Positions 1 to 64,000 of a stretch of DNA of 64,000 nucleotides are shown here, in pieces. This stretch comes from Ancylostoma caninum (taxonomy: Eukaryota; Nematoda; Chromadorea; Rhabditida; Ancylostomatidae): contig JBAJFG010000549.1 in the NCBI GenBank assembly GCA_037903475.1, positions 930,001-994,000 on the forward strand, in the 5' to 3' direction. How positions within the stretch are numbered: position 1 is the first letter of the stretch; each line of letters begins with the position of its first letter. Below the pieces are notes generated by a model. It was not told the origin of the DNA, searched no databases, and was given only the letters and a program-made list of their open reading frames with translations. The position numbers and the translations under genes are program-made.

Positions 1-391
1 AACGTTCTATATGAGCTTTGTGTTACCTGGAATAACCTTCGCGCTTTACTGCGCCATCTACGCTAATATCATCGTAATGCGACACAGATTCGCGGCAGTG
101 GGATCTGTCCATGGGCGGACAAATGCTGTTAACTTAGTGAGTCACTAGCATTTTGCTCTTCTACATCTTCCATTCCTACTTCTGGGCCATTGGATTTCTG
201 TGGGCTCGCAAGTGCGACGTTCTCTCTTCGATACTCTCATTATTTCCGCATCCTGACAAGGCGCTCAGTGTACATAATACAAGACAAATAAGACAAATGG
301 TGGTCTTTTTTATGGGCGATAGTGCAAATCTTTTTATTTGATTTCTCTATGCCTTGTCTATTCAAGAGCGGTAGAAAACGGGACCAAGCAT

Positions 392-426
<35 letters not shown>

Positions 427-3264
427 TTCATTCATTCATTCCTTCATTCATTCATTCATTCATTCATTCATTCATTCATTCATTCATTCATTCATTCATT
501 CATTCATTCATTCATTCATTCGGTTTTGCAATCTATGAGTTCGTCAGGATCCGCTTCCTTAATTTTTAAACACCTTTCAAATTTTTGTTTGAAAGCAACA
601 TTTTTGAAATAACTCGAGGTCCAAAATATCGTGCCATTTTCGAATAGGAGTCCTATCGAGACGTCAGCAAAACAAAGACAATCCGGATTATCGGTGAGGT
701 GTGACTAATTAAGATAGGACATCAGTGCTTTGAGAAGCTTCGCTCTGACGATATAAACCTGAAAATTAGGCTTTATGATGACCTATGAGTTAAACAACAG
801 GGAAATAAGAATAGCAGCGGGAACGGATAGGTATCATACTAGGTCTGCTTAAGCAACAAAATTTTGCATACATAACCTTTCAAGATTATGGTAATCGCGG
901 CAAGTCGTGAGGAGAACTGGCTCGATAAGTGGATTTCCCACAGCTTTATTTTCAAGAAGGGTTCCCATTCTTGACTACTTTCTCGAAAAATCACGCTGTT
1001 TAAATCGGAGAAGCAGGAATGGGGTTCACCTGCCATGCAGTGTACTGGTTGAGCCTTGCTCGACTTAGTCACCACTTCCCTCAGAATTCGGACCACTTCT
1101 AGCAAGACACAATTTTTTATTCCCAACATGATATTGAAAAAGTCCTTCATTTCAACTTTATCGCCACTTGGCTTCCACGTCTCTAATTGTAAGCTGCCTT
1201 TGCAACCAACCCAAAGGTTGGATGGCATGGCTGTGCCGATAATACAGGGTGCGCCATAATTATAATGAGAAGGTATTCAAGTCGTCTAGGTGTGGACATT
1301 TTAAAAAATCAACAATGTAACACTATTCATCGGTCTATTTTTAACTAAAAACAGCATTGAAATTCCAAAATATCTCCGTTGGCGTCGATACAGGCTATGG
1401 AGCCCTTCGGAAAGACATCGACTTTGGCACGCAAGTATGGCGCGTCGAGCTCGTTTCACCCCTTCTGGAGCCCTTTCCTCAATTAAATCGGAGAACGCTG
1501 AGATTTTGAGAAGGGTTTGCTTCCAGTATCGACCACACGCTGTAGTTCGAATTCAAATCCGGACAGTTGGCTTGAGGCTCGTCAAAGCTGATAGAGTCGG
1601 CAAAGTTGGTCTTACACCAGCTCTGCCACATTCCTGCCTTGTGAGCGGGGCTCCGTGGTGGTGGTATGCCCCATTTCAGTTTCCAAGCTAAGCATTAGCC
1701 CATGATAACAATCAATCCCAACTTGCGCAAGAGCTTTCTCATCAAAGTCTCCTTGGTGCTTATTTCTCGTGGCATTCGCAGGAACCGAGCGCGCCGGGTC
1801 TCTGCGATTTCTTTCGTGTACATTTCTGAGATTGCTCGTAATGGTCACAGATACAGTGGACGTCAATGGTGTTGACCCATCTGCGGCCTCGAGAAGGACG
1901 TCGCGCAACCTATGTATTCTGCTACTGTTATGCAATTTCTAGCTACTTTTCTACCCAATTTCAAGGATTTTCGAGCAAATCGGGAAGAAAAGTCCTTAGA
2001 AATAGCATCCCGACGGCAATGACACCGACCTCGGCGCGCGCGGCGCGGTCGCGCTGCGTCTTTCTCGAGGCCGCGGAGGGGCCACCGCCATTGCCGTCCA
2101 CTGTAGATGTCTTGGTCATCTAGCTCGATCATCTCCGGTTCCTAGGTTCTTGTAGCGTCTAAAGGACCTGTGGATAACACTTTGATGTACTCCATGACGC
2201 TGCTGAATCTCGCGTGCCAAGAAGCTTTGGTTGCAAAGCTCAATGATTGAAAAGCGATGGCAGGAGCGCCTGACCATCACAACAATGGCATGGATAAATT
2301 AACACAATAAACGCAAAAAAAAACCAGGAAAAGCAGAGGCTCCGAACAGGATGTCAAATTGTCCCACGCATGTTTTCACTATAATTTTGGCGCATCCTGT
2401 ATACAAGAATATTTGGATCTCTTGTATCGCGTGTTGTTTAGGAAGAAAAGGAATAAGAATGGATGAATTAACACAATAAACGCAAAAAAACACAGGAAAA
2501 AGCAGAGGCTCCGAACAGGATGTCAAATTGTCCCACTCTCATTTAAAATCAGACATTTCATACTTGACGACCTAGGACTTTGAGTCAATTACTTAGTATA
2601 TGTGTACAAATGCAGGGTTGGCCGTGATTACGGTAGCAATAACAAGCGATAAGAAAAATCTATTCTTGAAAACATTCGAAACATTAAAGTACAGGCGGTA
2701 CAGGCGGTCCAGAAATGAGTCGGTATTGGTGTTGTTAGTCGCAGTGATTTCTAAATGCTTAACATGTTAGAAAGGGTCCCGGAAATGATGTGGGATTACG
2801 TGGAACACATGTCTCCGATGAGTGGCATACCGACTCCTCGGTGAGTGGCCTGTAAACGAATGAAAACGAGAGTATGGTCAAACGGAAGCACTCCAAATGA
2901 TCTCCGTCAAGACACAATTTCCTTGTCTATTACACCAGAACAAACAAAAAGTAGCATGATATGTCACAGTGGTGACTCAGCGGCTGTGGAGCAGGATACG
3001 CACATGCGCAAGTTTTTATTTTAGGTGGTTCAGTTCTCGCTGGTGTGGGCAATTCAATGCGCAAGCAGCGCAACCTACTATGTGCTTCCCAAGGTGGCGG
3101 ACGGAAGTGTGATAGTGGGTTACACGCCAATGATAGTGTCGACGCTGTTGACCATGGCAAATCCTTGTGTGATGCTCATTTTTCAACCGCGGATTCGAAA
3201 AGCCGTCTTTCATCGAAAGAAAATTACTGCTGTGAAAACAAACGAATTCGCTACGACGTTTTGA
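1..3264 (+). CDS. Serpentine (7TM) chemoreceptor, 3' part only (paralogue 1 of 3)
   Basis: Only the last two coding exons are in the window. The first visible exon runs from the left edge (reading frame starts at base 2) to 136 and encodes TM5 and the third intracellular loop, ending in ...NAVNL before a GTGAGT donor at 137. The last exon is 3025-3264, after a TTTTAG acceptor; it encodes TM6 and TM7 with the motif MANPCVMLIFQPRIRKA and stops at 3262-3264. The 2.9-kb intron between them is phase 0. Exon boundaries and protein match the two complete paralogues downstream, which makes the model firm. The family is a nematode G-protein-coupled receptor expected in the membrane of sensory neurons; the exact class and ligand are unknown. 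The intron is filled with a microsatellite and a mariner relic. AATAAA signals lie near 3703-3715. Confidence 0.85.
391..521. repeat. Tetranucleotide microsatellite (TTTA)n then (TTCA)n
   Basis: About 37 bp of TTTA units pass directly into about 93 bp of TTCA units with a single CCTT interruption near 441. The change of unit inside one tract suggests a point mutation that then spread by slippage. It lies in the long intron of the first receptor gene. Confidence 0.95.
1245..2399 (-). mobile_element. Mariner-like transposon relic (degenerate, minus strand)
   Basis: The ends are inverted repeats: CAGGGTGCGCCATAATTATA at the left and its near reverse complement (TATAATTTTGGCGCATCCTG) at the right, each flanked by TA as expected for Tc1/mariner insertion. 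On the minus strand, about 1490-1640 reads like the C-terminal catalytic part of a mariner transposase: WCKTNFADSIS, then CPDLNSNYSVWSILEA, close to the usual SPDLNPxDYxVWSILE. Near 1380-1400 another frame gives VDVFPKGSIACIDANGD, the typical transposase tail. The frames are broken by stops and shifts, so no active protein is expected. A 250-bp MITE (1854-2103) is inserted in it. It sits in an intron of the first receptor gene. Confidence 0.75.
1854..2103. mobile_element. TA-flanked MITE, family A, copy 1
   Basis: The element starts CAGTGGACGTCAATGG and ends with the near inverted copy CCATTGCCGTCCACTG. TA dinucleotides lie outside both ends (1852-1853 and 2104-2105). The inner parts of the inverted repeats share GCGGCCTCGAGAAGGACG. 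A second copy is at 51448-51701. It has no coding capacity, and TA targeting suggests mobilisation by a Tc1/mariner-type transposase. Confidence 0.8.
2290..2536. repeat. 78-bp direct repeat (2290-2367 and 2459-2536)
   Basis: Two nearly identical 78-bp segments, each starting ATGGAT(A/G)AATTAACAC and ending in GTCCCAC, are separated by about 90 bp. Copy 1 lies inside the right end of the mariner relic and copy 2 just outside it. This suggests a local duplication of subterminal transposon sequence. Confidence 0.85.
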
Positions 3265-4586
3265 GAAATATAAACCATACGAAGACAATTTGCGAAAACC
3301 AACAGGACACACAATTTTCTGTAACTGTTGACGTCGAATAGAGTATGAATTAAGTTCTCTTTTAACGTTTTTCGTATTGTATTATCATTCGCAATGAGGC
3401 ACAACTCAACGTGTTGGGCAGTTGTGAATAGACATTCGATGTCCACGTCTGCGGGTGGCCTCGCTGCTATACTTTTCGAGACGTACAGCGACAGCTTGAA
3501 TGGACTCCAATGTATCTCAGTTCCCCTACATCTCTTGTGTTTTGCCTCTTTGTCGTACCTATGTTGCTTGTTAGTATTTAGTTGACCTGTACTAGGAGCA
3601 CAACTTGTCCACGATAGCATCGAAAGCACGATAAGAACCATTACAAGAAATACTAGGTAGAGTTTGCATGCACATTTCTTAGTTTGAAACTATAATTTTT
3701 TTAATAAATTTAATAAAATAATAAATTAATGTCCCGTGTTTGTTTCGTATTTGCTGGTACCTTTTCTACATTGTTGTTCTTTTTGATAAAGTTTGATTAC
3801 AAAGGTCTAAGGTCTATGAGACAAAGACGACGGCAGACAAAGATCCGTGGCATTTTACTGTCTAAGTAACTGGCCATCGGTTTTACTCCCCCCCCACACT
3901 TAAGAATGGAGTGGTAGGAGGACCGGCAGCTCAACATCTTAGGCGATTAGGATCGATGCCATCACCACAGCATGCTTCATCTCTCTGTGGCAGCTGTCGC
4001 AACGGGCACCTCCGACTCTCCAAAAAGAAAGGGTTCTAAGGGGGATTTTGCGGAATTTGCATCCTGTTGTGATTGGCATCGCATAAACATCCTTCTCATG
4101 GTGAAGTCTCAAAATCAATCCTGAAGTGTTACATTGCCTTTGAGTTGCCGTATGCGTTTCAAAAAATTATTGCGCTGGCCTCTCGCATAGTAAACTAGTT
4201 TTCTCGAATTTCCACTTAGTCTGCAAACAAAAAAGAAAATGATTGAGAAGGGAGGCACATGAGCATTGCGACCTCAACCAAAGTGGTGAACTATGCAAAT
4301 TCAGATCTTATCCCCTGTAATAATTTTGTTGACTTATGCATTCTCATGTGAAAATGCAGGGTGTAATAAAGTACTGTTTCCGTTCATATCATTTTACTAT
4401 CTGAGCGCTCATAACCTGGACAAAAATAGTAGAAAGTAAGATCACATGCTCCCATGCCAATTTTGTGCAGGATTACTTACAACGGTAAATGTAAGCATCT
4501 ACAAGCTTTGCAATTGATCAGCAGTAATCACTTGTGGTTTCCATAAGGGTGGATGCGCAGTGATACACATCTGAGCAATTTTATTA
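3265..4586. other. 3' flank of receptor 1 and gene-free DNA
   Basis: Overlapping AATAAA hexamers at 3703-3715 probably serve receptor 1. I see no coding exon or clear repeat in the rest. Confidence 0.5.
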
Positions 4587-5327
4587 AAGGCAGCACCCAC
4601 GGAAATTTTTGACTAGAAAAACTCAGCGTATTCCAAAGGTGTCGAAGGTGCTGAATACTTTCATAAAGTCGAAAATTTCCGATGGCACGAAAAACGCTGT
4701 TTCTAGATGCTCATGGCCGGGTTAGTGTAGGTGTAGCAGCTGTGGTCGAGTTACACGAGCCATGAGATGGGGATTGACATCAAAAGATCAATAGCGTCGT
4801 TTTTCCACCAGTTGGATATTTGTGCAATCAGTAATTTGTTCTAAATTACAGCTTTTCTACAGCTCATCAAGATAAGTAATCACTGGAAAATATGTAGCAC
4901 TCAGCAAAGAAGTCACTAAGAAATCAAAACATCGTGAAATCTTCTGGTGGAGGAGAATTTGGAGAAAATTGATAGTTTAACGAAAAGTAGTTCGAACTCT
5001 TGCCAGAAAGCTTCACATTCCGTAGAATGCAAATGAGAAGATATTCCAGCAAATAAAACTGAAGAAAGGTTTCATAAAGTCATCGAAAAAACTCGCTAAG
5101 AGAAAAACGGCTGGATTTCACCAAGATTGTAGCAAAACAGCTGTTTCTGTTGCAATTCGCGCAACAAAGAAGTAGCGGAAAACTCGTCCAAATTGACCGC
5201 TACACAAGGATGTACCAGTTACTGCGCTGAACGCAGTGGGTTTCCGTTGCTGTTACTGTATAGGAACCACTCGAAGTGCGGTAAAGAATAAGGAAGTGTG
5301 ACAATTTGGGAAGCCAAAGTTTTCATG
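4587..5327. mobile_element. Possible TIR element (AAGGCAGCACCCA ends)
   Basis: The left end reads AAGGCAGCACCCACGGAAA and the right end holds the inverted counterpart TTTTCATGGGTGCTGCCTT, about 740 bp apart. No transposase is visible and I found no convincing target-site duplication, so the exact limits are uncertain. A MITE or an internally deleted DNA transposon is the simplest reading. Confidence 0.45.
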
Positions 5328-7654
5328 GGTGCTGCCTTCAAGAGCACAGAACCATAATATCACGGGACTGATATTTCTCGATCTAATCTTTCACCGTGTC
5401 GAATGATTTGGCAGCACGATGTCGTCTTGAGCACTTCTAAAGTTATTTAGATGATATGAGAATAGATTTGCTCTGTTCTCGTTAGACAGTAGAAGCATTG
5501 TTTTACAGTGATCAGTTTTGTACTATCGGTCTACTTCATATTATTTCGCTTGCTCTTCGTATGCTCAGATTGTAACCGATAATTATAAATAAATAAATAA
5601 ATTGTCTTGATACCCCCGTGCCTCTCCATATGGCAGACATTCAGCGACGGCATGCGGCGGGGATGAGAAATCCAGTAGACGTGTGAGGGCAAAAGTCTAC
5701 GGTAGTGCGCTAATTTTAATTACCTACACACAGAATACCGTGGCTAAAAACAGGACGTTAATTTCCTGCTACTGTCAGTTCGATTGAGGAAGGAGAAACC
5801 CTGTCAATGACCTGAACTCTGGAAAACTGCAGCTAATTGTTTTGTTTGTCAGAGAACCATGCTGCCCTCGGATTGCCAAGTACTTTATCTCCACTTTTCT
5901 TTTGACTGAAAGCAGTTGTAGCACACCGTATGCATGCCATGTTGCGGAAAAAGAAAGAAGTTAGAGGATGGGGTTACGTGGTAGACATCAGGTAATCCTT
6001 TTGCGGGTTTCAGCACACATTGAACCTTCACTCAAAATCGTGGAGGTTTCTGAAGTCCTATGAGCTCATTACGTCAACTTGTAACAGTCATTCCATCTGC
6101 GTGTCACTGATTCATGCGTCCAGTAAGATCTGGATCTTATGCAGCTTTTTTCTACTGCCTGACACATTCACCAAAAACAGTTTACATCACTAAAATGCAA
6201 CTGCTCAGCTCCGAATTACAACGAAAAGCAGCTGAGGTGCTCTCTGAAGAATGTTTTTGTGAATTCCTCCTACGTTCATACGCAGAATTTTCGTCAGAAG
6301 AGCATTCCTGATCAAATCGACCATTGAAGCCACAAAATGCCCGCTCATATTCTCAATATTTCAGCTTCACCAGGTGTGAGGACGTTGTGCAGGTGATGAA
6401 AAGAAACGTGAAAGGCTCTACTAGATTAGCTAAAGCAGTCCAAAAGTTGTGGAGCCAGAATTTTCTGGAGTGATTACATTCTCAGCAGATGATATACTTT
6501 CACACAGAGATTTAGTATAGGAATTCTTTGTCCAAAATTAGGCAAAACCTTGGGCATGTGATTTTATTATATAATGATCACTAAAGTAGCATAAGTTCAT
6601 GTTGACGTCGTCATACAAATGATTGCTGGTCATGATTTTTGATGGGTTATTTTTCTCGTTGTGTCCACGGTTTTCTTGTGTTGCGATTTTTCATTTCTTG
6701 TGGAATTTCAATAAGCAAATACATGCAAATGCGCACAAATGGATAAATGAGTTTTTCGACCGTAGCACATTTTAAAATCGTAGTGTACCGTACTTGCTCA
6801 CGACATACTAAAAGTCAGTAGTCTGACCAGTGTCGTATGCAGATGCAGGATCAAAGAGCTTCAAAGTACAAAACGATTGTTATATTGGTCAGCAGGTAAA
6901 GTAACCACCAGTGCAGGGTTAGGTTTTGAAATGCTTACTCAACTCTGGGAATGTTTTTAAATCTTCCTGCGCACTCCTTGATTTTTAAGTGTGCACTATG
7001 TATGTGTTCCGTGATCCTAGATATTTTTTGTGTTTTGCGTCTGGGGAATGTTTAATCATTTACTATCACTGATTACATTAATGTAATTAGCAGTATGTAG
7101 ACTCTAGTTTCACTAGAATTGGGGAGTTGGTTTCGTTCCATACCATCGACTAAGTATTCATGTATGAAGAAATAACCCAACAAGACAACGATGGATAGCC
7201 TGGTTGGTCATCGTGAGGTTACGTAATGTTGGAAGAGACGCACGACTCTGGGTTGGCTTGCTAAACTAAATTTGTCTGGATGTTCTTACATAAATTTTAG
7301 GACAGAAACCTATTCTTTATTGAATAAGAGAGATGGAGCAGTGTGCTTAATTTTTTCCAGGAAAGATTTGTTGTGGATATCTCAAACGATATGAAAAGAT
7401 CCTTGAAAGAGTAGTGCTTGAATGCGTATCTTGTTAAAATTGTTTGGCATAGGATTCCATAGGCAAAATATTTTCAATCATCTGAGGCGCGGGCTTCTAC
7501 TATTGAGGAAGTTAGGATATTTTTGTTCACTAGTGCATAAAGTTATCTGTAATGAAATCGCTAACTTTCTTAGCATAACCTCATTCCACTACTTCATCAA
7601 ATTTCATGGTTTCATTGGCCCCTAGCGAAAAGATATATAGAATCCCCAAATCTA
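5328..7654. other. Gene-free intergenic DNA
   Basis: No exon with usable splice sites, no RNA gene and no clear repeat was seen. The open frames here are short and look random. Confidence 0.5.
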
Positions 7655-8235
7655 CAGGGCAGCCCAAATTGCGTATACATGGTGACTGAAGTAAGTTCAC
7701 ATTGGTAATTCCTTTGCCGGTGGCACATATGACTCATGGCTCAATTCAACAATTCTATGCAAATTTGGTAAACTCACACTCCAATGAGGTCTTGGGAGAG
7801 AATTTGCCTGAAAACTAAATAATCTACTTAGTTCGAATATGGGCAACTGGACGGCTAGTTGTTAAAATTAATGAAATTGTTAGGCATTTCTGATTTTCTT
7901 CAAATTGCGTCAGAGGTTTACCATTTTTTTCTATTAGGATTTGTTTCTAACTCCTTATGCCATATAACTGTTGCATTTCTCTGGATATCCTCACCCAAAA
8001 ACGTCGCGTGCCATAACGCTGTCCAGGAAGAATGGGTGAAACCCCTGCCGCGGAGATGAACACTACTCGCCAAGGAAATTTCTGAAAATTTTTTATGAGT
8101 ACTGGATGCGAAGACTGGCGCTAACGTACAGGTATGAACATTTGTGGTGATGCATGTATCAATGAGCAAGAAACAATCAGAGATGTAGAATTTTTAAGAT
8201 TGTCACTGTAATTCCTGTAATTTTGAGACAGCCTG
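7655..8235 (+). mobile_element. Short mariner-like relic
   Basis: The left end CAGGGCAGCCCAAA and right end TTTTGAGACAGCCTG form imperfect inverted repeats with TA outside both (7653-7654 and 8236-8237). Near 7970-8040 the plus strand reads FLWISSPKNVACHNAVQEEW, which resembles the C-terminal part of a mariner transposase after its SPDLNP block. At 581 bp it is under half the usual length, so most of the gene is lost. Confidence 0.45.
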
Positions 8236-8237
8236 TA

Positions 8238-11200
8238 TATTTGGTAACGGCAATATGAACTCCTGAGAGAATACGAAAGGCCTAGTAGAAGGATGAGAAA
8301 CTGCTTAGGTCAAATACAGTTGTTGTCGGATATTGCACCAATTACAGAGGGAGAAAAAATAAACTAAAAAAGCAAGTGTAAGTCCTCAGAAGAGCATTCA
8401 AACTCGCCGTCAGCAGATATCTCCTGATTCTTTAGTTTAGTTATAAGTCTACACACCTATGTTTCCTTACGTGACGGACTTGTGTACATTGATCTTTTAT
8501 CACAACTTTATTAAGAAGAAAAAAAGCTCTAGTGATTTGATGCGGAATTGAATTCTAGTAAAAACCCTGGGAAGATAGCAGGTGGGAGAGTAACCGGATA
8601 ATGTATTATAATAATGTAGTATATTATCGAGTTGCAGAGCATGCTTCTAAAATGTCTTGTTACAAGTCACGCAATGCTTTTGAAATACCATGGAAATTAG
8701 CCTCCAATATTATAATGTTCCGTTGTGAATTGGATTTCTAAACGTCGTTAGTTGCTTAGTGGTGGAGTCCCACTTTTTGATGCATGTCACCCGTCAGTGC
8801 ATAAGAGCAATTCAATTACAGTGCACAAATACCAGAAAAATCCTAGTTTATTTATCGAATTTTACGTCTGAAATTGCTGGCTGCGAAAGAAATAGAAATA
8901 TAGTTTCAGTAAGTCATCTGTCGCGTATCAATCTCTTTTTCCTTGGATCTGATTACTTCTAATCTGCCTCAGCTCCATTTATTTCATCGGTTGGATGGGA
9001 CACAGTCAGCAACCATCGCAACCACAACGAAATTTTTGATATCATGGTCATCTTCCCCTCTCTTCTTTTTTCTGCTTCATTACATACTTGCTACCAATAT
9101 GTATGTAAGTATTATCAAACGTCCGTTAATTCTTTATCTTCCGCATTTTCGTGAGATCTTTTTCGTTTGCATAATTCTTCCTCCTCTGAATTTTTCCATG
9201 CTTCCATTATTCTTATTCAAACACCTCTCACATTCGTAGGAGCAGCAATTTCGACTAGACCGACTCTTTGGTGACCTTCGGTCCTTCACTCATTTTATAT
9301 TGATCCTGTTATTACTCTTGTCATACTGTTACTTCAGTTGAAAGGATGTCATTGACTCTTCGAATTTTTAACGCTGATACTTCTGAACTAGTCTTCCACA
9401 ACCATATAGCTTAAACATAAACGAAGTAGGCCAGCAGAAAATCCTCAAAGTTGTGGCATAAGTTTCCACTGTTTCTTCTAGTCGATTTCTGTGTTTCCTA
9501 ATAGATGGTTTTCGCTAATAGAGCGGTAAGGTTCCGCGACATCTATACTTACAGAATTGTGAAGAGGATGAGCTACCAAACATCCTGGCGTGCAGAGCAT
9601 ATTCTTCACCTTGTTTTGAGAAAGAAGCCGATTTTAGAATGAGTCCTTCTAAATATCAAATTTGTAGACGTCTCTCTCAAAATTTAATTAGGCCATAACA
9701 CTGCACGAGCCTAGTCGAAAAACAAGCAGAATACTCTTGAGGATAATTACATTCTCTCTAGCACTTCCATTCTCATTCACTTCCATTCTCATTTGAACAA
9801 AAGCACCGAAGCTGCTAAGTTAAGATATCTGAACATGCCGTTTTCTCTCTACTGTTGGGCCGAATTGAAATGTGAGCTTCCCCACGCTGGCTAACTCCAT
9901 CAAATGTTTGAGTATGGTGGGACTGTTTGGTGGGATTTCATGGATCGACTGGAAGTCACACCATCTTGCATCACTGCCACATGCGTCGTCCATAAATTTA
10001 CAGAAAATCACTAACAGGCCGAAGCTCCGCCAGGAAATTTCCTATCACCCATTTCATAATCTATACATAGTCTCGACCAAAAGCCAATTGAGTGCCATTT
10101 CAGATCACAAGGTCATTAACTGCAGCATAAGCCGTTTATCAAAGTCAATCACTTCGAACACTATTCGCCTTCGTTTCTTGCCTCTGAGCTCAACATATTT
10201 TACAGCCGCAGAATTGAGTTACTCCCATGAAATTAGCATGAGAACACTAACTATTCCGGTGAATACCTCGACTAAAGACTGTTTCGGATAAATTCTCAGC
10301 AATTTTTTCATTGAAAATCTGCAAATGGTGGGGCTCATGTTAGCACGTTGTCACCTACATAAATGGTAACGCTCCACTAGCACAGAGTATTCGTAGGCTA
10401 TCAACATATCAAATACACGTATAAGGCGCGTCAGTCGTTGCACCTCCCACGGACTGGCGCTCCGCATATCTTATGCGGCGCGGACTTGGCAATACCCGAC
10501 ACCCACAGCCCCCAGCCGCAATGAGTGAGTAGTGCTGTGCTCCAAGCCGAAAGATGCAATCGTTATTGACGCGTATTCATCGGGCATTTCAGAAGTGTTC
10601 CTATTCTATGTACTACCACATCCCGCCAATGTTTTTTTATGTATTCATGTGCAGTTTGTTGCGAGGGCCGAGGGCCATTTCTAACAATAAGAAATGGCTC
10701 TTGGTGTACCTTGAGTATGATTGAAGTGAATAAATCTCGACATTACTTCTTCACCTGGAACACGTGGTGTTTCGTTCTCACCGACAAAGCTGCGCTGACA
10801 TCATTAAATAGGAACAATCTTGTCTTATATCTCCTCTCTCACTCCTCTTCTCCTGATGTTCTACTTCTGCCCTTCTTGCATGCTGCTTTCGATGTTCTGC
10901 GCAAGTTTAAATACAAAAACCTTTTGTCTGTATCTGCCGAATCCTTTTTTCTCTGCATTTTTCGCTCCTCAATACGGAAAAAGCATTTGTCCTCTTTCCA
11001 GTTATTTCGCGAGCTCTGTAAAACATCCAGGTTTTGATGCCGATAATGTAAAGAGAGAGGAGAGCACAGAGTTTCACGGTGATTTCGAGCTGGGAGCTAG
11101 CGCAGACACTACAATTAGCATAGTTTCTACAAGTTTTTCGGCATGGGCGCTAAAAAGTAGCCACGAAACTCGGAGAGCGTTCCTTTAACGATTTTCGTCT

Positions 11201-14200
11201 GGCATACCGTCACGTTTGCTGCCTACGTAGTCTGACTTTTTTCCGTTAACTTGCCATACTACTGCTAGTAACATGCAACGTCGCATTGATCGTCATCTTG
11301 AAAGCGGAATCATAAGAAATTGATCCTACGGAGTCCTTTATTATATCTAGAACCTTCCGAAGCACCACTTAATTCTCTGGAATGGAAATATTGGAGGCCT
11401 TTGATCCCTACCTAATGTATAAAGTTACGTCGTGTTTTGGAACACGCAACTGCGTAGTTCTTGTATTTCGCGTCACAAAAGCGTCAAAACAAAGACAGGA
11501 CACCAGACCGAGATTCATAACACATATGTTGTTGATATGTGTAAAAATTGCATATTAGGGAAAGGAAAAGTGGAATACCGTTCAGTTAAGTACTAGACAT
11601 GTAATTATTAAGCTGTAGCGAAAGTTTTCCGCCACATACTTCTATGTACCGCCAAATTTTTCGGGATTGTTCTCAAACTCCCTACCCAAAACTCATGTAA
11701 TATTAGTCAGAACCCTACTAGTGCCCAGGTTGTCCTACAATTACATAGCTAATGTGACCGAAAAAAAAACTGACTGCTATTACTGCTGCACATGCTGTTA
11801 CTCCGACTCATTGTATTGTTTTGCTAATATATGTAGCTCTAACTGTCGGCTTTGCATAGTTTTTTTTATGTTCTTCGTTCTGATTTTCACTCAAGTTTTT
11901 GGCACTGTACTTGTTGGCACACCCTCGTGGAGTATTAAATAAATCAATAAATGAGCAAGAAGCATAAGTCACGTGATAGACCTCCCGTCTGTCTCTGAAT
12001 ATATGATGAGGTTTGGTTTCGCCAGTCTGAATACGTTAGTTTCATTTGAGATAAGACAGGATCTCGTTGATCAGTTGAAGTGAATGACGAACGCCTCCTA
12101 GAGCTGATTGGGTAGAATCCGGGTCGTGACACCCATGAGTTGGTAGAGGAATTCCAGCATTATCACGAAAGAATAGCTTTCTTGGTGTTGTGAATAGTGT
12201 AGACTTCTGTTTTCATCCTTCAATGAGTAGCTTTCGATGATTAACATCTTCTTCAGGCCAGGCTACGCAAGCAAGATGACAACTAGCACAGCATGCAAGC
12301 CAGTAGACGAATAATAAAAAAATTGGATCTCCGGGTACCATCCCGTCTTACCATATCTGAGAAACAATAGTTACTATCTGCGTCTTCTCGAAGAGAAAAG
12401 TGAATGCGACAAATACCCCAGTAGAAAACTTACTCAAAATACGTGTAACCTATTTATGGTATTCAGTTTTGTTCACTTTGATCTCATTATTGCGACTCAA
12501 ACCTTCGACTCATAAGTAATAAGCACAGGTTTATTACGCTTGCTAAAAGCAAACGTTACAAAACGCCTCTATGGACAAGTAAAAAGAAAGGAAAAAAACG
12601 GAACATTAAACAGCAGCGATATGATGAGTACAGCGATAAAGCTTTGAAGAGATTACCACCATTTTCGCTAATCCGCTTTCATACCTAGAAATTTCGTACT
12701 TCAACAAAACGCTACTCATAAGGCGTTCGCACTGACTCAATGTGAGGATGGAGGAAAAGTTTTTTTTTGCTATCCGAAGATATCCGCTACCCGAATTGTA
12801 AGTGATCTAGCTCTGACGTTCGTTTTCGACCGAGTCAGTGAAATTCTGAATGGACTACCTCTTGTGTGGGATCTAGCCATTCTGTAGAAATTTTTCGGTC
12901 CCTCAGAAACCGCTGTATGCAGAATCCTGTGAACTAGACATCAAATACTTTACGCCGAGATTCCAGCGATGGAAGCTCTAGATTTTTATTCTTCGTTATT
13001 ATTTTTCGTTGGGTAACATGAGTTCTATAGGTGTTCTTTACATCACAGTGTCTTTGCCGTTTTGTGTAGAGTCCTTCGGTGTGAGCGTTTTCCACACAGT
13101 GCACTTCGCGTGGGAAGAATTAAAATAAGGGCAGCTTTTGGAGCTCAGTGTTCGTCGCAAAAAGATGTGAAATAAAAAGAATGTGTACGTACAGAAATTC
13201 AGTTTGTAGCTGACAACAAAACTTAAATAGCGAGAAGCGTTAGCAAAGTGCAGCGTAGTTCTTTTGATGTGTACTGAGCAGTTTTCATTGCTGACGCTAC
13301 ATCGTAGATGGGTGTCAAAAAGTTGAGGACATGTGTAAAACATTCGTAGTTGGGCGAGAGAATAAAATGTAGTCTTTACTCATGAAAAAGGGGCTTATAC
13401 TTGTGAAAATCCGAGGTGGATGCTAGATGGCTACGTGCACGTTCTAGCTCGAATCAGACAAACTTACAGATGGATGGTAGCAGAACGCCGGCAGGATCAC
13501 CACTGTTAGACTCCTGCACACGCCTACGCTTTCAGCTCCTTTCTGGATTTATATGTATGTATCATCGAGGTTACTCAAAGTAAATGTGTTGAGACCCGTG
13601 CCAACGATGGGTAAATTTGTGTGGTGTTAACACTTTTACCTTGGGTAATCCCAATTATGCATACGGCTCCTGCAGCACTTCTGGCTTTCTTCGGCGGTCT
13701 TTCTGTACCGATTTTTATGAAGAACTATCGAGGGACTGTCCTCTTATATTTTTTGTCAGGTTCTTCCTATCTGTTTAAAATTCTTTTAGCAACTTTGTTT
13801 TTGAAGATTCTGTACGAGTTCCACGAATTCCTTCTCGTACTAAGACCTCTCCCCCTCATTCTCCCCCACATGTTACTGGCTCAGTGTTCTACTCATTTTC
13901 TTAGTTCTTTCCCACATGAAAAGATTGAAGATTGCTGTTTCCTTCGAAATAGTGTACGATCCATGTCCTTGTTATTCACATGAAATCTATGGTGCTAGAT
14001 TACGCGATTGACAGCCAGTAGGGACAGTTCCTCGTTACATCAACTTCAACAGAGATTCTATGAGCACTGTAGGAGTTCATCAGAATATGAGGGGATTCCA
14101 CTTATCAGAGCCATCGGAAGCGCAGTAGGATTCCGGTGATGTCTGTCTCATATGTAGTTTCTGTAGACGATATGGAAAAACAAAAGCCCTCTGCGATCTC

Positions 14201-14232
14201 CAAATTCATAGCCACATATGTACAGGAAAATC
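8238..14232. other. Gene-free intergenic DNA
   Basis: Six kilobases with no convincing exon, RNA gene or structured repeat. A short GC-richer patch at about 10430-10520 contains a 7-bp hairpin (CCGCATA...TATGCGG). The hydrophobic frame at 13621-13983 has no family motif and no splice context. Confidence 0.45.
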
Positions 14233-14372
14233 CAAGCCGCCGTGTGCAAGAGGTGGGACCGCGGCGCGGCGCGGCACGCGGGTTGTCTGCTGCCGGCAAT
14301 AGTAGAGAAACCAGAGCCACATGCCTAACATCTGTGTCTCTGCCCAAGAGAGCCGTTTGGGGTTCCCCGTAA
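14233..14372. repeat. Dispersed GC-rich repeat, copy 1
   Basis: This GC-rich block (GTGGGACCGCGGCGCGGCG, then GTGTCTCTGCCCAAGAGAGC, GGGGTTCCC) is matched by a diverged copy at 41268-41415. The shared part is about 140 bp. Base composition is far from the AT-rich surroundings, which suggests a transposon fragment. The family is unknown. Confidence 0.6.
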
Positions 14373-15641
14373 TACATTACTCGAGAGACAGAGAGAGGAA
14401 TAGAGAGAGTTATCTTCATGGAAAGTTTCAATCATTTGTCGCCATGTTAGTGCTTTAGCTAGCTTTTTTCAACAGGAATTTGGAGAGCAAGAGAGGCATA
14501 GAGGAAAAATCAACATTGCTCCGCTAGAAACTACACTTAGAACCGAACAAAAAACCAATAACCCAATTTATTTAATTATTCATCAAGGACTACGTAGATC
14601 CAAAAAAATTCAAATGTTCGAAAAAGAAATGGACCTAAATTCTTCCTCATCACCCTTGAAGGACTATTTTGCTCTCTCTTCCTCAGACATTCGAAATATA
14701 GACTTATTTGAGATCAAATTTCCGAGTTTCAAGTAAATAAAGTAAATCGATAGTTATCTAATGCATTATTCGGTCCTAACTATACTAGAAACTCTACGCC
14801 ATGAAGTCTATCCCTGTTCACCACACGAACCTTGGTAGAGGTGGAAGGAACAAAGCACCCCTAACAGTTTGCACTTTCCGCCATTTTCAAACCTTCGTCC
14901 AAATTTACTTTTGTTCCAACAAATTCAATAATCGAATGTTTTATGGCCTATCATTGCAGGTTCTACGGTGACAATAGAGTTTGTTGCTAGGAACACCATA
15001 TGAGTAATTTTTTGCAGTTTCACGCTACTCATTGCTTTCTGACGGGATAATTCTTGTCTTGGCGCTGGAATCCAAGGTTATTAACGTCCGAGCCAACCAC
15101 TCTTCTGCTTTTCTCTACAGTAGAAGCTGTTGGGAGCTTAGGCTGGGCCATATTCGCTCTCTTCAAATTATTGGGACACATAGCAGTGTAGTTTCTCTAT
15201 CAGCTCACGGATATGTTGCCCTGGATTCCTTTCAAGCTGCTTCACTTTACCCGCTAGACCAGGTTGTACTTTGTGCTGGAGTCCAAGTCACCTCATTTAA
15301 GCCTTCGGAATCGAACTTCCGTTGTGTAGTAGGAGGCAATCGGAAGATCTATCGCACCACGTATGTTTTTGCGTAACTCTTACAATGCTGTCTCGTGAGT
15401 TCGTGATGCAGAAGAAGTTCAACTTGCTTGCCATGACAGTTTTACGGGCGTAATCTTAATGGAGTGTTAAGGCACAAATAGATCATTGCCCAGTCTTTGT
15501 ATTCCTTTTGGATAAAAAAAATTCCAGAGAAATCTCAGAACGTTCAGAATGATAGAAAAAGTGTCGGGAGCAATCCGAACTGCGTAATACGTCGAGTAGA
15601 AACCCTAGCAGTATCTACTCCCTGTTGCTGTCACCCTCCTC
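14373..15641. other. Gene-free intergenic DNA
   Basis: Nothing supported was seen. The 114-codon frame at 15032-15376 has no recognisable domain. Confidence 0.45.
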
Positions 15642-16204
15642 TCAACTGCTGCTCAAGCTTTCCTCCTTATAGCAGCAATTGATCCGAAATGGCAGCAATT
15701 GAAGGGAGGATGACATCAGCTGGGAAGAGATGCTGCTAGACTTTGTACTTGACGAATCCCGTTGTTTCGACTGCGTTTTTAGCGCACATTTATTGAAGCA
15801 CATATGTGACAACCTAAAATTATCTGTCTCGATTTGCAACCTGCAAGCAGTTCTGCTTCTAAGATTCCCAAGAAAAGCATAATGGAGTGTATTATATAAC
15901 CGCGTTGGCAAGAATGCGTATATGAACTCTTTGCAGGTTTGTTCCTCATCAGTGTTCGATGAGAGCTTTTGTGTTAGTATTTCATTCCAGTAAGCTTCCA
16001 CCGCTTAGCGCCTTCGTCAGACCTTAATACATACAATATGCAGTGCAACACATGTTAACAACGGATATTTATATGCATCACAAACCGAGTAAGAGGTAAA
16101 GAGGAGCAGATGTGAACGTACAACGAATGACTACCATATCTGATGTTATCTAAAGGAATGGCGCTTATACGAAACACTATTGCTAATTCTAAGATGTTTA
16201 AGCG

Positions 16205-16579
16205 AACGTTGTCAAACAATTAGTTCTAACGCCTCAACAAGTTCTTCCTTATTGTTAATCTCCGGCTAGTACCGCTTGATTTCCCGAGCCTCCATGATCT
16301 TCCTATGAAAGAGGTCCTCGAGATGACGGTGCAGCACAACGATTTCAAATTCTGGATCGGAATCTCGGGTGTATACCGTCGTATGGTGCCTAGAGAAGCT
16401 TTAGGCTTGTGCGTGGGGAGTGCTCGACGATGTTCATCCAAGCGCTTTCTCAGTGGTCTTCCGCTTTCTCCAATGTATCGCTGACCGCATCCTCTACACT
16501 TTGTCAGATAGATCGTGCAAGTGACAGATCTTCTAGTCGGTGCAATAGTGGCATCCCTTTTCTTCGCAGCCCTCGTCAC
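16205..16579 (-). pseudogene. Penelope-like element relic: GIY-YIG endonuclease domain
   Basis: The minus strand encodes TCTIYLTKCRGCGQRYIGES followed by GRPLRKRLDEHRRAL, the core of a GIY-YIG nuclease with its cysteines and the YIG motif. Such domains follow the reverse transcriptase in Penelope-like retroelements. The frame then shifts at about 16355. In the neighbouring frame the protein continues IVVLHRHLEDLFHRKIMEA, then REIKRY, an in-frame stop, and PEINNKEELVEALEL, which is a normal tail for this family. The frameshift plus stop make it a dead copy. I did not recognise the reverse transcriptase upstream at higher coordinates, so this is a 5'-truncated fragment. Confidence 0.75.
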
Positions 16580-16747
16580 ATCTTTGCAGGTTGCAAATCG
16601 ACACAGAATATTATTGCAACTAATATAACCTTGTTAAATGGAAAACTTCGTTCTGAAGATTTTTATAATCCTAGTAGCTTGCTTGAGAAACATAAACATT
16701 CCTTCGAGTAGTAATTTCCGAGTATGCCACTACTTATTATCAAACCA

Positions 16748-16981
16748 TGAAAGGTGCCTAACTACTTGTTTTCATATGCTTCTTGGGTTCCTCGTCAAGG
16801 CGATTGAATTGCTGAACATCAGAGATCTTCTCCTTTGCCTTCAGTTTTGAAACACTTTTCAACCATGTTGTTTCCACAAACATTCTCTTTTTTTTGAATA
16901 CAGATGCTACAGAGGGCAGTAGCAGGTCGTGGATGATGGATTTTTAGGAGTGAAAGGTGCCTAACTACTTGTTTTCATATG
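16748..16981. repeat. 31-bp direct repeat (16748-16778, 16951-16981)
   Basis: TGAAAGGTGCCTAACTACTT and the following bases to CATATG occur twice without mismatch, 203 bp apart. It lies just beyond the Penelope-like relic and may be a leftover of its terminal duplication. No function is evident. Confidence 0.85.
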
Positions 16982-17160
16982 TTTATGTTCATAGGCTCAA
17001 AATTACGATTTTTCGACTGATATTCTGATTAGTCTTCATTTCCGTCACGTTGTTCTTTGATCTCTACTAGGTTTCACAAATTCGTCATGAAATAACAACT
17101 AGCATGAATAAATATCACTTGAATTTTGAACAAGAGTTAACACTGATGTAGATGCTACTA

Positions 17161-18060
17161 GGTTGGTTCAAAAATTCTGCACCAACATATTTTTAGGACC
17201 CGGGATTTTATAGAATTTGAATCAGAATGCCACTACACGTGAAATGCAGGATACACCTGGCTGCGTCTGCACGTTATCGCCAGACACCTTAGAAGCGCTG
17301 GGTTAGAGAGATGTGAGGTAGGCTTCGGTCCCTTACGAACTGAGTCTCTCGCAAGACTGACTGTGTATCAGCCTTTGCTGCTGCACCCATACAGGAGGAA
17401 ATTTCCCTGACAACTAATTACTGGAGATTAGAAGTGGGTGTTGTGTTCTGACCATACATAACTGAAAAGTTGGCTCCCGTGTGAAGAGCCACCTCCAAAA
17501 GAGCTAAGAGGAGAAATGCACGAAGGAGGGTGTTGGTATGTTGTTGGTAGGATAACGATGGAATGCTGTGCTGGTAAGTGCTGCCACCTGAGCACTCCGT
17601 GACCGCTTGAGTCTACTCTTCTCAACTACAGAAATTTGTAGACGCACTTCGCCTGGCACGCAGAAAAATTGACCGCGTTGATCTATTTCATGAGCCCAAC
17701 CTCACACGGCTAAACTTGCTCGCCAAATAACTGCCGAACTAAGTTGGGAAGTTCTGCCACACCTGATTTATTCTCCGAACGTGGCCCGGCTAACTACCAG
17801 TTGTTTCAAGCGTTGGAGCTGCATCTATGAGGAACAAATTCGATGATCAGACCAAAGCGAAAAGTGGGATTCCAAGCTTCCTCGATTCGCATATACTAAA
17901 TAGATTTCTTGACTTCTGGAACTGATGCTCTAATGAAACGTTGGCCATACTTCGTGGATCATGACGGTGATTATTTTGTTGTTTGATATCTATTCGCAAT
18001 AAAGTGAACATTCTTTCGAAAAAAAAGTATGAAGTAAGGTGCAGGACTTTTGGACCAACC
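17161..18060 (+). mobile_element. Mariner relic, Himar/irritans-like
   Basis: The element has clear inverted termini, GGTTGGTTCAAAAATTCTGC at the left and the inverted match to GGTTGGTCCAAAAGTCCTGC at the right, with TA outside both ends. The plus strand keeps a recognisable mariner transposase in pieces: KWVLCSDHT...SWLPCEEPPP near 17425-17490, LFSERGPANYQLFQALELHL near 17770-17830, and ALMKRWPYFVDHDGDYF near 17930-17980. The last piece matches the usual C-terminus (RWxKxIDxDGxYF). Several stops and the missing N-terminal third show it is inactive. At 900 bp it is about 400 bp shorter than a full mariner. Confidence 0.8.
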
Positions 18061-18062
18061 TA

Positions 18063-20290
18063 ATAACATCCCTTACATGTTCATTGCAAAAACATCTGTT
18101 TCGTTTTTCAGGCAATTTCTCAAAACCAATCCAGGTTACAGCAGGAGCTAGAAAACGAAACAATTTACGGTGCTCGAGACCTAGGGAATGCAGAACATTT
18201 AGTCGCTCATGCTCCTTCGGTTCTAAGAAAAAGGTGAACAACGTAGGAGTTCTTGCTACTACACGTCTTTGCTTTTTTTTTCTGAGTTCGTGCTTGGTAC
18301 ATTTAGCAGCTGAGATTTTGGAATGAATACTTCCACTGTATACGTCTAAAAAACATTTTCCTATGCCGGATCGGTTAGTTTCTTCGGTTTCTCGTTGAGA
18401 TGTGGTCTTGAAATGTTTTTTTTTCTGTAATTAAATCAGATCACCTCCTGATCCGCAGAGCCAATGCGATCGGCTGTAGCTATCTTTCGGAAATATTTAA
18501 TGCTATTCAGGGAAAAAAGAGAAGAAGCAAATGGTGATAGTATGAAAAGTTCAGTACAGAAAACCAATCGCCTCTTGTACCAGTCAGAAGTCCAATCACA
18601 GGGGCTTTGACTGACAACTATGACTTTGACACTCATCTTCCTCATTTGTTGGGAGGAGTTCCGAATGATGGCAATTTTCTGGAGATTACTGAAGATCTTA
18701 GGACCCCTTCTAATTCCGTCAGCACACGTGAAAAGCTGTCCTTAATGTTCTCAACTTTTAAGCTAGTTTCTTAATACTTCATGTGCCGCACCATCGTGAC
18801 ATCGAACGCTCCTTGGATTTCCCTCAGCATTATCGTAGCCGTGTGAAAACTGAGTATTTCTGGCAGTTTTTCACTGTTCTTACTTAACCAAAGTGCTTTT
18901 ACCTCAGGTTAGAGTAGGCGTACTTAATGTATTCTTCGTGAGGAGGTATAGAGGTGTGTACCGGTACTTTTTCGGATCACATGTGAATCTTGTGAAAGAT
19001 CATGTGTATATGAAAAAGGGCAATTAAAAGAATCATACATAAGGTTGAAAAGGAGGGCCAGTCTCCCTTCGGAACATGGAATGCTTTCCGTGTTGTGCTC
19101 TATAGCACTTCTGGATAGTCTGCTCAGTTTCCTTTTTCTAATTATTCTCTCGGAAATTTTAGCACTTTTGTCAAATTAGAATTAGAAATAAGGCCACTTC
19201 GCCGGTCCTCTCTCTCTTATTATATCCGTCTCTTCCACTTAACAAGTAGCGTTGAACAGTTGACAAACCCTGAGATGATTTCCTTCCTTCGTGCGTTTAA
19301 TAATCAACTGTCATTTAAATGCTGATGTCATCCAAAAACTGTACTGCCTACGTACATAGTTTTTTTGATTGCACTCTTCATTTAGTCGCAGCATCAAATT
19401 TAACGCCAATATATTGAAGTAACGACAGTCGGAAGTATATTTTCGATTTCTGTCCCATCGAAAATACAAGTGAATGCCCGTTTTATTTCAAAATTTATCA
19501 TTAAAGCCTCCACTCCTTTGCCTTTATGACAAGCCATTCCTCCTCATACTTTTATTCGCTTTTTCTTTAACGGTTCGTCTCCCTGCTCTACCTCTGCATT
19601 TCTTCAAAAGCTCACTCTAGTCACTACTATTAGTGCACACAAGGACAAATGCTATACAAAAACGATTGTTAAGAGATGATTTTTCCTCTCTCCTCGTTGA
19701 ACCCTCATTTTTGATTTCTTTCTGTTTCCCAGGAATGTTGAAAAAACGCTGATTGTTGCCAAAACAACTTACATACTCTCAATCATTGCCGAAACCCCTA
19801 TGGGTGTCCTGACCCATCTTCCTTGTCCACTCCATACAACCCTTTGGAAGCTCTTCTCGCTCTCCACTATAGAAAACTTTCGAGAAGAAAAATTTGCCGA
19901 TTCGAGAGAGTGCAAGAAATAAAATCACAAATCAGCTCCAAAACGCAAACTCGAAAAGACTAGAAATGGTTTCTCAGGAAGTTTTGAGAAAATGTCTGGA
20001 CACGCGCATTGCATCAAATCCTTTTGTATATGTGTATTTTGTGCTGACTTTTTTCACTAATCTTGCGAAATGGACAAGTGGTTCGAGTCCAACACGATAG
20101 AGAATATGATTAAGTGTCCAGATAAGGTTGGCTGTGTAATCACACTCAATCATGGCAATTTTGGAAATCGAATATATGTATTTATTACTTTATTCGGATT
20201 TATGCTAATGAACGTGTCCTGCCAACAGGGTGAACACATGTTTACGCTTTCAATGGAATAAAGAAACAGCAATAACAGTGTTGGTCAACC
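18063..20290. other. Gene-free intergenic DNA
   Basis: No supported exon, RNA gene or repeat was seen. Confidence 0.45.
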
Positions 20291-20690
20291 ATTTTTGCAC
20301 TGGCGAAGTCCCACATCTGGTGTGCCGCTCCGCTCCACCTACGCGCAGCGACCGACAAAACGAACTGCATGGCTATCCGGGCTGTGTTCCCTGTACTGAC
20401 GGACTGCAGCGCTGCATGGGTAGTGCGCTGCGGCAGACCAGATGGGCGGTATTCTATGATGCAAAAATGACTGATCGGCACTATATGGCGCACTTTGCTT
20501 ATGTTTTCTACGGTTTTTGCTTGTGTCTTTGTGTTCTTTACGAAATGACTGAGATCAATTTGGCCACAGCCGACGTTCACACATCTCATCTGACCGCCGC
20601 GCTGCATGGGTGGTGCGCTGCGGCAGGCCAGAAGGGCGGTATTCTGTGATGCAAAAATGACTGATCGGCACTATATAGCGCACTTCGTCA
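20291..20690. mobile_element. MITE family B, copy with duplicated right end
   Basis: The left end contains TTTTTGCACTGGCGAAGTCC and CTGGTGTGCCGC. The right end carries the inverted match GCGGCAGGCCAGAAGGGCGG followed by ATTCTGTGATGCAAAAATG. The right end is present twice in direct orientation (about 20401-20497 and 20595-20690), so one end has been duplicated. A related element with the same terminal motifs lies in an intron at 53988-54217. There is no coding capacity. Confidence 0.6.
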
Positions 20691-20799
20691 GCTAGGTAGA
20701 TGTGAATTCCAAGTGAAAAGCGCGAGTCTTTTCAATTAAATTTCGTTTTGTTTGGATTCCGCATGCATTTATGTACACTGCACGTTGACGGAAGTGCAT

Positions 20800-21030
20800 T
20801 TTTCGCGGGCTAGAGAAGCTGGCTGCGCGACCATGCTGCATGGCGCTGGAATCGCTACCATAAAAGCAAACCATAGGGTTCTCTTGATAGTTTTCCATCA
20901 TACTTGATGTTGACCTTCAAGAAAATCAACTAACTATTAAGAAATTCCTTTAGTTTGCTGCTGCGTCACGATTCCAGGCCGAGCGGCGCGGTCGCGCGGC
21001 GTGTTTCCCGAGCATGCAAAAAACCTGCTT
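20800..21030. mobile_element. MITE family C, copy 1
   Basis: The left arm has GCTGGCTGCGCGACC...GGCGCTGGAATCG and the right arm the inverted match CGATTCCAGGCCGAGCGGCG followed by CGGTCGCGC. The centre contains ATAGGGTTCTCTTGATAGTT, shared with the copy at 47115-47330 (ATAGGGTTTCCTTGATAGTC). It lies about 200 bp upstream of receptor 2 and could touch its promoter region. Confidence 0.6.
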
Positions 21031-21224
21031 TCATCGACGCTCACTGCATTTCACATTCCCATGGGCACTTCTTAGATGAATGAGTACATAGTAAGTCAAA
21101 CTACACGCAGAGTTCTTGCTTTTTGCTTATTCATGTTTCCCTGGAGTTCTTGTTCTTTCTTCTTAGTGAGCTCTATAAATAGGTAGAAATACGTGATCCA
21201 TTATATAATTCCTATTCAGCCCAA

Positions 21225-21235
21225 CTGTTTCAGAT
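21225..21235 (+). promoter_or_regulatory. Probable SL trans-splice acceptor of receptor 2
   Basis: CTGTTTCAG ends at 21233, two bases before the ATG at 21236. A 3' splice site this close to a start codon with no upstream exon is the usual sign of spliced-leader trans-splicing in nematodes. Receptor 3 has the same arrangement. Confidence 0.65.
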
Positions 21236-23662
21236 ATGAATACGTCAGCCTTGCAGTGTTTTCTCAGTAATCCTCATCGTATAGACGTCACTGAACGTAT
21301 CCTTGTTGGCGTAGCGCTGCTTATTCTCACAATTATTTCGTTCGTACTCAACGCAACGCTTGGATATCTGGTGTGCAAGCGATCCATATTCGACGAGGTC
21401 TTCCGCTGGCACGTTGTCAGTTTGGTCACAGCTGCTTTGTCGTATCTACTGACAAACTGTGCCATACTGATTCCAACAGCGTTATTTGGCATTCACATCG
21501 ATGACCCGTACAATACGATTCTGACTTCTTTCGATGTGTTTGGCTACTTGGCACAGACGTTCACCACAACTCTGATAGCTATAGATCGGTTTATGTTCTT
21601 TTATTTCATTGGGGTAGGTGACTTCCTGTTTCCTGGGGTCTTCAAGTCTTGTCATTTATTTCTACCACTTTTCATCCATTCTTAATCCTATTTTTCAGAT
21701 CCATTTTGGTGCTACTTCACGACCCTCTCCTCTAGTACGCTCAATTCCTGCATTGCCGTGGATCACATCAATTTTGGTAACAATTCACATGAATTTTGTT
21801 GGATGTTACGCCAGGACTAATCCAGTGACGCTTACCTACACCTACGATTGCAGGTGTGTTTCACAGCTGATTTATTCCTTTTTTTCATTCAGCCAACATA
21901 AATAATGCCTGAACCAACGTGATCCCCATATGTTTCAGCGAATGTGGACTTTATCTACCGGTTATGTACTACCTCAACTATTCGCTCCCTGTGATAACCT
22001 TTATTCTATACTGCGCTATATATATTAATATATTCCTGATGCGACGGCGGTTCAGAACAAGGGAAATTGCTAATGAAAGGAAGAGAGCGGTGAAGCTGGT
22101 GAGCAGCACAACTATTTTTCCTTTATAACAAGACGATTCCGCTTTAATTCACTTTGGGATGAAAAGCAAAGTGGTCAGAGTTCATCCCATTCGTAGAATG
22201 TGCCAGATTCATCACACAATTAGAATATAAGTCGAATAAGTAAATCGAAAAGACATCCAGGTGGTGTACGTGTTCTTCATCTGCATTTCATCCTCCCTGC
22301 TTCTCTTGATACAATTAAACGACCCCAGACTTACTCGGCGAGGTATGGGGATCGAACCTTAGGCCATGAATGCGATGACCTCTTGTCACTGCTCTACTGG
22401 CGTCTTCCAACCACACTACCAAGAAAAATCTGTCCGCAATCGTAAAAGAGTCAAGCAAAGTGTTTCTGGAAAGAGTTTTTTCTCATAGGAGTGAGTAGCT
22501 GACAATGAGCTGTATAAATACGTAGTTTTCCTCAGAATAAAACTTGTCTTCATTCCCAGCTCCCTTCATTTCCGACACCACAACTTGACAATCCTTTATT
22601 AGTGGTCCGAACCGGAAGGAACCAAATAATGTTTTCTTTAGAATATGACAAATTCCCTGCCAAGCCTAGGACTAAAGAAATCCCCTGAAGGAACAATTTT
22701 ACCTTAGACCTCGTGTGCTCATCAGAAAAAGCACATGATGTGTGATAATAGGAATAAGGACATTGCTGAAATGCTACCGGCTCCAAGCTCAGATTGGTTG
22801 TGATAGAATTTATTTTGAGAAAAAAGATTGATTTCTAGAGTCTGATGAAAAAGCGTTGCTTTTTACCGTTTGCTGCATTCTGGAATAATTGTAAATGTCA
22901 ACCTGTGAAAAAGAACTAATAGAATAATATTCCTGAGCCTTGCTCGCATTTTGTACTGCACGCTTTTACCTGCCAGTGAGAAGAATACAAACTGTAGAGG
23001 TGGCGCACGACTTCAGCGGGCAGAAATCCTGCATCAAGCAGGGATTGCTTCTAATTTCTAAGGAATTTTTCTAATTTTTCTTCATATGTATCAATTTTTC
23101 TTTTCTGACCACATTATGCACATTTTACGCAGCGCAAGCCAGAAGTATACGTTTTCGTATATTATAAGCTGCCTCGAGGCAAACACGGAGCATGCCTTAT
23201 GTTATGGTCCAGCCATACCCCGACCGGGTAAGAGAAAAGACCGCCAACATACCTTTTTACCGCACACGGAGCAAGTCAACTGCTGTTAAGTGTGAGAAAA
23301 GAGATTTTCTGGTGATCCAAATTCTAGTAGAAATAACTCTTTGGATTTCCCTGGTTTTTTTTTTTGAAATTCCTGAACCAACACCATTCCAGGTTATGCA
23401 ATGTTCGTTGATATGCGTGATTCAGTTTGCTAGCAGCTCGAGTTTTTATGTTATACCAGCAGTGATGAGCGACACTAAATTATACGTGACGATGCTCATA
23501 TCCACGTTGAACTCTATGACGAATCCATGCGTGATGTTCGCCTTCCAGCCACGACTCCGGAGGGCGATACTCAAACGGAAATATCGCGGCGAAGTGGGTG
23601 ATTGCCGCGTCATAACAGTGAACACCATCTCACCGAAGAGGAGTATCCAGCTCTATGGTTGA
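21236..23662 (+). CDS. Serpentine (7TM) chemoreceptor, complete (paralogue 2 of 3)
   Basis: Four exons join in frame: 21236-21613, 21699-21853, 21939-22098 and 23393-23662, giving 320 aa. All introns have GT donors and TTTCAG- or TTCCAG-type acceptors. Exon 1 encodes the N-terminus and TM1-TM3, ending with IAIDRFMFFYFIG; D117-R118-F119 stands in the place of the DRY motif. Exon 2 encodes TM4 and exon 3 TM5 plus a basic third loop (RRRFRTREIANERKRAVKL). Exon 4 encodes TM6-TM7 with NSMTNPCVMFAFQPRLRRAI, an NPxxY-like motif followed by a basic tail. Cysteines in the second extracellular loop (GCYARTNP...YDCSECG) could pair with TM3. It belongs to a nematode serpentine receptor family whose class I cannot name with certainty; sensory signalling is inferred. 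An AATAAA lies at 23695. Confidence 0.9.
22335..22410 (-). other. tRNA-like segment, probably SINE-derived
   Basis: On the minus strand the segment reads GTAGAGCAGTGAC (A-box-like) and, about 26 bases further on, GGTTCGATCCC (a good B box). Flanks and stems do not fold into a complete tRNA that I can verify, so a tRNA-derived SINE or tRNA relic is more likely. It sits in the last intron of receptor 2. Confidence 0.4.
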
Positions 23663-23694
23663 TTCGTCTCTGCAAAAATTGTTCCATTGAAATG

Positions 23695-23700
23695 AATAAA
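23695..23700 (+). terminator. Polyadenylation signal of receptor 2
   Basis: AATAAA lies 33 bp after the receptor 2 stop codon, a normal spacing for nematode 3' ends. Confidence 0.7.
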
Positions 23701-23784
23701 CTTAATTTAAAAAATAAGCTAGAACGAAGGCAACTTATGAAGAACCCTTCCCATAACGTTCCAGTTTCTGGAATTAATTTATTA

Positions 23785-25038
23785 GGTTGCTGCGAAATTA
23801 ATTGCCGAAATGGACACACCAGTTCAAAGTGTTCTAACTCGACTCAAACACAATTTTTTTCATCGCTTCAACAAACTTTCAATTCGCTAGATCCTCCCCG
23901 ACAATTCTGATGCCTCTACAACTAAAACGGAGATCACAAGGATCCGCAAACTTTTCAAAGGCGATTTCAGCATGCTCCAGATCAGCAATCTGCTGCTGTG
24001 GCAGAGTTACCTTCGGAGCTCGGAAAAAAGACATACAGTGGGGTAATGGAGGAATAAGGTCAATGAGTGAGAGCTTTGATGCTTTACTGTATCAGCTTTG
24101 CCGTGTGAATTTCGGAGAGTGAGGCTTAACGTTACCTTGGAGAAGGAAAAATCAGTCTTTCTTCGCCACTGCCGACCACATCTATAGCAGATTTGCTGAC
24201 ATCAACTCGAAATTAGAATATCAGGACTCTGATGTTAGTGCTTGACTAGGTTGGAGAAGACTGCAGTGGATCACACTTTTACAGCACCACCACATTCCTG
24301 ACACAACCTTCCTAGTGCGAAGATTTGATTTAAGAAAATTTAGAGATGGAGGACGTGTCTACCGATACGAATCCACGTCTCCTTTCATCGTACAGGAACA
24401 TACCTCCATCTATAACTATTACCTAGAAATGGGTGGTCTTTGGAGCGAAAATTGTGTTAGAAAAGGTGTAACAACGGGTGAGACGCTGGTCGTCAACGAC
24501 ATCGTGGGGTATTCACTTCCGCACCTTTCTAGCCATGTCGATTGAAGTCAAAAGTTTTGAAACTGTAAATTAGTGAACCCCCATTCCTACGCTCAAAGTC
24601 CAAATGGTTGGACCCGTATTAGGTTCCACGACTCTTCTCAACGCTTGATCGTCAGAGAACAACCTGTGGTCACTACCATGGTTGTTTTGGGGATCAAAAT
24701 CGACGGAAGAAAAATTTAAGAGCGAATAGCTCACTGCCCATTTGGAAGGCTATTCGAAGCCAAAACAAATGCAAGATTATCGCAAGCATCCGACAAAGAG
24801 TGATCGAGTTTGAAGTCATGAACCATAATCACCCGAAAATCACGTCGGCTCATGATTTGTTCGCGACTTCACAAAAACCATCAGGAAAAAGCTAGTCAGA
24901 ATATTCAAGAAGCATTCGAAAGAGGAGGAAAAGCCCTACCAGGAGGTTACGTAAATTCGGCCGGAGTTGCCCAAATTGAGCAGAAGAGAAAAGTTAAATT
25001 GAGCATACCCCAAAACGGCAATTAATTTCGCAACAACC
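23785..25038 (+). mobile_element. Mariner-like TIR element, coding part unrecognised
   Basis: The termini are well-preserved inverted repeats: GGTTGCTGCGAAATTAATTG at the left and the inverted match to GGTTGTTGCGAAATTAATTG at the right. TA precedes the left end; the right flank is TG, probably a mutated TA. The 1254-bp length fits a full mariner, but I could not recognise a transposase in any frame. The longest frames (24315-24545, with RRFDLRKFRDGG) carry no clear catalytic motif. Either the gene is heavily decayed or this is a hitch-hiking non-autonomous element. Confidence 0.6.
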
Positions 25039-25101
25039 TGATATTTCTGCTGGTTCAGTCCCTCGACTGTACGCACGCACTGCGTTGAAATCATGCCAGT
25101 A

Positions 25102-25119
25102 GGGGGGAGGGGGGGGGGG
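25102..25119. repeat. Poly-G tract
   Basis: A run of 17 G with one A. Similar tracts occur at 26031-26044, 27047-27061 and 41955-41968. Confidence 0.9.
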
Positions 25120-25782
25120 CTGAGCTTTGAACCTGGAAAGAATGCAGCAGACCTCACCTATTGGTTTATTATGTGGATTGGCCAATCGCACTGCTTGACC
25201 ACACCGTACCTACCACGTAGATGCCCATTTCCCTGTACGTCTAGGAAATGTCGTGGTTTGAGCCTCGAAGATCTGACCAACATAAAGAGCTGGCTCCTTA
25301 GTGCAATACAGAACAATGTTTTCCCTTTATTGCAGAGGATTTTGAGTCCGGTCTAGCTGGAATTGACGAAATCAATTATAATATTCGTAAAGATGATAGA
25401 TGATTTTGAGGAGATTTTTAGAAATCTTTTTTCCCTTCTTTCCTGATGAAAATCTCCTTTTTGACATACTCTTTATCCACCCTCCATATCTGTGATCGCC
25501 TGTGGCTAACCATAGACTTCGTGAGTAGTTTTAAACGTCTCTTTCTCTTAGAAGCAGTAATTTGTTTAAGGGAGATTAATCATATAACGCCACCAAAAGC
25601 GAGATCGTGCCATGAAAAGATGAAAGTTGGAGTTTTTTTTTTGTTATTTTTTGGAATCGTTCCTCATTTGATTGCTCCGACAAAAGGGAGTACAAAGACA
25701 GGGTGACTCTACTCATTCTGTAAATACAATAAAATGTCGTTCACGATTGTTCGAGACAGCTCAAAGATTTGCTTTTGTCCTT

Positions 25783-25817
25783 AAGTACAACGGAATTGCC
25801 ACAATTCCGTTGTACTT
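25783..25817. repeat. Perfect short hairpin
   Basis: AAGTACAACGGAATTG is followed by a 3-base loop and its exact reverse complement, giving a 16-bp stem. No transposon ends or RNA gene features are seen around it. Confidence 0.85.
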
Positions 25818-26030
25818 TTTGCTCGCATACAAGTCCTATTTTTGCGAATTTTACATCTTCCTGGTTACCGTAGCCACTCCAACTTCCAGGTTGGGCGGAT
25901 ACAATCTGCCACAATGATGTCGGGAGTTGAACATTTATATTTACCATCTGCCTCAGTCGCACACATTTCCGAGAGCAGAGTACTTCGCGTTTTTCCATCA
26001 TTGAGTGCTCTTCCAAGTTACGCCTTCGAT

Positions 26031-26044
26031 GGGGGGGGGGGGGG
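26031..26044. repeat. Poly-G tract (14 G)
   Basis: An uninterrupted run of 14 G in otherwise ordinary intergenic DNA. Confidence 0.9.
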
Positions 26045-27160
26045 AGGAATTCTCTGCAGGTAAATTCGGAGCTGCTTGTCTGGGACAACGACCCTTACTT
26101 TCATATCAGTACTCATCTTTATAAGTTATGTGTGATCACTCAGTAGTTTAATCCGATTTGAAATACATGGAAGACAAGGATTACTCAAGGTAATTTTGTA
26201 GTTTTACTGGAACGCTGCTCATTAAAAAAAGCAGGTTATCCAACCAGAAAATTCTCCAAGCATCGATGAGCGGTTCCTTATCTGATGTCTCTCACTTCAG
26301 TCTAGACAGCTGTTCAACGTTTGCCTAGTTTATCAGGTTTTGTATCTGTTTAAGTTTAGAAAAAAAGAATTACTCAGGTCTAAAAATTCGAGCAGATTTC
26401 GCTAATTTGTGGAGATTGACGTGTATTTTTCGGGCGAAGTCGGGAAATATTTCGGCCAAAAATAAGTCAGATCTGTTTGGAAGCATACGTAATCTGCTCG
26501 CATTTTTCCACCTGAGTAAGCCATTGCTATCGTATGATCCATAATTAGTGTTGGTAAATCGAAAAGTTTCTATTCCTAGATGACCAGACCCCGCAAATTG
26601 TAACTGCAACGATTAAGAGTCGGCGAGCATCCCACTAGCTTACTTGCTGGGGGTTCGTAGCTGATCAGAAAGTTGTTTCAGTGCAGTATCACTTAGGAGA
26701 GCCGGAAATCGTGATATGTTTGGGAAAAAATCGCGTTCGGCACCGAATTGAACTGTGCAAATGTCACGGTCAAGACATAAGGTCTGTCGACCGGGTTTCG
26801 CACAGACTCAACTTGAGATTATACATCCTAGCAAATATCCGCGAACGTTGGCCGCAAGCTAATGATGCTTATCATGATTAACCATCGTATAAACTGCGTA
26901 ATGCAAAGAGAGGCAGGTCTCGAAAGTTGGTTTCCTAGTCCAACTGGCATAAAAATACTAATTAAAGCAAACGGATAAAAATAGGACCAATTCGAGACAT
27001 TCAACTAGTCCATAAAGCATTTTCGGAAAACTCGGCTACCCATTCAGGGGTGGGGGGGGGGCGATCCCTTCCGTCCCCAGTACTTTTGATCGCCCATTAG
27101 CGAATTACATCGATTGAATCCTATTCGATTCGATAAAATGTGATTAGATCAGTACAAAAC
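26045..27160. other. Gene-free intergenic DNA
   Basis: Another G-rich tract lies at 27047-27061. The 66-codon frame at 26681-26881 has no recognisable domain. Nothing else is supported. Confidence 0.45.
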
Positions 27161-27330
27161 CCATACGCACTCGGCAGCACCTCGTCGCTCTGTCTCGGAA
27201 TTGTGCGCCACGTTACCTCTGGGATAGGTAAACTCTAAAAAAAGAACCCCGAGCCAAAGCACAGCTTCGCGGCGCTTTGTCTCGGACCTGTGAGCAACGT
27301 TACCTCTGGCATAGATAAATTCTAAAGTCA
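27161..27330. repeat. Tandem pair of diverged about 90-bp repeats
   Basis: Two units share the order TCTCGGA...TGTG...CAACGTTACCTCTGG(G/C)ATAG...AAA(C/T)TCTAAA. A related pair appears near 29575-29715 (TCTCGGACCCGTGTGCCACG, TTACTTTTGCGCCACCTGAAC). This indicates a dispersed low-copy repeat family. Confidence 0.6.
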
Positions 27331-27662
27331 TATGGAAATTTCATTTTAATATTGTCTGTTCAGTTTTCATTTCGTGCATGAACCTCATACGAAAACTTAA
27401 CATAGAAGTAGGTTCCCTCCTGCACTCATCGGTAAGGTGAAGGAAACCTATCAAATTTTGTTTCTTAAGTTATGCCTAATATGTGCACATATTCCTGAAA
27501 TATGCCTACTAAATGTTTAGGTTTGAAACATACGATTGGTTTTAGATTGATATAACATCTCACTTCATGTACGAATAATGTATTAAAAATGAGAAGTACT
27601 AAATGGAGTATAATCACCGGAAGATGTTGATCATATGGTACTGGGCTTATTGAATCAAAACT

Positions 27663-28267
27663 GTTTATTTGTACTACAATACCGCCCATAATTTTTGCGA
27701 AAAAATCGGGTGGCGACGGATTAATCGTTAACAAACCGTCGCATTACTGTAACTCCTTTTAAAGTGAAGCTTTTCTAAATCTGAGCACATTTTCGGATTC
27801 CTCATCGAAATTGGAATTGAACAGTATATAAGATTACTTGAACTTTGACTTCAAAACATTTGTTTTTTCAAAAAGTTGACAAATTTTCGAAATTTCAACA
27901 ATCAGGTCAGAATCTGAAAAAACGTTAAAAACCGAGAATTGAGCGAAATCCAATGATCGTGTTCAGAAGCCCCATTCCTCAATGATTTTCTCATTTTTTG
28001 ATGTTTTTTCAGATTTTGACGTGATTGCTGAAATTTTGAAAATGTTTTAAATTTCTGAAAAAACAAATGTTTTGAAGTCAAAGTTCAAGTAATTTTATAT
28101 ACTATTCAATTCCAATTTCGATGAGGAATTCGAAAATGTGCTCAGATTTAGAAAACCTTCATTTTCAAAAGCGTTACAGTACTGCGACGGTTTGTTGACG
28201 ATTAATCCGTCGCCACCCGATTTTTTCGCAAAAATTATGGGCGATATTGTAGGTTGTGTACAAATGA
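27663..28267. mobile_element. Foldback (long inverted repeat) element
   Basis: Two arms of roughly 250-280 bp are inverted copies. The left arm begins near ACAATACCGCCCATAATTTT and the right arm ends near AAAATTATGGGCGATATTGT. Both include CGGGTGGCGACGGATTAATC in opposite orientation, a TCAAAACATTTGTTTTTTCA segment, and a centre near 27963. There is no open frame of note. This looks like a foldback-type MITE whose transcript would form a long hairpin. Confidence 0.85.
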
Positions 28268-29076
28268 ATTGCGTTTTTCGGGCATCAATTTTATTTCGCT
28301 GTTTTTCTGTGTAATGCTGATCCAATGTATGCATTGTTGTATATCATTTTGAAGCCTATCTAATGTTCGTTCGTTTTTTTTTTGTTTTCATTAATTTCAA
28401 GTCCCATTCTCGGTAAATTCCTGGCCGAATGTCTGAGATGCTCTCTTAGGACATATTCTTATCATTCTGCTTCATGAGTTCAAACTTGAACGGAAGGTAG
28501 CGGAGGCGCATATGAAAATATTGTGAAAGGATGGGGACCAGATGTCACTGCAATTCGCAATACTCAACTCCGGTTCAAAAAATTCTCATCAGGGTACCTG
28601 AGCCTCAAAATTGAGCCAGGTCGTGGTCTGATCCGTGAACTTGACGACGCCTGCTTTAAGTCACCAGTGCGGTTGGATTCGCGAAAACCTGTTACTATTT
28701 AGCGAAAAAAGTTCAAGTGTCATATTCAAAAGTCATCGAACATTTGGAAACGTTTGTAGAGGAAGGAGAAGGATCAGTGGATGCTCTATGAATTGAAAGC
28801 GGATTTCTGCCACAAGGGTACATGTAGATATACGAAACGTTCGCCGAAATGTGGCGATTCTAAAGATGCTTACCTTATTTAGCAAAGTTTCGTTTGAGAT
28901 GAGTTACGAACGTTAGAATTAACGCGTCAAGAAACGCAATTTATTTCTACACGACCTAATAGGTGACCATGATCAAATGCGTATTTATTGACTACAGATA
29001 TCTAATTTATGATGGTATGTTGAGTACTGAATCAGCATCTCTTTACCAATTTTAGCTAGTCATATTGTAACCATAG
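28268..29076. other. Gene-free intergenic DNA
   Basis: No supported exon or repeat was seen. Confidence 0.45.
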
Positions 29077-29144
29077 TTCGTAGTTGAAAGTTCGATTGAA
29101 ATTTCGAAAATTTTCGAAATTTCAATCGAACTTTCAACTACGAA
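29077..29144. repeat. Perfect 68-bp palindrome without spacer
   Basis: TTCGTAGTTGAAAGTTCGAT and the next 14 bases (to 29110) are followed at once by the exact reverse complement (29111-29144). There is no mismatch and no loop. Symmetry stops abruptly at both ends. Confidence 0.95.
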
Positions 29145-30562
29145 TTGAGTGTAATCCATGGTCAAGAGAATGTTTTCCGTTCGTGTCAGTCCGTTTATAA
29201 TGTTTTTCTAGTAGTGTAGTAGAGCAGGTGCTTGCGATTCGCAAAACTTCAGCATAAGTGGTAGCTTTTTTAATTCCAATTGAAATATTAGTGCAAAAGT
29301 GTGGGAATCGCTTGATAGCAAAGCCGAAAAGATCAGTCTTACTCTAAATTTTTGTTATCACAATGTTGTTATGTATATTAATTTCCAAATCATTTGTAAT
29401 TGGACTAATGCGTAGTTTCCATATGTCTACTCTATGATAGACTTCACCCAAAATTGCTGAAATTCTACTATCTAAAGTATTATGCAATATCAGTAGATCG
29501 GCCAAATATCAGTAAGAATAGAAATATGTTCCCGTAATCATAGTATGATTAAGTGATGTCTGCAAACAGGGGGCTGAAATTACCACCTTGATGTACGCCT
29601 ACGTTACTTTTCCGACATCTGAACTCACAAAAAATGGACAATCCAGAGCGAATGCGCCGCTTCGGGGTGCTTTTTCTCGGACCCGTGTGCCACGTTACTT
29701 TTGCGCCACCTGAACGCAAGAAAATTATTGTCATTCGCGCGAAGCGCCAGACGAAAATGATTTCCTGCGAAACTGTGAACTCATCTATTTTCTGTGAAGA
29801 AAGCTAAAATTCAAGTAAGGTTTTCCATGAATGTTACATGGGAGTGAAACGCTTCTCTGTTGATTATTTTGTTGATCCAGGGCTGTCAAAAAAATCCCGA
29901 GTGACCTCTCTTCCCTTCAGACCTTCAAGCCTTGTAGCTCGGATGCGGCACGAGTGATGCTATACGACCCTGAGAAAGGAATTTGTCGCGAAGTTGAAGG
30001 CAAGAGAGTTGTTACTCGCACTCTGGTCTTCAAATCTGCTCAGCTGGACTCGAAGTGTACTAGCATTTGTGAAATTCTCTTCGTACTTTGAAATGGCAAC
30101 CTTTACCAACCTTCTCGCTTCTTTGTTTGAAGCAAAGTTACTGATTCGGCACAACCACTCGATACTAGCACGGAAAAGTCGCTATTTTGGCAAAAACGGG
30201 GATTCCAGATGAACCGCTGACTTCCTGGATGAGCCGTGAGACATATTACGAAATCAAACCCTTATTCATTTTGCCTCCAAGTTGCTAGATTCAAAAAGCC
30301 AGCATTCTCTAATGGCATGACTTTTTTGCAAGCGTTTGTTATATGTAGTAGATAGCTGTGTTTTTGCATTGTACCTCAAAAATTGTGAAATTCCAAATGT
30401 TCCTAAGAGGCATTGGAGCGAATGGCAGTTGCCACTGCACATTTCTTTCGCTTGCTGAACAAATTGTCGCTCACTACAAAACACTCGCAAAAACAGTGTT
30501 CTTCACTACAAAGTCTCCAATGTATGGTGTCACAATATTCTCGTGCAGTTAATTACCGTTAA

Positions 30563-31931
30563 GGCCCGTAGCAAAGTGTCATGGGGGTGAGATGAACTCC
30601 AAAACTCACCGCCACGCTTTAGGCGATGATTGCATGCCAACTCACCACCACGAGATAGCAGATCATTGCCACCCACTTCACTGCTAAAGCACGCATGTGG
30701 CAAAAGAGGAGATCATCATCCTGTTGGGAGATGATCGCCTTCTCCAGCTTTGAAAATAGTGGGGAGAGGCGAGTAGACGCAGAATTTTCTACCCCTACCG
30801 TCTTACTCTGTGTCCACTCACCTCTCCCACTCTTTCTACAGCATGAGAAGGCGATCAGCTCCCAAAGGGGCGATGATCTCTTCTGTTGCATGCTTTAGCA
30901 GTGACGTGGGTGACGATAATCTGCTATCCTACAGGGTGCGCGCGAATTATTGGCGCGTGGTTTTTTGAGCCCCAATCATTAAGGATTGAGCGAAATCACA
31001 AGTCATGTTATAGGTGTCCTTCCTTGAGCCATCTCTACCGTAGATATCAACTGGTTTCTCGAATGACCTTTTCCTGTGCCTACATGGGCTTCAGGAAATC
31101 TCCTGGTCGAATCGCTGGTGGCACGGGGTCGGTGAGAGCGCCCTTCCTTCCAAGATTTTCCGAAGTAGACTTTAGAAAACTCCGACCATACATGTATGAT
31201 AGGTCACAGCTAAGTCTTAACTACAATGGGCTTACCGTTAATTGGACCACCAAATGATTATCATGCCGAAAACAGGCGTTGAATCTAACAGACCGTTTTT
31301 GCTTTTTTTTGCGAACTCGGGACTGCTAATCATCAGAAGAGCAAATATAGTAGTCGTTTCGGAACCGTGGAAAACTCCCAATTCTACCAGTAAAAAGTGG
31401 CTTTTGCAAACTCGTTCGCCCCAGTTTGCAAGGCAAAATTCGGTCAAAATTGGTTTCACGGATGATTTCCTGGAATTTTGGCCTGAAGGGATTGTCCACG
31501 TAACTCACTTCATTGGCATTCTTATGAGCTCCGCTTTGGATATGTTAGTGAACAAGGTCTGCAGTACTAAATGGATAGGAACAGACTGGCTGAAGTTCGT
31601 TCCTGAAGAATCCTGAAAATTTCTTCTGGAATAACACTAGCGTGTCAAGGGTGGTCTGAGCTGAAAGCTTCTCCAAGTCTCTACAGACCCGGAAAGAGGT
31701 CACAAGGCAAATTTGCTGTTACTTACGGTAGGTATTGCTCCACCAAACATACCCAAAGAACGGCCTATGAATTCGCTCAATCCTTAATGATTGGGGCTCA
31801 AAAAACCACGCGCCAATAATTCGCGCGCACCCTGTATACTCCGTGGATGTGTGCTGGCATGCATTCATCGCCTAAAGCGTGGTGGTGAGTTTTGAAGTTC
31901 ATCTCACCGCCATGACACTTTACTAGGGGCC
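30563..31931. mobile_element. PIF/Harbinger-like MITE, interrupted by a mariner relic
   Basis: The ends are inverted repeats GGCCCGTAGCAAAGTGTCAT and the inverted match to GGCCCCTAGTAAAGTGTCAT, continuing through GGTGAGATGAACT. TAA is present outside both ends (30560-30562 and 31932-31934), the 3-bp duplication typical of PIF/Harbinger insertion. Bases about 30650-30928 form an inner palindrome (GATAGCAGATCATTGCCACC against its inverted copy). The inner mariner relic (30932-31834) splits the element; without it the MITE is about 465 bp. There is no coding capacity of its own. Family assignment rests on the TSD and the GG start of the TIR. Confidence 0.75.
30932..31834 (+). mobile_element. Mariner-like relic nested in the MITE
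   Basis: The element begins CAGGGTGCGCGCGAATTATT and ends with its inverted copy AATAATTCGCGCGCACCCTG, with TA on both sides. The inverted repeats extend about 60 bp and are nearly perfect. The plus strand at 31390-31610 reads LLQTRSPQFARQ, then DDFLEFWPEG and MLVNKVCSTKWIGTDWLKF. This corresponds loosely to the C-terminal half of a mariner transposase (FxxWPxxSPDLNPxDxxVWxxLxxKVCS), with the SPDLNP block mutated. It is 903 bp long and inactive. Confidence 0.7.
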
Positions 31932-31936
31932 TAAGT

Positions 31937-32707
31937 TTCAGCTGACAACTTCTTCGGTTATAATTCGAGTTATGTAGGTACGACTTTTATTCGGCCTGAT
32001 TTCCAGGGAAAAAAACTGCCTCTTTCCTGCTCTCCATCACTTCTTCGTTTCATATGTAGTATTTTTTCTCAACCGTAACAGTGACATATTGCTACTTGCC
32101 AATATTTTTTCTAGTAATTCTTAGTTCAAACATGAATCTAAACTCCTCTCCTATTAGATTGATGCAGAACGAATTTTGCTATTTTGTTTTGAAAGCGTGC
32201 ACTTTTGTTTGACCAAAGTGTGAATTATTTTGTTCGGACAAAGTTTGACATTTGTGTAGATATGGTAACGCGCTTGTATAACAAAGGCAACACTACTGTT
32301 TTGTAGGCACAATGATCAATGATGAAGTCCACTCATCAGTGGCCGTAAAATGATTGGAAATCTCCAGAGACAGCTATTTCAATTGTTCGAATTTTTGAGG
32401 AATCTTCCTATGACAGAAACTGAAGTAATAACGTGCAAGACAACATCTTTGCGTTGGACGAGGACGTCAGCACGCAATTCATGCCTGAGCTCCGGTGTCA
32501 CAGCTTTACTTTTGAGGAAATGTAGATGAGAAGTTTTCTAAGCACTTCCTTCTTCATTTCTGGGGTTATGGATAATTCTCTTCGACCTCTTCCTCGTAAG
32601 CAAAATGATAGTATTACTGGCAATTCGCCCCGAAAAATCGCGAACGGTCTGCAAGAAAAACGCTTTAGATGATCATACAAGATCATCATGATCAACACAA
32701 GGAAGCG
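31937..32707. other. Gene-free intergenic DNA
   Basis: No supported feature. ATGATC-type short repeats near 32670-32700 probably belong to the 3' end of the retrotransposon fragment that follows. Confidence 0.45.
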
Positions 32708-32908
32708 TCATTTATTTTGCGTCAACCTTCTTCTTCTTCTTTCTAGCGTTTTTTCCCGTTTCGTAGCGGGGTCCGCTTTGCTGATCCTTTGACGCCATAT
32801 TGTCCTGTCGTGCGCCTGGTCGGGATGGATCCTAACCAGCTTGAGGTCAGCGTGCAGAGTGTTAAGCCATCTTTGCTTTGGTCGTCCTTTCGGTCGCTTT
32901 CCTGGTAC
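32708..32908 (-). pseudogene. Non-LTR retrotransposon ORF2 C-terminus
   Basis: Read on the minus strand, the frame gives VPGKRPKGRPKQRWLNTL, then HADLKLVRIHPDQAHDRTIW, then RQRISKADPATKREKTLERR and a stop. This is the conserved tail of reverse transcriptases seen again and again in nematode RTE-type elements. An in-frame stop directly upstream (32909-32911) and the loss of all reverse transcriptase motifs mark it as a 5'-truncated insertion. The GATCAT-rich sequence just below 32700 fits the short-repeat 3' ends of RTE elements. Confidence 0.75.
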
Positions 32909-32911
32909 TTA

Positions 32912-35900
32912 TAGTTTGAAGCCAATTTTGCGTCAACCTAATATTTATAATCCGCATATAAGTAGAATCCTAAACAAAGACACAGTGATACATATATGCA
33001 TATGTATATGTACGTACATGAGTCGGAATTGGTGACAAACCTTCCCCTTGCACCAATTCCCCTTGTACCCCTTGGACCTTTGCCCGTTATTTGTCAGAAT
33101 AGCTACTACGCCTGATCCTCGTATGTACTCCTACCTAGCAATGCAATACAACAAGAATACAACCTTGAGCCTTTACCTGCTACACATATGTCATATGTTG
33201 TCAGTATATCTGAAATTGGCTTAACAAGGGTAATGTGCTAAAATGGTCCGCACCAATGCGTTCTCCTATGTTTTCCTCATCATGCCATTAATTAAAAACA
33301 ACGATAGCCGGCTGAAAAACAATTTCTGATTTCTTGTATGTAACAGAGAACTTTCTCTTGGCGCGCTGCTTGAAAATGATGCTTGAAAAATGCTTACGGT
33401 TTCCCCACACAAGAAACATTTAAATATCTCGGAGCTTTTGCTGATAAGTCACATTTAAATGACTCGGAGCTTTTGCTGATAAGTCATGTACATATATGGA
33501 AAGTGATAAATAAATTTTCTCATAGAAGCCCACTTCAACCCCGAGACATTTGACAAATCCGCTGTCAGCAGGATACCGCGATTGCATTCGATACTTGCTT
33601 TTCTGCCTCTTTGTAGGAAATTTGGACCTGACAGATTTCTTTCCCCTTGTTTATACTTGATCTTTATTATTTCGATTTTTCTCTTCGCAACGTTTAGCCT
33701 CCGAGTCCAACAAGTACTTGTTCTGATTTTCTGTGTGGTGCGGGTCATTATGAGTTGAAGTGAGTTGGGTAAATTTTCTGTCATTCGCCCTTATTTGACT
33801 AGCAATCCAGTCACAGGAACATTACCCTCTTTGTTTTGCTCACGATCCGTAGTCCTCTCTATTAGACAAGTAATGCCTCATTTTATCGGAAATGTGCTGA
33901 TCCACTGTTCCTATACAGTGCCTTTTCTGTGACTTCAAGTAGAGCATTAAGCATCTAATTGTAAGTTCGGCTTCGGAAAGCGGTCAATTATAATCCAGGC
34001 GTATCGTAAACCAGCTGGTAAGTGAAATCTTATAGTGCTACGTGAGTGATGCGGTAATGTCTGATGGAGCAGCTGCAGCTGTAAAACTTGTCCTGTAATT
34101 GACACGGTCTAGTTGCTCATTATTTTATAGTTCTGCAAAGATTGCTCATTTTGCCTGTTGTGGCGTCTTATTTCAATAAAGTGTTGCTATTTGGTTCTTT
34201 TTTTTTAATTTTACTGCGGTAAAGATAATTGTATCTCTTTGAACATGTCTTGTACTTCATAGCCAAGCACGTTTCTCGAGCGGAGACGTTTACGGCTGGT
34301 CTGACGTTTCGACTGCTTCGTCGTCTTCAGAGACCCAAAATTGGGTCGCTACTCATTATTTATAATCGAAACCGCTGGACATCTCCATTAAGGTTGCCAG
34401 TTTTTGACCTTACCCCGAGTTTGCTAGTTCAAAATTGCTTGTGCGAAAATTCGAAAGAAAAATCTGTGACTACGTGTTTTCCCGCCAAGAGATAAGTTTT
34501 CCAGAAGGGATCTCCGAGTGCTTAGACTCGCCACAGTGCATTCACAGCCGTAGAATTGAAGGTTTTCCAGAAATCACTAAATTTGTATGGATCTACGTAG
34601 TCCCATGAACTTCAGTTTTGTACGCAATAATTCTCAGATTGACTTTTGTCTTGAGTGGGCTGATTCCATGCTTCTAAGATTCCAGTTAAGCAATGTAATG
34701 AAAGAAACGTAGATACTGTAGCATGTGACACAAAATCACGTACTTTAAGTTCGTAATTATCAATCCCTATAAAGTCGCGACGATCCAGCGATTATAGTGG
34801 GCAGAGTGCCGATATTTCGCTGAGCCATGAGCTCATCCAATTTCAATTTAATCTGCAGTTAGCACCGCCTCAGTTTATAATCCTCTTCCTAGCCATGGGG
34901 TAGTTGAGGACTAACCCATTTCTCCGCTTTTCTTAAATGGTGAGCCAAGTGTGGGTGCGCCTAAATTTGTAGAAATTGCCAGCGGTATTTGCGTCACCTG
35001 TACACATATCAAAAACCAAAGCGTTCATTTGCTCTTGGAGTTTCTTCGGAAGCTATCTAAGTATCCAGATTAATGTAACATTTCCAGGAATTATTCTCCA
35101 TAGTTGGTGACATCCATCCACTAAAAACTGCTTCCAGTGACCACCATCAGTTTCAATATAACCTGCTAATCTTTTTTTTTTTTACTTTTATTCTTCAGCT
35201 GTTCTTACTTTCCTTACAACTTTGGAAGCACAAGAACACCATGAATAATTAGTTTTTTTTTTTGCAGATTTTTTTCTTTTGCACTCCTCACCTCGCGTTA
35301 TTGGAAAGGGGAAATGGTCTAAAAACTATGGATAAAGTGATGGATTCCACATCCAGTATGAGAAATATCAACATTTCTTCGGCTAGAAAGTGTTCATTTA
35401 TGGAGTCTTTTTTTTTGCGGGAATAACTACTTTTCTGCATCACATCCTCTTCTTCTATACTGCTTGCAAAATGTGCGGAACACCTCCAAGCCACTTATGA
35501 GACCGCGGAAATCGCTTACTTGTTCGCTACAGTACTCAGTATTCGCTATTAGAGCAAAATAAAACCTATGTAATTCAGTATTCACTGTTGCAGCAATTTA
35601 AAACTTAGCTTTAGTGGTTCAAAATTCACTACTACAGTAACTTCAGACTGAACAAACTATACCAACAATAACGGCTTCGATAAAATTTCTCGTTCTCTTC
35701 AACTGCTCGGAAGTTCATTCATCCTTTTGCCTATTGAATGTGTTTTTTTTTTGACGAGACCAGTTGTAAGGACACACACACGGCGAAAATAAATTCTGGC
35801 ACGCTCTAGTCGGATGCGTTTCCTGAGAAATATCAAAAAAAGGTTGCACGAAAACCAGATGCTTGGGAAAGTCCCAAAAAACGGCATCTCAGTTGATGGG

Positions 35901-37420
35901 CGAGACTCTTACGTATTTTGTTTTGCGTATACTCGTCCTCTAATAGGAAAAAAATTCTAAGATAAAAAGATCCCATAATAAATTCCCTCTATCTCATTCA
36001 CATTTCCCACGGGCTTCGGGCGGACCGTAAATTCGTTTCTCACTACCACTGCGCTCTTTTTTCGGTGGATGCTTTTTTTTGCGCGATTTTTTGATGTGTT
36101 TATTCTTTTCTGTCACTGTTGGGAGCAGCATTGGCACAGTTGACAGATAAGTAAATATTTATGGATGCCAAAGAGCTCGAATAGCTTCTACGTAGTGAAA
36201 TTAGGACCAATCTATAATCGTTGCGCCCGTGAGTTTGCCGGAAATTCCGGGAAGAAATTAATCTTCCGTCATGAATAGATTTGATTGCAAGGGTAGCAAC
36301 GCTAGATTAAAACCCTTGCGAGATCACCACGATTAACTCGAAAGCGGCATATGCGACTATTTTTTATGCATGCAACCTTGCAAGCCTATTTTCTTACGTT
36401 ACTCTTCTGAGGCAAGTGAATGAGTATAAACTCACTAGGGATTCTGTGGTGAGATACGGGGAACTAACAAAATTATGTATTTGGGGCTAGAAATTTCTCG
36501 AAAATTTTTCTTAATACATCATGTCTGTGATTCGGTTCAAGGTCTTTTTTTCCAAAATTTCATCGAGTAGTTGCAGTTATACTATGACTTTCTGGTTATT
36601 TCTTGTTTTTTTTTCAATATGGTTCATTTTTCTTGTTTTCTCCTTTTGGATCTTCATGGCTCCATCGCTTTTTATCTGTTTTCGCAGATATTACTCGCTT
36701 GAATCACTATTTCACGGTTGGAGGGTATAGTGACGCCATCATAGAAAGCTCGTCCAGACATGGTCCTTAGAACCGAGTATGTATCTCCCGTAGGTGGACT
36801 GCTATGGTGTGCACTAACTCTCAGGATTACTTCATGAAATAGGTTGAAATTCTGTATTAACCTTTTAGTTCCTTACTCCTGTTACCACCTGCTAAATGTT
36901 TACTTTTAATTGGGCAAACTTAAAACTGAATCTCCAACAAATTTATGTTAGAATTCTAGCCAGCCTGATCCCAAATTAGAGAAGACCCCTGTTTTTCTTG
37001 ACATCTATATCTTCACGTCTATGTCCAACCCCAGGGGATCTGGAATATCCTGGGATTGGACACAGAAGTGAATTCGTATCTATTAAGGAATATTTCTGGG
37101 ATATTGTACTATTCTATGTATATCATGCTATTCCGCCACATGGTAAGGTGGGACGTAAATATCATAGTAGGCTCCTATTTAAACTAGTACTTTACTATAA
37201 TACTGTATTAGGGTACTATATTGTAGTTTTCGAATTTTTAGCCATTTTCCTTAATAGCTCCCTCTTCTATTCTCCTCATTCTGTTCTTTACTCATTCAAT
37301 ACCTCTACAATGCTCAGGTTAAGTCGAATGTGTGGCGTATCCCAGGAACGGGGTTCATTCAAGCCAACACTTTATTCTCCATTTAATTCCCTAAAGATTT
37401 AATTTTTTAATTATTATTTT
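32912..37420. other. Gene-free intergenic DNA upstream of receptor 3
   Basis: No supported exon was found over 4.5 kb. Several T-runs occur (for example 35170-35180 and 36070-36080), and diverged tandem units of about 60 bp around TTCACTACTACAGTAAC lie at 35520-35660. The frame at 36998-37402 lies just upstream of receptor 3 but does not splice to it and has no domain. Confidence 0.45.
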
Positions 37421-37421
37421 T

Positions 37422-37437
37422 CTCTATCTTTTCAGGC
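37422..37437 (+). promoter_or_regulatory. Probable SL trans-splice acceptor of receptor 3
   Basis: TATCTTTTCAG ends at 37435, two bases before the ATG at 37438, exactly as in receptor 2. The preceding T-rich tract is a strong polypyrimidine run. Confidence 0.65.
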
Positions 37438-40400
37438 ATGAACGGGTCCGTCCTTCAATGTTTCTGGAACAGTCATCCTCCTCCTATGGCCACCAGCGAA
37501 CGTGTTGCGGTTGGTGTCGCACTGCTTATCCTCACAGTTGCTTCGTTTATACTCAACGCGGCGCTGGGATATCTCGTCTGGAAGAGTTCAGTTTTTGACG
37601 GACTCTTCCGTCTCCATGTCGTCAGTCTAGTCACAGCCGCTTTGTCATATATGCTGACAAACTGTAGTATATTAATTCCAACAGCCTTATTTCACGTTTA
37701 TTTCAATGATCCATACAACACAATCCTCACTGTTTTCGATGTGGTTGGATATCTGGCGCAAATATTCACAACTACGCTCATAGCCGTGGATCGTTTCGTG
37801 TTATTTTATATCATAGGTGTAAGCCATGTTTTTCACCTTCCAGGACCTTTACAACTCAAATTTCAATATTACTTTTCCTCATTTCATGATGTTTTCACTT
37901 CTCAGGTCCATCACAGCGTTGTTCATCGCCGCCACCCTCTTGTGTATTGCATTCCTGCTCTACCCTGGACCGCATCGATTCTGCTGACCATCCACACTAA
38001 TTTGATAGGATGTTACGTCAGAACAAATCCGTTCACACTAACTTACACCTACGAATGCAGGTGAACTTAGCAGTGACTCTTTTTTTCCCAAAGTAATCAA
38101 TTTTATAACGAAATAAATGCCAGTCCGCTTCAGTGAATGTGGTCTTTATGGGCCCATACTGTATTACCTCAACCACGCGCTTCCTATAATTACCTTTATT
38201 CTGTATTGCGCCATTTATGCTAATATATTGATAACACGACAACGACTTAGAAGTCGAGAGAATTCCCGTGAGAGAAAAAAGGCTGTGAAGTTGGTGAGTG
38301 ATATCTATATCTGTTTTTAGAAATTCTTAACTCCCATCTCCCTCACTGAAAATTAACACAAAGAAAGAAATATGGGAAAGAGCCGATAGCGAGCCTCGTG
38401 TGACACTTTCTGATAGAACAAAAAACGCTCATAGGGAGGCTACCCGTCCCCTCCATGGATGGCTTTCCATCAATGGAATGAGAAAAAGGCAACCTAAGGT
38501 AATCTCCAGAGTGAGAGGACCATCACTAAGATTTGGAAGCTAACTCCTTCTAGAAAAGTGGTGTACAACCTATTATGGAACTTGCCACACCTACTGATGG
38601 AGGTCTGACTAAACTACAGATAAAAACAGATTTGTCTGTGCTCTACATAGTCTAAGATACCTTAGCTGAGAACTATGCGGAGAGGGACTGAAAAAAAAAC
38701 TAAGATACAGCTCACAAACCGTCATACTGGTTCCTACTCGCACCATCCAAGGAATAATAGAGGAAATGTCAAAACATAGGATTACAGGGCCCAGTATATG
38801 TTCCCTGACATAAAATTTTGATTTGACATTCCTGCATCGTCAATGGGTCGCGACGCCCAATGGGGATAGAATTCGGTTCTTCCACTCCAGGTACTTCATC
38901 CATCTGATATCCCTAGAATTAACGAGACAGGAGCGCCAGGCTACGGAGGCGAAACCACTTCTTACCCTGAGCAGAGAGCTGCTCCCCAATTTTTTGGAAA
39001 AGGTTTAGCCGTCATACGTACCGTTTCTAAACTCTATAGAATTGCCTTATCTTTCAGAGCTCCCACTGCTTTATTTTTTGACTGAAATCGCCTTCAAACA
39101 CATGGCGGGAATGTCGGGAAACTTGGCAGGGTTTCTGAAGGCTAGTCAAAATCCCAAAACTGGTTAATTTGGACATCAGTCGTAATATCTCTGCATTCTT
39201 TCTAACTCACTTCATTATAATGAAAATCGCTTCGATTGCATTGTTTTTACATGAGATATAAGGGCAATTTATACTAGCTGCGTGCGTCAGTCGCGCATCA
39301 GTCGCACGCATCCATTTGTAAGGGATTTTCCATGAAGACCGGTCAACGCGGCATGTACATCCTCAATGAAAAGAACGTGCGGCCGTCGCGAGGCAGTAAA
39401 CGCGTGCGTCTGAGCTGCGACTGCGATGCGACTGCTATGCGACTGGGCCCTATTCTTCATCATATAGACGCACGCGCGTCAGTCGCACGCACCCAGTATA
39501 AATTGACCTATAGAGAGAAGTTTTTTGTCCAAGAACATAGGCCGCACCCTGTAGAGAGTAGATGTAAAGATGGCTCACCCTGCGTAGTCAAAATCATGTC
39601 TGAAATTTGCGGATGCGGATGATATTCGGACTTTTCCCGCCAGCGATCCTTATCGAGACTACTTACAAATAACTCGAAAAGACTACTATTGAGACCTTTC
39701 CTATCCTCGAACAGAACCTCGGGAAGTAGAGGTGAGAAGAGCTTGGATTATTGCCCTGGGCTGTTATCCGTCACTGGTTTACACTGAGTAGTCATGTTGC
39801 TCGCTAGTTCACCTATTACTTACTATGTATTAATCAAAATAGACACTCAAAAACTTGTATGTATTCTTCCTGAGTCTCTGTCCAAGGATAGAAGAGGTCT
39901 CATTATGTAGTAATCCGTCGGAATCATTTGTAAGTAGTCTCAATAAGGATAGCGGGCTGGAAAGTCCGCATACATACAAATTTAAGAAAAATACACGCTC
40001 AACTGCTCTAGACCTGGCTCAAGATGCATCACTGAGATGTCAACGTGTAGCCTTCAGAATTGCCTTCACAATTTATTGACCTTACCACATTTACTCTAGG
40101 AAATCTCAACGATGCATGCTGGCCCTCTGTCCACAATTTCAACCTCAAATTAAGAGGCAGATAACAAAAATCACGGGAACCTTGAACATAAACACTTTAC
40201 CGCAGGCACCACAGCTATAGATGGTAAGCAACCAAGCCAGCAACGGTTTTTCAAAATATTTTCCTCGCAGAATGCAAGTGTGTCGTTAATTTTGTCTAAA
40301 TTTTCCCCAAATTTCCTGAACAACCATCATTTCAGGTGATTCAGTGCTCCTTGATATGTGCGCTTCAATTCATCAGCATTGGCAGTTTCTATTTGTTACC

Positions 40401-40608
40401 AGCAGTTATGAACAACAACAAACTCTACCTGACGATGCTCATATCAACGCTGAACTCCATGGCGAACCCGTGTGTGATGTTCGGGCTACAGCCACGACTT
40501 CGAACGGCGCTGCTCAAGCTGCACCACCTTCGGGTCAGCAAGGCTGGTGGAAACACAGTACCCGATAGCCGCGTAGTGGCGGTGAATCCGTTACCCAAAA
40601 CAGCCTAG
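37438..40608 (+). CDS. Serpentine (7TM) chemoreceptor, complete (paralogue 3 of 3)
   Basis: Four exons join in frame: 37438-37818, 37906-38060, 38134-38293 and 40336-40608, giving 322 aa. Exons 2 and 3 have exactly the same lengths (155 and 160 nt) and phases as in receptor 2. The first intron (37819-37905, 87 nt) has no stop in frame, so retention would insert 29 residues; the GTAAGC donor, the acceptor and the paralogues argue for splicing. Visible motifs are LIAVDRFVLFYIIG at the TM3 end (D118-R119-F120), a basic third loop (RQRLRSRENSRERKKAVKL), and N276-P277 in NSMANPCVMFGLQPRLRTAL in TM7. It is a close paralogue of receptor 2 and likely a sensory-neuron membrane receptor; ligand and class are unknown. 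An AATAAA lies at 40805. Confidence 0.9.
39262..39508. mobile_element. MITE with GC-rich inverted termini, in receptor 3 intron
   Basis: The left end GGGCAATTTATACTAGCTGC and the right end, inverted GGTCAATTTATACTGGGTGC, form terminal inverted repeats. They continue into CGTGCGTCAGTCGCGC-type sequence rich in GCGACTG/CAGTCGC units. ATA-like duplications flank both ends. It is about 247 bp, with no coding capacity. Confidence 0.7.
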
Positions 40609-40804
40609 CCAATTCTCACTCTTTCTTTGCTGATCTGCATAATGACGTCATTTTAACCGCCTGGCTATAACTTATTCTCAGATGTTTGTTGTTGTCCATT
40701 CCAGTTCCTTCTTTTATTTGTCAACCTTCTGATGTATTTGCAAGGAGCTCTGTGATTGCCCTTCACAGATGATTAGATAAAGTCATGTTTGGAAAAATTG
40801 CTCT

Positions 40805-40810
40805 AATAAA
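40805..40810 (+). terminator. Polyadenylation signal of receptor 3
   Basis: AATAAA lies about 200 bp after the stop of receptor 3 and is the first canonical hexamer downstream. Confidence 0.6.
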
Positions 40811-41267
40811 ATTTCTGTTCTTCTGGTTTCCATTCCTCTTTTATTTCGTTCTCCAGAGGAAAGATTCTAAGGGAAAATTCCGGTTACTTTTCTCCATAGT
40901 GCTGAAATATTCTCGAACATAACATAAAACTGTCGACTGTTGCATAGCCAGAATGTAGTTCTTTTTTTCAAACCTTGGAAAACGACAGCAATTACTTGTC
41001 ATTTTCTCAAGCGATTAAGTACTACAAAATCAAGCTTTAAGATCTTATACATAGTTACAGCGTTATCTAGGAGAGTTTCTTGTATTGCAAGGTACAGCTA
41101 CATTTGTCATGTAAGTACAAACTTGAGACTTTTAAAAGAAACGAAGAGGTCAGAACTCTCGCCAGATGGGGCAAAAAAGCAGAAAAATGTGCACAAACAT
41201 GAGGGAATCCATTGTCGTGGCCCGATTCCGAAGATTAAGAAGCATTTACAGGGAATTTCAAACTCCC

Positions 41268-41415
41268 GTGCACAAGGGGCGGGACCGTGGCGCGGCGTGC
41301 CACCCGAGTTCTCCGCTGCTGGCAGAAGCAGACAACCTTGGCCACATGCATAGCCCCTGCGTCTCTGCCTAAGAGAGCCGCGTCGCGCTCCTGCCCCTTG
41401 GACATGGCCGTTCGG
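41268..41415. repeat. Dispersed GC-rich repeat, copy 2
   Basis: It matches 14233-14372 through GCGGGACCGTGGCGCGGCG, TGCGTCTCTGCCTAAGAGAG and CGGAGTTCCC. The two copies are clearly diverged. Just downstream, AGTTCGAATCC at 41518-41528 resembles a tRNA B box, so the region may contain SINE material. Confidence 0.6.
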
Positions 41416-41528
41416 AGTTCCCAGACTTAGCGTTTGGAGACATTATGCGGCCATGGATCACTCCGTAGAACACGATTTTTTGAATGGCTGTGATAAAGCG
41501 ACTGTATGGGAGTTGCGAGTTCGAATCC

Positions 41529-42588
41529 AGGGCAGGGAAAGGTCTTTCGACACTCAGTAGTTTCAACGAGGGTCTCATCGAGCAAAACCCTGGAAGAAAC
41601 CAACGCAAACGCCTCACGCATGGGGTTGCCCTTCACAAGCCAGACTTCTTTCATGTCTGGAATTTTGAAAATTTTCAGAGATAGTCCCAGCAGTATTCTA
41701 TGTAGATGGCATCCTCTGGTACGCAAAAATGGATTTTTGTGAAAACTTCTATACAAGGGTAGTCGAGGATGGTGGTCACGAATGTACGAATGTTATACTC
41801 ATTTCGCGTGATAGTATCGACTTCAGTGATTTCATCGATTTTCCCAGGTATGGACCTCCTCTCGGATCTCTCTGAAGACTTTCATATGGGATTTTCCGAA
41901 GATGCTAGTAACAATTATGATAGAAATTTCGCAAAAGAACCTCGATTTAATGGAGGGGGGGGGGGGGGACTCCAATAAAGTTGGAGTAACCTACGTTAAA
42001 TTCTACAGAAAGATCTGAGATATGAGTCGAACTGGAAAAAGTCAATGAAGTCAATATTTTTTTCGAAAACTCTGTCAAGACTGTGTGCAGCCGCCCTGCA
42101 TCTCAAAGTTGCAGCGAAGTTTTTTTCTGGGATTTTAGGGAGCGAACGTCGAATTATATATACCTAAGCAAGCCCTCCAGTCTTGATCTGTTTCTTTTTC
42201 GAGTAAGAAGGACATAATCCTAGGATACCTTCCGCATGTATGCACTCCATCTCTACAAGCACTCCCATTATGTGAAGCGAACTGCTCGAAGTGGAAACAC
42301 CGTGAAATCCAGCGTGTATGGTGTGCCTACGTACGATACACTTTTGACGCGCAAAATCCATCATTTTGTTTTTCGAGGCTTGTGTGTTTATATTCTCCCT
42401 ATATCAGCTGTTTTTTGTCGCTTTTTGTCACAGTTAGGTTGTCGATATATTAGGTAATTTTTTTGAAGTTGATTTCTCTATGGACTTCATCTAGATAGTT
42501 TTTATGCTTAATCTTCCATTTTATTTTCAGGGAAATATTCCGTAGAAGAATAGGAAGGCTGGATTCTGCTCATTGCTTCCGGGCGCGC
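41529..42588. other. Gene-free DNA upstream of the WD-repeat gene
   Basis: Contains a 14-G tract at 41955-41968. No exon is supported. Confidence 0.45.
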
Positions 42589-42601
42589 TGAAATTTCAGA
42601 A

Positions 42602-45600
42602 ATGGAGGTCTGTCTACTATTTACAATCAGTAATCATGAAAGCGGCAGTGAGACATCTTGTGCCGAAATTCCATTATCTAAGTGCAGCGAAAGTTGCTCA
42701 ATATTTGCAAACAACAGGATTAATTGCTTAATTCAAGTCGTATTCCCCTTCAAAAGTTTCTTTTGAATGTTCGAACTTGTTGCAGTCTAGATGATGCAGC
42801 AGTGATTGCTGGACTGCATTGCTGCTTCACTTCAAAATTGTTTCGCGTTGAAAAAATTGTGAGAGCTTATTGTGTGGGATTATTCTATTCCTCAGTTGTA
42901 ACATTATTAGTTGTAATGCTTCTTTGTTTCCTCTTTCTTTTCCAATTTACGCATTAATGTCCACAAGATAAAAAGCTCAGTCCGGTTGGCAGATTGTCTT
43001 GCCGCAATTTCAGTCCGTAAAACAAAATGTGGTTTGAATATATATATATCTAAATTATATATGTGATGAAGGAAACGTCCTACCACCTGTCAGTAGTGAC
43101 TTGAGCTTAGAAAATGTGGTTTGGACCCATTTCGCTAGTAAATTACGTTAATGCTGCCTGCTCACCAGGCTAAACTTTTCATCTTCTTTAATATCCTGAT
43201 GCGATTCAATGTTTATTATAGTTCAAATTCAGAAATTGCTTGTCGGCAGCTCTGGCAATGACCCATTCTCCGTAATTATTGTTGATCCCCGTACTGGCGT
43301 AGCTTCATGGAGTTATAAAGGATCCGAACTGCAAGGTGCTGCTGTTGGAATTGTGGAACCTCTAGGTGAGTTTTTGCTCCCAATATTACAATATGTTCTT
43401 CATTTTAGTTGACTGCCTTGCTTCTTGCAGGGGTTAATGGTGACCATCTCGTTATTTCTATCAAGGATAGGCCACTAATCCATGCTTTTGCCGTGCATCC
43501 ACGCGACCGATACCATCAAAAATCGGTCGTAAGCGGGGTGATGGCTGCCTTTTGTACAACCAAAGATGGATCTTTTTTGTTTGCTGCAGTTGGAACACAA
43601 GTGTATGCTTGGCTCGTAAGTCTCATGTCCAATACTTTACTTGACTGCCATTTTTTGAACCGTTTCGTTTGCTAAGTTTTTCAACTTCATTACGCCTCTA
43701 CGTTCACCTTACAGTTCTCGATCTTTACTGCTTTCCAAACATCGTATTTTCCATTAGATGTACAATTTCAGCTTTCTAGCGGAGAGCTGCTCACAGTTAT
43801 AGACGCTCATTATCAAGCTATTACACGGATTTCATTATCAGCTGATGAGTCCACTTTATTCACTGCCTCAACTGATGGAGCCTTGAGTTGTTATCTAGTT
43901 TCTGAGTAAGTTCTATTTTCTCATTGTCGTTTCTCAATGTCGTTCTTGTTGCCTGTTTTTCGTTTATATCTTGCCTCAAGATCATAATGCCTGCAAGTTA
44001 ATACAGAAACATGCAATATTGCCCACATATACCTTTTAGCGTCTCCATACCAAACGATCTGAAATATCTTATAAGAAAGGTGATCTCAGTCCAGCTACTC
44101 GTTAATTATGCCCCTCACTTAATATTACCAGTTTGAGAAAGGGTGAACGAGTGTGGAGTAGTAATTTTGTGAGCGCATCTGCAGCACTGTTCTGTTTTCC
44201 TCTTTTTCCTCTCTTTAAGTGTTGACGTTTCATTGTGACATATTTCGATGACAATCTTGAAGCAATCCATGGCAAAAAAAAGTTTTTTCTTTTCCAACAC
44301 AACTGCTTGTAAGGGCATGAGAGAATCTGTTTCAGTATAATTTCTCAAGACCGCGACCGAGCCGTTGAACCGTTGCGGAAATGGAAGGCTCATACATTAG
44401 CTGTGCGAGGTTTGTCCATCAGCAGTGGCTCAAACCCTCGCGTTGCTAGTTGCGGATTAGATCACTTAGCGTTAATCCACTCTGTTTCCCTCGATGAAGT
44501 GCTGTTCAAGGTAAGTTCATTTGTGAGCGTTTAGTAGTGGCATTAGTCCTTACGGTTCTTGAGTTGCTTTTTTTTTGCCAATTTGTTGAGCCACTTACCA
44601 TTACTTTTTGAAAGTTTTTTCCTGCTTCAGAGCTGCCGTGACTTTTTGTTTAGATATGTTGGTTTCCATAAGAATCAAGTTTGTAAAGTGAATTGCCAAT
44701 CTCAAATTAAAATGACAGTTGAGAAAAAATATCTTCTTCTAGCATTTTAAAGCTGTTGCCATTATCAGCTCGAGCGACTCCCACATTTTCAAATAAATCA
44801 GATGGTCGGTTAGATTTGGCAAACGGTGGTTGAGGATGCCCTCGAGACCCTTTTCGAACTTGGAAAACCTTACTGAGCTGTGCTCGCAGATATGGTGTCT
44901 TCTGTACTCAACTCACCGATCTGTAGAGTACTTTTCCTGGTTTCTCAAACCTCTACTGAATCTTCGGATTCGCTCACTTGCCACTTCATTTCTTCGATCT
45001 AAAACGGAGGCTTCTTGTCCTCGATTTCTCGTGGAAACAAGAACTCGCTTTAGAAAATTTGTTAAGAATTACATCCAACAGGAGAATTAATGCGTGAGAG
45101 CACACCAATTTTTTGAAGGTATCTGCTGATCGACCTCTTACCGCCTGCGCACTTGACCCGGCAGAGTCGAGGTTATTTCTGGGATCCGACACCGGCAATA
45201 TTGCTCAGATAAACCTTTACGCTCTGGTAAGATTTCCGTTCTTTTCGCTTGAATATGTTTGAGAGAGCCATGTAATTCTACGCTCTGTACTAGTGATTCA
45301 ATATCCATTATTCTTTTTTTGATTTCTACTGATACTTCTCAAACTTCTCGCATTAAGGATGATCGGAGTGAGATTTTGATCCAAGTGGCTGATGAAAAGA
45401 ACGAAAGAGTGCCAGTATTTAATGGACATTGTGATGAAATAACAGCGCTATCTGTTAACGGAGATGGTTGTTTATTAGCTTCTGGCGATTCTGCCGGAAA
45501 ATATTGTATATGGGAGATTGCTAGTCGGCAGTGTCTAAAGGTAACCTTGTGTGGCGTATCTCATCTTTCGTGACCACTGAAAATGAGGTGCTTTTCAGGT

Positions 45601-46819
45601 CTCTTCTATGCGTAGTACAATTTCTTCACTTCGATTTGTACCAAATTGGCCCAGCATCTCCGCATCAGAGCATGTTTCTGTACATCCGGTATTCGATCTG
45701 CAGCGAAATGTGTGTAGAGGGGAAAGGATATGGATAAGACCTCATGATGGAAAGGATTGTAATAAGGTGTGTTTCAGTTGAACAGCTTCTTCTTACGAAA
45801 TAAGCTGTAAACCACATATATTTGTCGTACGAAAGAAGAAACCGCCAGTATCATATGTTCCTCTACCCACATTGCTAGCCTCAGGGTACTTTTCAAAGCT
45901 GAAACTGTGGTTTGTGTTATTCAATGGCTAATTAAGGGCAAATCTGGTGAAGCAAAAAAGGTGAAATCGTGAATGCACTGCCAAAATATGGGAAGACACG
46001 CATGGTCGCTGTGTTTCTCGGGCAAAATTAACTCTTGAAGTCTTGTATCCTGAGTTCAATATATTGCAGGATTTCTGGCACGATGAGTTGGACCATCTTT
46101 TGGGAGGTGTCTTACAGGAGTCAGAGGCGGTAAGCTGTTTTCTCATTCATGTTTAACGAGGCTGCGCACTTTCTAGGGAAAAACAATGTAGAAGATGGTG
46201 GGCTATTACTTATTGTCTCCAAATTTCCTATGGAATCTCAAATGCACAGTCGTATAGGTTCTTCGAAATGCGTTCAGATTTTTTTATTTTACTATATATT
46301 CGGAGCAAAGTACAGGATTTTTGCTCTGAAATTAGTTGCCTATCGGAGTAAGCATTTGTTGGGAATTGTGCAAAGATCTGTGATGCACATTGTTAATATA
46401 ATATTTTTCTCAATCATCCGCTTTTCAAAGTTTCCTGGACTTGCCAGTTGTGCTTTATTCAACGCTCTAGTGCTGATTTTTTCCAGACCAAAACGAACAC
46501 TAATAAAAAGATGAAAGCTAGTTTAAAGAAGAAGAAGAAGGCACTGAAGCGAAGCGATGGTGATGAGTCTGACGTAGTTGTCTTAGATGATGATATCGTG
46601 GAAATCTCAGAAGGTTCATCAGCGGTTTCAAATGGTGGGTACGGGCAAGCTTGGCGCCCAATTGACATAAATTTCTTTATTCTCCATCCGTTTGGTTCAG
46701 GTAACAGTTCGAAGCAGGACAAAGAGCTGATAGAGAAGCAAAGGGAAGAAATCAAGAAATTAAAGAGAATCAATGCTGAATTGTATAGTTTTATGGCGAA
46801 AGAACTGACAGATAGGTAA
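42602..46819 (+). CDS. pro-1: WD-repeat protein, WDR18/Ipi3 (PRO-1) homologue
   Basis: The model has a tentative mini-exon 42602-42607 (ATGGAG) and nine firm exons: 43233-43365, 43431-43615, 43772-43905, 44336-44510, 45119-45226, 45358-45540, 45599-45766, 46070-46129 and 46487-46819. All phases agree and the total is 494 aa. The N-terminus KLLVGSSGNDPFSVIIVDP, the segment SSGELLTVIDAHYQAITRIS, and WKAHTLAVRGLSI, VFNGHCDEITALSV and ASGDSAGKYCIWEI are WD-repeat units in WDR18/Ipi3 order. After the propeller come a Lys-rich stretch (398-406), an acidic stretch (about 408-429) and a C-terminal helix, QDKELIEKQREEIKKLKRIN. The family acts with Rix1/PELP1 and Las1-type partners in 60S ribosome maturation in the nucleus. 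The start is the weakest part: a GAAATTTCAG acceptor lies three bases before the ATG (likely SL trans-splice site), but the GTCTGT donor after GAG is poor. Single-copy context, no neighbours in an operon. Confidence 0.85.
46635..46700 (+). other. Possible 66-nt optional intron in the last exon of the WD-repeat gene
   Basis: GTGGGT at 46635 and TTGGTTCAG ending at 46700 bracket 66 bases. Removal keeps the frame and gives ...SNGNSSKQDKE; retention adds 22 residues rich in aromatic and aliphatic residues that break the acidic linker. Nematode introns are often this short. The spliced protein would be 472 aa. Confidence 0.55.
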
Positions 46820-46990
46820 CATCTCCAGATGCTACGCCACTGATAGTTTTGCGCCAGTTTTGTTACTAGTTTTGTTGAACAATTCGTTGTTTCCATACAA
46901 TTCGTTGTTTCCATATCTGGTTGTTGTTGAAACTTGTTATTGCTTTGTACTGAGATCCTGAAGAAAATTCTATATATTCTTTTGTGCAAC

Positions 46991-46996
46991 AATAAA
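46991..46996 (+). terminator. Polyadenylation signal of the WD-repeat gene
   Basis: AATAAA lies 172 bp after the stop codon, the first canonical signal downstream. Confidence 0.7.
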
Positions 46997-47114
46997 GGAA
47001 AACGTGGTCCGGAGAGCTGCAGCTACACTGCACTGAAACTGTTATGGCGAAGAATGGGGAAGCATTGATGCAATTTCATGAGGGGAACGACTGAATTTCG
47101 ACGTCTGGAATACA

Positions 47115-47330
47115 GTGAGCGGACTCAGGGAGCACACGGTGCCACCGCTCCGCTCGCGCTGGAATCCTCGTGACGACAACAAATTATAGGGTTTCCTTGA
47201 TAGTCGCCTAGTTTTTTTTTTTCTGATAGGTGAGATCGAATGTGGTGAAAAGGTGTCGTGAATGCAGTTATTTGGACTATGTAGGCGATTCAGTGCGAGC
47301 GGTGCGGTCGCGCTGCGTGCTCTGTCTGCA
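47115..47330. mobile_element. MITE family C, copy 2
   Basis: The left arm (GGGAGCACACGGTGCCACCG, CGCTCGCGCTGGAATC) and right arm (GATTCAGTGCGAGCGGTGCG, GTCGCGCTGCGTGCTC) are inverted copies. The centre shares ATAGGGTTTCCTTGATAGTC with the 20800 copy. It lies just beyond the WD-repeat gene. Confidence 0.6.
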
Positions 47331-48827
47331 AAAAGCACACTGTCTCAATTCTCACTGTTCATATGGGGCACTTGATGTGCTCCCTCCCTCTGGGTCACAT
47401 CAATCGGAGGTTATGTGAGAGTAGATTCTCTCTCTCTGTTTCTCTCTCTCTCTTTCTCTTTGTCTTTCTCTTCCTTCCTCCATCTCGTGATGGGTTATGG
47501 AGGAAGAAGTGTTTTGCACCCAGTTTTTGCATTTCTTCAACCTATTTATTGATCATTCTGAATTATTTGTATTTACTTATGTTTAATATATTTATATTTT
47601 ATTAGTTTGCATTTAATGACATTACATGAGTAACTAGGTGTGTGGGATTGAAACTAGAACCAATCTTGCGTAGGTGACTTGTTATAAATGGCACTTCGTC
47701 CATCCTCCTTTCCATTTCCATGGAACTCCTAACTGCATGGATCTGTGGAACCAGTCGAGTGTCCATTGGGCTTTGCCAGGGAGTCGCGACTTCGCTGTAA
47801 TGGCAAACGAGCAAAAATCTCCCTGTTATCTTGCAGTTGTGATATAATAGCCATCTAAAAGCTCGTACAAAGTTTCTTGAAAAAAAAAACTGTGAACATT
47901 AGCTAATGAGTAGCCTCTTGAACAATGGTTACACATGTGAACATTAGCGGATAATAGCAATAAGCGCATATAAGTTTCAAATTGCCACTTGAAGAGAAGG
48001 TCTTTTCATGCCGTGAAATGTACCTTACCTCTGCAGCTGTCATGAAATCCGATGTGTCGGATTCATGATTCATTCTCACATCCGCCTACGTCTGCGGAGA
48101 GGATAGAAGGCTCAGCAGGAGCATAGTCGGACAGATGTTGATATTGCAAGCATTGTTGGCGTTGCTAGATGTCACTGGTTAGTTGCAACAAGCAACGGTG
48201 CCCGCCTGACAGACAAGTGAGCTGTATTCACAAGTTATTCACAAGTAACCTCTAAACGCGCAAAAACCAACCTCTCTATGCCTGTCCTTTATCCTTGCAT
48301 TTCACCTTTACTTAGTATAGCTTCAATAAATAGTTAGTAAAGCCAATATGTTAGTGAAGCACCAAACCTCACTGGACCGTGATGCAGTCCAAACAGTAGA
48401 GCTTTCTTGCAAAGTTGGTGCTTTTATTCGGGAACAAGCCAGAAGTGTCACATGAGAACCTAAATCGCGTTTGGAAACATCTGGCGGATCTAGAAACATC
48501 CGATATTCATTTTACTTATTTATTTTTTTATTATTTACACAGCTAGGTGTGCCATTGATAAAAAACTGTAAAGTAGATAAAACTACCAAGCTCAAAAACA
48601 ATAAAATCAAATTAAAGCCTTTTGAAAAACTCAACTCAACTAGGTAGAAAATAGCATCGGTGTTAGCTCTTGGACAACAAAATTTGGAGAGTGTGAGCCC
48701 TTGTAAAAAGATATGCATTGCAGGAATTTCCCCGAATCAATTATAGGATTTGCAGAAGTTATTTTACTGTATATCAGCTCGAGCTGCATTTTCCCAGACT
48801 TCTACGGAAAGGGACGCCGCCAGGCAT
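47331..48827. other. Gene-free intergenic DNA
   Basis: Contains a CT-rich microsatellite at 47428-47475. No exon or RNA gene is supported. Confidence 0.45.
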
Positions 48828-49221
48828 TCAACCCAACCAGTCCTTGTCTTCTCTGGAACCCATTCTGATTACATCTGTATTTTCAGTGTGTGGTACTGGT
48901 CCTGAGCTTCGTCAGTGATTACAATTTTCCCTAGATTTCCAAGAGTTTTCTCTTACCAATTAGCTGTGGCATCCTCTCGGCAATGCGTTCTTGCTGCGCA
49001 GTATAGGAACACGTCTTCTTTTCCAGCAAAATCGTTCTGCAAAAAAAAATACCCAACACTGCGTCATTTCCACACATGCTCCATGACCATTTTTCAAAAT
49101 ATTTATAGTAAACTTCAAAAACGACGATAGTTGAGTACTTGTACCTAAGATTTGCATTTCTCGCCTGCTTCACCGAATACGGCACTATTTCTCGCGTTCT
49201 CTCTTTCTCTAATATCTTCAC
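48828..49221 (-). CDS. Small spliced gene of unknown function (possibly broken)
   Basis: Three minus-strand exons fit together in phase: 49221-49145, 49036-48957 (80 nt, after TTTTTTTTGCAG and before a GTAAGAG donor) and 48874-48828 with a TGA stop. They give KILEKERTREIVPYSVKQAR, NANLRTILLEKKTCSYTAQQ, ERIAERMPQLIDVIRMGSRE and DKDWLG. This looks like natural protein rather than random sequence, but I recognise no family. Upstream on the same strand another frame starts MAFSPWPNCSFTRKKNDEP (49366) and runs through ETVDEAPGVMMRFIREHNCE before shifting frame exactly where the first exon begins. A one-base frameshift or a missed exon would explain this. It may be a small real gene, a pseudogene, or an exon remnant. 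Confidence 0.45.
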
Positions 49222-49369
49222 AATTATGTTCGCGGATGAAACGCATCATGACACCAGGAGCTTCATCGACAGTTTCTGATGCAGTAGCAGTTTTTCGGTT
49301 TCCTGCACATGGTTCGTCGTTTTTTTTTCGCGTGAAACTACAGTTTGGCCATGGAGAAAAGGCCATGAA

Positions 49370-50149
49370 AGTCGAAGATCAACACCGAAGTGGAATGAAA
49401 ATTAAACTGCGCTTTTTCCGTTTTGTTTCAAAGACCCATTTATTTCTTGAATTTGGTATTTATCCCTGAGTACTCTTAAAGCTGTTCGACACCAACCATT
49501 TGTCAAACTTGGGTTCTTTTGTGGGTCAATTTGATATTTCCATCCAATCCGAATACTGTTCAATATTTACCCTTGGAAAGGCGGTGTTTTAAAGCAGTCA
49601 GAGGCGTCCCTAAGTGACTAAAATCTTTACAAGAATCACCCTCCTACTCATTAAGTAACAAAGTTCTGTACGTCATAAGAACGAGGAAAGTTCTGATGTA
49701 CATTTCAGAAAATTTCCAGGGCACCATGTCACGTATTCTTTTTAAACCTGTCTTCCTTCCACAATGTTCTTGAAGTATTCTCGGAATCAATTAAAAATTA
49801 AAAATTATTCAACACCTCGAAGGCTGTTTCAACATCAAAACGTTGTAGTTACGAACGTGATGATAAAATTTCGGAAATTATTAGTCACATTTTTCCGCAA
49901 CCTTCACTTAAATGTTATTTCCCTTAGAAGAACTCCTCATAGGATTCAAAAGCTCAAACTACCGGCGAGCAAAAACTCAGTTATCTGAACCATCTTCTAA
50001 AGGTCAGCGGCAAATTGCTCTTCCGTCCAACTTACCTATCACGGAAAACAATGTAAAGTTGTGTCAATCAGTTAGTCACATCAGCAACGAGTAGTATTCG
50101 GTAACAATTTTCTCACTTGAAGAAGGTAAGTATTTTATATTCCTTGCAG
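49370..50149. other. Gene-free intergenic DNA
   Basis: Nothing supported beyond short random frames. Confidence 0.4.
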
Positions 50150-51185
50150 CAGAGCCAACCTGTATTTGCTTGAAAATGTGCATGCGCTGACCACTGGTTG
50201 ACATCTACAAAGACTATGTGAAATTAGTTCAACAGTGATCCTCTATGGGTGTTACTGTCACCCTGGCTCCTTGTATCGGCTCTATCTAAAAGGGAGGGAT
50301 GCCCCTGATGGTTCTATAAGTTGAGCAACAAATGTTCGGTTTCAACGCAGCTTATTGCTCGCTCGCAGCTCCGAAATATTCGGGCTTGTTGCCGTGCTGT
50401 CATTCGTGCACATCACGGAAAATAAGTTTTGGAATTTGCTCTGTCTCGAGGAGGAGGATACCTTAAGGATCCCATAAATGGTGAAGATTCTCCAGGGTTC
50501 CTAGAATGTTACTGTGTGCGTGGCGACTCATGGCGCCTTGGATTTATCGAAACAGGGCTACTCGAAGTGAAGAGTGCTGGTCACTAGCAGGAGCATGTGT
50601 GGCCCCTTGATCCATCTACGAGTTGTCTCCCTTCGCCTAGTGCCTTTCGATTTAAAAATGTCTCGTTCAGTTTGTTCCTTCTAATTCATAGTGAATTAGC
50701 CAGTTTTTATAGCGCCAGGTCACAGTATCCCGCTTCGGTGATGTTTCGTAGAGTTCATTGCATTTTAGCAAAACCTAACTTATCGAATCCAAGGCGACAT
50801 GAGTCGTCATGAGCATGGTAATATTCTAGGAATCCTGGAGCATCTTTACCACTCATGGGATCGCTGAGGCATCTTCCTTCTCGAGACAGAAAAAAATTCA
50901 AAATTTATTTTCCGTGATGTGCACAATTGGTTGCGTTACAATTAGCCGGGATATTTTTAAATTCCGAAAAAGCAATGAAATGTATCAAATCCTAGCACCT
51001 GTAACTAAACGATTAGAACCATTAGCAGCATCTACTCCTTTCAAACAAACCTGATAGAGGGGGCCAGAGAGGCAAAAACATCCACAAAGCATCACTGTTG
51101 AACTAACTTCACATAGTCTTCGCGAATGTCAGCCAGTAGGCACCACGTGCACATTTCCCAACAAATACGAGTTGATTCTTATGCA
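50150..51185. mobile_element. Large foldback element, about 1 kb
   Basis: The sequence is a nearly end-to-end imperfect inverted repeat. The outer arm AAAGACTATGTGAAATTAGT (about 50211) pairs with inverted GAAGACTATGTGAAGTTAGT (about 51115). The middle arm around CATCACGGAAAATAAGTTTT (about 50412) pairs with AAAATTTATTTTCCGTGATG (about 50903). The inner arm GACTCATGGCGCCTTGGATT (about 50526) pairs with AATCCAAGGCGACATGAGTC (about 50787). Arms are about 450-500 bp and visibly diverged. I found no transposase and no clear target duplication. The outer arms both read DYVKLVQQ then a stop in one frame, so an inverted duplication of a gene tail is an alternative. Confidence 0.75.
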
Positions 51186-51445
51186 AGCAATCAATTTGGA
51201 GCCCGATCCCATCAATAGACGATTTTTTAAAAGACTTTGCGCATGGTGCCAAATTACAGATTTCGACCTCTGCGAGAAAAAAATTTCTTAAAAAACACAG
51301 AATCGGCGGGGTGAGGAGGTTCTAACTTCCTCCTATCTCGCATGAGTATCTACAGTTCTCATAGAAATTTGAGCCTTCATGCTCTGCTTTGAAAGAAGTT
51401 ATAGATGAAAAACTAAAAGTTGCAATCTTTTTGCTCGCTACTGTA
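51186..51445. other. Gene-free intergenic DNA
   Basis: No supported feature. Confidence 0.45.
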
Positions 51446-51447
51446 TA

Positions 51448-51701
51448 TAATAGACGTCAATGACGGTGGCCCATCCGCGGCCTCGAGAAGGATGCCGCGC
51501 GCACCGGGATCGGTGACGTCTGCGGCCGGAGTGCTATTCCTATGCGAATTTCTACGCGATTCGACCGAAAATCTCTAAAACGGGTAGGGAAGCTGCCGGA
51601 AAAATAACATAAAAGCAGCCGAAGACATCGACTATGGCGCACGCGGTAACGTGGCGTCCTTCTCGAGGCCGCGGATGGGCCACCACCATTGACGTCCACT
51701 G
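51448..51701. mobile_element. TA-flanked MITE, family A, copy 2
   Basis: The right end CACCACCATTGACGTCCACTG is closely matched, as inverted sequence, by the left part GACGTCAATGACGGTGGCCC, and both arms share GCGGCCTCGAGAAGGA. Its length (254 bp) and ends match the copy at 1854-2103. The first few left-end bases are eroded; TA lies outside both ends. Confidence 0.75.
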
Positions 51702-51703
51702 TA

Positions 51704-52770
51704 ACTGACGTGGTTTCTAGATCGCTGAAAACGTTTGAATCTCGGCCTTGATTTGGTGTCCTCTTGCATGGAATTAACAAGTGCTCTCTTCTTTTACTTG
51801 AGGAAAATTTGATAAATGATGGTAATTCTGCGAATTTCCGAAAACTTATTAGGGAACAGACTTCTGATTTTCTTGACCTAGTATTCAGCCAGGTTTTTTT
51901 TTTGCCTCTGTGTGTATTATAATAAATCGACCAAGCCTCACTATGTTTCCTTCAGCTGATGAGTCACGATCATCGTTTACTTCAATGAGTCCTTTTTGTG
52001 CAAATATAGAGTGCTTACCTACTACAATAACCCATACCATTACCATAAACGACTACTACTGTAGCAATAAATTTTTAATTCATATTCCACCGCAGACAGA
52101 CTTTTTCAGTCCTGACTGTGTTTGCTCCACTATTTTGCTTCACGAAACAGCTGCATTCATCAGTTTATATCATAATTTCCCGCATTAGCACCTGTCGCTA
52201 ATTCTATTGTCTCGGATTCTGCTCGCTTATCTGATTTCTTTTTTTGTTGTTGTGAGACAGTGAGGGTTCACATCATTTACTCTATCCCTACGTCATCTAA
52301 GCATGTTTGTGTTCAGCGTTCCGTGGCACTGCTCCTGGGTTCCGGCATTGCTTACATGATTAAATTTGGCAATCGTGATTCATCTTACCAAAAAATCTTA
52401 AGGAAACGTCGTGTTTACCTATTAGAGCCTTACCATAAAATTTGTGCATAATTGTCAGGTCTCTTTTTCCTCCAAAAAGATCTTTGGAAATCTTCGGAAC
52501 CTTCTAGTAGTTTTTGATGGCTCACGTAGAGTTCACTCTGGCAACCTCTTAGATCAACCTCTTAGATTGCACACCGAATGATTCAAGCTAACCTTCTGAG
52601 GATGTTCTAGTTAATCGCGCATTCCACGGAATTTCTCCACTTCTCAAGTGAATAACCTTGTTTGATTTAGCATTATCATAGATAATAGACATGATGATTC
52701 CCTAATAAACTACATATTAGAAATTGTTACAGATGGATCGTCCGAATTAACGAATTCAGAAAAAAAAAAC
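51704..52770. other. Gene-free DNA upstream of the Srg/Srv-type receptor
   Basis: No supported exon. A TATTCCAG at about 52773-52780 could be a trans-splice acceptor for the following gene. Confidence 0.4.
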
Positions 52771-52812
52771 TATTCCAGAGAAAACAGGGAAATCTATGCT
52801 GTCGGTGCTGCA

Positions 52813-55800
52813 ATGAACAAATCGCTAACATATTCTTATCCGCTACACGACCACTTCTTTGCAGTTTACATCGTTGTGGGATCCGTACTAGGTCTAATGA
52901 ACATACAAGTTGTACTGGTAAGTGCAGTTGTCTGAAAATTCCTTATTTGTCCTCACAAAACTTTCTTCATTTGTTAAGTTTCTTTCATATTCTTTTCCGT
53001 ATTACCACCCTCCCATAAATTTTAGATCCCGGCTTGAACAAGAGATTATAAGATGAGCTTATACTAAAAGCGTTCATGCACTAAGCATCTGTCTATAAGG
53101 ATAGTCCAAGTGCCACTGCTTGTTATCATCGTGAGAGGAAAGGGCGTTACCAGGCTATTGTGATTGGCCCATTCAAACAATTCGCCAATCAGCGTGGACT
53201 GGTAACGCCTCATTTTCCTTCGCGATGACACACACACCCCTCAGGGAGGGAAGGCGGCTAGCACTACCATAATTCCAACTAATCTACTATATCTACTCAA
53301 TTTCAGATAATCCGACGACATAAATCGTTGTGGAAACTTTCCGCCTACCGCTTCTTGCTGTTTGCTTCCGCTGTTGATGCGGCAAACTGCGCTGCTCAAG
53401 TTACTGCAGTAGCATTGACATTTAAAACGCCAAACATTGATCACACGATAAATTTAGTGAGTTTTTAATGATTATTTTTGAAATAAAAGATGATTGCTGT
53501 GTAGTGATCATGTCTGTGAGAGAGATGCACAGAGGTGCTACATCCATTGCTGCTCTCTTCCCACTGTTATTTCATTGAGTGTTTGCAATCTCTGCACGGA
53601 GATATGAGTGATTGAGATATATAGTAGAATTCTTGAACTCTTCTCACTGCCTTAGATTTACGTATTCGACATAAAGGAAGGAAGAAATCAAGCTCTTACA
53701 CGTAATAGTGTGAGGCTATGCCATTAGTTACCTAGAACGTATGCTACCCGTTAGGTAACGCATAAACAATCCCTCACCATGTCTTGATATCACTGTTGAG
53801 TGGTAGCGATATGACAAAGGCATGTGGTATTCGGGGTAGGATATACTAAGTTGAGTTCAAGGACAATGCTGGATGAGGTCAGGAAGAGTGCGTCGACACC
53901 AAAAGGAAAATTTCATAAAACCAAGAACATGAAGGAATTGGTGTGAACTATCAAAAGCTGCTTCCGTTCCGCTGGCGCTCAACCATTAATGCATTACAGA
54001 AAGTCACCCCCTGGTCTGCCGCGCCGCACCACCGCGACGCGGCCAACCAAATGTGCGTTGTGGTTGTTGGTCGTTGCCGATATTGATGTTTCGTCTGTTT
54101 TCCACCCTTGCGTCTTTGTTTTCATTTCCCAAACGGTGCAGAACATGTTGCTGTGCTGCGTTGCGTATTGTGTGGCGCGATAGACCAAATATGCAGTCTT
54201 CTGTGATGAAAAGTGGCATTGTAAATACCCTAGTAATGTTCCTGGAAGCTGCTCCGGTACATAAAGTTCCAAGACTGTCTGTTTCACGCCGCCAATACAG
54301 TTAATCGAATTTGATGTCTATAGAAGTGCCTGAGTATTCATCGTGAGTGAAAATCGATGGAGCAGCGCGATATCACTCCCCAATGAAAAATTTAGAATTT
54401 AGATTCTGGGCACAATATTTCAAACAACGTATGCTATGGAGTATCCCGTGATATTCGTACTCGCTATAAATAGATTTACTGCTGTCATTATGCCTCACAA
54501 GATGGATCGCCTGTTCACCATGAACACAACTTCTGTAAGATTTTGCTTCCAAAACACATACAAATTTGTATGCTCAGCCTGGCTAATTAAGTGCTTAAGG
54601 CCTTACTTGTTTTCTGCATGATGTTTGGAGGATTTAACTGCGCCATTTGCCTCTCTGGTAGTATCCAATCACTGTGGGACCCGATATTTCCCACATTCTA
54701 CTTCACAGGTTAGACAAAGGAGATACATATCTGTCAGTAAATTTGGCTAAAACAAAAACAACATTTTTTCACAAAGATTCATGTTAATTTCAGCAGTACA
54801 GATAGGTAGTGTTCATACTTCATCGCGATGCAACCATCGCGCCTGTGAAAACTGTTCAAAAGCGATTTGTTCTGTATGGAAACAACCTGTGCGGGCAGTG
54901 GTCGCGCTGTGATAGTTGGCAGTTAGGCAAATATCGTCCATGTCACGTTCTCCTGTCGCGTGCTGCCTACACTCAGCAAAAAAACCTCTCCCAATGTTAT
55001 TAACATTCACCTTTTAGAGTTTTTGCAAAGTTTATCATGGCGCGAAGGCGCGAGGCTCTGCTACCCTTCGCGCCGAGCATGTTGTGGCTGTCGGCGCGAC
55101 CATATCGCCTCGCAGAAAAAAATTTATGTAAAAACAGCTTTGCCTGTTGTGTCGTACATGGTGTGGTCATTGGTGAGATGCCTATTATAATTATAAACAC
55201 AACCATTAAGCTCTGTCAGAACGAGCCTACAAATGAAGTCTAGGATGTGTTTACAGTTTCACGTGGCGCGATGGTCGCGCACGTGCAAACTGGAGCGGAG
55301 CGCTATATCTGAAGTGGACGGCATTGACAGGCCCTGCTATTGGCCTATTCGCTGAACTGACCAATCGTAGAGCTTGGCCGCACCCCGTTTCCAGGTATAA
55401 CGCACTACACCCTGCAAAATATTGGTCCCATGCGGATGAAGCACGTTCGTGTAGAGCTCGCATCGTGGGAGTTACTGGCGAACTTCGTTATGCGACGCCC
55501 GATCCGTTTATGCTTTTCCTTCCAAAAAAAAAAAATGCGGAGATTTTGCCTACATTGTATAGAAGGAGTTGTCATAGTTTCATTTTTTTACGTACCGCTT
55601 TTGGACCAAAGCACACTTCATCTGTCGCATCGTGCATGTTGCGACTCTCGCAGCGATGCCAACGCCTGGCAATGAAGTATAAACACAGCCCTTCTGTCTT
55701 CGAAAGGGTTCAGAACGGAACTAGTCTTTAACTACTCGTTCTCGTCATCTGGGCAATACCACGTTTCAGACCAAAAAAATTTCGTTGCCGTGTTCATGAG

Positions 55801-58800
55801 GTCTATGGACTTTTACCTCAGCGAGGTAGTAGTTTGCTCAAGCTTAGTTATCTACCTATTCATTGTCTTTTATATTGTCTTCAAGGTGAGTATAAAGCAT
55901 TGGCTTATTTGTAATTTCTATTCGGGGCGGCAAATGGCCAAAGTGCCGCGTTGTCGTATTTTCATCGAATTTATTTTAATATAATATATTATATATATAT
56001 ATTATTTTATTATATATATTTTAATATATAATATTTTAATTTATAATATTTTCCATCTGGGTCCCAAAAGTGGCGGAGGCTCCATTTTTTCAACACGCCT
56101 CTATCCCTCCCACCCTATTTCTGCGTCCGCCCTGAATGCTACCGAAGGAGCCAAAATCGATTCAAACCGAGATGGTTGCAGCTGTAGAATTTTTTAATGT
56201 CTATTATGGATTTCAGCGTAAACTGAACGGATCCACTCGAGCGGAACTTCCTTTATTACTGCACTCCTTCCAGTTTTTCATGTTTTCTGGTGTTATGCTG
56301 TATTTCTGGTGTAATCCAATCTCAACTACTCCACTCTATACCCACATATTCAACGTGCTCGTAGTAATTCGATTCGGCTTCGCTCCAGTATCATTACTGT
56401 TAATAAACAAGTGAGTCATGCTAGCTCGTTCAACCAGTGGTACAGGAACTGCAGTCCACCAAGTCGCGACAAGCTTTGATAGGAGAGCGAGAGAGCAGGT
56501 GTGGGTACGGGGTGCGGGAGACTCAGGATGCCGCGCAGCAGGGCAGTGCTCTGCGTCGTGCGGGCCTCGACAGTTGAAGTTGCTTTGTGGAAGTAAGAAA
56601 AAACAAACCTAAAGGCACTATTCAACTTTACTGGCCTCAAAATCTTCAAAAGATTTTTTTTCGCCGAAGCTTTCTATAGGGGGGGAGAGTTATTTGAGGT
56701 GCTGAACACGAATATTGTATCCATTTTGGGTACTATTCTACTTCAGACTATGTATATCTGTATATATAAAAGTGAAAGTTTGTTTGTGTGTTTGTGTGTG
56801 TGTTTGTGTGTGTGTGTGTGTTTGTGTGTTCCGAATAGAAATCGCGGAGGATGAACCGATCGGGACCAAATTTTGCAGGTAGGTTCTTTGGGGGCCGGCG
56901 GAGGTTATAGGCTACTTTTCACTCGAGACTATCGATTGGCCTATCGATTATATCGATTTTATTGATTTTTCGCCATATCTTTTCATTATGTCACGGGGAC
57001 ATGTCTACTGGGGTTTTCCAATATGCTGAGCACGAAAATGGCAACCATTTTGAAAGATATTATCGATTTATTGATTTTATTGATTTTTGTACACTACTGC
57101 TCAGGGATCGGCGAGGACATGCCCACAGGGGTTTTCTGATATGCTGAACACAAATATGGCGTTAATTCAAGCGTATACCATTTATTTTATCCTTTCCGAA
57201 TGATTCCCCTCTCACACCTACAGTTTTGATTGACGTACGGCGCAGCAGCACCGAGCGAGTGAGGGGGCGCTGGTTTAATTACCCAAGTTTGAGGTACTTT
57301 TTGCACGAGCGTGTTCGTCCTGCTAGAGGCTGGACGTACTGCGGCGGGAGCCCGATGCACCGGCGGAATTAGACGCGCCAGCGCAGCACGGCGCACCAGC
57401 GGCGACGCTGCCGCGGCAATGGTGCGGAGCACTAGCTGTGTCGGCAGCCTATATATAGGCCGTCGTGCTGGGACGCCCCGCCCCCAGTGGGCGGGGCATG
57501 TCCCTGCGATAGTGCATAAATACTGGCGAGAATCCGCGCACTTTGCGTTCTGTGAAAACTTGCCTCGGCACGTTTTCTGCGCTCAAACCTTCCAAGCCCT
57601 AAAAGCTACGTGTGCTTAAGTGAAAGTAAGTTGTAATTTCAGCCAAAATGCCCCCTAAGAAGCGAGCTTCTCTAAGTAGGGTGGACCAAAAGGCGAAGCA
57701 AATGAGAGAATCACGAGCTGCGGAAACAACAGAGCAGCGGGATGCTCGACTTCAGCAAAACCGATTAAGAATGGCTGAGTCGAGGGCCGCTGAAACATCC
57801 CAGCAGCGCGATTCCAGGCTCGAAGAACAACGAGGAAGAACTGCTGAATTGAGAGCTATCGAAACACCCGGGCAGCGTAGCACCAGGCTCGAGGAAAACC
57901 GGCTAAGAATGGTTGAGTCGAGGGCCGCTGAAACATCCGAACAGCGTGACACCAGACTCGAGGAAAACCGAATAAGAATGGCCGAGTCGAGGACCACTGA
58001 AACATCCGAAGAGCGCGGTATCAGGCTCGAGGAAAATCGGCTAAGAATGGCCGAGTCGAGGGCCGCTGAAACACCAGAACAGCGCGATTCCAGGCTCGAA
58101 GAACAACGAGAAAGGACTGCTGAATTGAGAGCTATTGAAACACCCGGACAGCGTGGCACCAGACTCGAGGAAAATCGGCTAAGAATGGCTGAGTCGAGGG
58201 CCGCTGAAACATCCGAACAGCGTGACACCAGACTCGAGGAAAACCGACTAAGAATGGCCGAGTCGAGGACCACTGAAACATCCGAAGAGCGCGATATCAG
58301 GCTCGAGGAAAATCGGCTAAGAATGGCCGAGTCGAGGGCCGCTGAAACACCCGAACAGCGCGATTCCAGGCTCGAAGAACAACGAGAAAGGACTGCTGAA
58401 TTGAGAGCTATTGAAACACCCGGGCAGCGTGACCACTCGAGGACTAAGAATGGCGAGGGCCACTGAAACATCCGAAGAGCGCGATATCAGGCTCGAGGAA
58501 AATCGGAATGGCCGAGTTGAGGGCCACTGAAACATCTGAACGGCGCACTCCAGGCTCGAGAACATGCTGCGTCGAGAGCTGCTGAAACACCTAGGCAGCG
58601 TGACTCGAGGACAACCGACTGAGAATGGCGGAGACAGAGATGCTGAGACATCCGATCAGCACGGATCCAGGCTCGAAGAACAACGCCAGAGAACTGCCGC
58701 AACGAGGGCTGCTGAATCACGTCAGCAACGCGAAAATCGACTCCAGAACGAACGCGTGCAACGCCAAAATTCAAGACAAGCGTCCAGGCGAGCTGACTTA

Positions 58801-61800
58801 CGGTTGGCGGCGTTCCGATACGATTCCAGTTACAATTACCGAGAACATCCAAAGGTTGTAATTGGGAAAATGGATGTCATCTGCCCTCATTGCCAGGCGA
58901 GGAAGTTCAGAGGTGAACCTCCTGGAATGTGCTGCTCAGGAGGAAAGGTTAAGCTACCTCCTCTAAACCCTCCACCCGAACCTCTCCGTTCATACATGTC
59001 TGGAACTACGGTGGAATCGAAACATTTTCTGCAAAACATAAGAAAATACAACTCCTGTTTCCAGATGACGTCCTTTGGTACAACTGCAACTGTCCAGGAA
59101 CCCGGTTTTATGCCCACCTTCAAAGTGAGGGGGCAGATTTACCATAGAGTTGGGTCCCTTCTTCCCCTTCCCAACGAGAATCCAAGATTCCTCCAGATCT
59201 ATTTCACGGGCGATGAAGAGCAGCAAGCTGATCAACGTTGTGAAAATATCGGCGGCACAAGAAGGAACATTGTCCTGGATCTGCAGAGGATGTTCCACCA
59301 GCATAACAATTTGGTGAGATTGTTCAAGACATCACTGGAAAGGATGCCAACAGACGAATATAAGGTCGTCATCCGAGCTGACAAGAGACCAACGGGCGAG
59401 CATGAGCGTCGTTTCAACGCGCCTACCGTGAACGAAGTTGCAGTAGTGATAGTTGGTGAAGACGTCGATAGGCGCGACATAATCATCCAGAAACGGAACG
59501 ACTCATTGCAACGTATTTCGGAGACACACCGATCATACGACGCTCTTCAGTATCCAGTGATATTTTGGGAAGGTGAAGATGGGTACCACTTTAATCTCAA
59601 ACAAACTGATCCTAGGACAGGCAGTCTAACCAACAAAAAAATTTCGGCTAAAGACTTCTATGCAAGCCGAATTATGATAAGAGACGGGTCATCAAACCAC
59701 CTATTAAAATGCCGTCAACTTTTCCACCAATTCATTGTCGACATGTATGCCAAAATAGAGAGTGAGCGCCTTCTCTACATCCGCCTCAACCAGAGAAAGC
59801 TGAGAGTAGATGATTACATTCACCTGCGGGACGCTGTAGCGAATGATGGCAATTCCACGGATGTTGGGCGGTTGGTCATTTTACCAGCGACGTTCACAGG
59901 TAGTCCACGACACATGCACGAATACGCCCAAGATGCGATGCTATATGTTCGCACCTGTGGACGTCCCGACCTATTCATAACGTTTACGTGCAATCCGGAA
60001 TGGACTGAAATCAAAGAAGAACTCCTGGAAAGCCAAGCACCATCTGATCGCCATGATTTGATCGCGAGGGTTTTTAAACAAAAACTCACGAAGTTTATGG
60101 ATGTTATTACGAAGAGTCATATTTACGGAGAAACTCGATGTTGGCTATATTCTGTCGAGTGGCAGAAAAGAGGTCTCCCTCACGCCCACATTCTAATATG
60201 GCTTAAGGATAAGATCCATCCGACTCAAATCGACAGCGTTATTTCCGCTGAGATTCCGAATCCAGACCAAGATCCTGGACTTTTCGAAATAATCACCAAG
60301 AACATGATTCATGGACCATGCGGTCCACTGAATCCCAACTCCCCCTGTATGAAGGATAGAAAATGTACGAAAAAATATCCGCGAGAGTTCATACAGGAAA
60401 CCCAGACCGGAAATGACGGCTATCCTCTGTATAGAAGGAGAAGGCCAGAAGAAGGAGGATATACTGCGATTGTGAAAGTGAGGATGAACAATCAGCAGAC
60501 AGAAATTGAGGTGGACAATAGGTGGGTGGTGCCTTACAGTCCTTTGCTTTCGAAAATGTTTGAGGCCCACATCAACGTTGAATACTGCAACTCAGTGAAG
60601 TCCATCAAGTACATCTGCAAATACGTCAACAAAGGCAGCGATATGGCAGTCTTTCGATTAGAAAATGAAAACGGTGCCCTTGATGAGATCATGCAGTATT
60701 TGATGGGGCGATACGCAAGCACCAACGAAGGAGTGTGGCACATTCTATCTTTTTCAATTCACGAACGTTATCCACCTGTTGTGCATCTCAGTGTTCACCT
60801 GGAAAATGGACAGCGGGTTTACTTCACTGCTGATAACGCAGAGGAAAGAGCAGCAAATCCTCCTAATACAACACTGACGGCATTTTTCCTTTTATGCCAG
60901 CAAGACGCATTTGCTAGAACCCTTCTATATCCAGAGGTGCCAAAGTATTACACTTGGAACGCATCGAGGAAAGTGTTTTGTAAGAGGAAACAAGGTGCTG
61001 CTGTTCCAGGTAGCGACATGCGTGCAAGTGATGCCTTAGGACGGGTCTACACAGTTCATCCGAACAATGACGAGTGCTACTACCTGAGACTATTACTTCA
61101 CACAGTTCGGGGACCAACTTCATTCACAGACCTGAAAACTGTGGATGGCGAAGTCTGCGAAACTTACAGGGAAGCATGTCAAAGGCGTGGCCTGCTTGAG
61201 AACGACCAACATTGGGACACCACGTTGGCTGAAGCATGTCAGACCTGCTTCCCTTCTCAATTGCGGACTCTATTTGCAATCATAATAACAAGTTGTGCTC
61301 CCTCGAACCCGCAAAGTCTCTGGGAGAAGTATAAAGAAAGTCTCAGCGAGGATATTCTTAGGGAGCAGCGTAGAACTAATCCCGAAGTGAACTTTTGCGC
61401 TGAGATTTTCAATCAAGCTCTTATTCTGCTTGAAGATAAGTGTATATCCATCAGCAGTAAGACGCTCTCGGAACTTGGCCTGCACGGACCATCCCGCACT
61501 GGAGCTGAATTAGTGCAGAGCGAAGTTCTGCGAGAAAGGAACTACAATGCTGAAGAGTTGGAAAGATTCGTCCAAACGAATGAGCCTCTCTTAGTTCCTG
61601 ACCAGAGGTTAGCCTACGAAGCAATCATGGATATGATAAGGAATGGAAATGGTGGACTCTTTTTCCTGGATGCACCAGGAGGGACAGGAAAGACATTCCT
61701 TATTAATCTTCTGCTCGCCGAAATTCGGAGACAGAACGAAATCGCTGTAGCAGTTGCTTCGTCTGGCATTGCAGCCACACTATTAGATGGAGGTCGGACT

Positions 61801-63709
61801 GCACATTCAGCATTGAAGTTGCCTTTGGATCTTGCACGTTCTGAAAATCCAGTTTGTAATATAAGCAAAGGCTCTGGAAAAGCTCAAGTACTGAAAACGT
61901 GCAAGGTTATTGTGTGGGATGAGTGCACCATGGCGCATAAGAGAGCTCTTGAAGCACTTGATCGAACTTTGCAGGACATAAGAGAAAATAATCGCCTTAT
62001 GGGTGGAGCTGTTTTAGTTCTTGCGGGCGACTTTCGCCAAACCCTGCCTGTTATTCCGCGAGCAACACCAGCGGACGAACTTAACGCATGTCTCAAAGCT
62101 TCGTATCTTTGGAGGCATGTTCGAAAAATGACATTGACCACAAATATGAGAGTTCATCTGCAGGGCGATTTGAGTGCGCAGAGCTTTGCTCAACAACTAC
62201 TGCGCCTTGGTGACGGCGACTTCCCTGTGGATCCAGACACTGACTTGATCTCCTTCCCATCCGACTTCTGTAACTTGACGGAATCACCTGAAGAATTGAT
62301 AGTCAAAGTCTTTCCAGACATTACTAACAACTTCAGGAACCATCAATGGCTTTGCGATAGAGCGATTTTGGCTCCCATGAATGACGGCGTGAACAAAATC
62401 AACACCGAGATCCAGAACCAACTTCCAGGTCCAGCGGCAACGTACGAGTCCATCGACACTGTTGTAGATAGGGAACAAGCTGTGTGTTACCCTACAGAAT
62501 TCTTGAACTCTCTGGAACCGCCAGGCATGCCACCGCACAGGTTGGTTTTAAAGGTTGGATCACCAATAATGCTGCTTCGTAACATGGACCCACCGAAACT
62601 ATGCAACGGTACAAGGCTTTGCGTTAAAAACCTCATGCCAAACGTAATCGAGGCTACAATATTAACAGGAAAGGCTAAAGGAGAGGATGTCTTCATCCCT
62701 CGCATTCCCATGATACCTACGGACATGCCCTTTGATTTCAAGCGACTGCAGTTTCCTGTGAGACTTGCATTCGCAATAACTATAAACAAAGCTCAAGGGC
62801 AGTCACTCCGGGTAGCAGGCATCAACTTGGAAACCCCCTGTTTCTCGCATGGTCAACTTTACGTTGCATGCTCCAGGGTCGGAACACCGAAGCAGTTATA
62901 CATTTATGCCCCCGATGGCAGAACCAGGAATATTGTTTACCCGAATGCATTGTGTTAGGGTGTTGTATATATTTTTACACCGGTTATATTGCACTGCATG
63001 TAAGTATTGGAGTAGCTAACTTCTAAGTAGAAAAGAGCATTTAAAACCCAAAAAAATTAAAAACTTAGAAAACCAAAAAAAATGAAAAAAAGTAAAAGCA
63101 ACAAAAAACAGAAAAATTGAAAAACCAAAAAAAGGAAAAAAATTAGAAAAACAAAAAAAAAAGAAAAAAGTACAAAAAGAGACAAAAAAAGCCAAGTAAT
63201 TAGAAATGTTTGTATCGTATTCATGTTTATGGGCAAGAAGACAGCCTTTTTTGTTTTTCTATTTGTGTGCACGATGTGTTTATTTAAGAGAATATGCATG
63301 TATGCTTGATCTGTGCTTTTAAATTTACAAACAGTGTTCGTTTGCATTGGTTCACGTGGTTCTAAGTGTTGATTTTCGCCCACATTAAAAAATCGCCGCA
63401 GGTAATGTATCACCCGAGCGAAGCCGGGTAGGGCAGCTAGTACCACTATATACCCAACTATCGATCACAAACTCAAAATCATGGATTTCTCTGAAAACTT
63501 GCATACAAGGGCAAACTTCCATAAAATGTTACTCTGAGAAATGTACATAATGTGACCTCTTCAGGACGATCCGAACTCACTTTTTCCACCTGTCAAGCCA
63601 TTCATCAAATACCGCGTCTATGGTCGGCAAGTGGATTAGACAACCAACGGTGCAGGATGGTGGACAATCTGTATTTGAACCGAGCCATAAGAGTGCTTTT
63701 AAACAGTAA
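52813..63709 (+). CDS. Srg/Srv-type serpentine chemoreceptor with a Helitron in its last intron
   Basis: Seven exons join with consistent phases: 52813-52917, 53307-53456, 54403-54534, 54600-54708, 55770-55885, 56217-56410 and 63565-63709 (316 aa). Motifs are TM1 (FFAVYIVVGSVLGLMN), a short basic loop (IIRRHKSLWKL), TM2, TM3 with YPVIFVLAINRFTAVIMPH (N108-R109-F110-T111, the NRFT block of Srg/Srv receptors), TM4, TM5 (VVVCSSLVIYLFIVFYIVFK), TM6 (LHSFQFFMFSGVMLYFW) and TM7 (FGFAPVSLLLINKTIRTHFF). The TM7 end is encoded across the last intron, and the tail is basic and ends at 63709. Weak points are the acceptor of exon 4 (GTGCTTAAG) and the start codon. AATAAA lies at 63723. The product should be a sensory membrane receptor; the ligand is unknown. 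Intron 6 is 7154 nt because it holds the Helitron. Expression may be reduced, but splice sites are intact. Confidence 0.8.
53127..53228. mobile_element. Short palindromic MITE in receptor intron 1
   Basis: TCATCGTGAGAGGAAAGGGC followed by GTTACCAGGCTATTGTGATTGG is mirrored by CCAATCAGCGTGGACTGGTA and ACGCCTCATTTTCCTTCGCGATGA. The whole 100-bp unit would fold into one hairpin. Confidence 0.7.
53988..54217. mobile_element. MITE family B, copy in receptor intron 2
   Basis: The left end has TGCATTACAGAAAGTCACCC and CTGGTCTGCCGCGCCGC. The right end has inverted counterparts, GGCGCGATAGACCAAATATG and CAGTCTTCTGTGATGAAAA. The same end motifs occur at 20291-20690. Confidence 0.5.
54820..55290. mobile_element. 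Possible GC-rich inverted-repeat element in receptor intron 4
   Basis: CAACCATCGCGCCTGTGAAA at about 54831 is mirrored by TTTCACGTGGCGCGATGGTC at about 55258. The interior contains several GGCGCGA motifs. Limits and family are uncertain. Confidence 0.4.
55979..56052. repeat. AT-only low-complexity tract
   Basis: About 74 bp of almost pure A/T built from TATA, ATAT and TTTTAAT units, in intron 5 of the receptor. Confidence 0.9.
56784..56832. repeat. GT-rich microsatellite at the Helitron 5' end
   Basis: TTTGTGTG units repeat over about 49 bp close to the 5' terminus. Confidence 0.9.
56941..57165. repeat. Diverged tandem repeats in the Helitron 5' region
   Basis: Two units of about 100 bp share ATCGATTT(A)TTGATTTT, then (G)GACATG(T/C)C(T/C)AC(T/A)GGGGTTTTC and ATATGCTGA(G/A)CAC. 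This subterminal repetition may bind the element's own transposase, but that is inference. Confidence 0.7.
57272..57293 (+). other. Perfect 22-nt SL1 spliced-leader sequence inside the Helitron
   Basis: GGTTTAATTACCC...AAGTTTGAG matches the nematode SL1 leader over all 22 bases. It is followed at once by GT (GTACTT), as the leader is followed by a 5' splice site in SL RNA genes. The 4-bp complement AAGT...ACTT brackets the splice point, reminiscent of the first stem-loop of SL RNA. No Sm site (AATTTTTGG-like) is present in the next 100 bases, so this is not a normal SL RNA gene. A T-rich 3' splice site at 57633-57642 could receive this exon in cis. Confidence 0.95.
57447..57522 (+). promoter_or_regulatory. 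Promoter-like region of the Helitron
   Basis: Contains the palindromic TATA-like GCCTATATATAGGC (57447-57460), an inverted pair of GC boxes around GCCCCGCCCCCAGTGGGCGG (57475-57497), and a second TATA-like CATAAATA (57515-57522). The first ORF starts at 57648. Promoter activity is inferred from these elements only. Confidence 0.45.
57633..57642 (+). promoter_or_regulatory. 3' splice site before the Helitron ORF
   Basis: GTAATTTCAG ends at 57642, and CCAAAATG follows. It could be a trans-splice acceptor or the cis acceptor for the embedded SL1 exon (intron 57294-57642). Confidence 0.6.
57648..58466 (+). pseudogene. Helitron N-terminal repeat ORF (frameshifted from RepHel)
   Basis: The frame starts MPPKKRASLSRVDQKAKQMR and continues as charged 23-residue repeats of the type RLEENRLRMAESRAAETSEQ. 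Such R/E-rich repeats precede the zinc-binding part of many Helitron proteins and should be helical. The frame ends at 58466, while the RepHel frame begins at 58564 in another phase. The same repeat motif resumes in the RepHel frame near 58660 (SRLEEQRQRTAATRAAES). The sequence between about 58430 and 58650 is made of the same repeats with small deletions. The two parts were almost certainly one ORF, and the break is due to indels in the repeat or to assembly error. Confidence 0.75.
57806..58433. repeat. 276-bp higher-order tandem repeat in the Helitron ORF
   Basis: The GCGCGATTCCAGGCTCGAAG start recurs at about 57806, 58082 and 58358, exactly 276 bp apart. Each 276-bp unit holds four diverged 69-bp (23-codon) subunits ending in ...TPGQR, ...TSEQR, ...TSEER and ...TPEQR in the same order. 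The third unit is truncated. Confidence 0.9.
58564..62958 (+). CDS. Helitron RepHel protein (HUH replication initiator plus Pif1-like helicase)
   Basis: The frame is 1464 codons. Its first 30 or so residues are out of the original frame; from about residue 32 it carries the repeat tail, then a zinc-type motif (CPHC at 107-110, CC at 123-124). The Rep part has FTCNPEW (474-480), the HUH-type motif PHAHIL (H540, H542) and the two catalytic-type tyrosines in IKYICKY (Y683, Y687). The helicase part has Walker A GGTGKT (1039-1044), Walker B WDE (D1119-E1120), GDFRQTLPV (from 1155), TTNMR, AITINKAQGQS and YVACSR (1433-1438). All catalytic residues I can check are present. The protein nicks, unwinds and transfers the element by rolling-circle replication. 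The true N-terminus probably lies at 57648 in an unbroken copy. Confidence 0.92.
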   Translation: MLRRELLKHLGSVTRGQPTENGGDRDAETSDQHGSRLEEQRQRTAATRAAESRQQRENRLQNERVQRQNSRQASRRADLRLAAFRYDSSYNYREHPKVVIGKMDVICPHCQARKFRGEPPGMCCSGGKVKLPPLNPPPEPLRSYMSGTTVESKHFLQNIRKYNSCFQMTSFGTTATVQEPGFMPTFKVRGQIYHRVGSLLPLPNENPRFLQIYFTGDEEQQADQRCENIGGTRRNIVLDLQRMFHQHNNLVRLFKTSLERMPTDEYKVVIRADKRPTGEHERRFNAPTVNEVAVVIVGEDVDRRDIIIQKRNDSLQRISETHRSYDALQYPVIFWEGEDGYHFNLKQTDPRTGSLTNKKISAKDFYASRIMIRDGSSNHLLKCRQLFHQFIVDMYAKIESERLLYIRLNQRKLRVDDYIHLRDAVANDGNSTDVGRLVILPATFTGSPRHMHEYAQDAMLYVRTCGRPDLFITFTCNPEWTEIKEELLESQAPSDRHDLIARVFKQKLTKFMDVITKSHIYGETRCWLYSVEWQKRGLPHAHILIWLKDKIHPTQIDSVISAEIPNPDQDPGLFEIITKNMIHGPCGPLNPNSPCMKDRKCTKKYPREFIQETQTGNDGYPLYRRRRPEEGGYTAIVKVRMNNQQTEIEVDNRWVVPYSPLLSKMFEAHINVEYCNSVKSIKYICKYVNKGSDMAVFRLENENGALDEIMQYLMGRYASTNEGVWHILSFSIHERYPPVVHLSVHLENGQRVYFTADNAEERAANPPNTTLTAFFLLCQQDAFARTLLYPEVPKYYTWNASRKVFCKRKQGAAVPGSDMRASDALGRVYTVHPNNDECYYLRLLLHTVRGPTSFTDLKTVDGEVCETYREACQRRGLLENDQHWDTTLAEACQTCFPSQLRTLFAIIITSCAPSNPQSLWEKYKESLSEDILREQRRTNPEVNFCAEIFNQALILLEDKCISISSKTLSELGLHGPSRTGAELVQSEVLRERNYNAEELERFVQTNEPLLVPDQRLAYEAIMDMIRNGNGGLFFLDAPGGTGKTFLINLLLAEIRRQNEIAVAVASSGIAATLLDGGRTAHSALKLPLDLARSENPVCNISKGSGKAQVLKTCKVIVWDECTMAHKRALEALDRTLQDIRENNRLMGGAVLVLAGDFRQTLPVIPRATPADELNACLKASYLWRHVRKMTLTTNMRVHLQGDLSAQSFAQQLLRLGDGDFPVDPDTDLISFPSDFCNLTESPEELIVKVFPDITNNFRNHQWLCDRAILAPMNDGVNKINTEIQNQLPGPAATYESIDTVVDREQAVCYPTEFLNSLEPPGMPPHRLVLKVGSPIMLLRNMDPPKLCNGTRLCVKNLMPNVIEATILTGKAKGEDVFIPRIPMIPTDMPFDFKRLQFPVRLAFAITINKAQGQSLRVAGINLETPCFSHGQLYVACSRVGTPKQLYIYAPDGRTRNIVYPNALC
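63046..63192. repeat. A-rich low-complexity tract in the Helitron 3' region
   Basis: Runs of A separated by single G, C or T bases, downstream of the RepHel stop codon. No canonical AATAAA stands out within it. Confidence 0.85.
63412..63440 (+). other. Helitron 3' terminal hairpin and CTAG end
   Basis: ACCCGAGCGAAGCCGGGT forms a short stem (ACCCG/CGGGT), followed by AGGGCAG and the terminal CTAG. This is the termination signal expected for rolling-circle transposition. Confidence 0.9.
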
Positions 63710-63722
63710 AGAAGTGTAAAAA

Positions 63723-63728
63723 AATAAA
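63723..63728 (+). terminator. Polyadenylation signal of the Srg/Srv-type receptor
   Basis: AATAAA lies 13 bp after the predicted stop codon and supports 63565-63709 as the real terminal exon. A second signal occurs near 63860. Confidence 0.6.
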
Positions 63729-64000
63729 CTGCTTCATCATTCTTTCTAAACCACAGCGAATACTAATCCTTCCCTCTAGGCATTCACCTAGTTAAGAAGC
63801 CTGCCCCCTGTGATATATTGTATGGCAGTGTTGGTCTTCGACAGAACAGAACAAGGGAAAAAATAAAACAGAGTAGTACCTCCATCTGTCATTTTCCACT
63901 TAATTTTTTGTTCCCATTAAAAGCCAGCATGTCGAGGTTTCAATTCACAAAAGGCATTTGAGCTTCTTTGTCCCGGTCGCTGACTACGGCATAGTCGCTG
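63729..64000. other. Right-edge intergenic DNA
   Basis: No supported feature in the last 270 bases. Confidence 0.45.

Follow-up and report, generated by a model that had tools for sequence, protein, structure and literature searches.

A Helitron in the 64,000-nucleotide stretch of Ancylostoma caninum DNA analysed here (the window) carries, upstream of its open reading frames, a 70-nt block (57232-57301) that probably acts as an snRNA/SL-RNA-type Pol II promoter driving the Rep/helicase gene. Because a near-perfect 29-nt start of an SL RNA gene stands behind an snRNA-type motif, the element probably borrows the small-RNA promoter machinery of its host. The features on which the argument depends are as follows.

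56757-63440, plus strand: whole Helitron, bounded as A/TCTGTATATATAAAAG ... CTAG/T; the end words recur in other copies
57232-57301, plus strand: conserved block of PSE-like motif, SL1-like box and SL RNA intron start; highest conservation in the 5' region
57232-57245, plus strand: PSE-like site GACGTACGGCGCAG, in which the T of TACGG lies at -36, counted from the SL1 G
57272-57293, plus strand: exact SL1 22-mer, read directly from the sequence
57294-57300, plus strand: GTACTTT, possible 5' splice site, the same as intron nucleotides 1-7 of the array SL1 RNA gene
57447-57460, no strand assigned: TATA-like palindrome GCCTATATATAGGC; TATATATA in 15 of 22 aligned copies
57475-57497, no strand assigned: GC-rich inverted repeat GCCCCGCCCCCAGTGGGCGGGGC; similar GC-rich stretches in other alignment rows
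57515-57522, plus strand: CATAAATA, candidate TATA box for a conventional promoter 3' of SL1; present in 15 of the 22 copies aligned
57637-57642, plus strand: TTTCAG splice acceptor, cis or trans; its AG kept in 19 of 20 copies with a located ATG
57648-58466, plus strand: first ORF, with 69-nt repeats encoding 23-aa STPR domains
58564-62958, plus strand: Rep/helicase ORF (Helitron_like_N, PF14214; PIF1, PF05970)
63412-63440, plus strand: Helitron 3' end, hairpin ACCCG..CGGGT and CTAG

The ends and flanks of the copies identify the element as a Helitron: it begins with TC, ends with a hairpin and CTRR, and is flanked by A and T. The 5' end word was present in 16 of the 20 copy stretches retrieved, mostly after A, and the 3' end word (hairpin and CTAG, then T) in 10, counts that include some stretches stopping before an end. 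Flanking sequence differs from copy to copy. The Rep/PIF1 ORF matches the Helraiser chain 7lcc across nearly its entire length (E 2.3e-263), and Ancylostoma proteins, which are among the best BLASTP matches, are 75-90% identical, their best alignments taking in 41-62% of the query. The transposase frame is interrupted in the window copy, in which the frame from 57648 stops at 58466 and the helicase ORF opens at 58564 in another frame; the tandem STPR repeats of 23 amino acids span 57701-58733 and are likewise broken in frame. The window also holds long, MITE-like inverted repeats at 27674-28252 (91% complementary) and 50139-51191 (73%), and two similar sets of open frames resembling 7TM receptors (21209-23662 and 37411-40517). 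The second set matches Ancylostoma receptor proteins; a receptor exon of the window aligns at 80% identity with a protein of A. ceylanicum, and the alignment has a gap of 29 residues, apparently an intron left unspliced.

As an earlier note on this DNA had stated, all 22 bases of SL1 are present and are followed directly by GT (57294-57295). This is the single match to SL1 at three or fewer mismatches in the 64 kb, and 100 shuffles gave none. Genome-wide, the pattern GGTTYAATTACCCAAGTTTGAG was found with at most one mismatch at 813 sites (400 + 413, SL RNA arrays included) and the reversed-pattern control at none; with these two controls, a chance occurrence of SL1 is ruled out. The exact 22-mer and the Helitron protein each had no match in viral contigs, and prokaryote genome contigs likewise gave no matches. 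The worm's own SL1 RNA arrays were located with the Rfam SL1 model below its gathering score; the genes lie in tandem arrays with a unit near 1,056 bp. The array gene (L073, L075) reads SL1 followed by GTACTTTCTAGATC, and a dispersed gene (L074) reads SL1 followed by GTATTTC. Since the array gene and the window copy share SL1 and GTACTTT, the window copy is identical to the array gene over the latter's initial 29 nt, a result that fits the earlier idea of derivation from an SL RNA gene.

The box is a property of the family. A search of the genome (347.9 Mb, 638 contigs) with 57200-57660 gave at least 32 matches, which were grouped into at least 25 Helitron loci, one per contig. Of the 25 loci so grouped, 23 have a box within four mismatches of SL1, which rules out insertion of the 22-mer into this one copy only; the box breaks after base 13 at locus C34, and the 5' part is absent at C13. 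An 84-nt query spanning the block found 23 places in the genome, every one of them a locus of this Helitron family. We aligned 22 copies, omitting C140 (cut by a contig end, with exact SL1) and second matches at a locus already included. Three copies have no mismatch to SL1, nine have one, five have two, four have three and one has four. Box base 5 is C in 15 copies and T in seven, and each remaining position agrees in at least 20. The refuting test that the earlier note had proposed, whether other copies lack SL1 or carry it mutated, was thus largely passed: the box is kept at nearly all loci, though exact SL1 occurs in just 3 of the 22 aligned copies. The leader is therefore not identical to SL1 across the family and, with base 5 mostly C, the family is not bound to the exact sequence.

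The 29-nt segment that runs from the first G of SL1 (57272) to intron position +7 is the most conserved in the region, ranking first of 481, with an identity of 0.890 against a median of 0.688 and a best value outside the block of 0.82, figures in which the box is somewhat favoured because alignment rows were selected for a box with four or fewer mismatches, by which C34 and C13 were lost.

Upstream of the box, the block contains a motif that recurs upstream of U1, U2 and array SL1 RNA genes of this species. We retrieved 17 upstream sequences from 27 U1 matches and dropped one divergent sequence (L109), leaving 16; for U2, 12 were retrieved from 46 matches. Fourteen of the 16 U1 upstreams carry TACGG[AC]GC at -43, the other two being without the core, and a TACG or TGCG core stands at -44 or -45 in all 12 retrieved U2 upstreams. 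The array SL1 gene carries GTACGACACA, whose T is at -45. Together, 14 of 16 U1 upstreams, 12 of 12 U2 upstreams and the array SL1 gene share the core RTRCGRHNC between -43 and -45, and from its place we infer that this motif is the nematode PSE. When the window was scored with a U1 matrix, the Helitron site ranked first of 127,974 positions (16.8 bits, the next being 13.1), and it ranked first again with a matrix built from U1, U2 and SL1. With a matrix built from U2 alone it ranked second in fixed register and 222nd in a misregistered run. The best-scoring site lies at -36 in 19 of the 22 aligned copies and at -30 in one that has a 6-nt deletion; in the remaining two (L016, L021) it lies elsewhere. 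Scored with the U1 matrix, the array SL1 gene reaches no more than 5.3, at a different place, and the dispersed gene (contig C638) has no site above 1.1 bits.

These results most strengthen the earlier suggestion that SL1 is part of a promoter, an idea for which Hannon and colleagues are said to have provided a precedent in 1990 with internal-promoter work in Ascaris. Among the points against it is the spacing: the motif lies at -36, 7-9 nt nearer to the presumed start than it does in the U1, U2 and array SL1 genes analysed, so the start could fall about 7-9 nt inside SL1. As we picture it, the 29 nt that open the SL1 RNA gene would serve as an initiator region behind the PSE-like site, and the block would recruit host snRNA/SL-gene factors. 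Transcription would begin at, or close to, the first G of SL1 and drive the Rep/helicase gene.

An RNA that began at SL1 would carry the SL RNA 5' splice site, GAG/GTACTTT, and could be spliced in cis to 57642, so that the mRNA would have an SL1-like leader at its 5' end. The earlier account of the acceptor is correct, with TTTCAG followed by CCAAA and the ATG at 57648; its description of that ATG as the first is right for the spliced RNA, but an unspliced RNA from 57272 would contain ATGs at 57355, 57419 and 57498. Both putative splice sites are kept in the family. The three bases after the box are G in 21, T in 21 and A in all 22 aligned copies. Of the 20 copies in which the ATG was located, 19 have an AG 5 nt ahead of it, so that the acceptor is conserved. 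The SL1 donor and this acceptor make the proposed cis-splice possible. Conservation of the GT need not reflect use as a donor, since GTACT also follows SL1 in a foldback element (described below); splicing of an encoded leader to the ORF is compatible with the sequence, and we regard it as a somewhat doubtful step.

The same mRNA start can be reached by two routes, by SL1 and cis-splicing or by CATAAATA and trans-splicing, and the second leads to the principal rival explanation. Transcription would then start at an ordinary promoter marked by CATAAATA (57515), a leader of about 95 nt would serve as an outron, SL1 would be trans-spliced at 57642, and the block would be an enhancer or a second promoter. 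The recurrence of CATAAATA among the copies, the conserved stretch that follows it in them and the conserved acceptor all suit this explanation, and a start past 57522 would bypass the three upstream ATGs. It leaves unexplained, however, why conservation in the region peaks in the segment from the SL1 G onward and why the PSE-like site matches as well as it does, and we consider it rather unlikely. Since base 5 of the box is C in most copies, the two routes could be distinguished in reads.

The block might instead produce a short, SL-like or snRNA-like non-coding RNA, a decoy or a trans-splicing donor of its own, separate from the ORF. Promoters of the snRNA type usually give short RNAs, and the PSE-like site with the SL RNA start speaks for such a product. 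At 57272 an SL1 exon is followed by a 5' splice site, as in an SL1 RNA gene, but the body with the Sm site is missing: Rfam SL1 (RF00198) had no match at its gathering score in the window and none at E ≤ 1 in 56900-57800, and an SL RNA gene at this site was rejected on the absence of that match. Conservation of the block fades by 57301-57302, which indicates that the Sm site and stem-loops of the SL RNA were apparently not kept. A short RNA from the block is accordingly very unlikely. A Pol III B-box was also considered as a reading of the box; the T run 3' of it is poorly kept past 57300.

Comparisons between pairs of copies bear on whether the block is a functionless relic left by a single capture of part of an SL RNA gene, or of an SL1 cDNA, and inherited by descent. 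The GTACTTT shared with the SL1 gene speaks for such a relic, and among the 11 closest pairs (divergence at 4-fold sites below 0.05) the box is not specially kept, differing by 0.083 compared with 0.030 for the 5'UTR and 0.035 for 57185-57231. The divergent copies tell otherwise. There are 34 pairs with 4-fold divergence of 0.30-0.50 (mean 0.414), not independent of one another because sequences recur among them. These pairs differ by 0.098 in the box, by 0.103 in the 8 nt after it and by 0.075 at codon positions 1 and 2. The upstream part of the block differs by 0.205, the 5'UTR by 0.354, the TATA region by 0.441 and the remaining "intron" by 0.525. Copies that differ at 41% of 4-fold sites and at 10% of box positions make a relic highly improbable. 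Least probable of all is a binding target of the Helitron's own protein or a transposition signal: the box is conserved in cis, the first ORF has 23-aa STPR repeats and such repeats bind DNA in other proteins, but the box lies 515 bp from the Helitron 5' end, and its identity to SL1 and the intron start, together with the PSE-like site, would have to be coincidence.

SL1 also occurs at many other places in the genome. In a chosen sample of 44 sites, drawn from the first places listed, GT follows SL1 in 25 and GTAC in 11, and the contexts are pairs of LTRs, a foldback element, SL RNA arrays and what look like retrocopies. The foldback element is about 1.45 kb long (L052:607-2057) and is inserted in Helitron copy C119; each arm has two inward-facing SL1-like boxes about 215 bp from one another, making four in all, and GTACT follows every one of them. 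The context of these boxes recurs at C8, C10 and C40 (L076, L077, L080), and the spacing in the match list suggests further foldback elements on C14, C23, C29, C39, C46, C66 and C74. LTR-like copies (L053, L054, L110, L111, L112, L081) form same-strand pairs 8-10 kb apart, for example L053 and L054, which are 96% alike across 330 bp and 10.1 kb apart. SL1 in such copies often stands close after an A/T-rich, ATAAA-like stretch with GT behind it, and some copies have what by eye are tRNA-Gly-like primer sites; here SL1 may represent the R region used for strand transfer. At five sites (L056, L060, L070, L086, L091) SL1 is fused to what resembles transcript sequence and the upstream sequences are unrelated; these look like retrocopies of SL1 messages. 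A repeat family (L061/L067/L072/L084) has the form ..GGCTGTCAC(C/T)+SL1+GTACCTACATACAC. The best motif scores beyond the Helitron were 8.8 and 9.7 at -31, in L083 and L092. A coding role for the SL1-like box in the repeats L058, L068, L083 and L092 was rejected, with stops in the frames and no Pfam match for two short peptides.

A broader reading, which we offer tentatively from sequence comparisons, is that the transposon makes its leader in cis by way of host snRNA/SL factors and cis-splicing, and that unrelated elements (Helitron, LTR and foldback) may use the SL1 start as a portable promoter. If the promoter reading is true, a selfish element has taken over the promoter of the class of genes from which many nematode messages receive their leaders, and Helitron expression would be tied to the factors of snRNA and SL genes. 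Two ideas become testable, that SL1 sequence is a promoter element in living worms and that an encoded leader can replace trans-splicing. A caution also follows: SL1-bearing reads from hookworm transposons need not stem from trans-splicing.

Genomic SL1 was reportedly described in Onchocerca by Zeng and colleagues in 1990. SL1 beside LTR elements is already known from Brugia, and our search of the open-access literature did not find SL1 within a Helitron. Among known systems, Helraiser/Helitron1 has the same Rep/PIF1 protein, TC...CTAG ends, hairpin and A and T flanks, whereas the window element adds a PSE-like site and an SL1-gene start upstream of the ORF. To our knowledge, Helitrons have no RNA stage. 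Among nematode SL1 RNA genes, the array gene shares its initial 29 nt with the window copy and has a PSE-like core upstream too; in contrast, no SL RNA body or Sm site was detected in the Helitron, its PSE-like site is 9 nt closer and the block leads into a long ORF.

In Brugia malayi, 316 genomic SL1 signatures include 120 outside SL RNA genes, of which 60 lie within 1 kb of PAO retrotransposons; those at PAO elements were read as leaders of expressed elements that were integrated along with them (PMC7181701). There too the SL1 22-mer is part of, or next to, mobile DNA at a distance from SL RNA arrays (PMC7181701). In the hookworm Helitron, unlike there, the start of the SL RNA intron is included. 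The Tm1-A MULE of root-knot nematodes, likewise a DNA transposon, has an SL1 acceptor predicted ahead of its ATG; unlike the Helitron, it has the acceptor alone, an encoded SL1 not being described in the available part of that report (PMC3169594). In Cer1 of C. elegans, SL1 is present on a spliced mRNA of the element and is described as the product of trans-splicing (PMC3315495).
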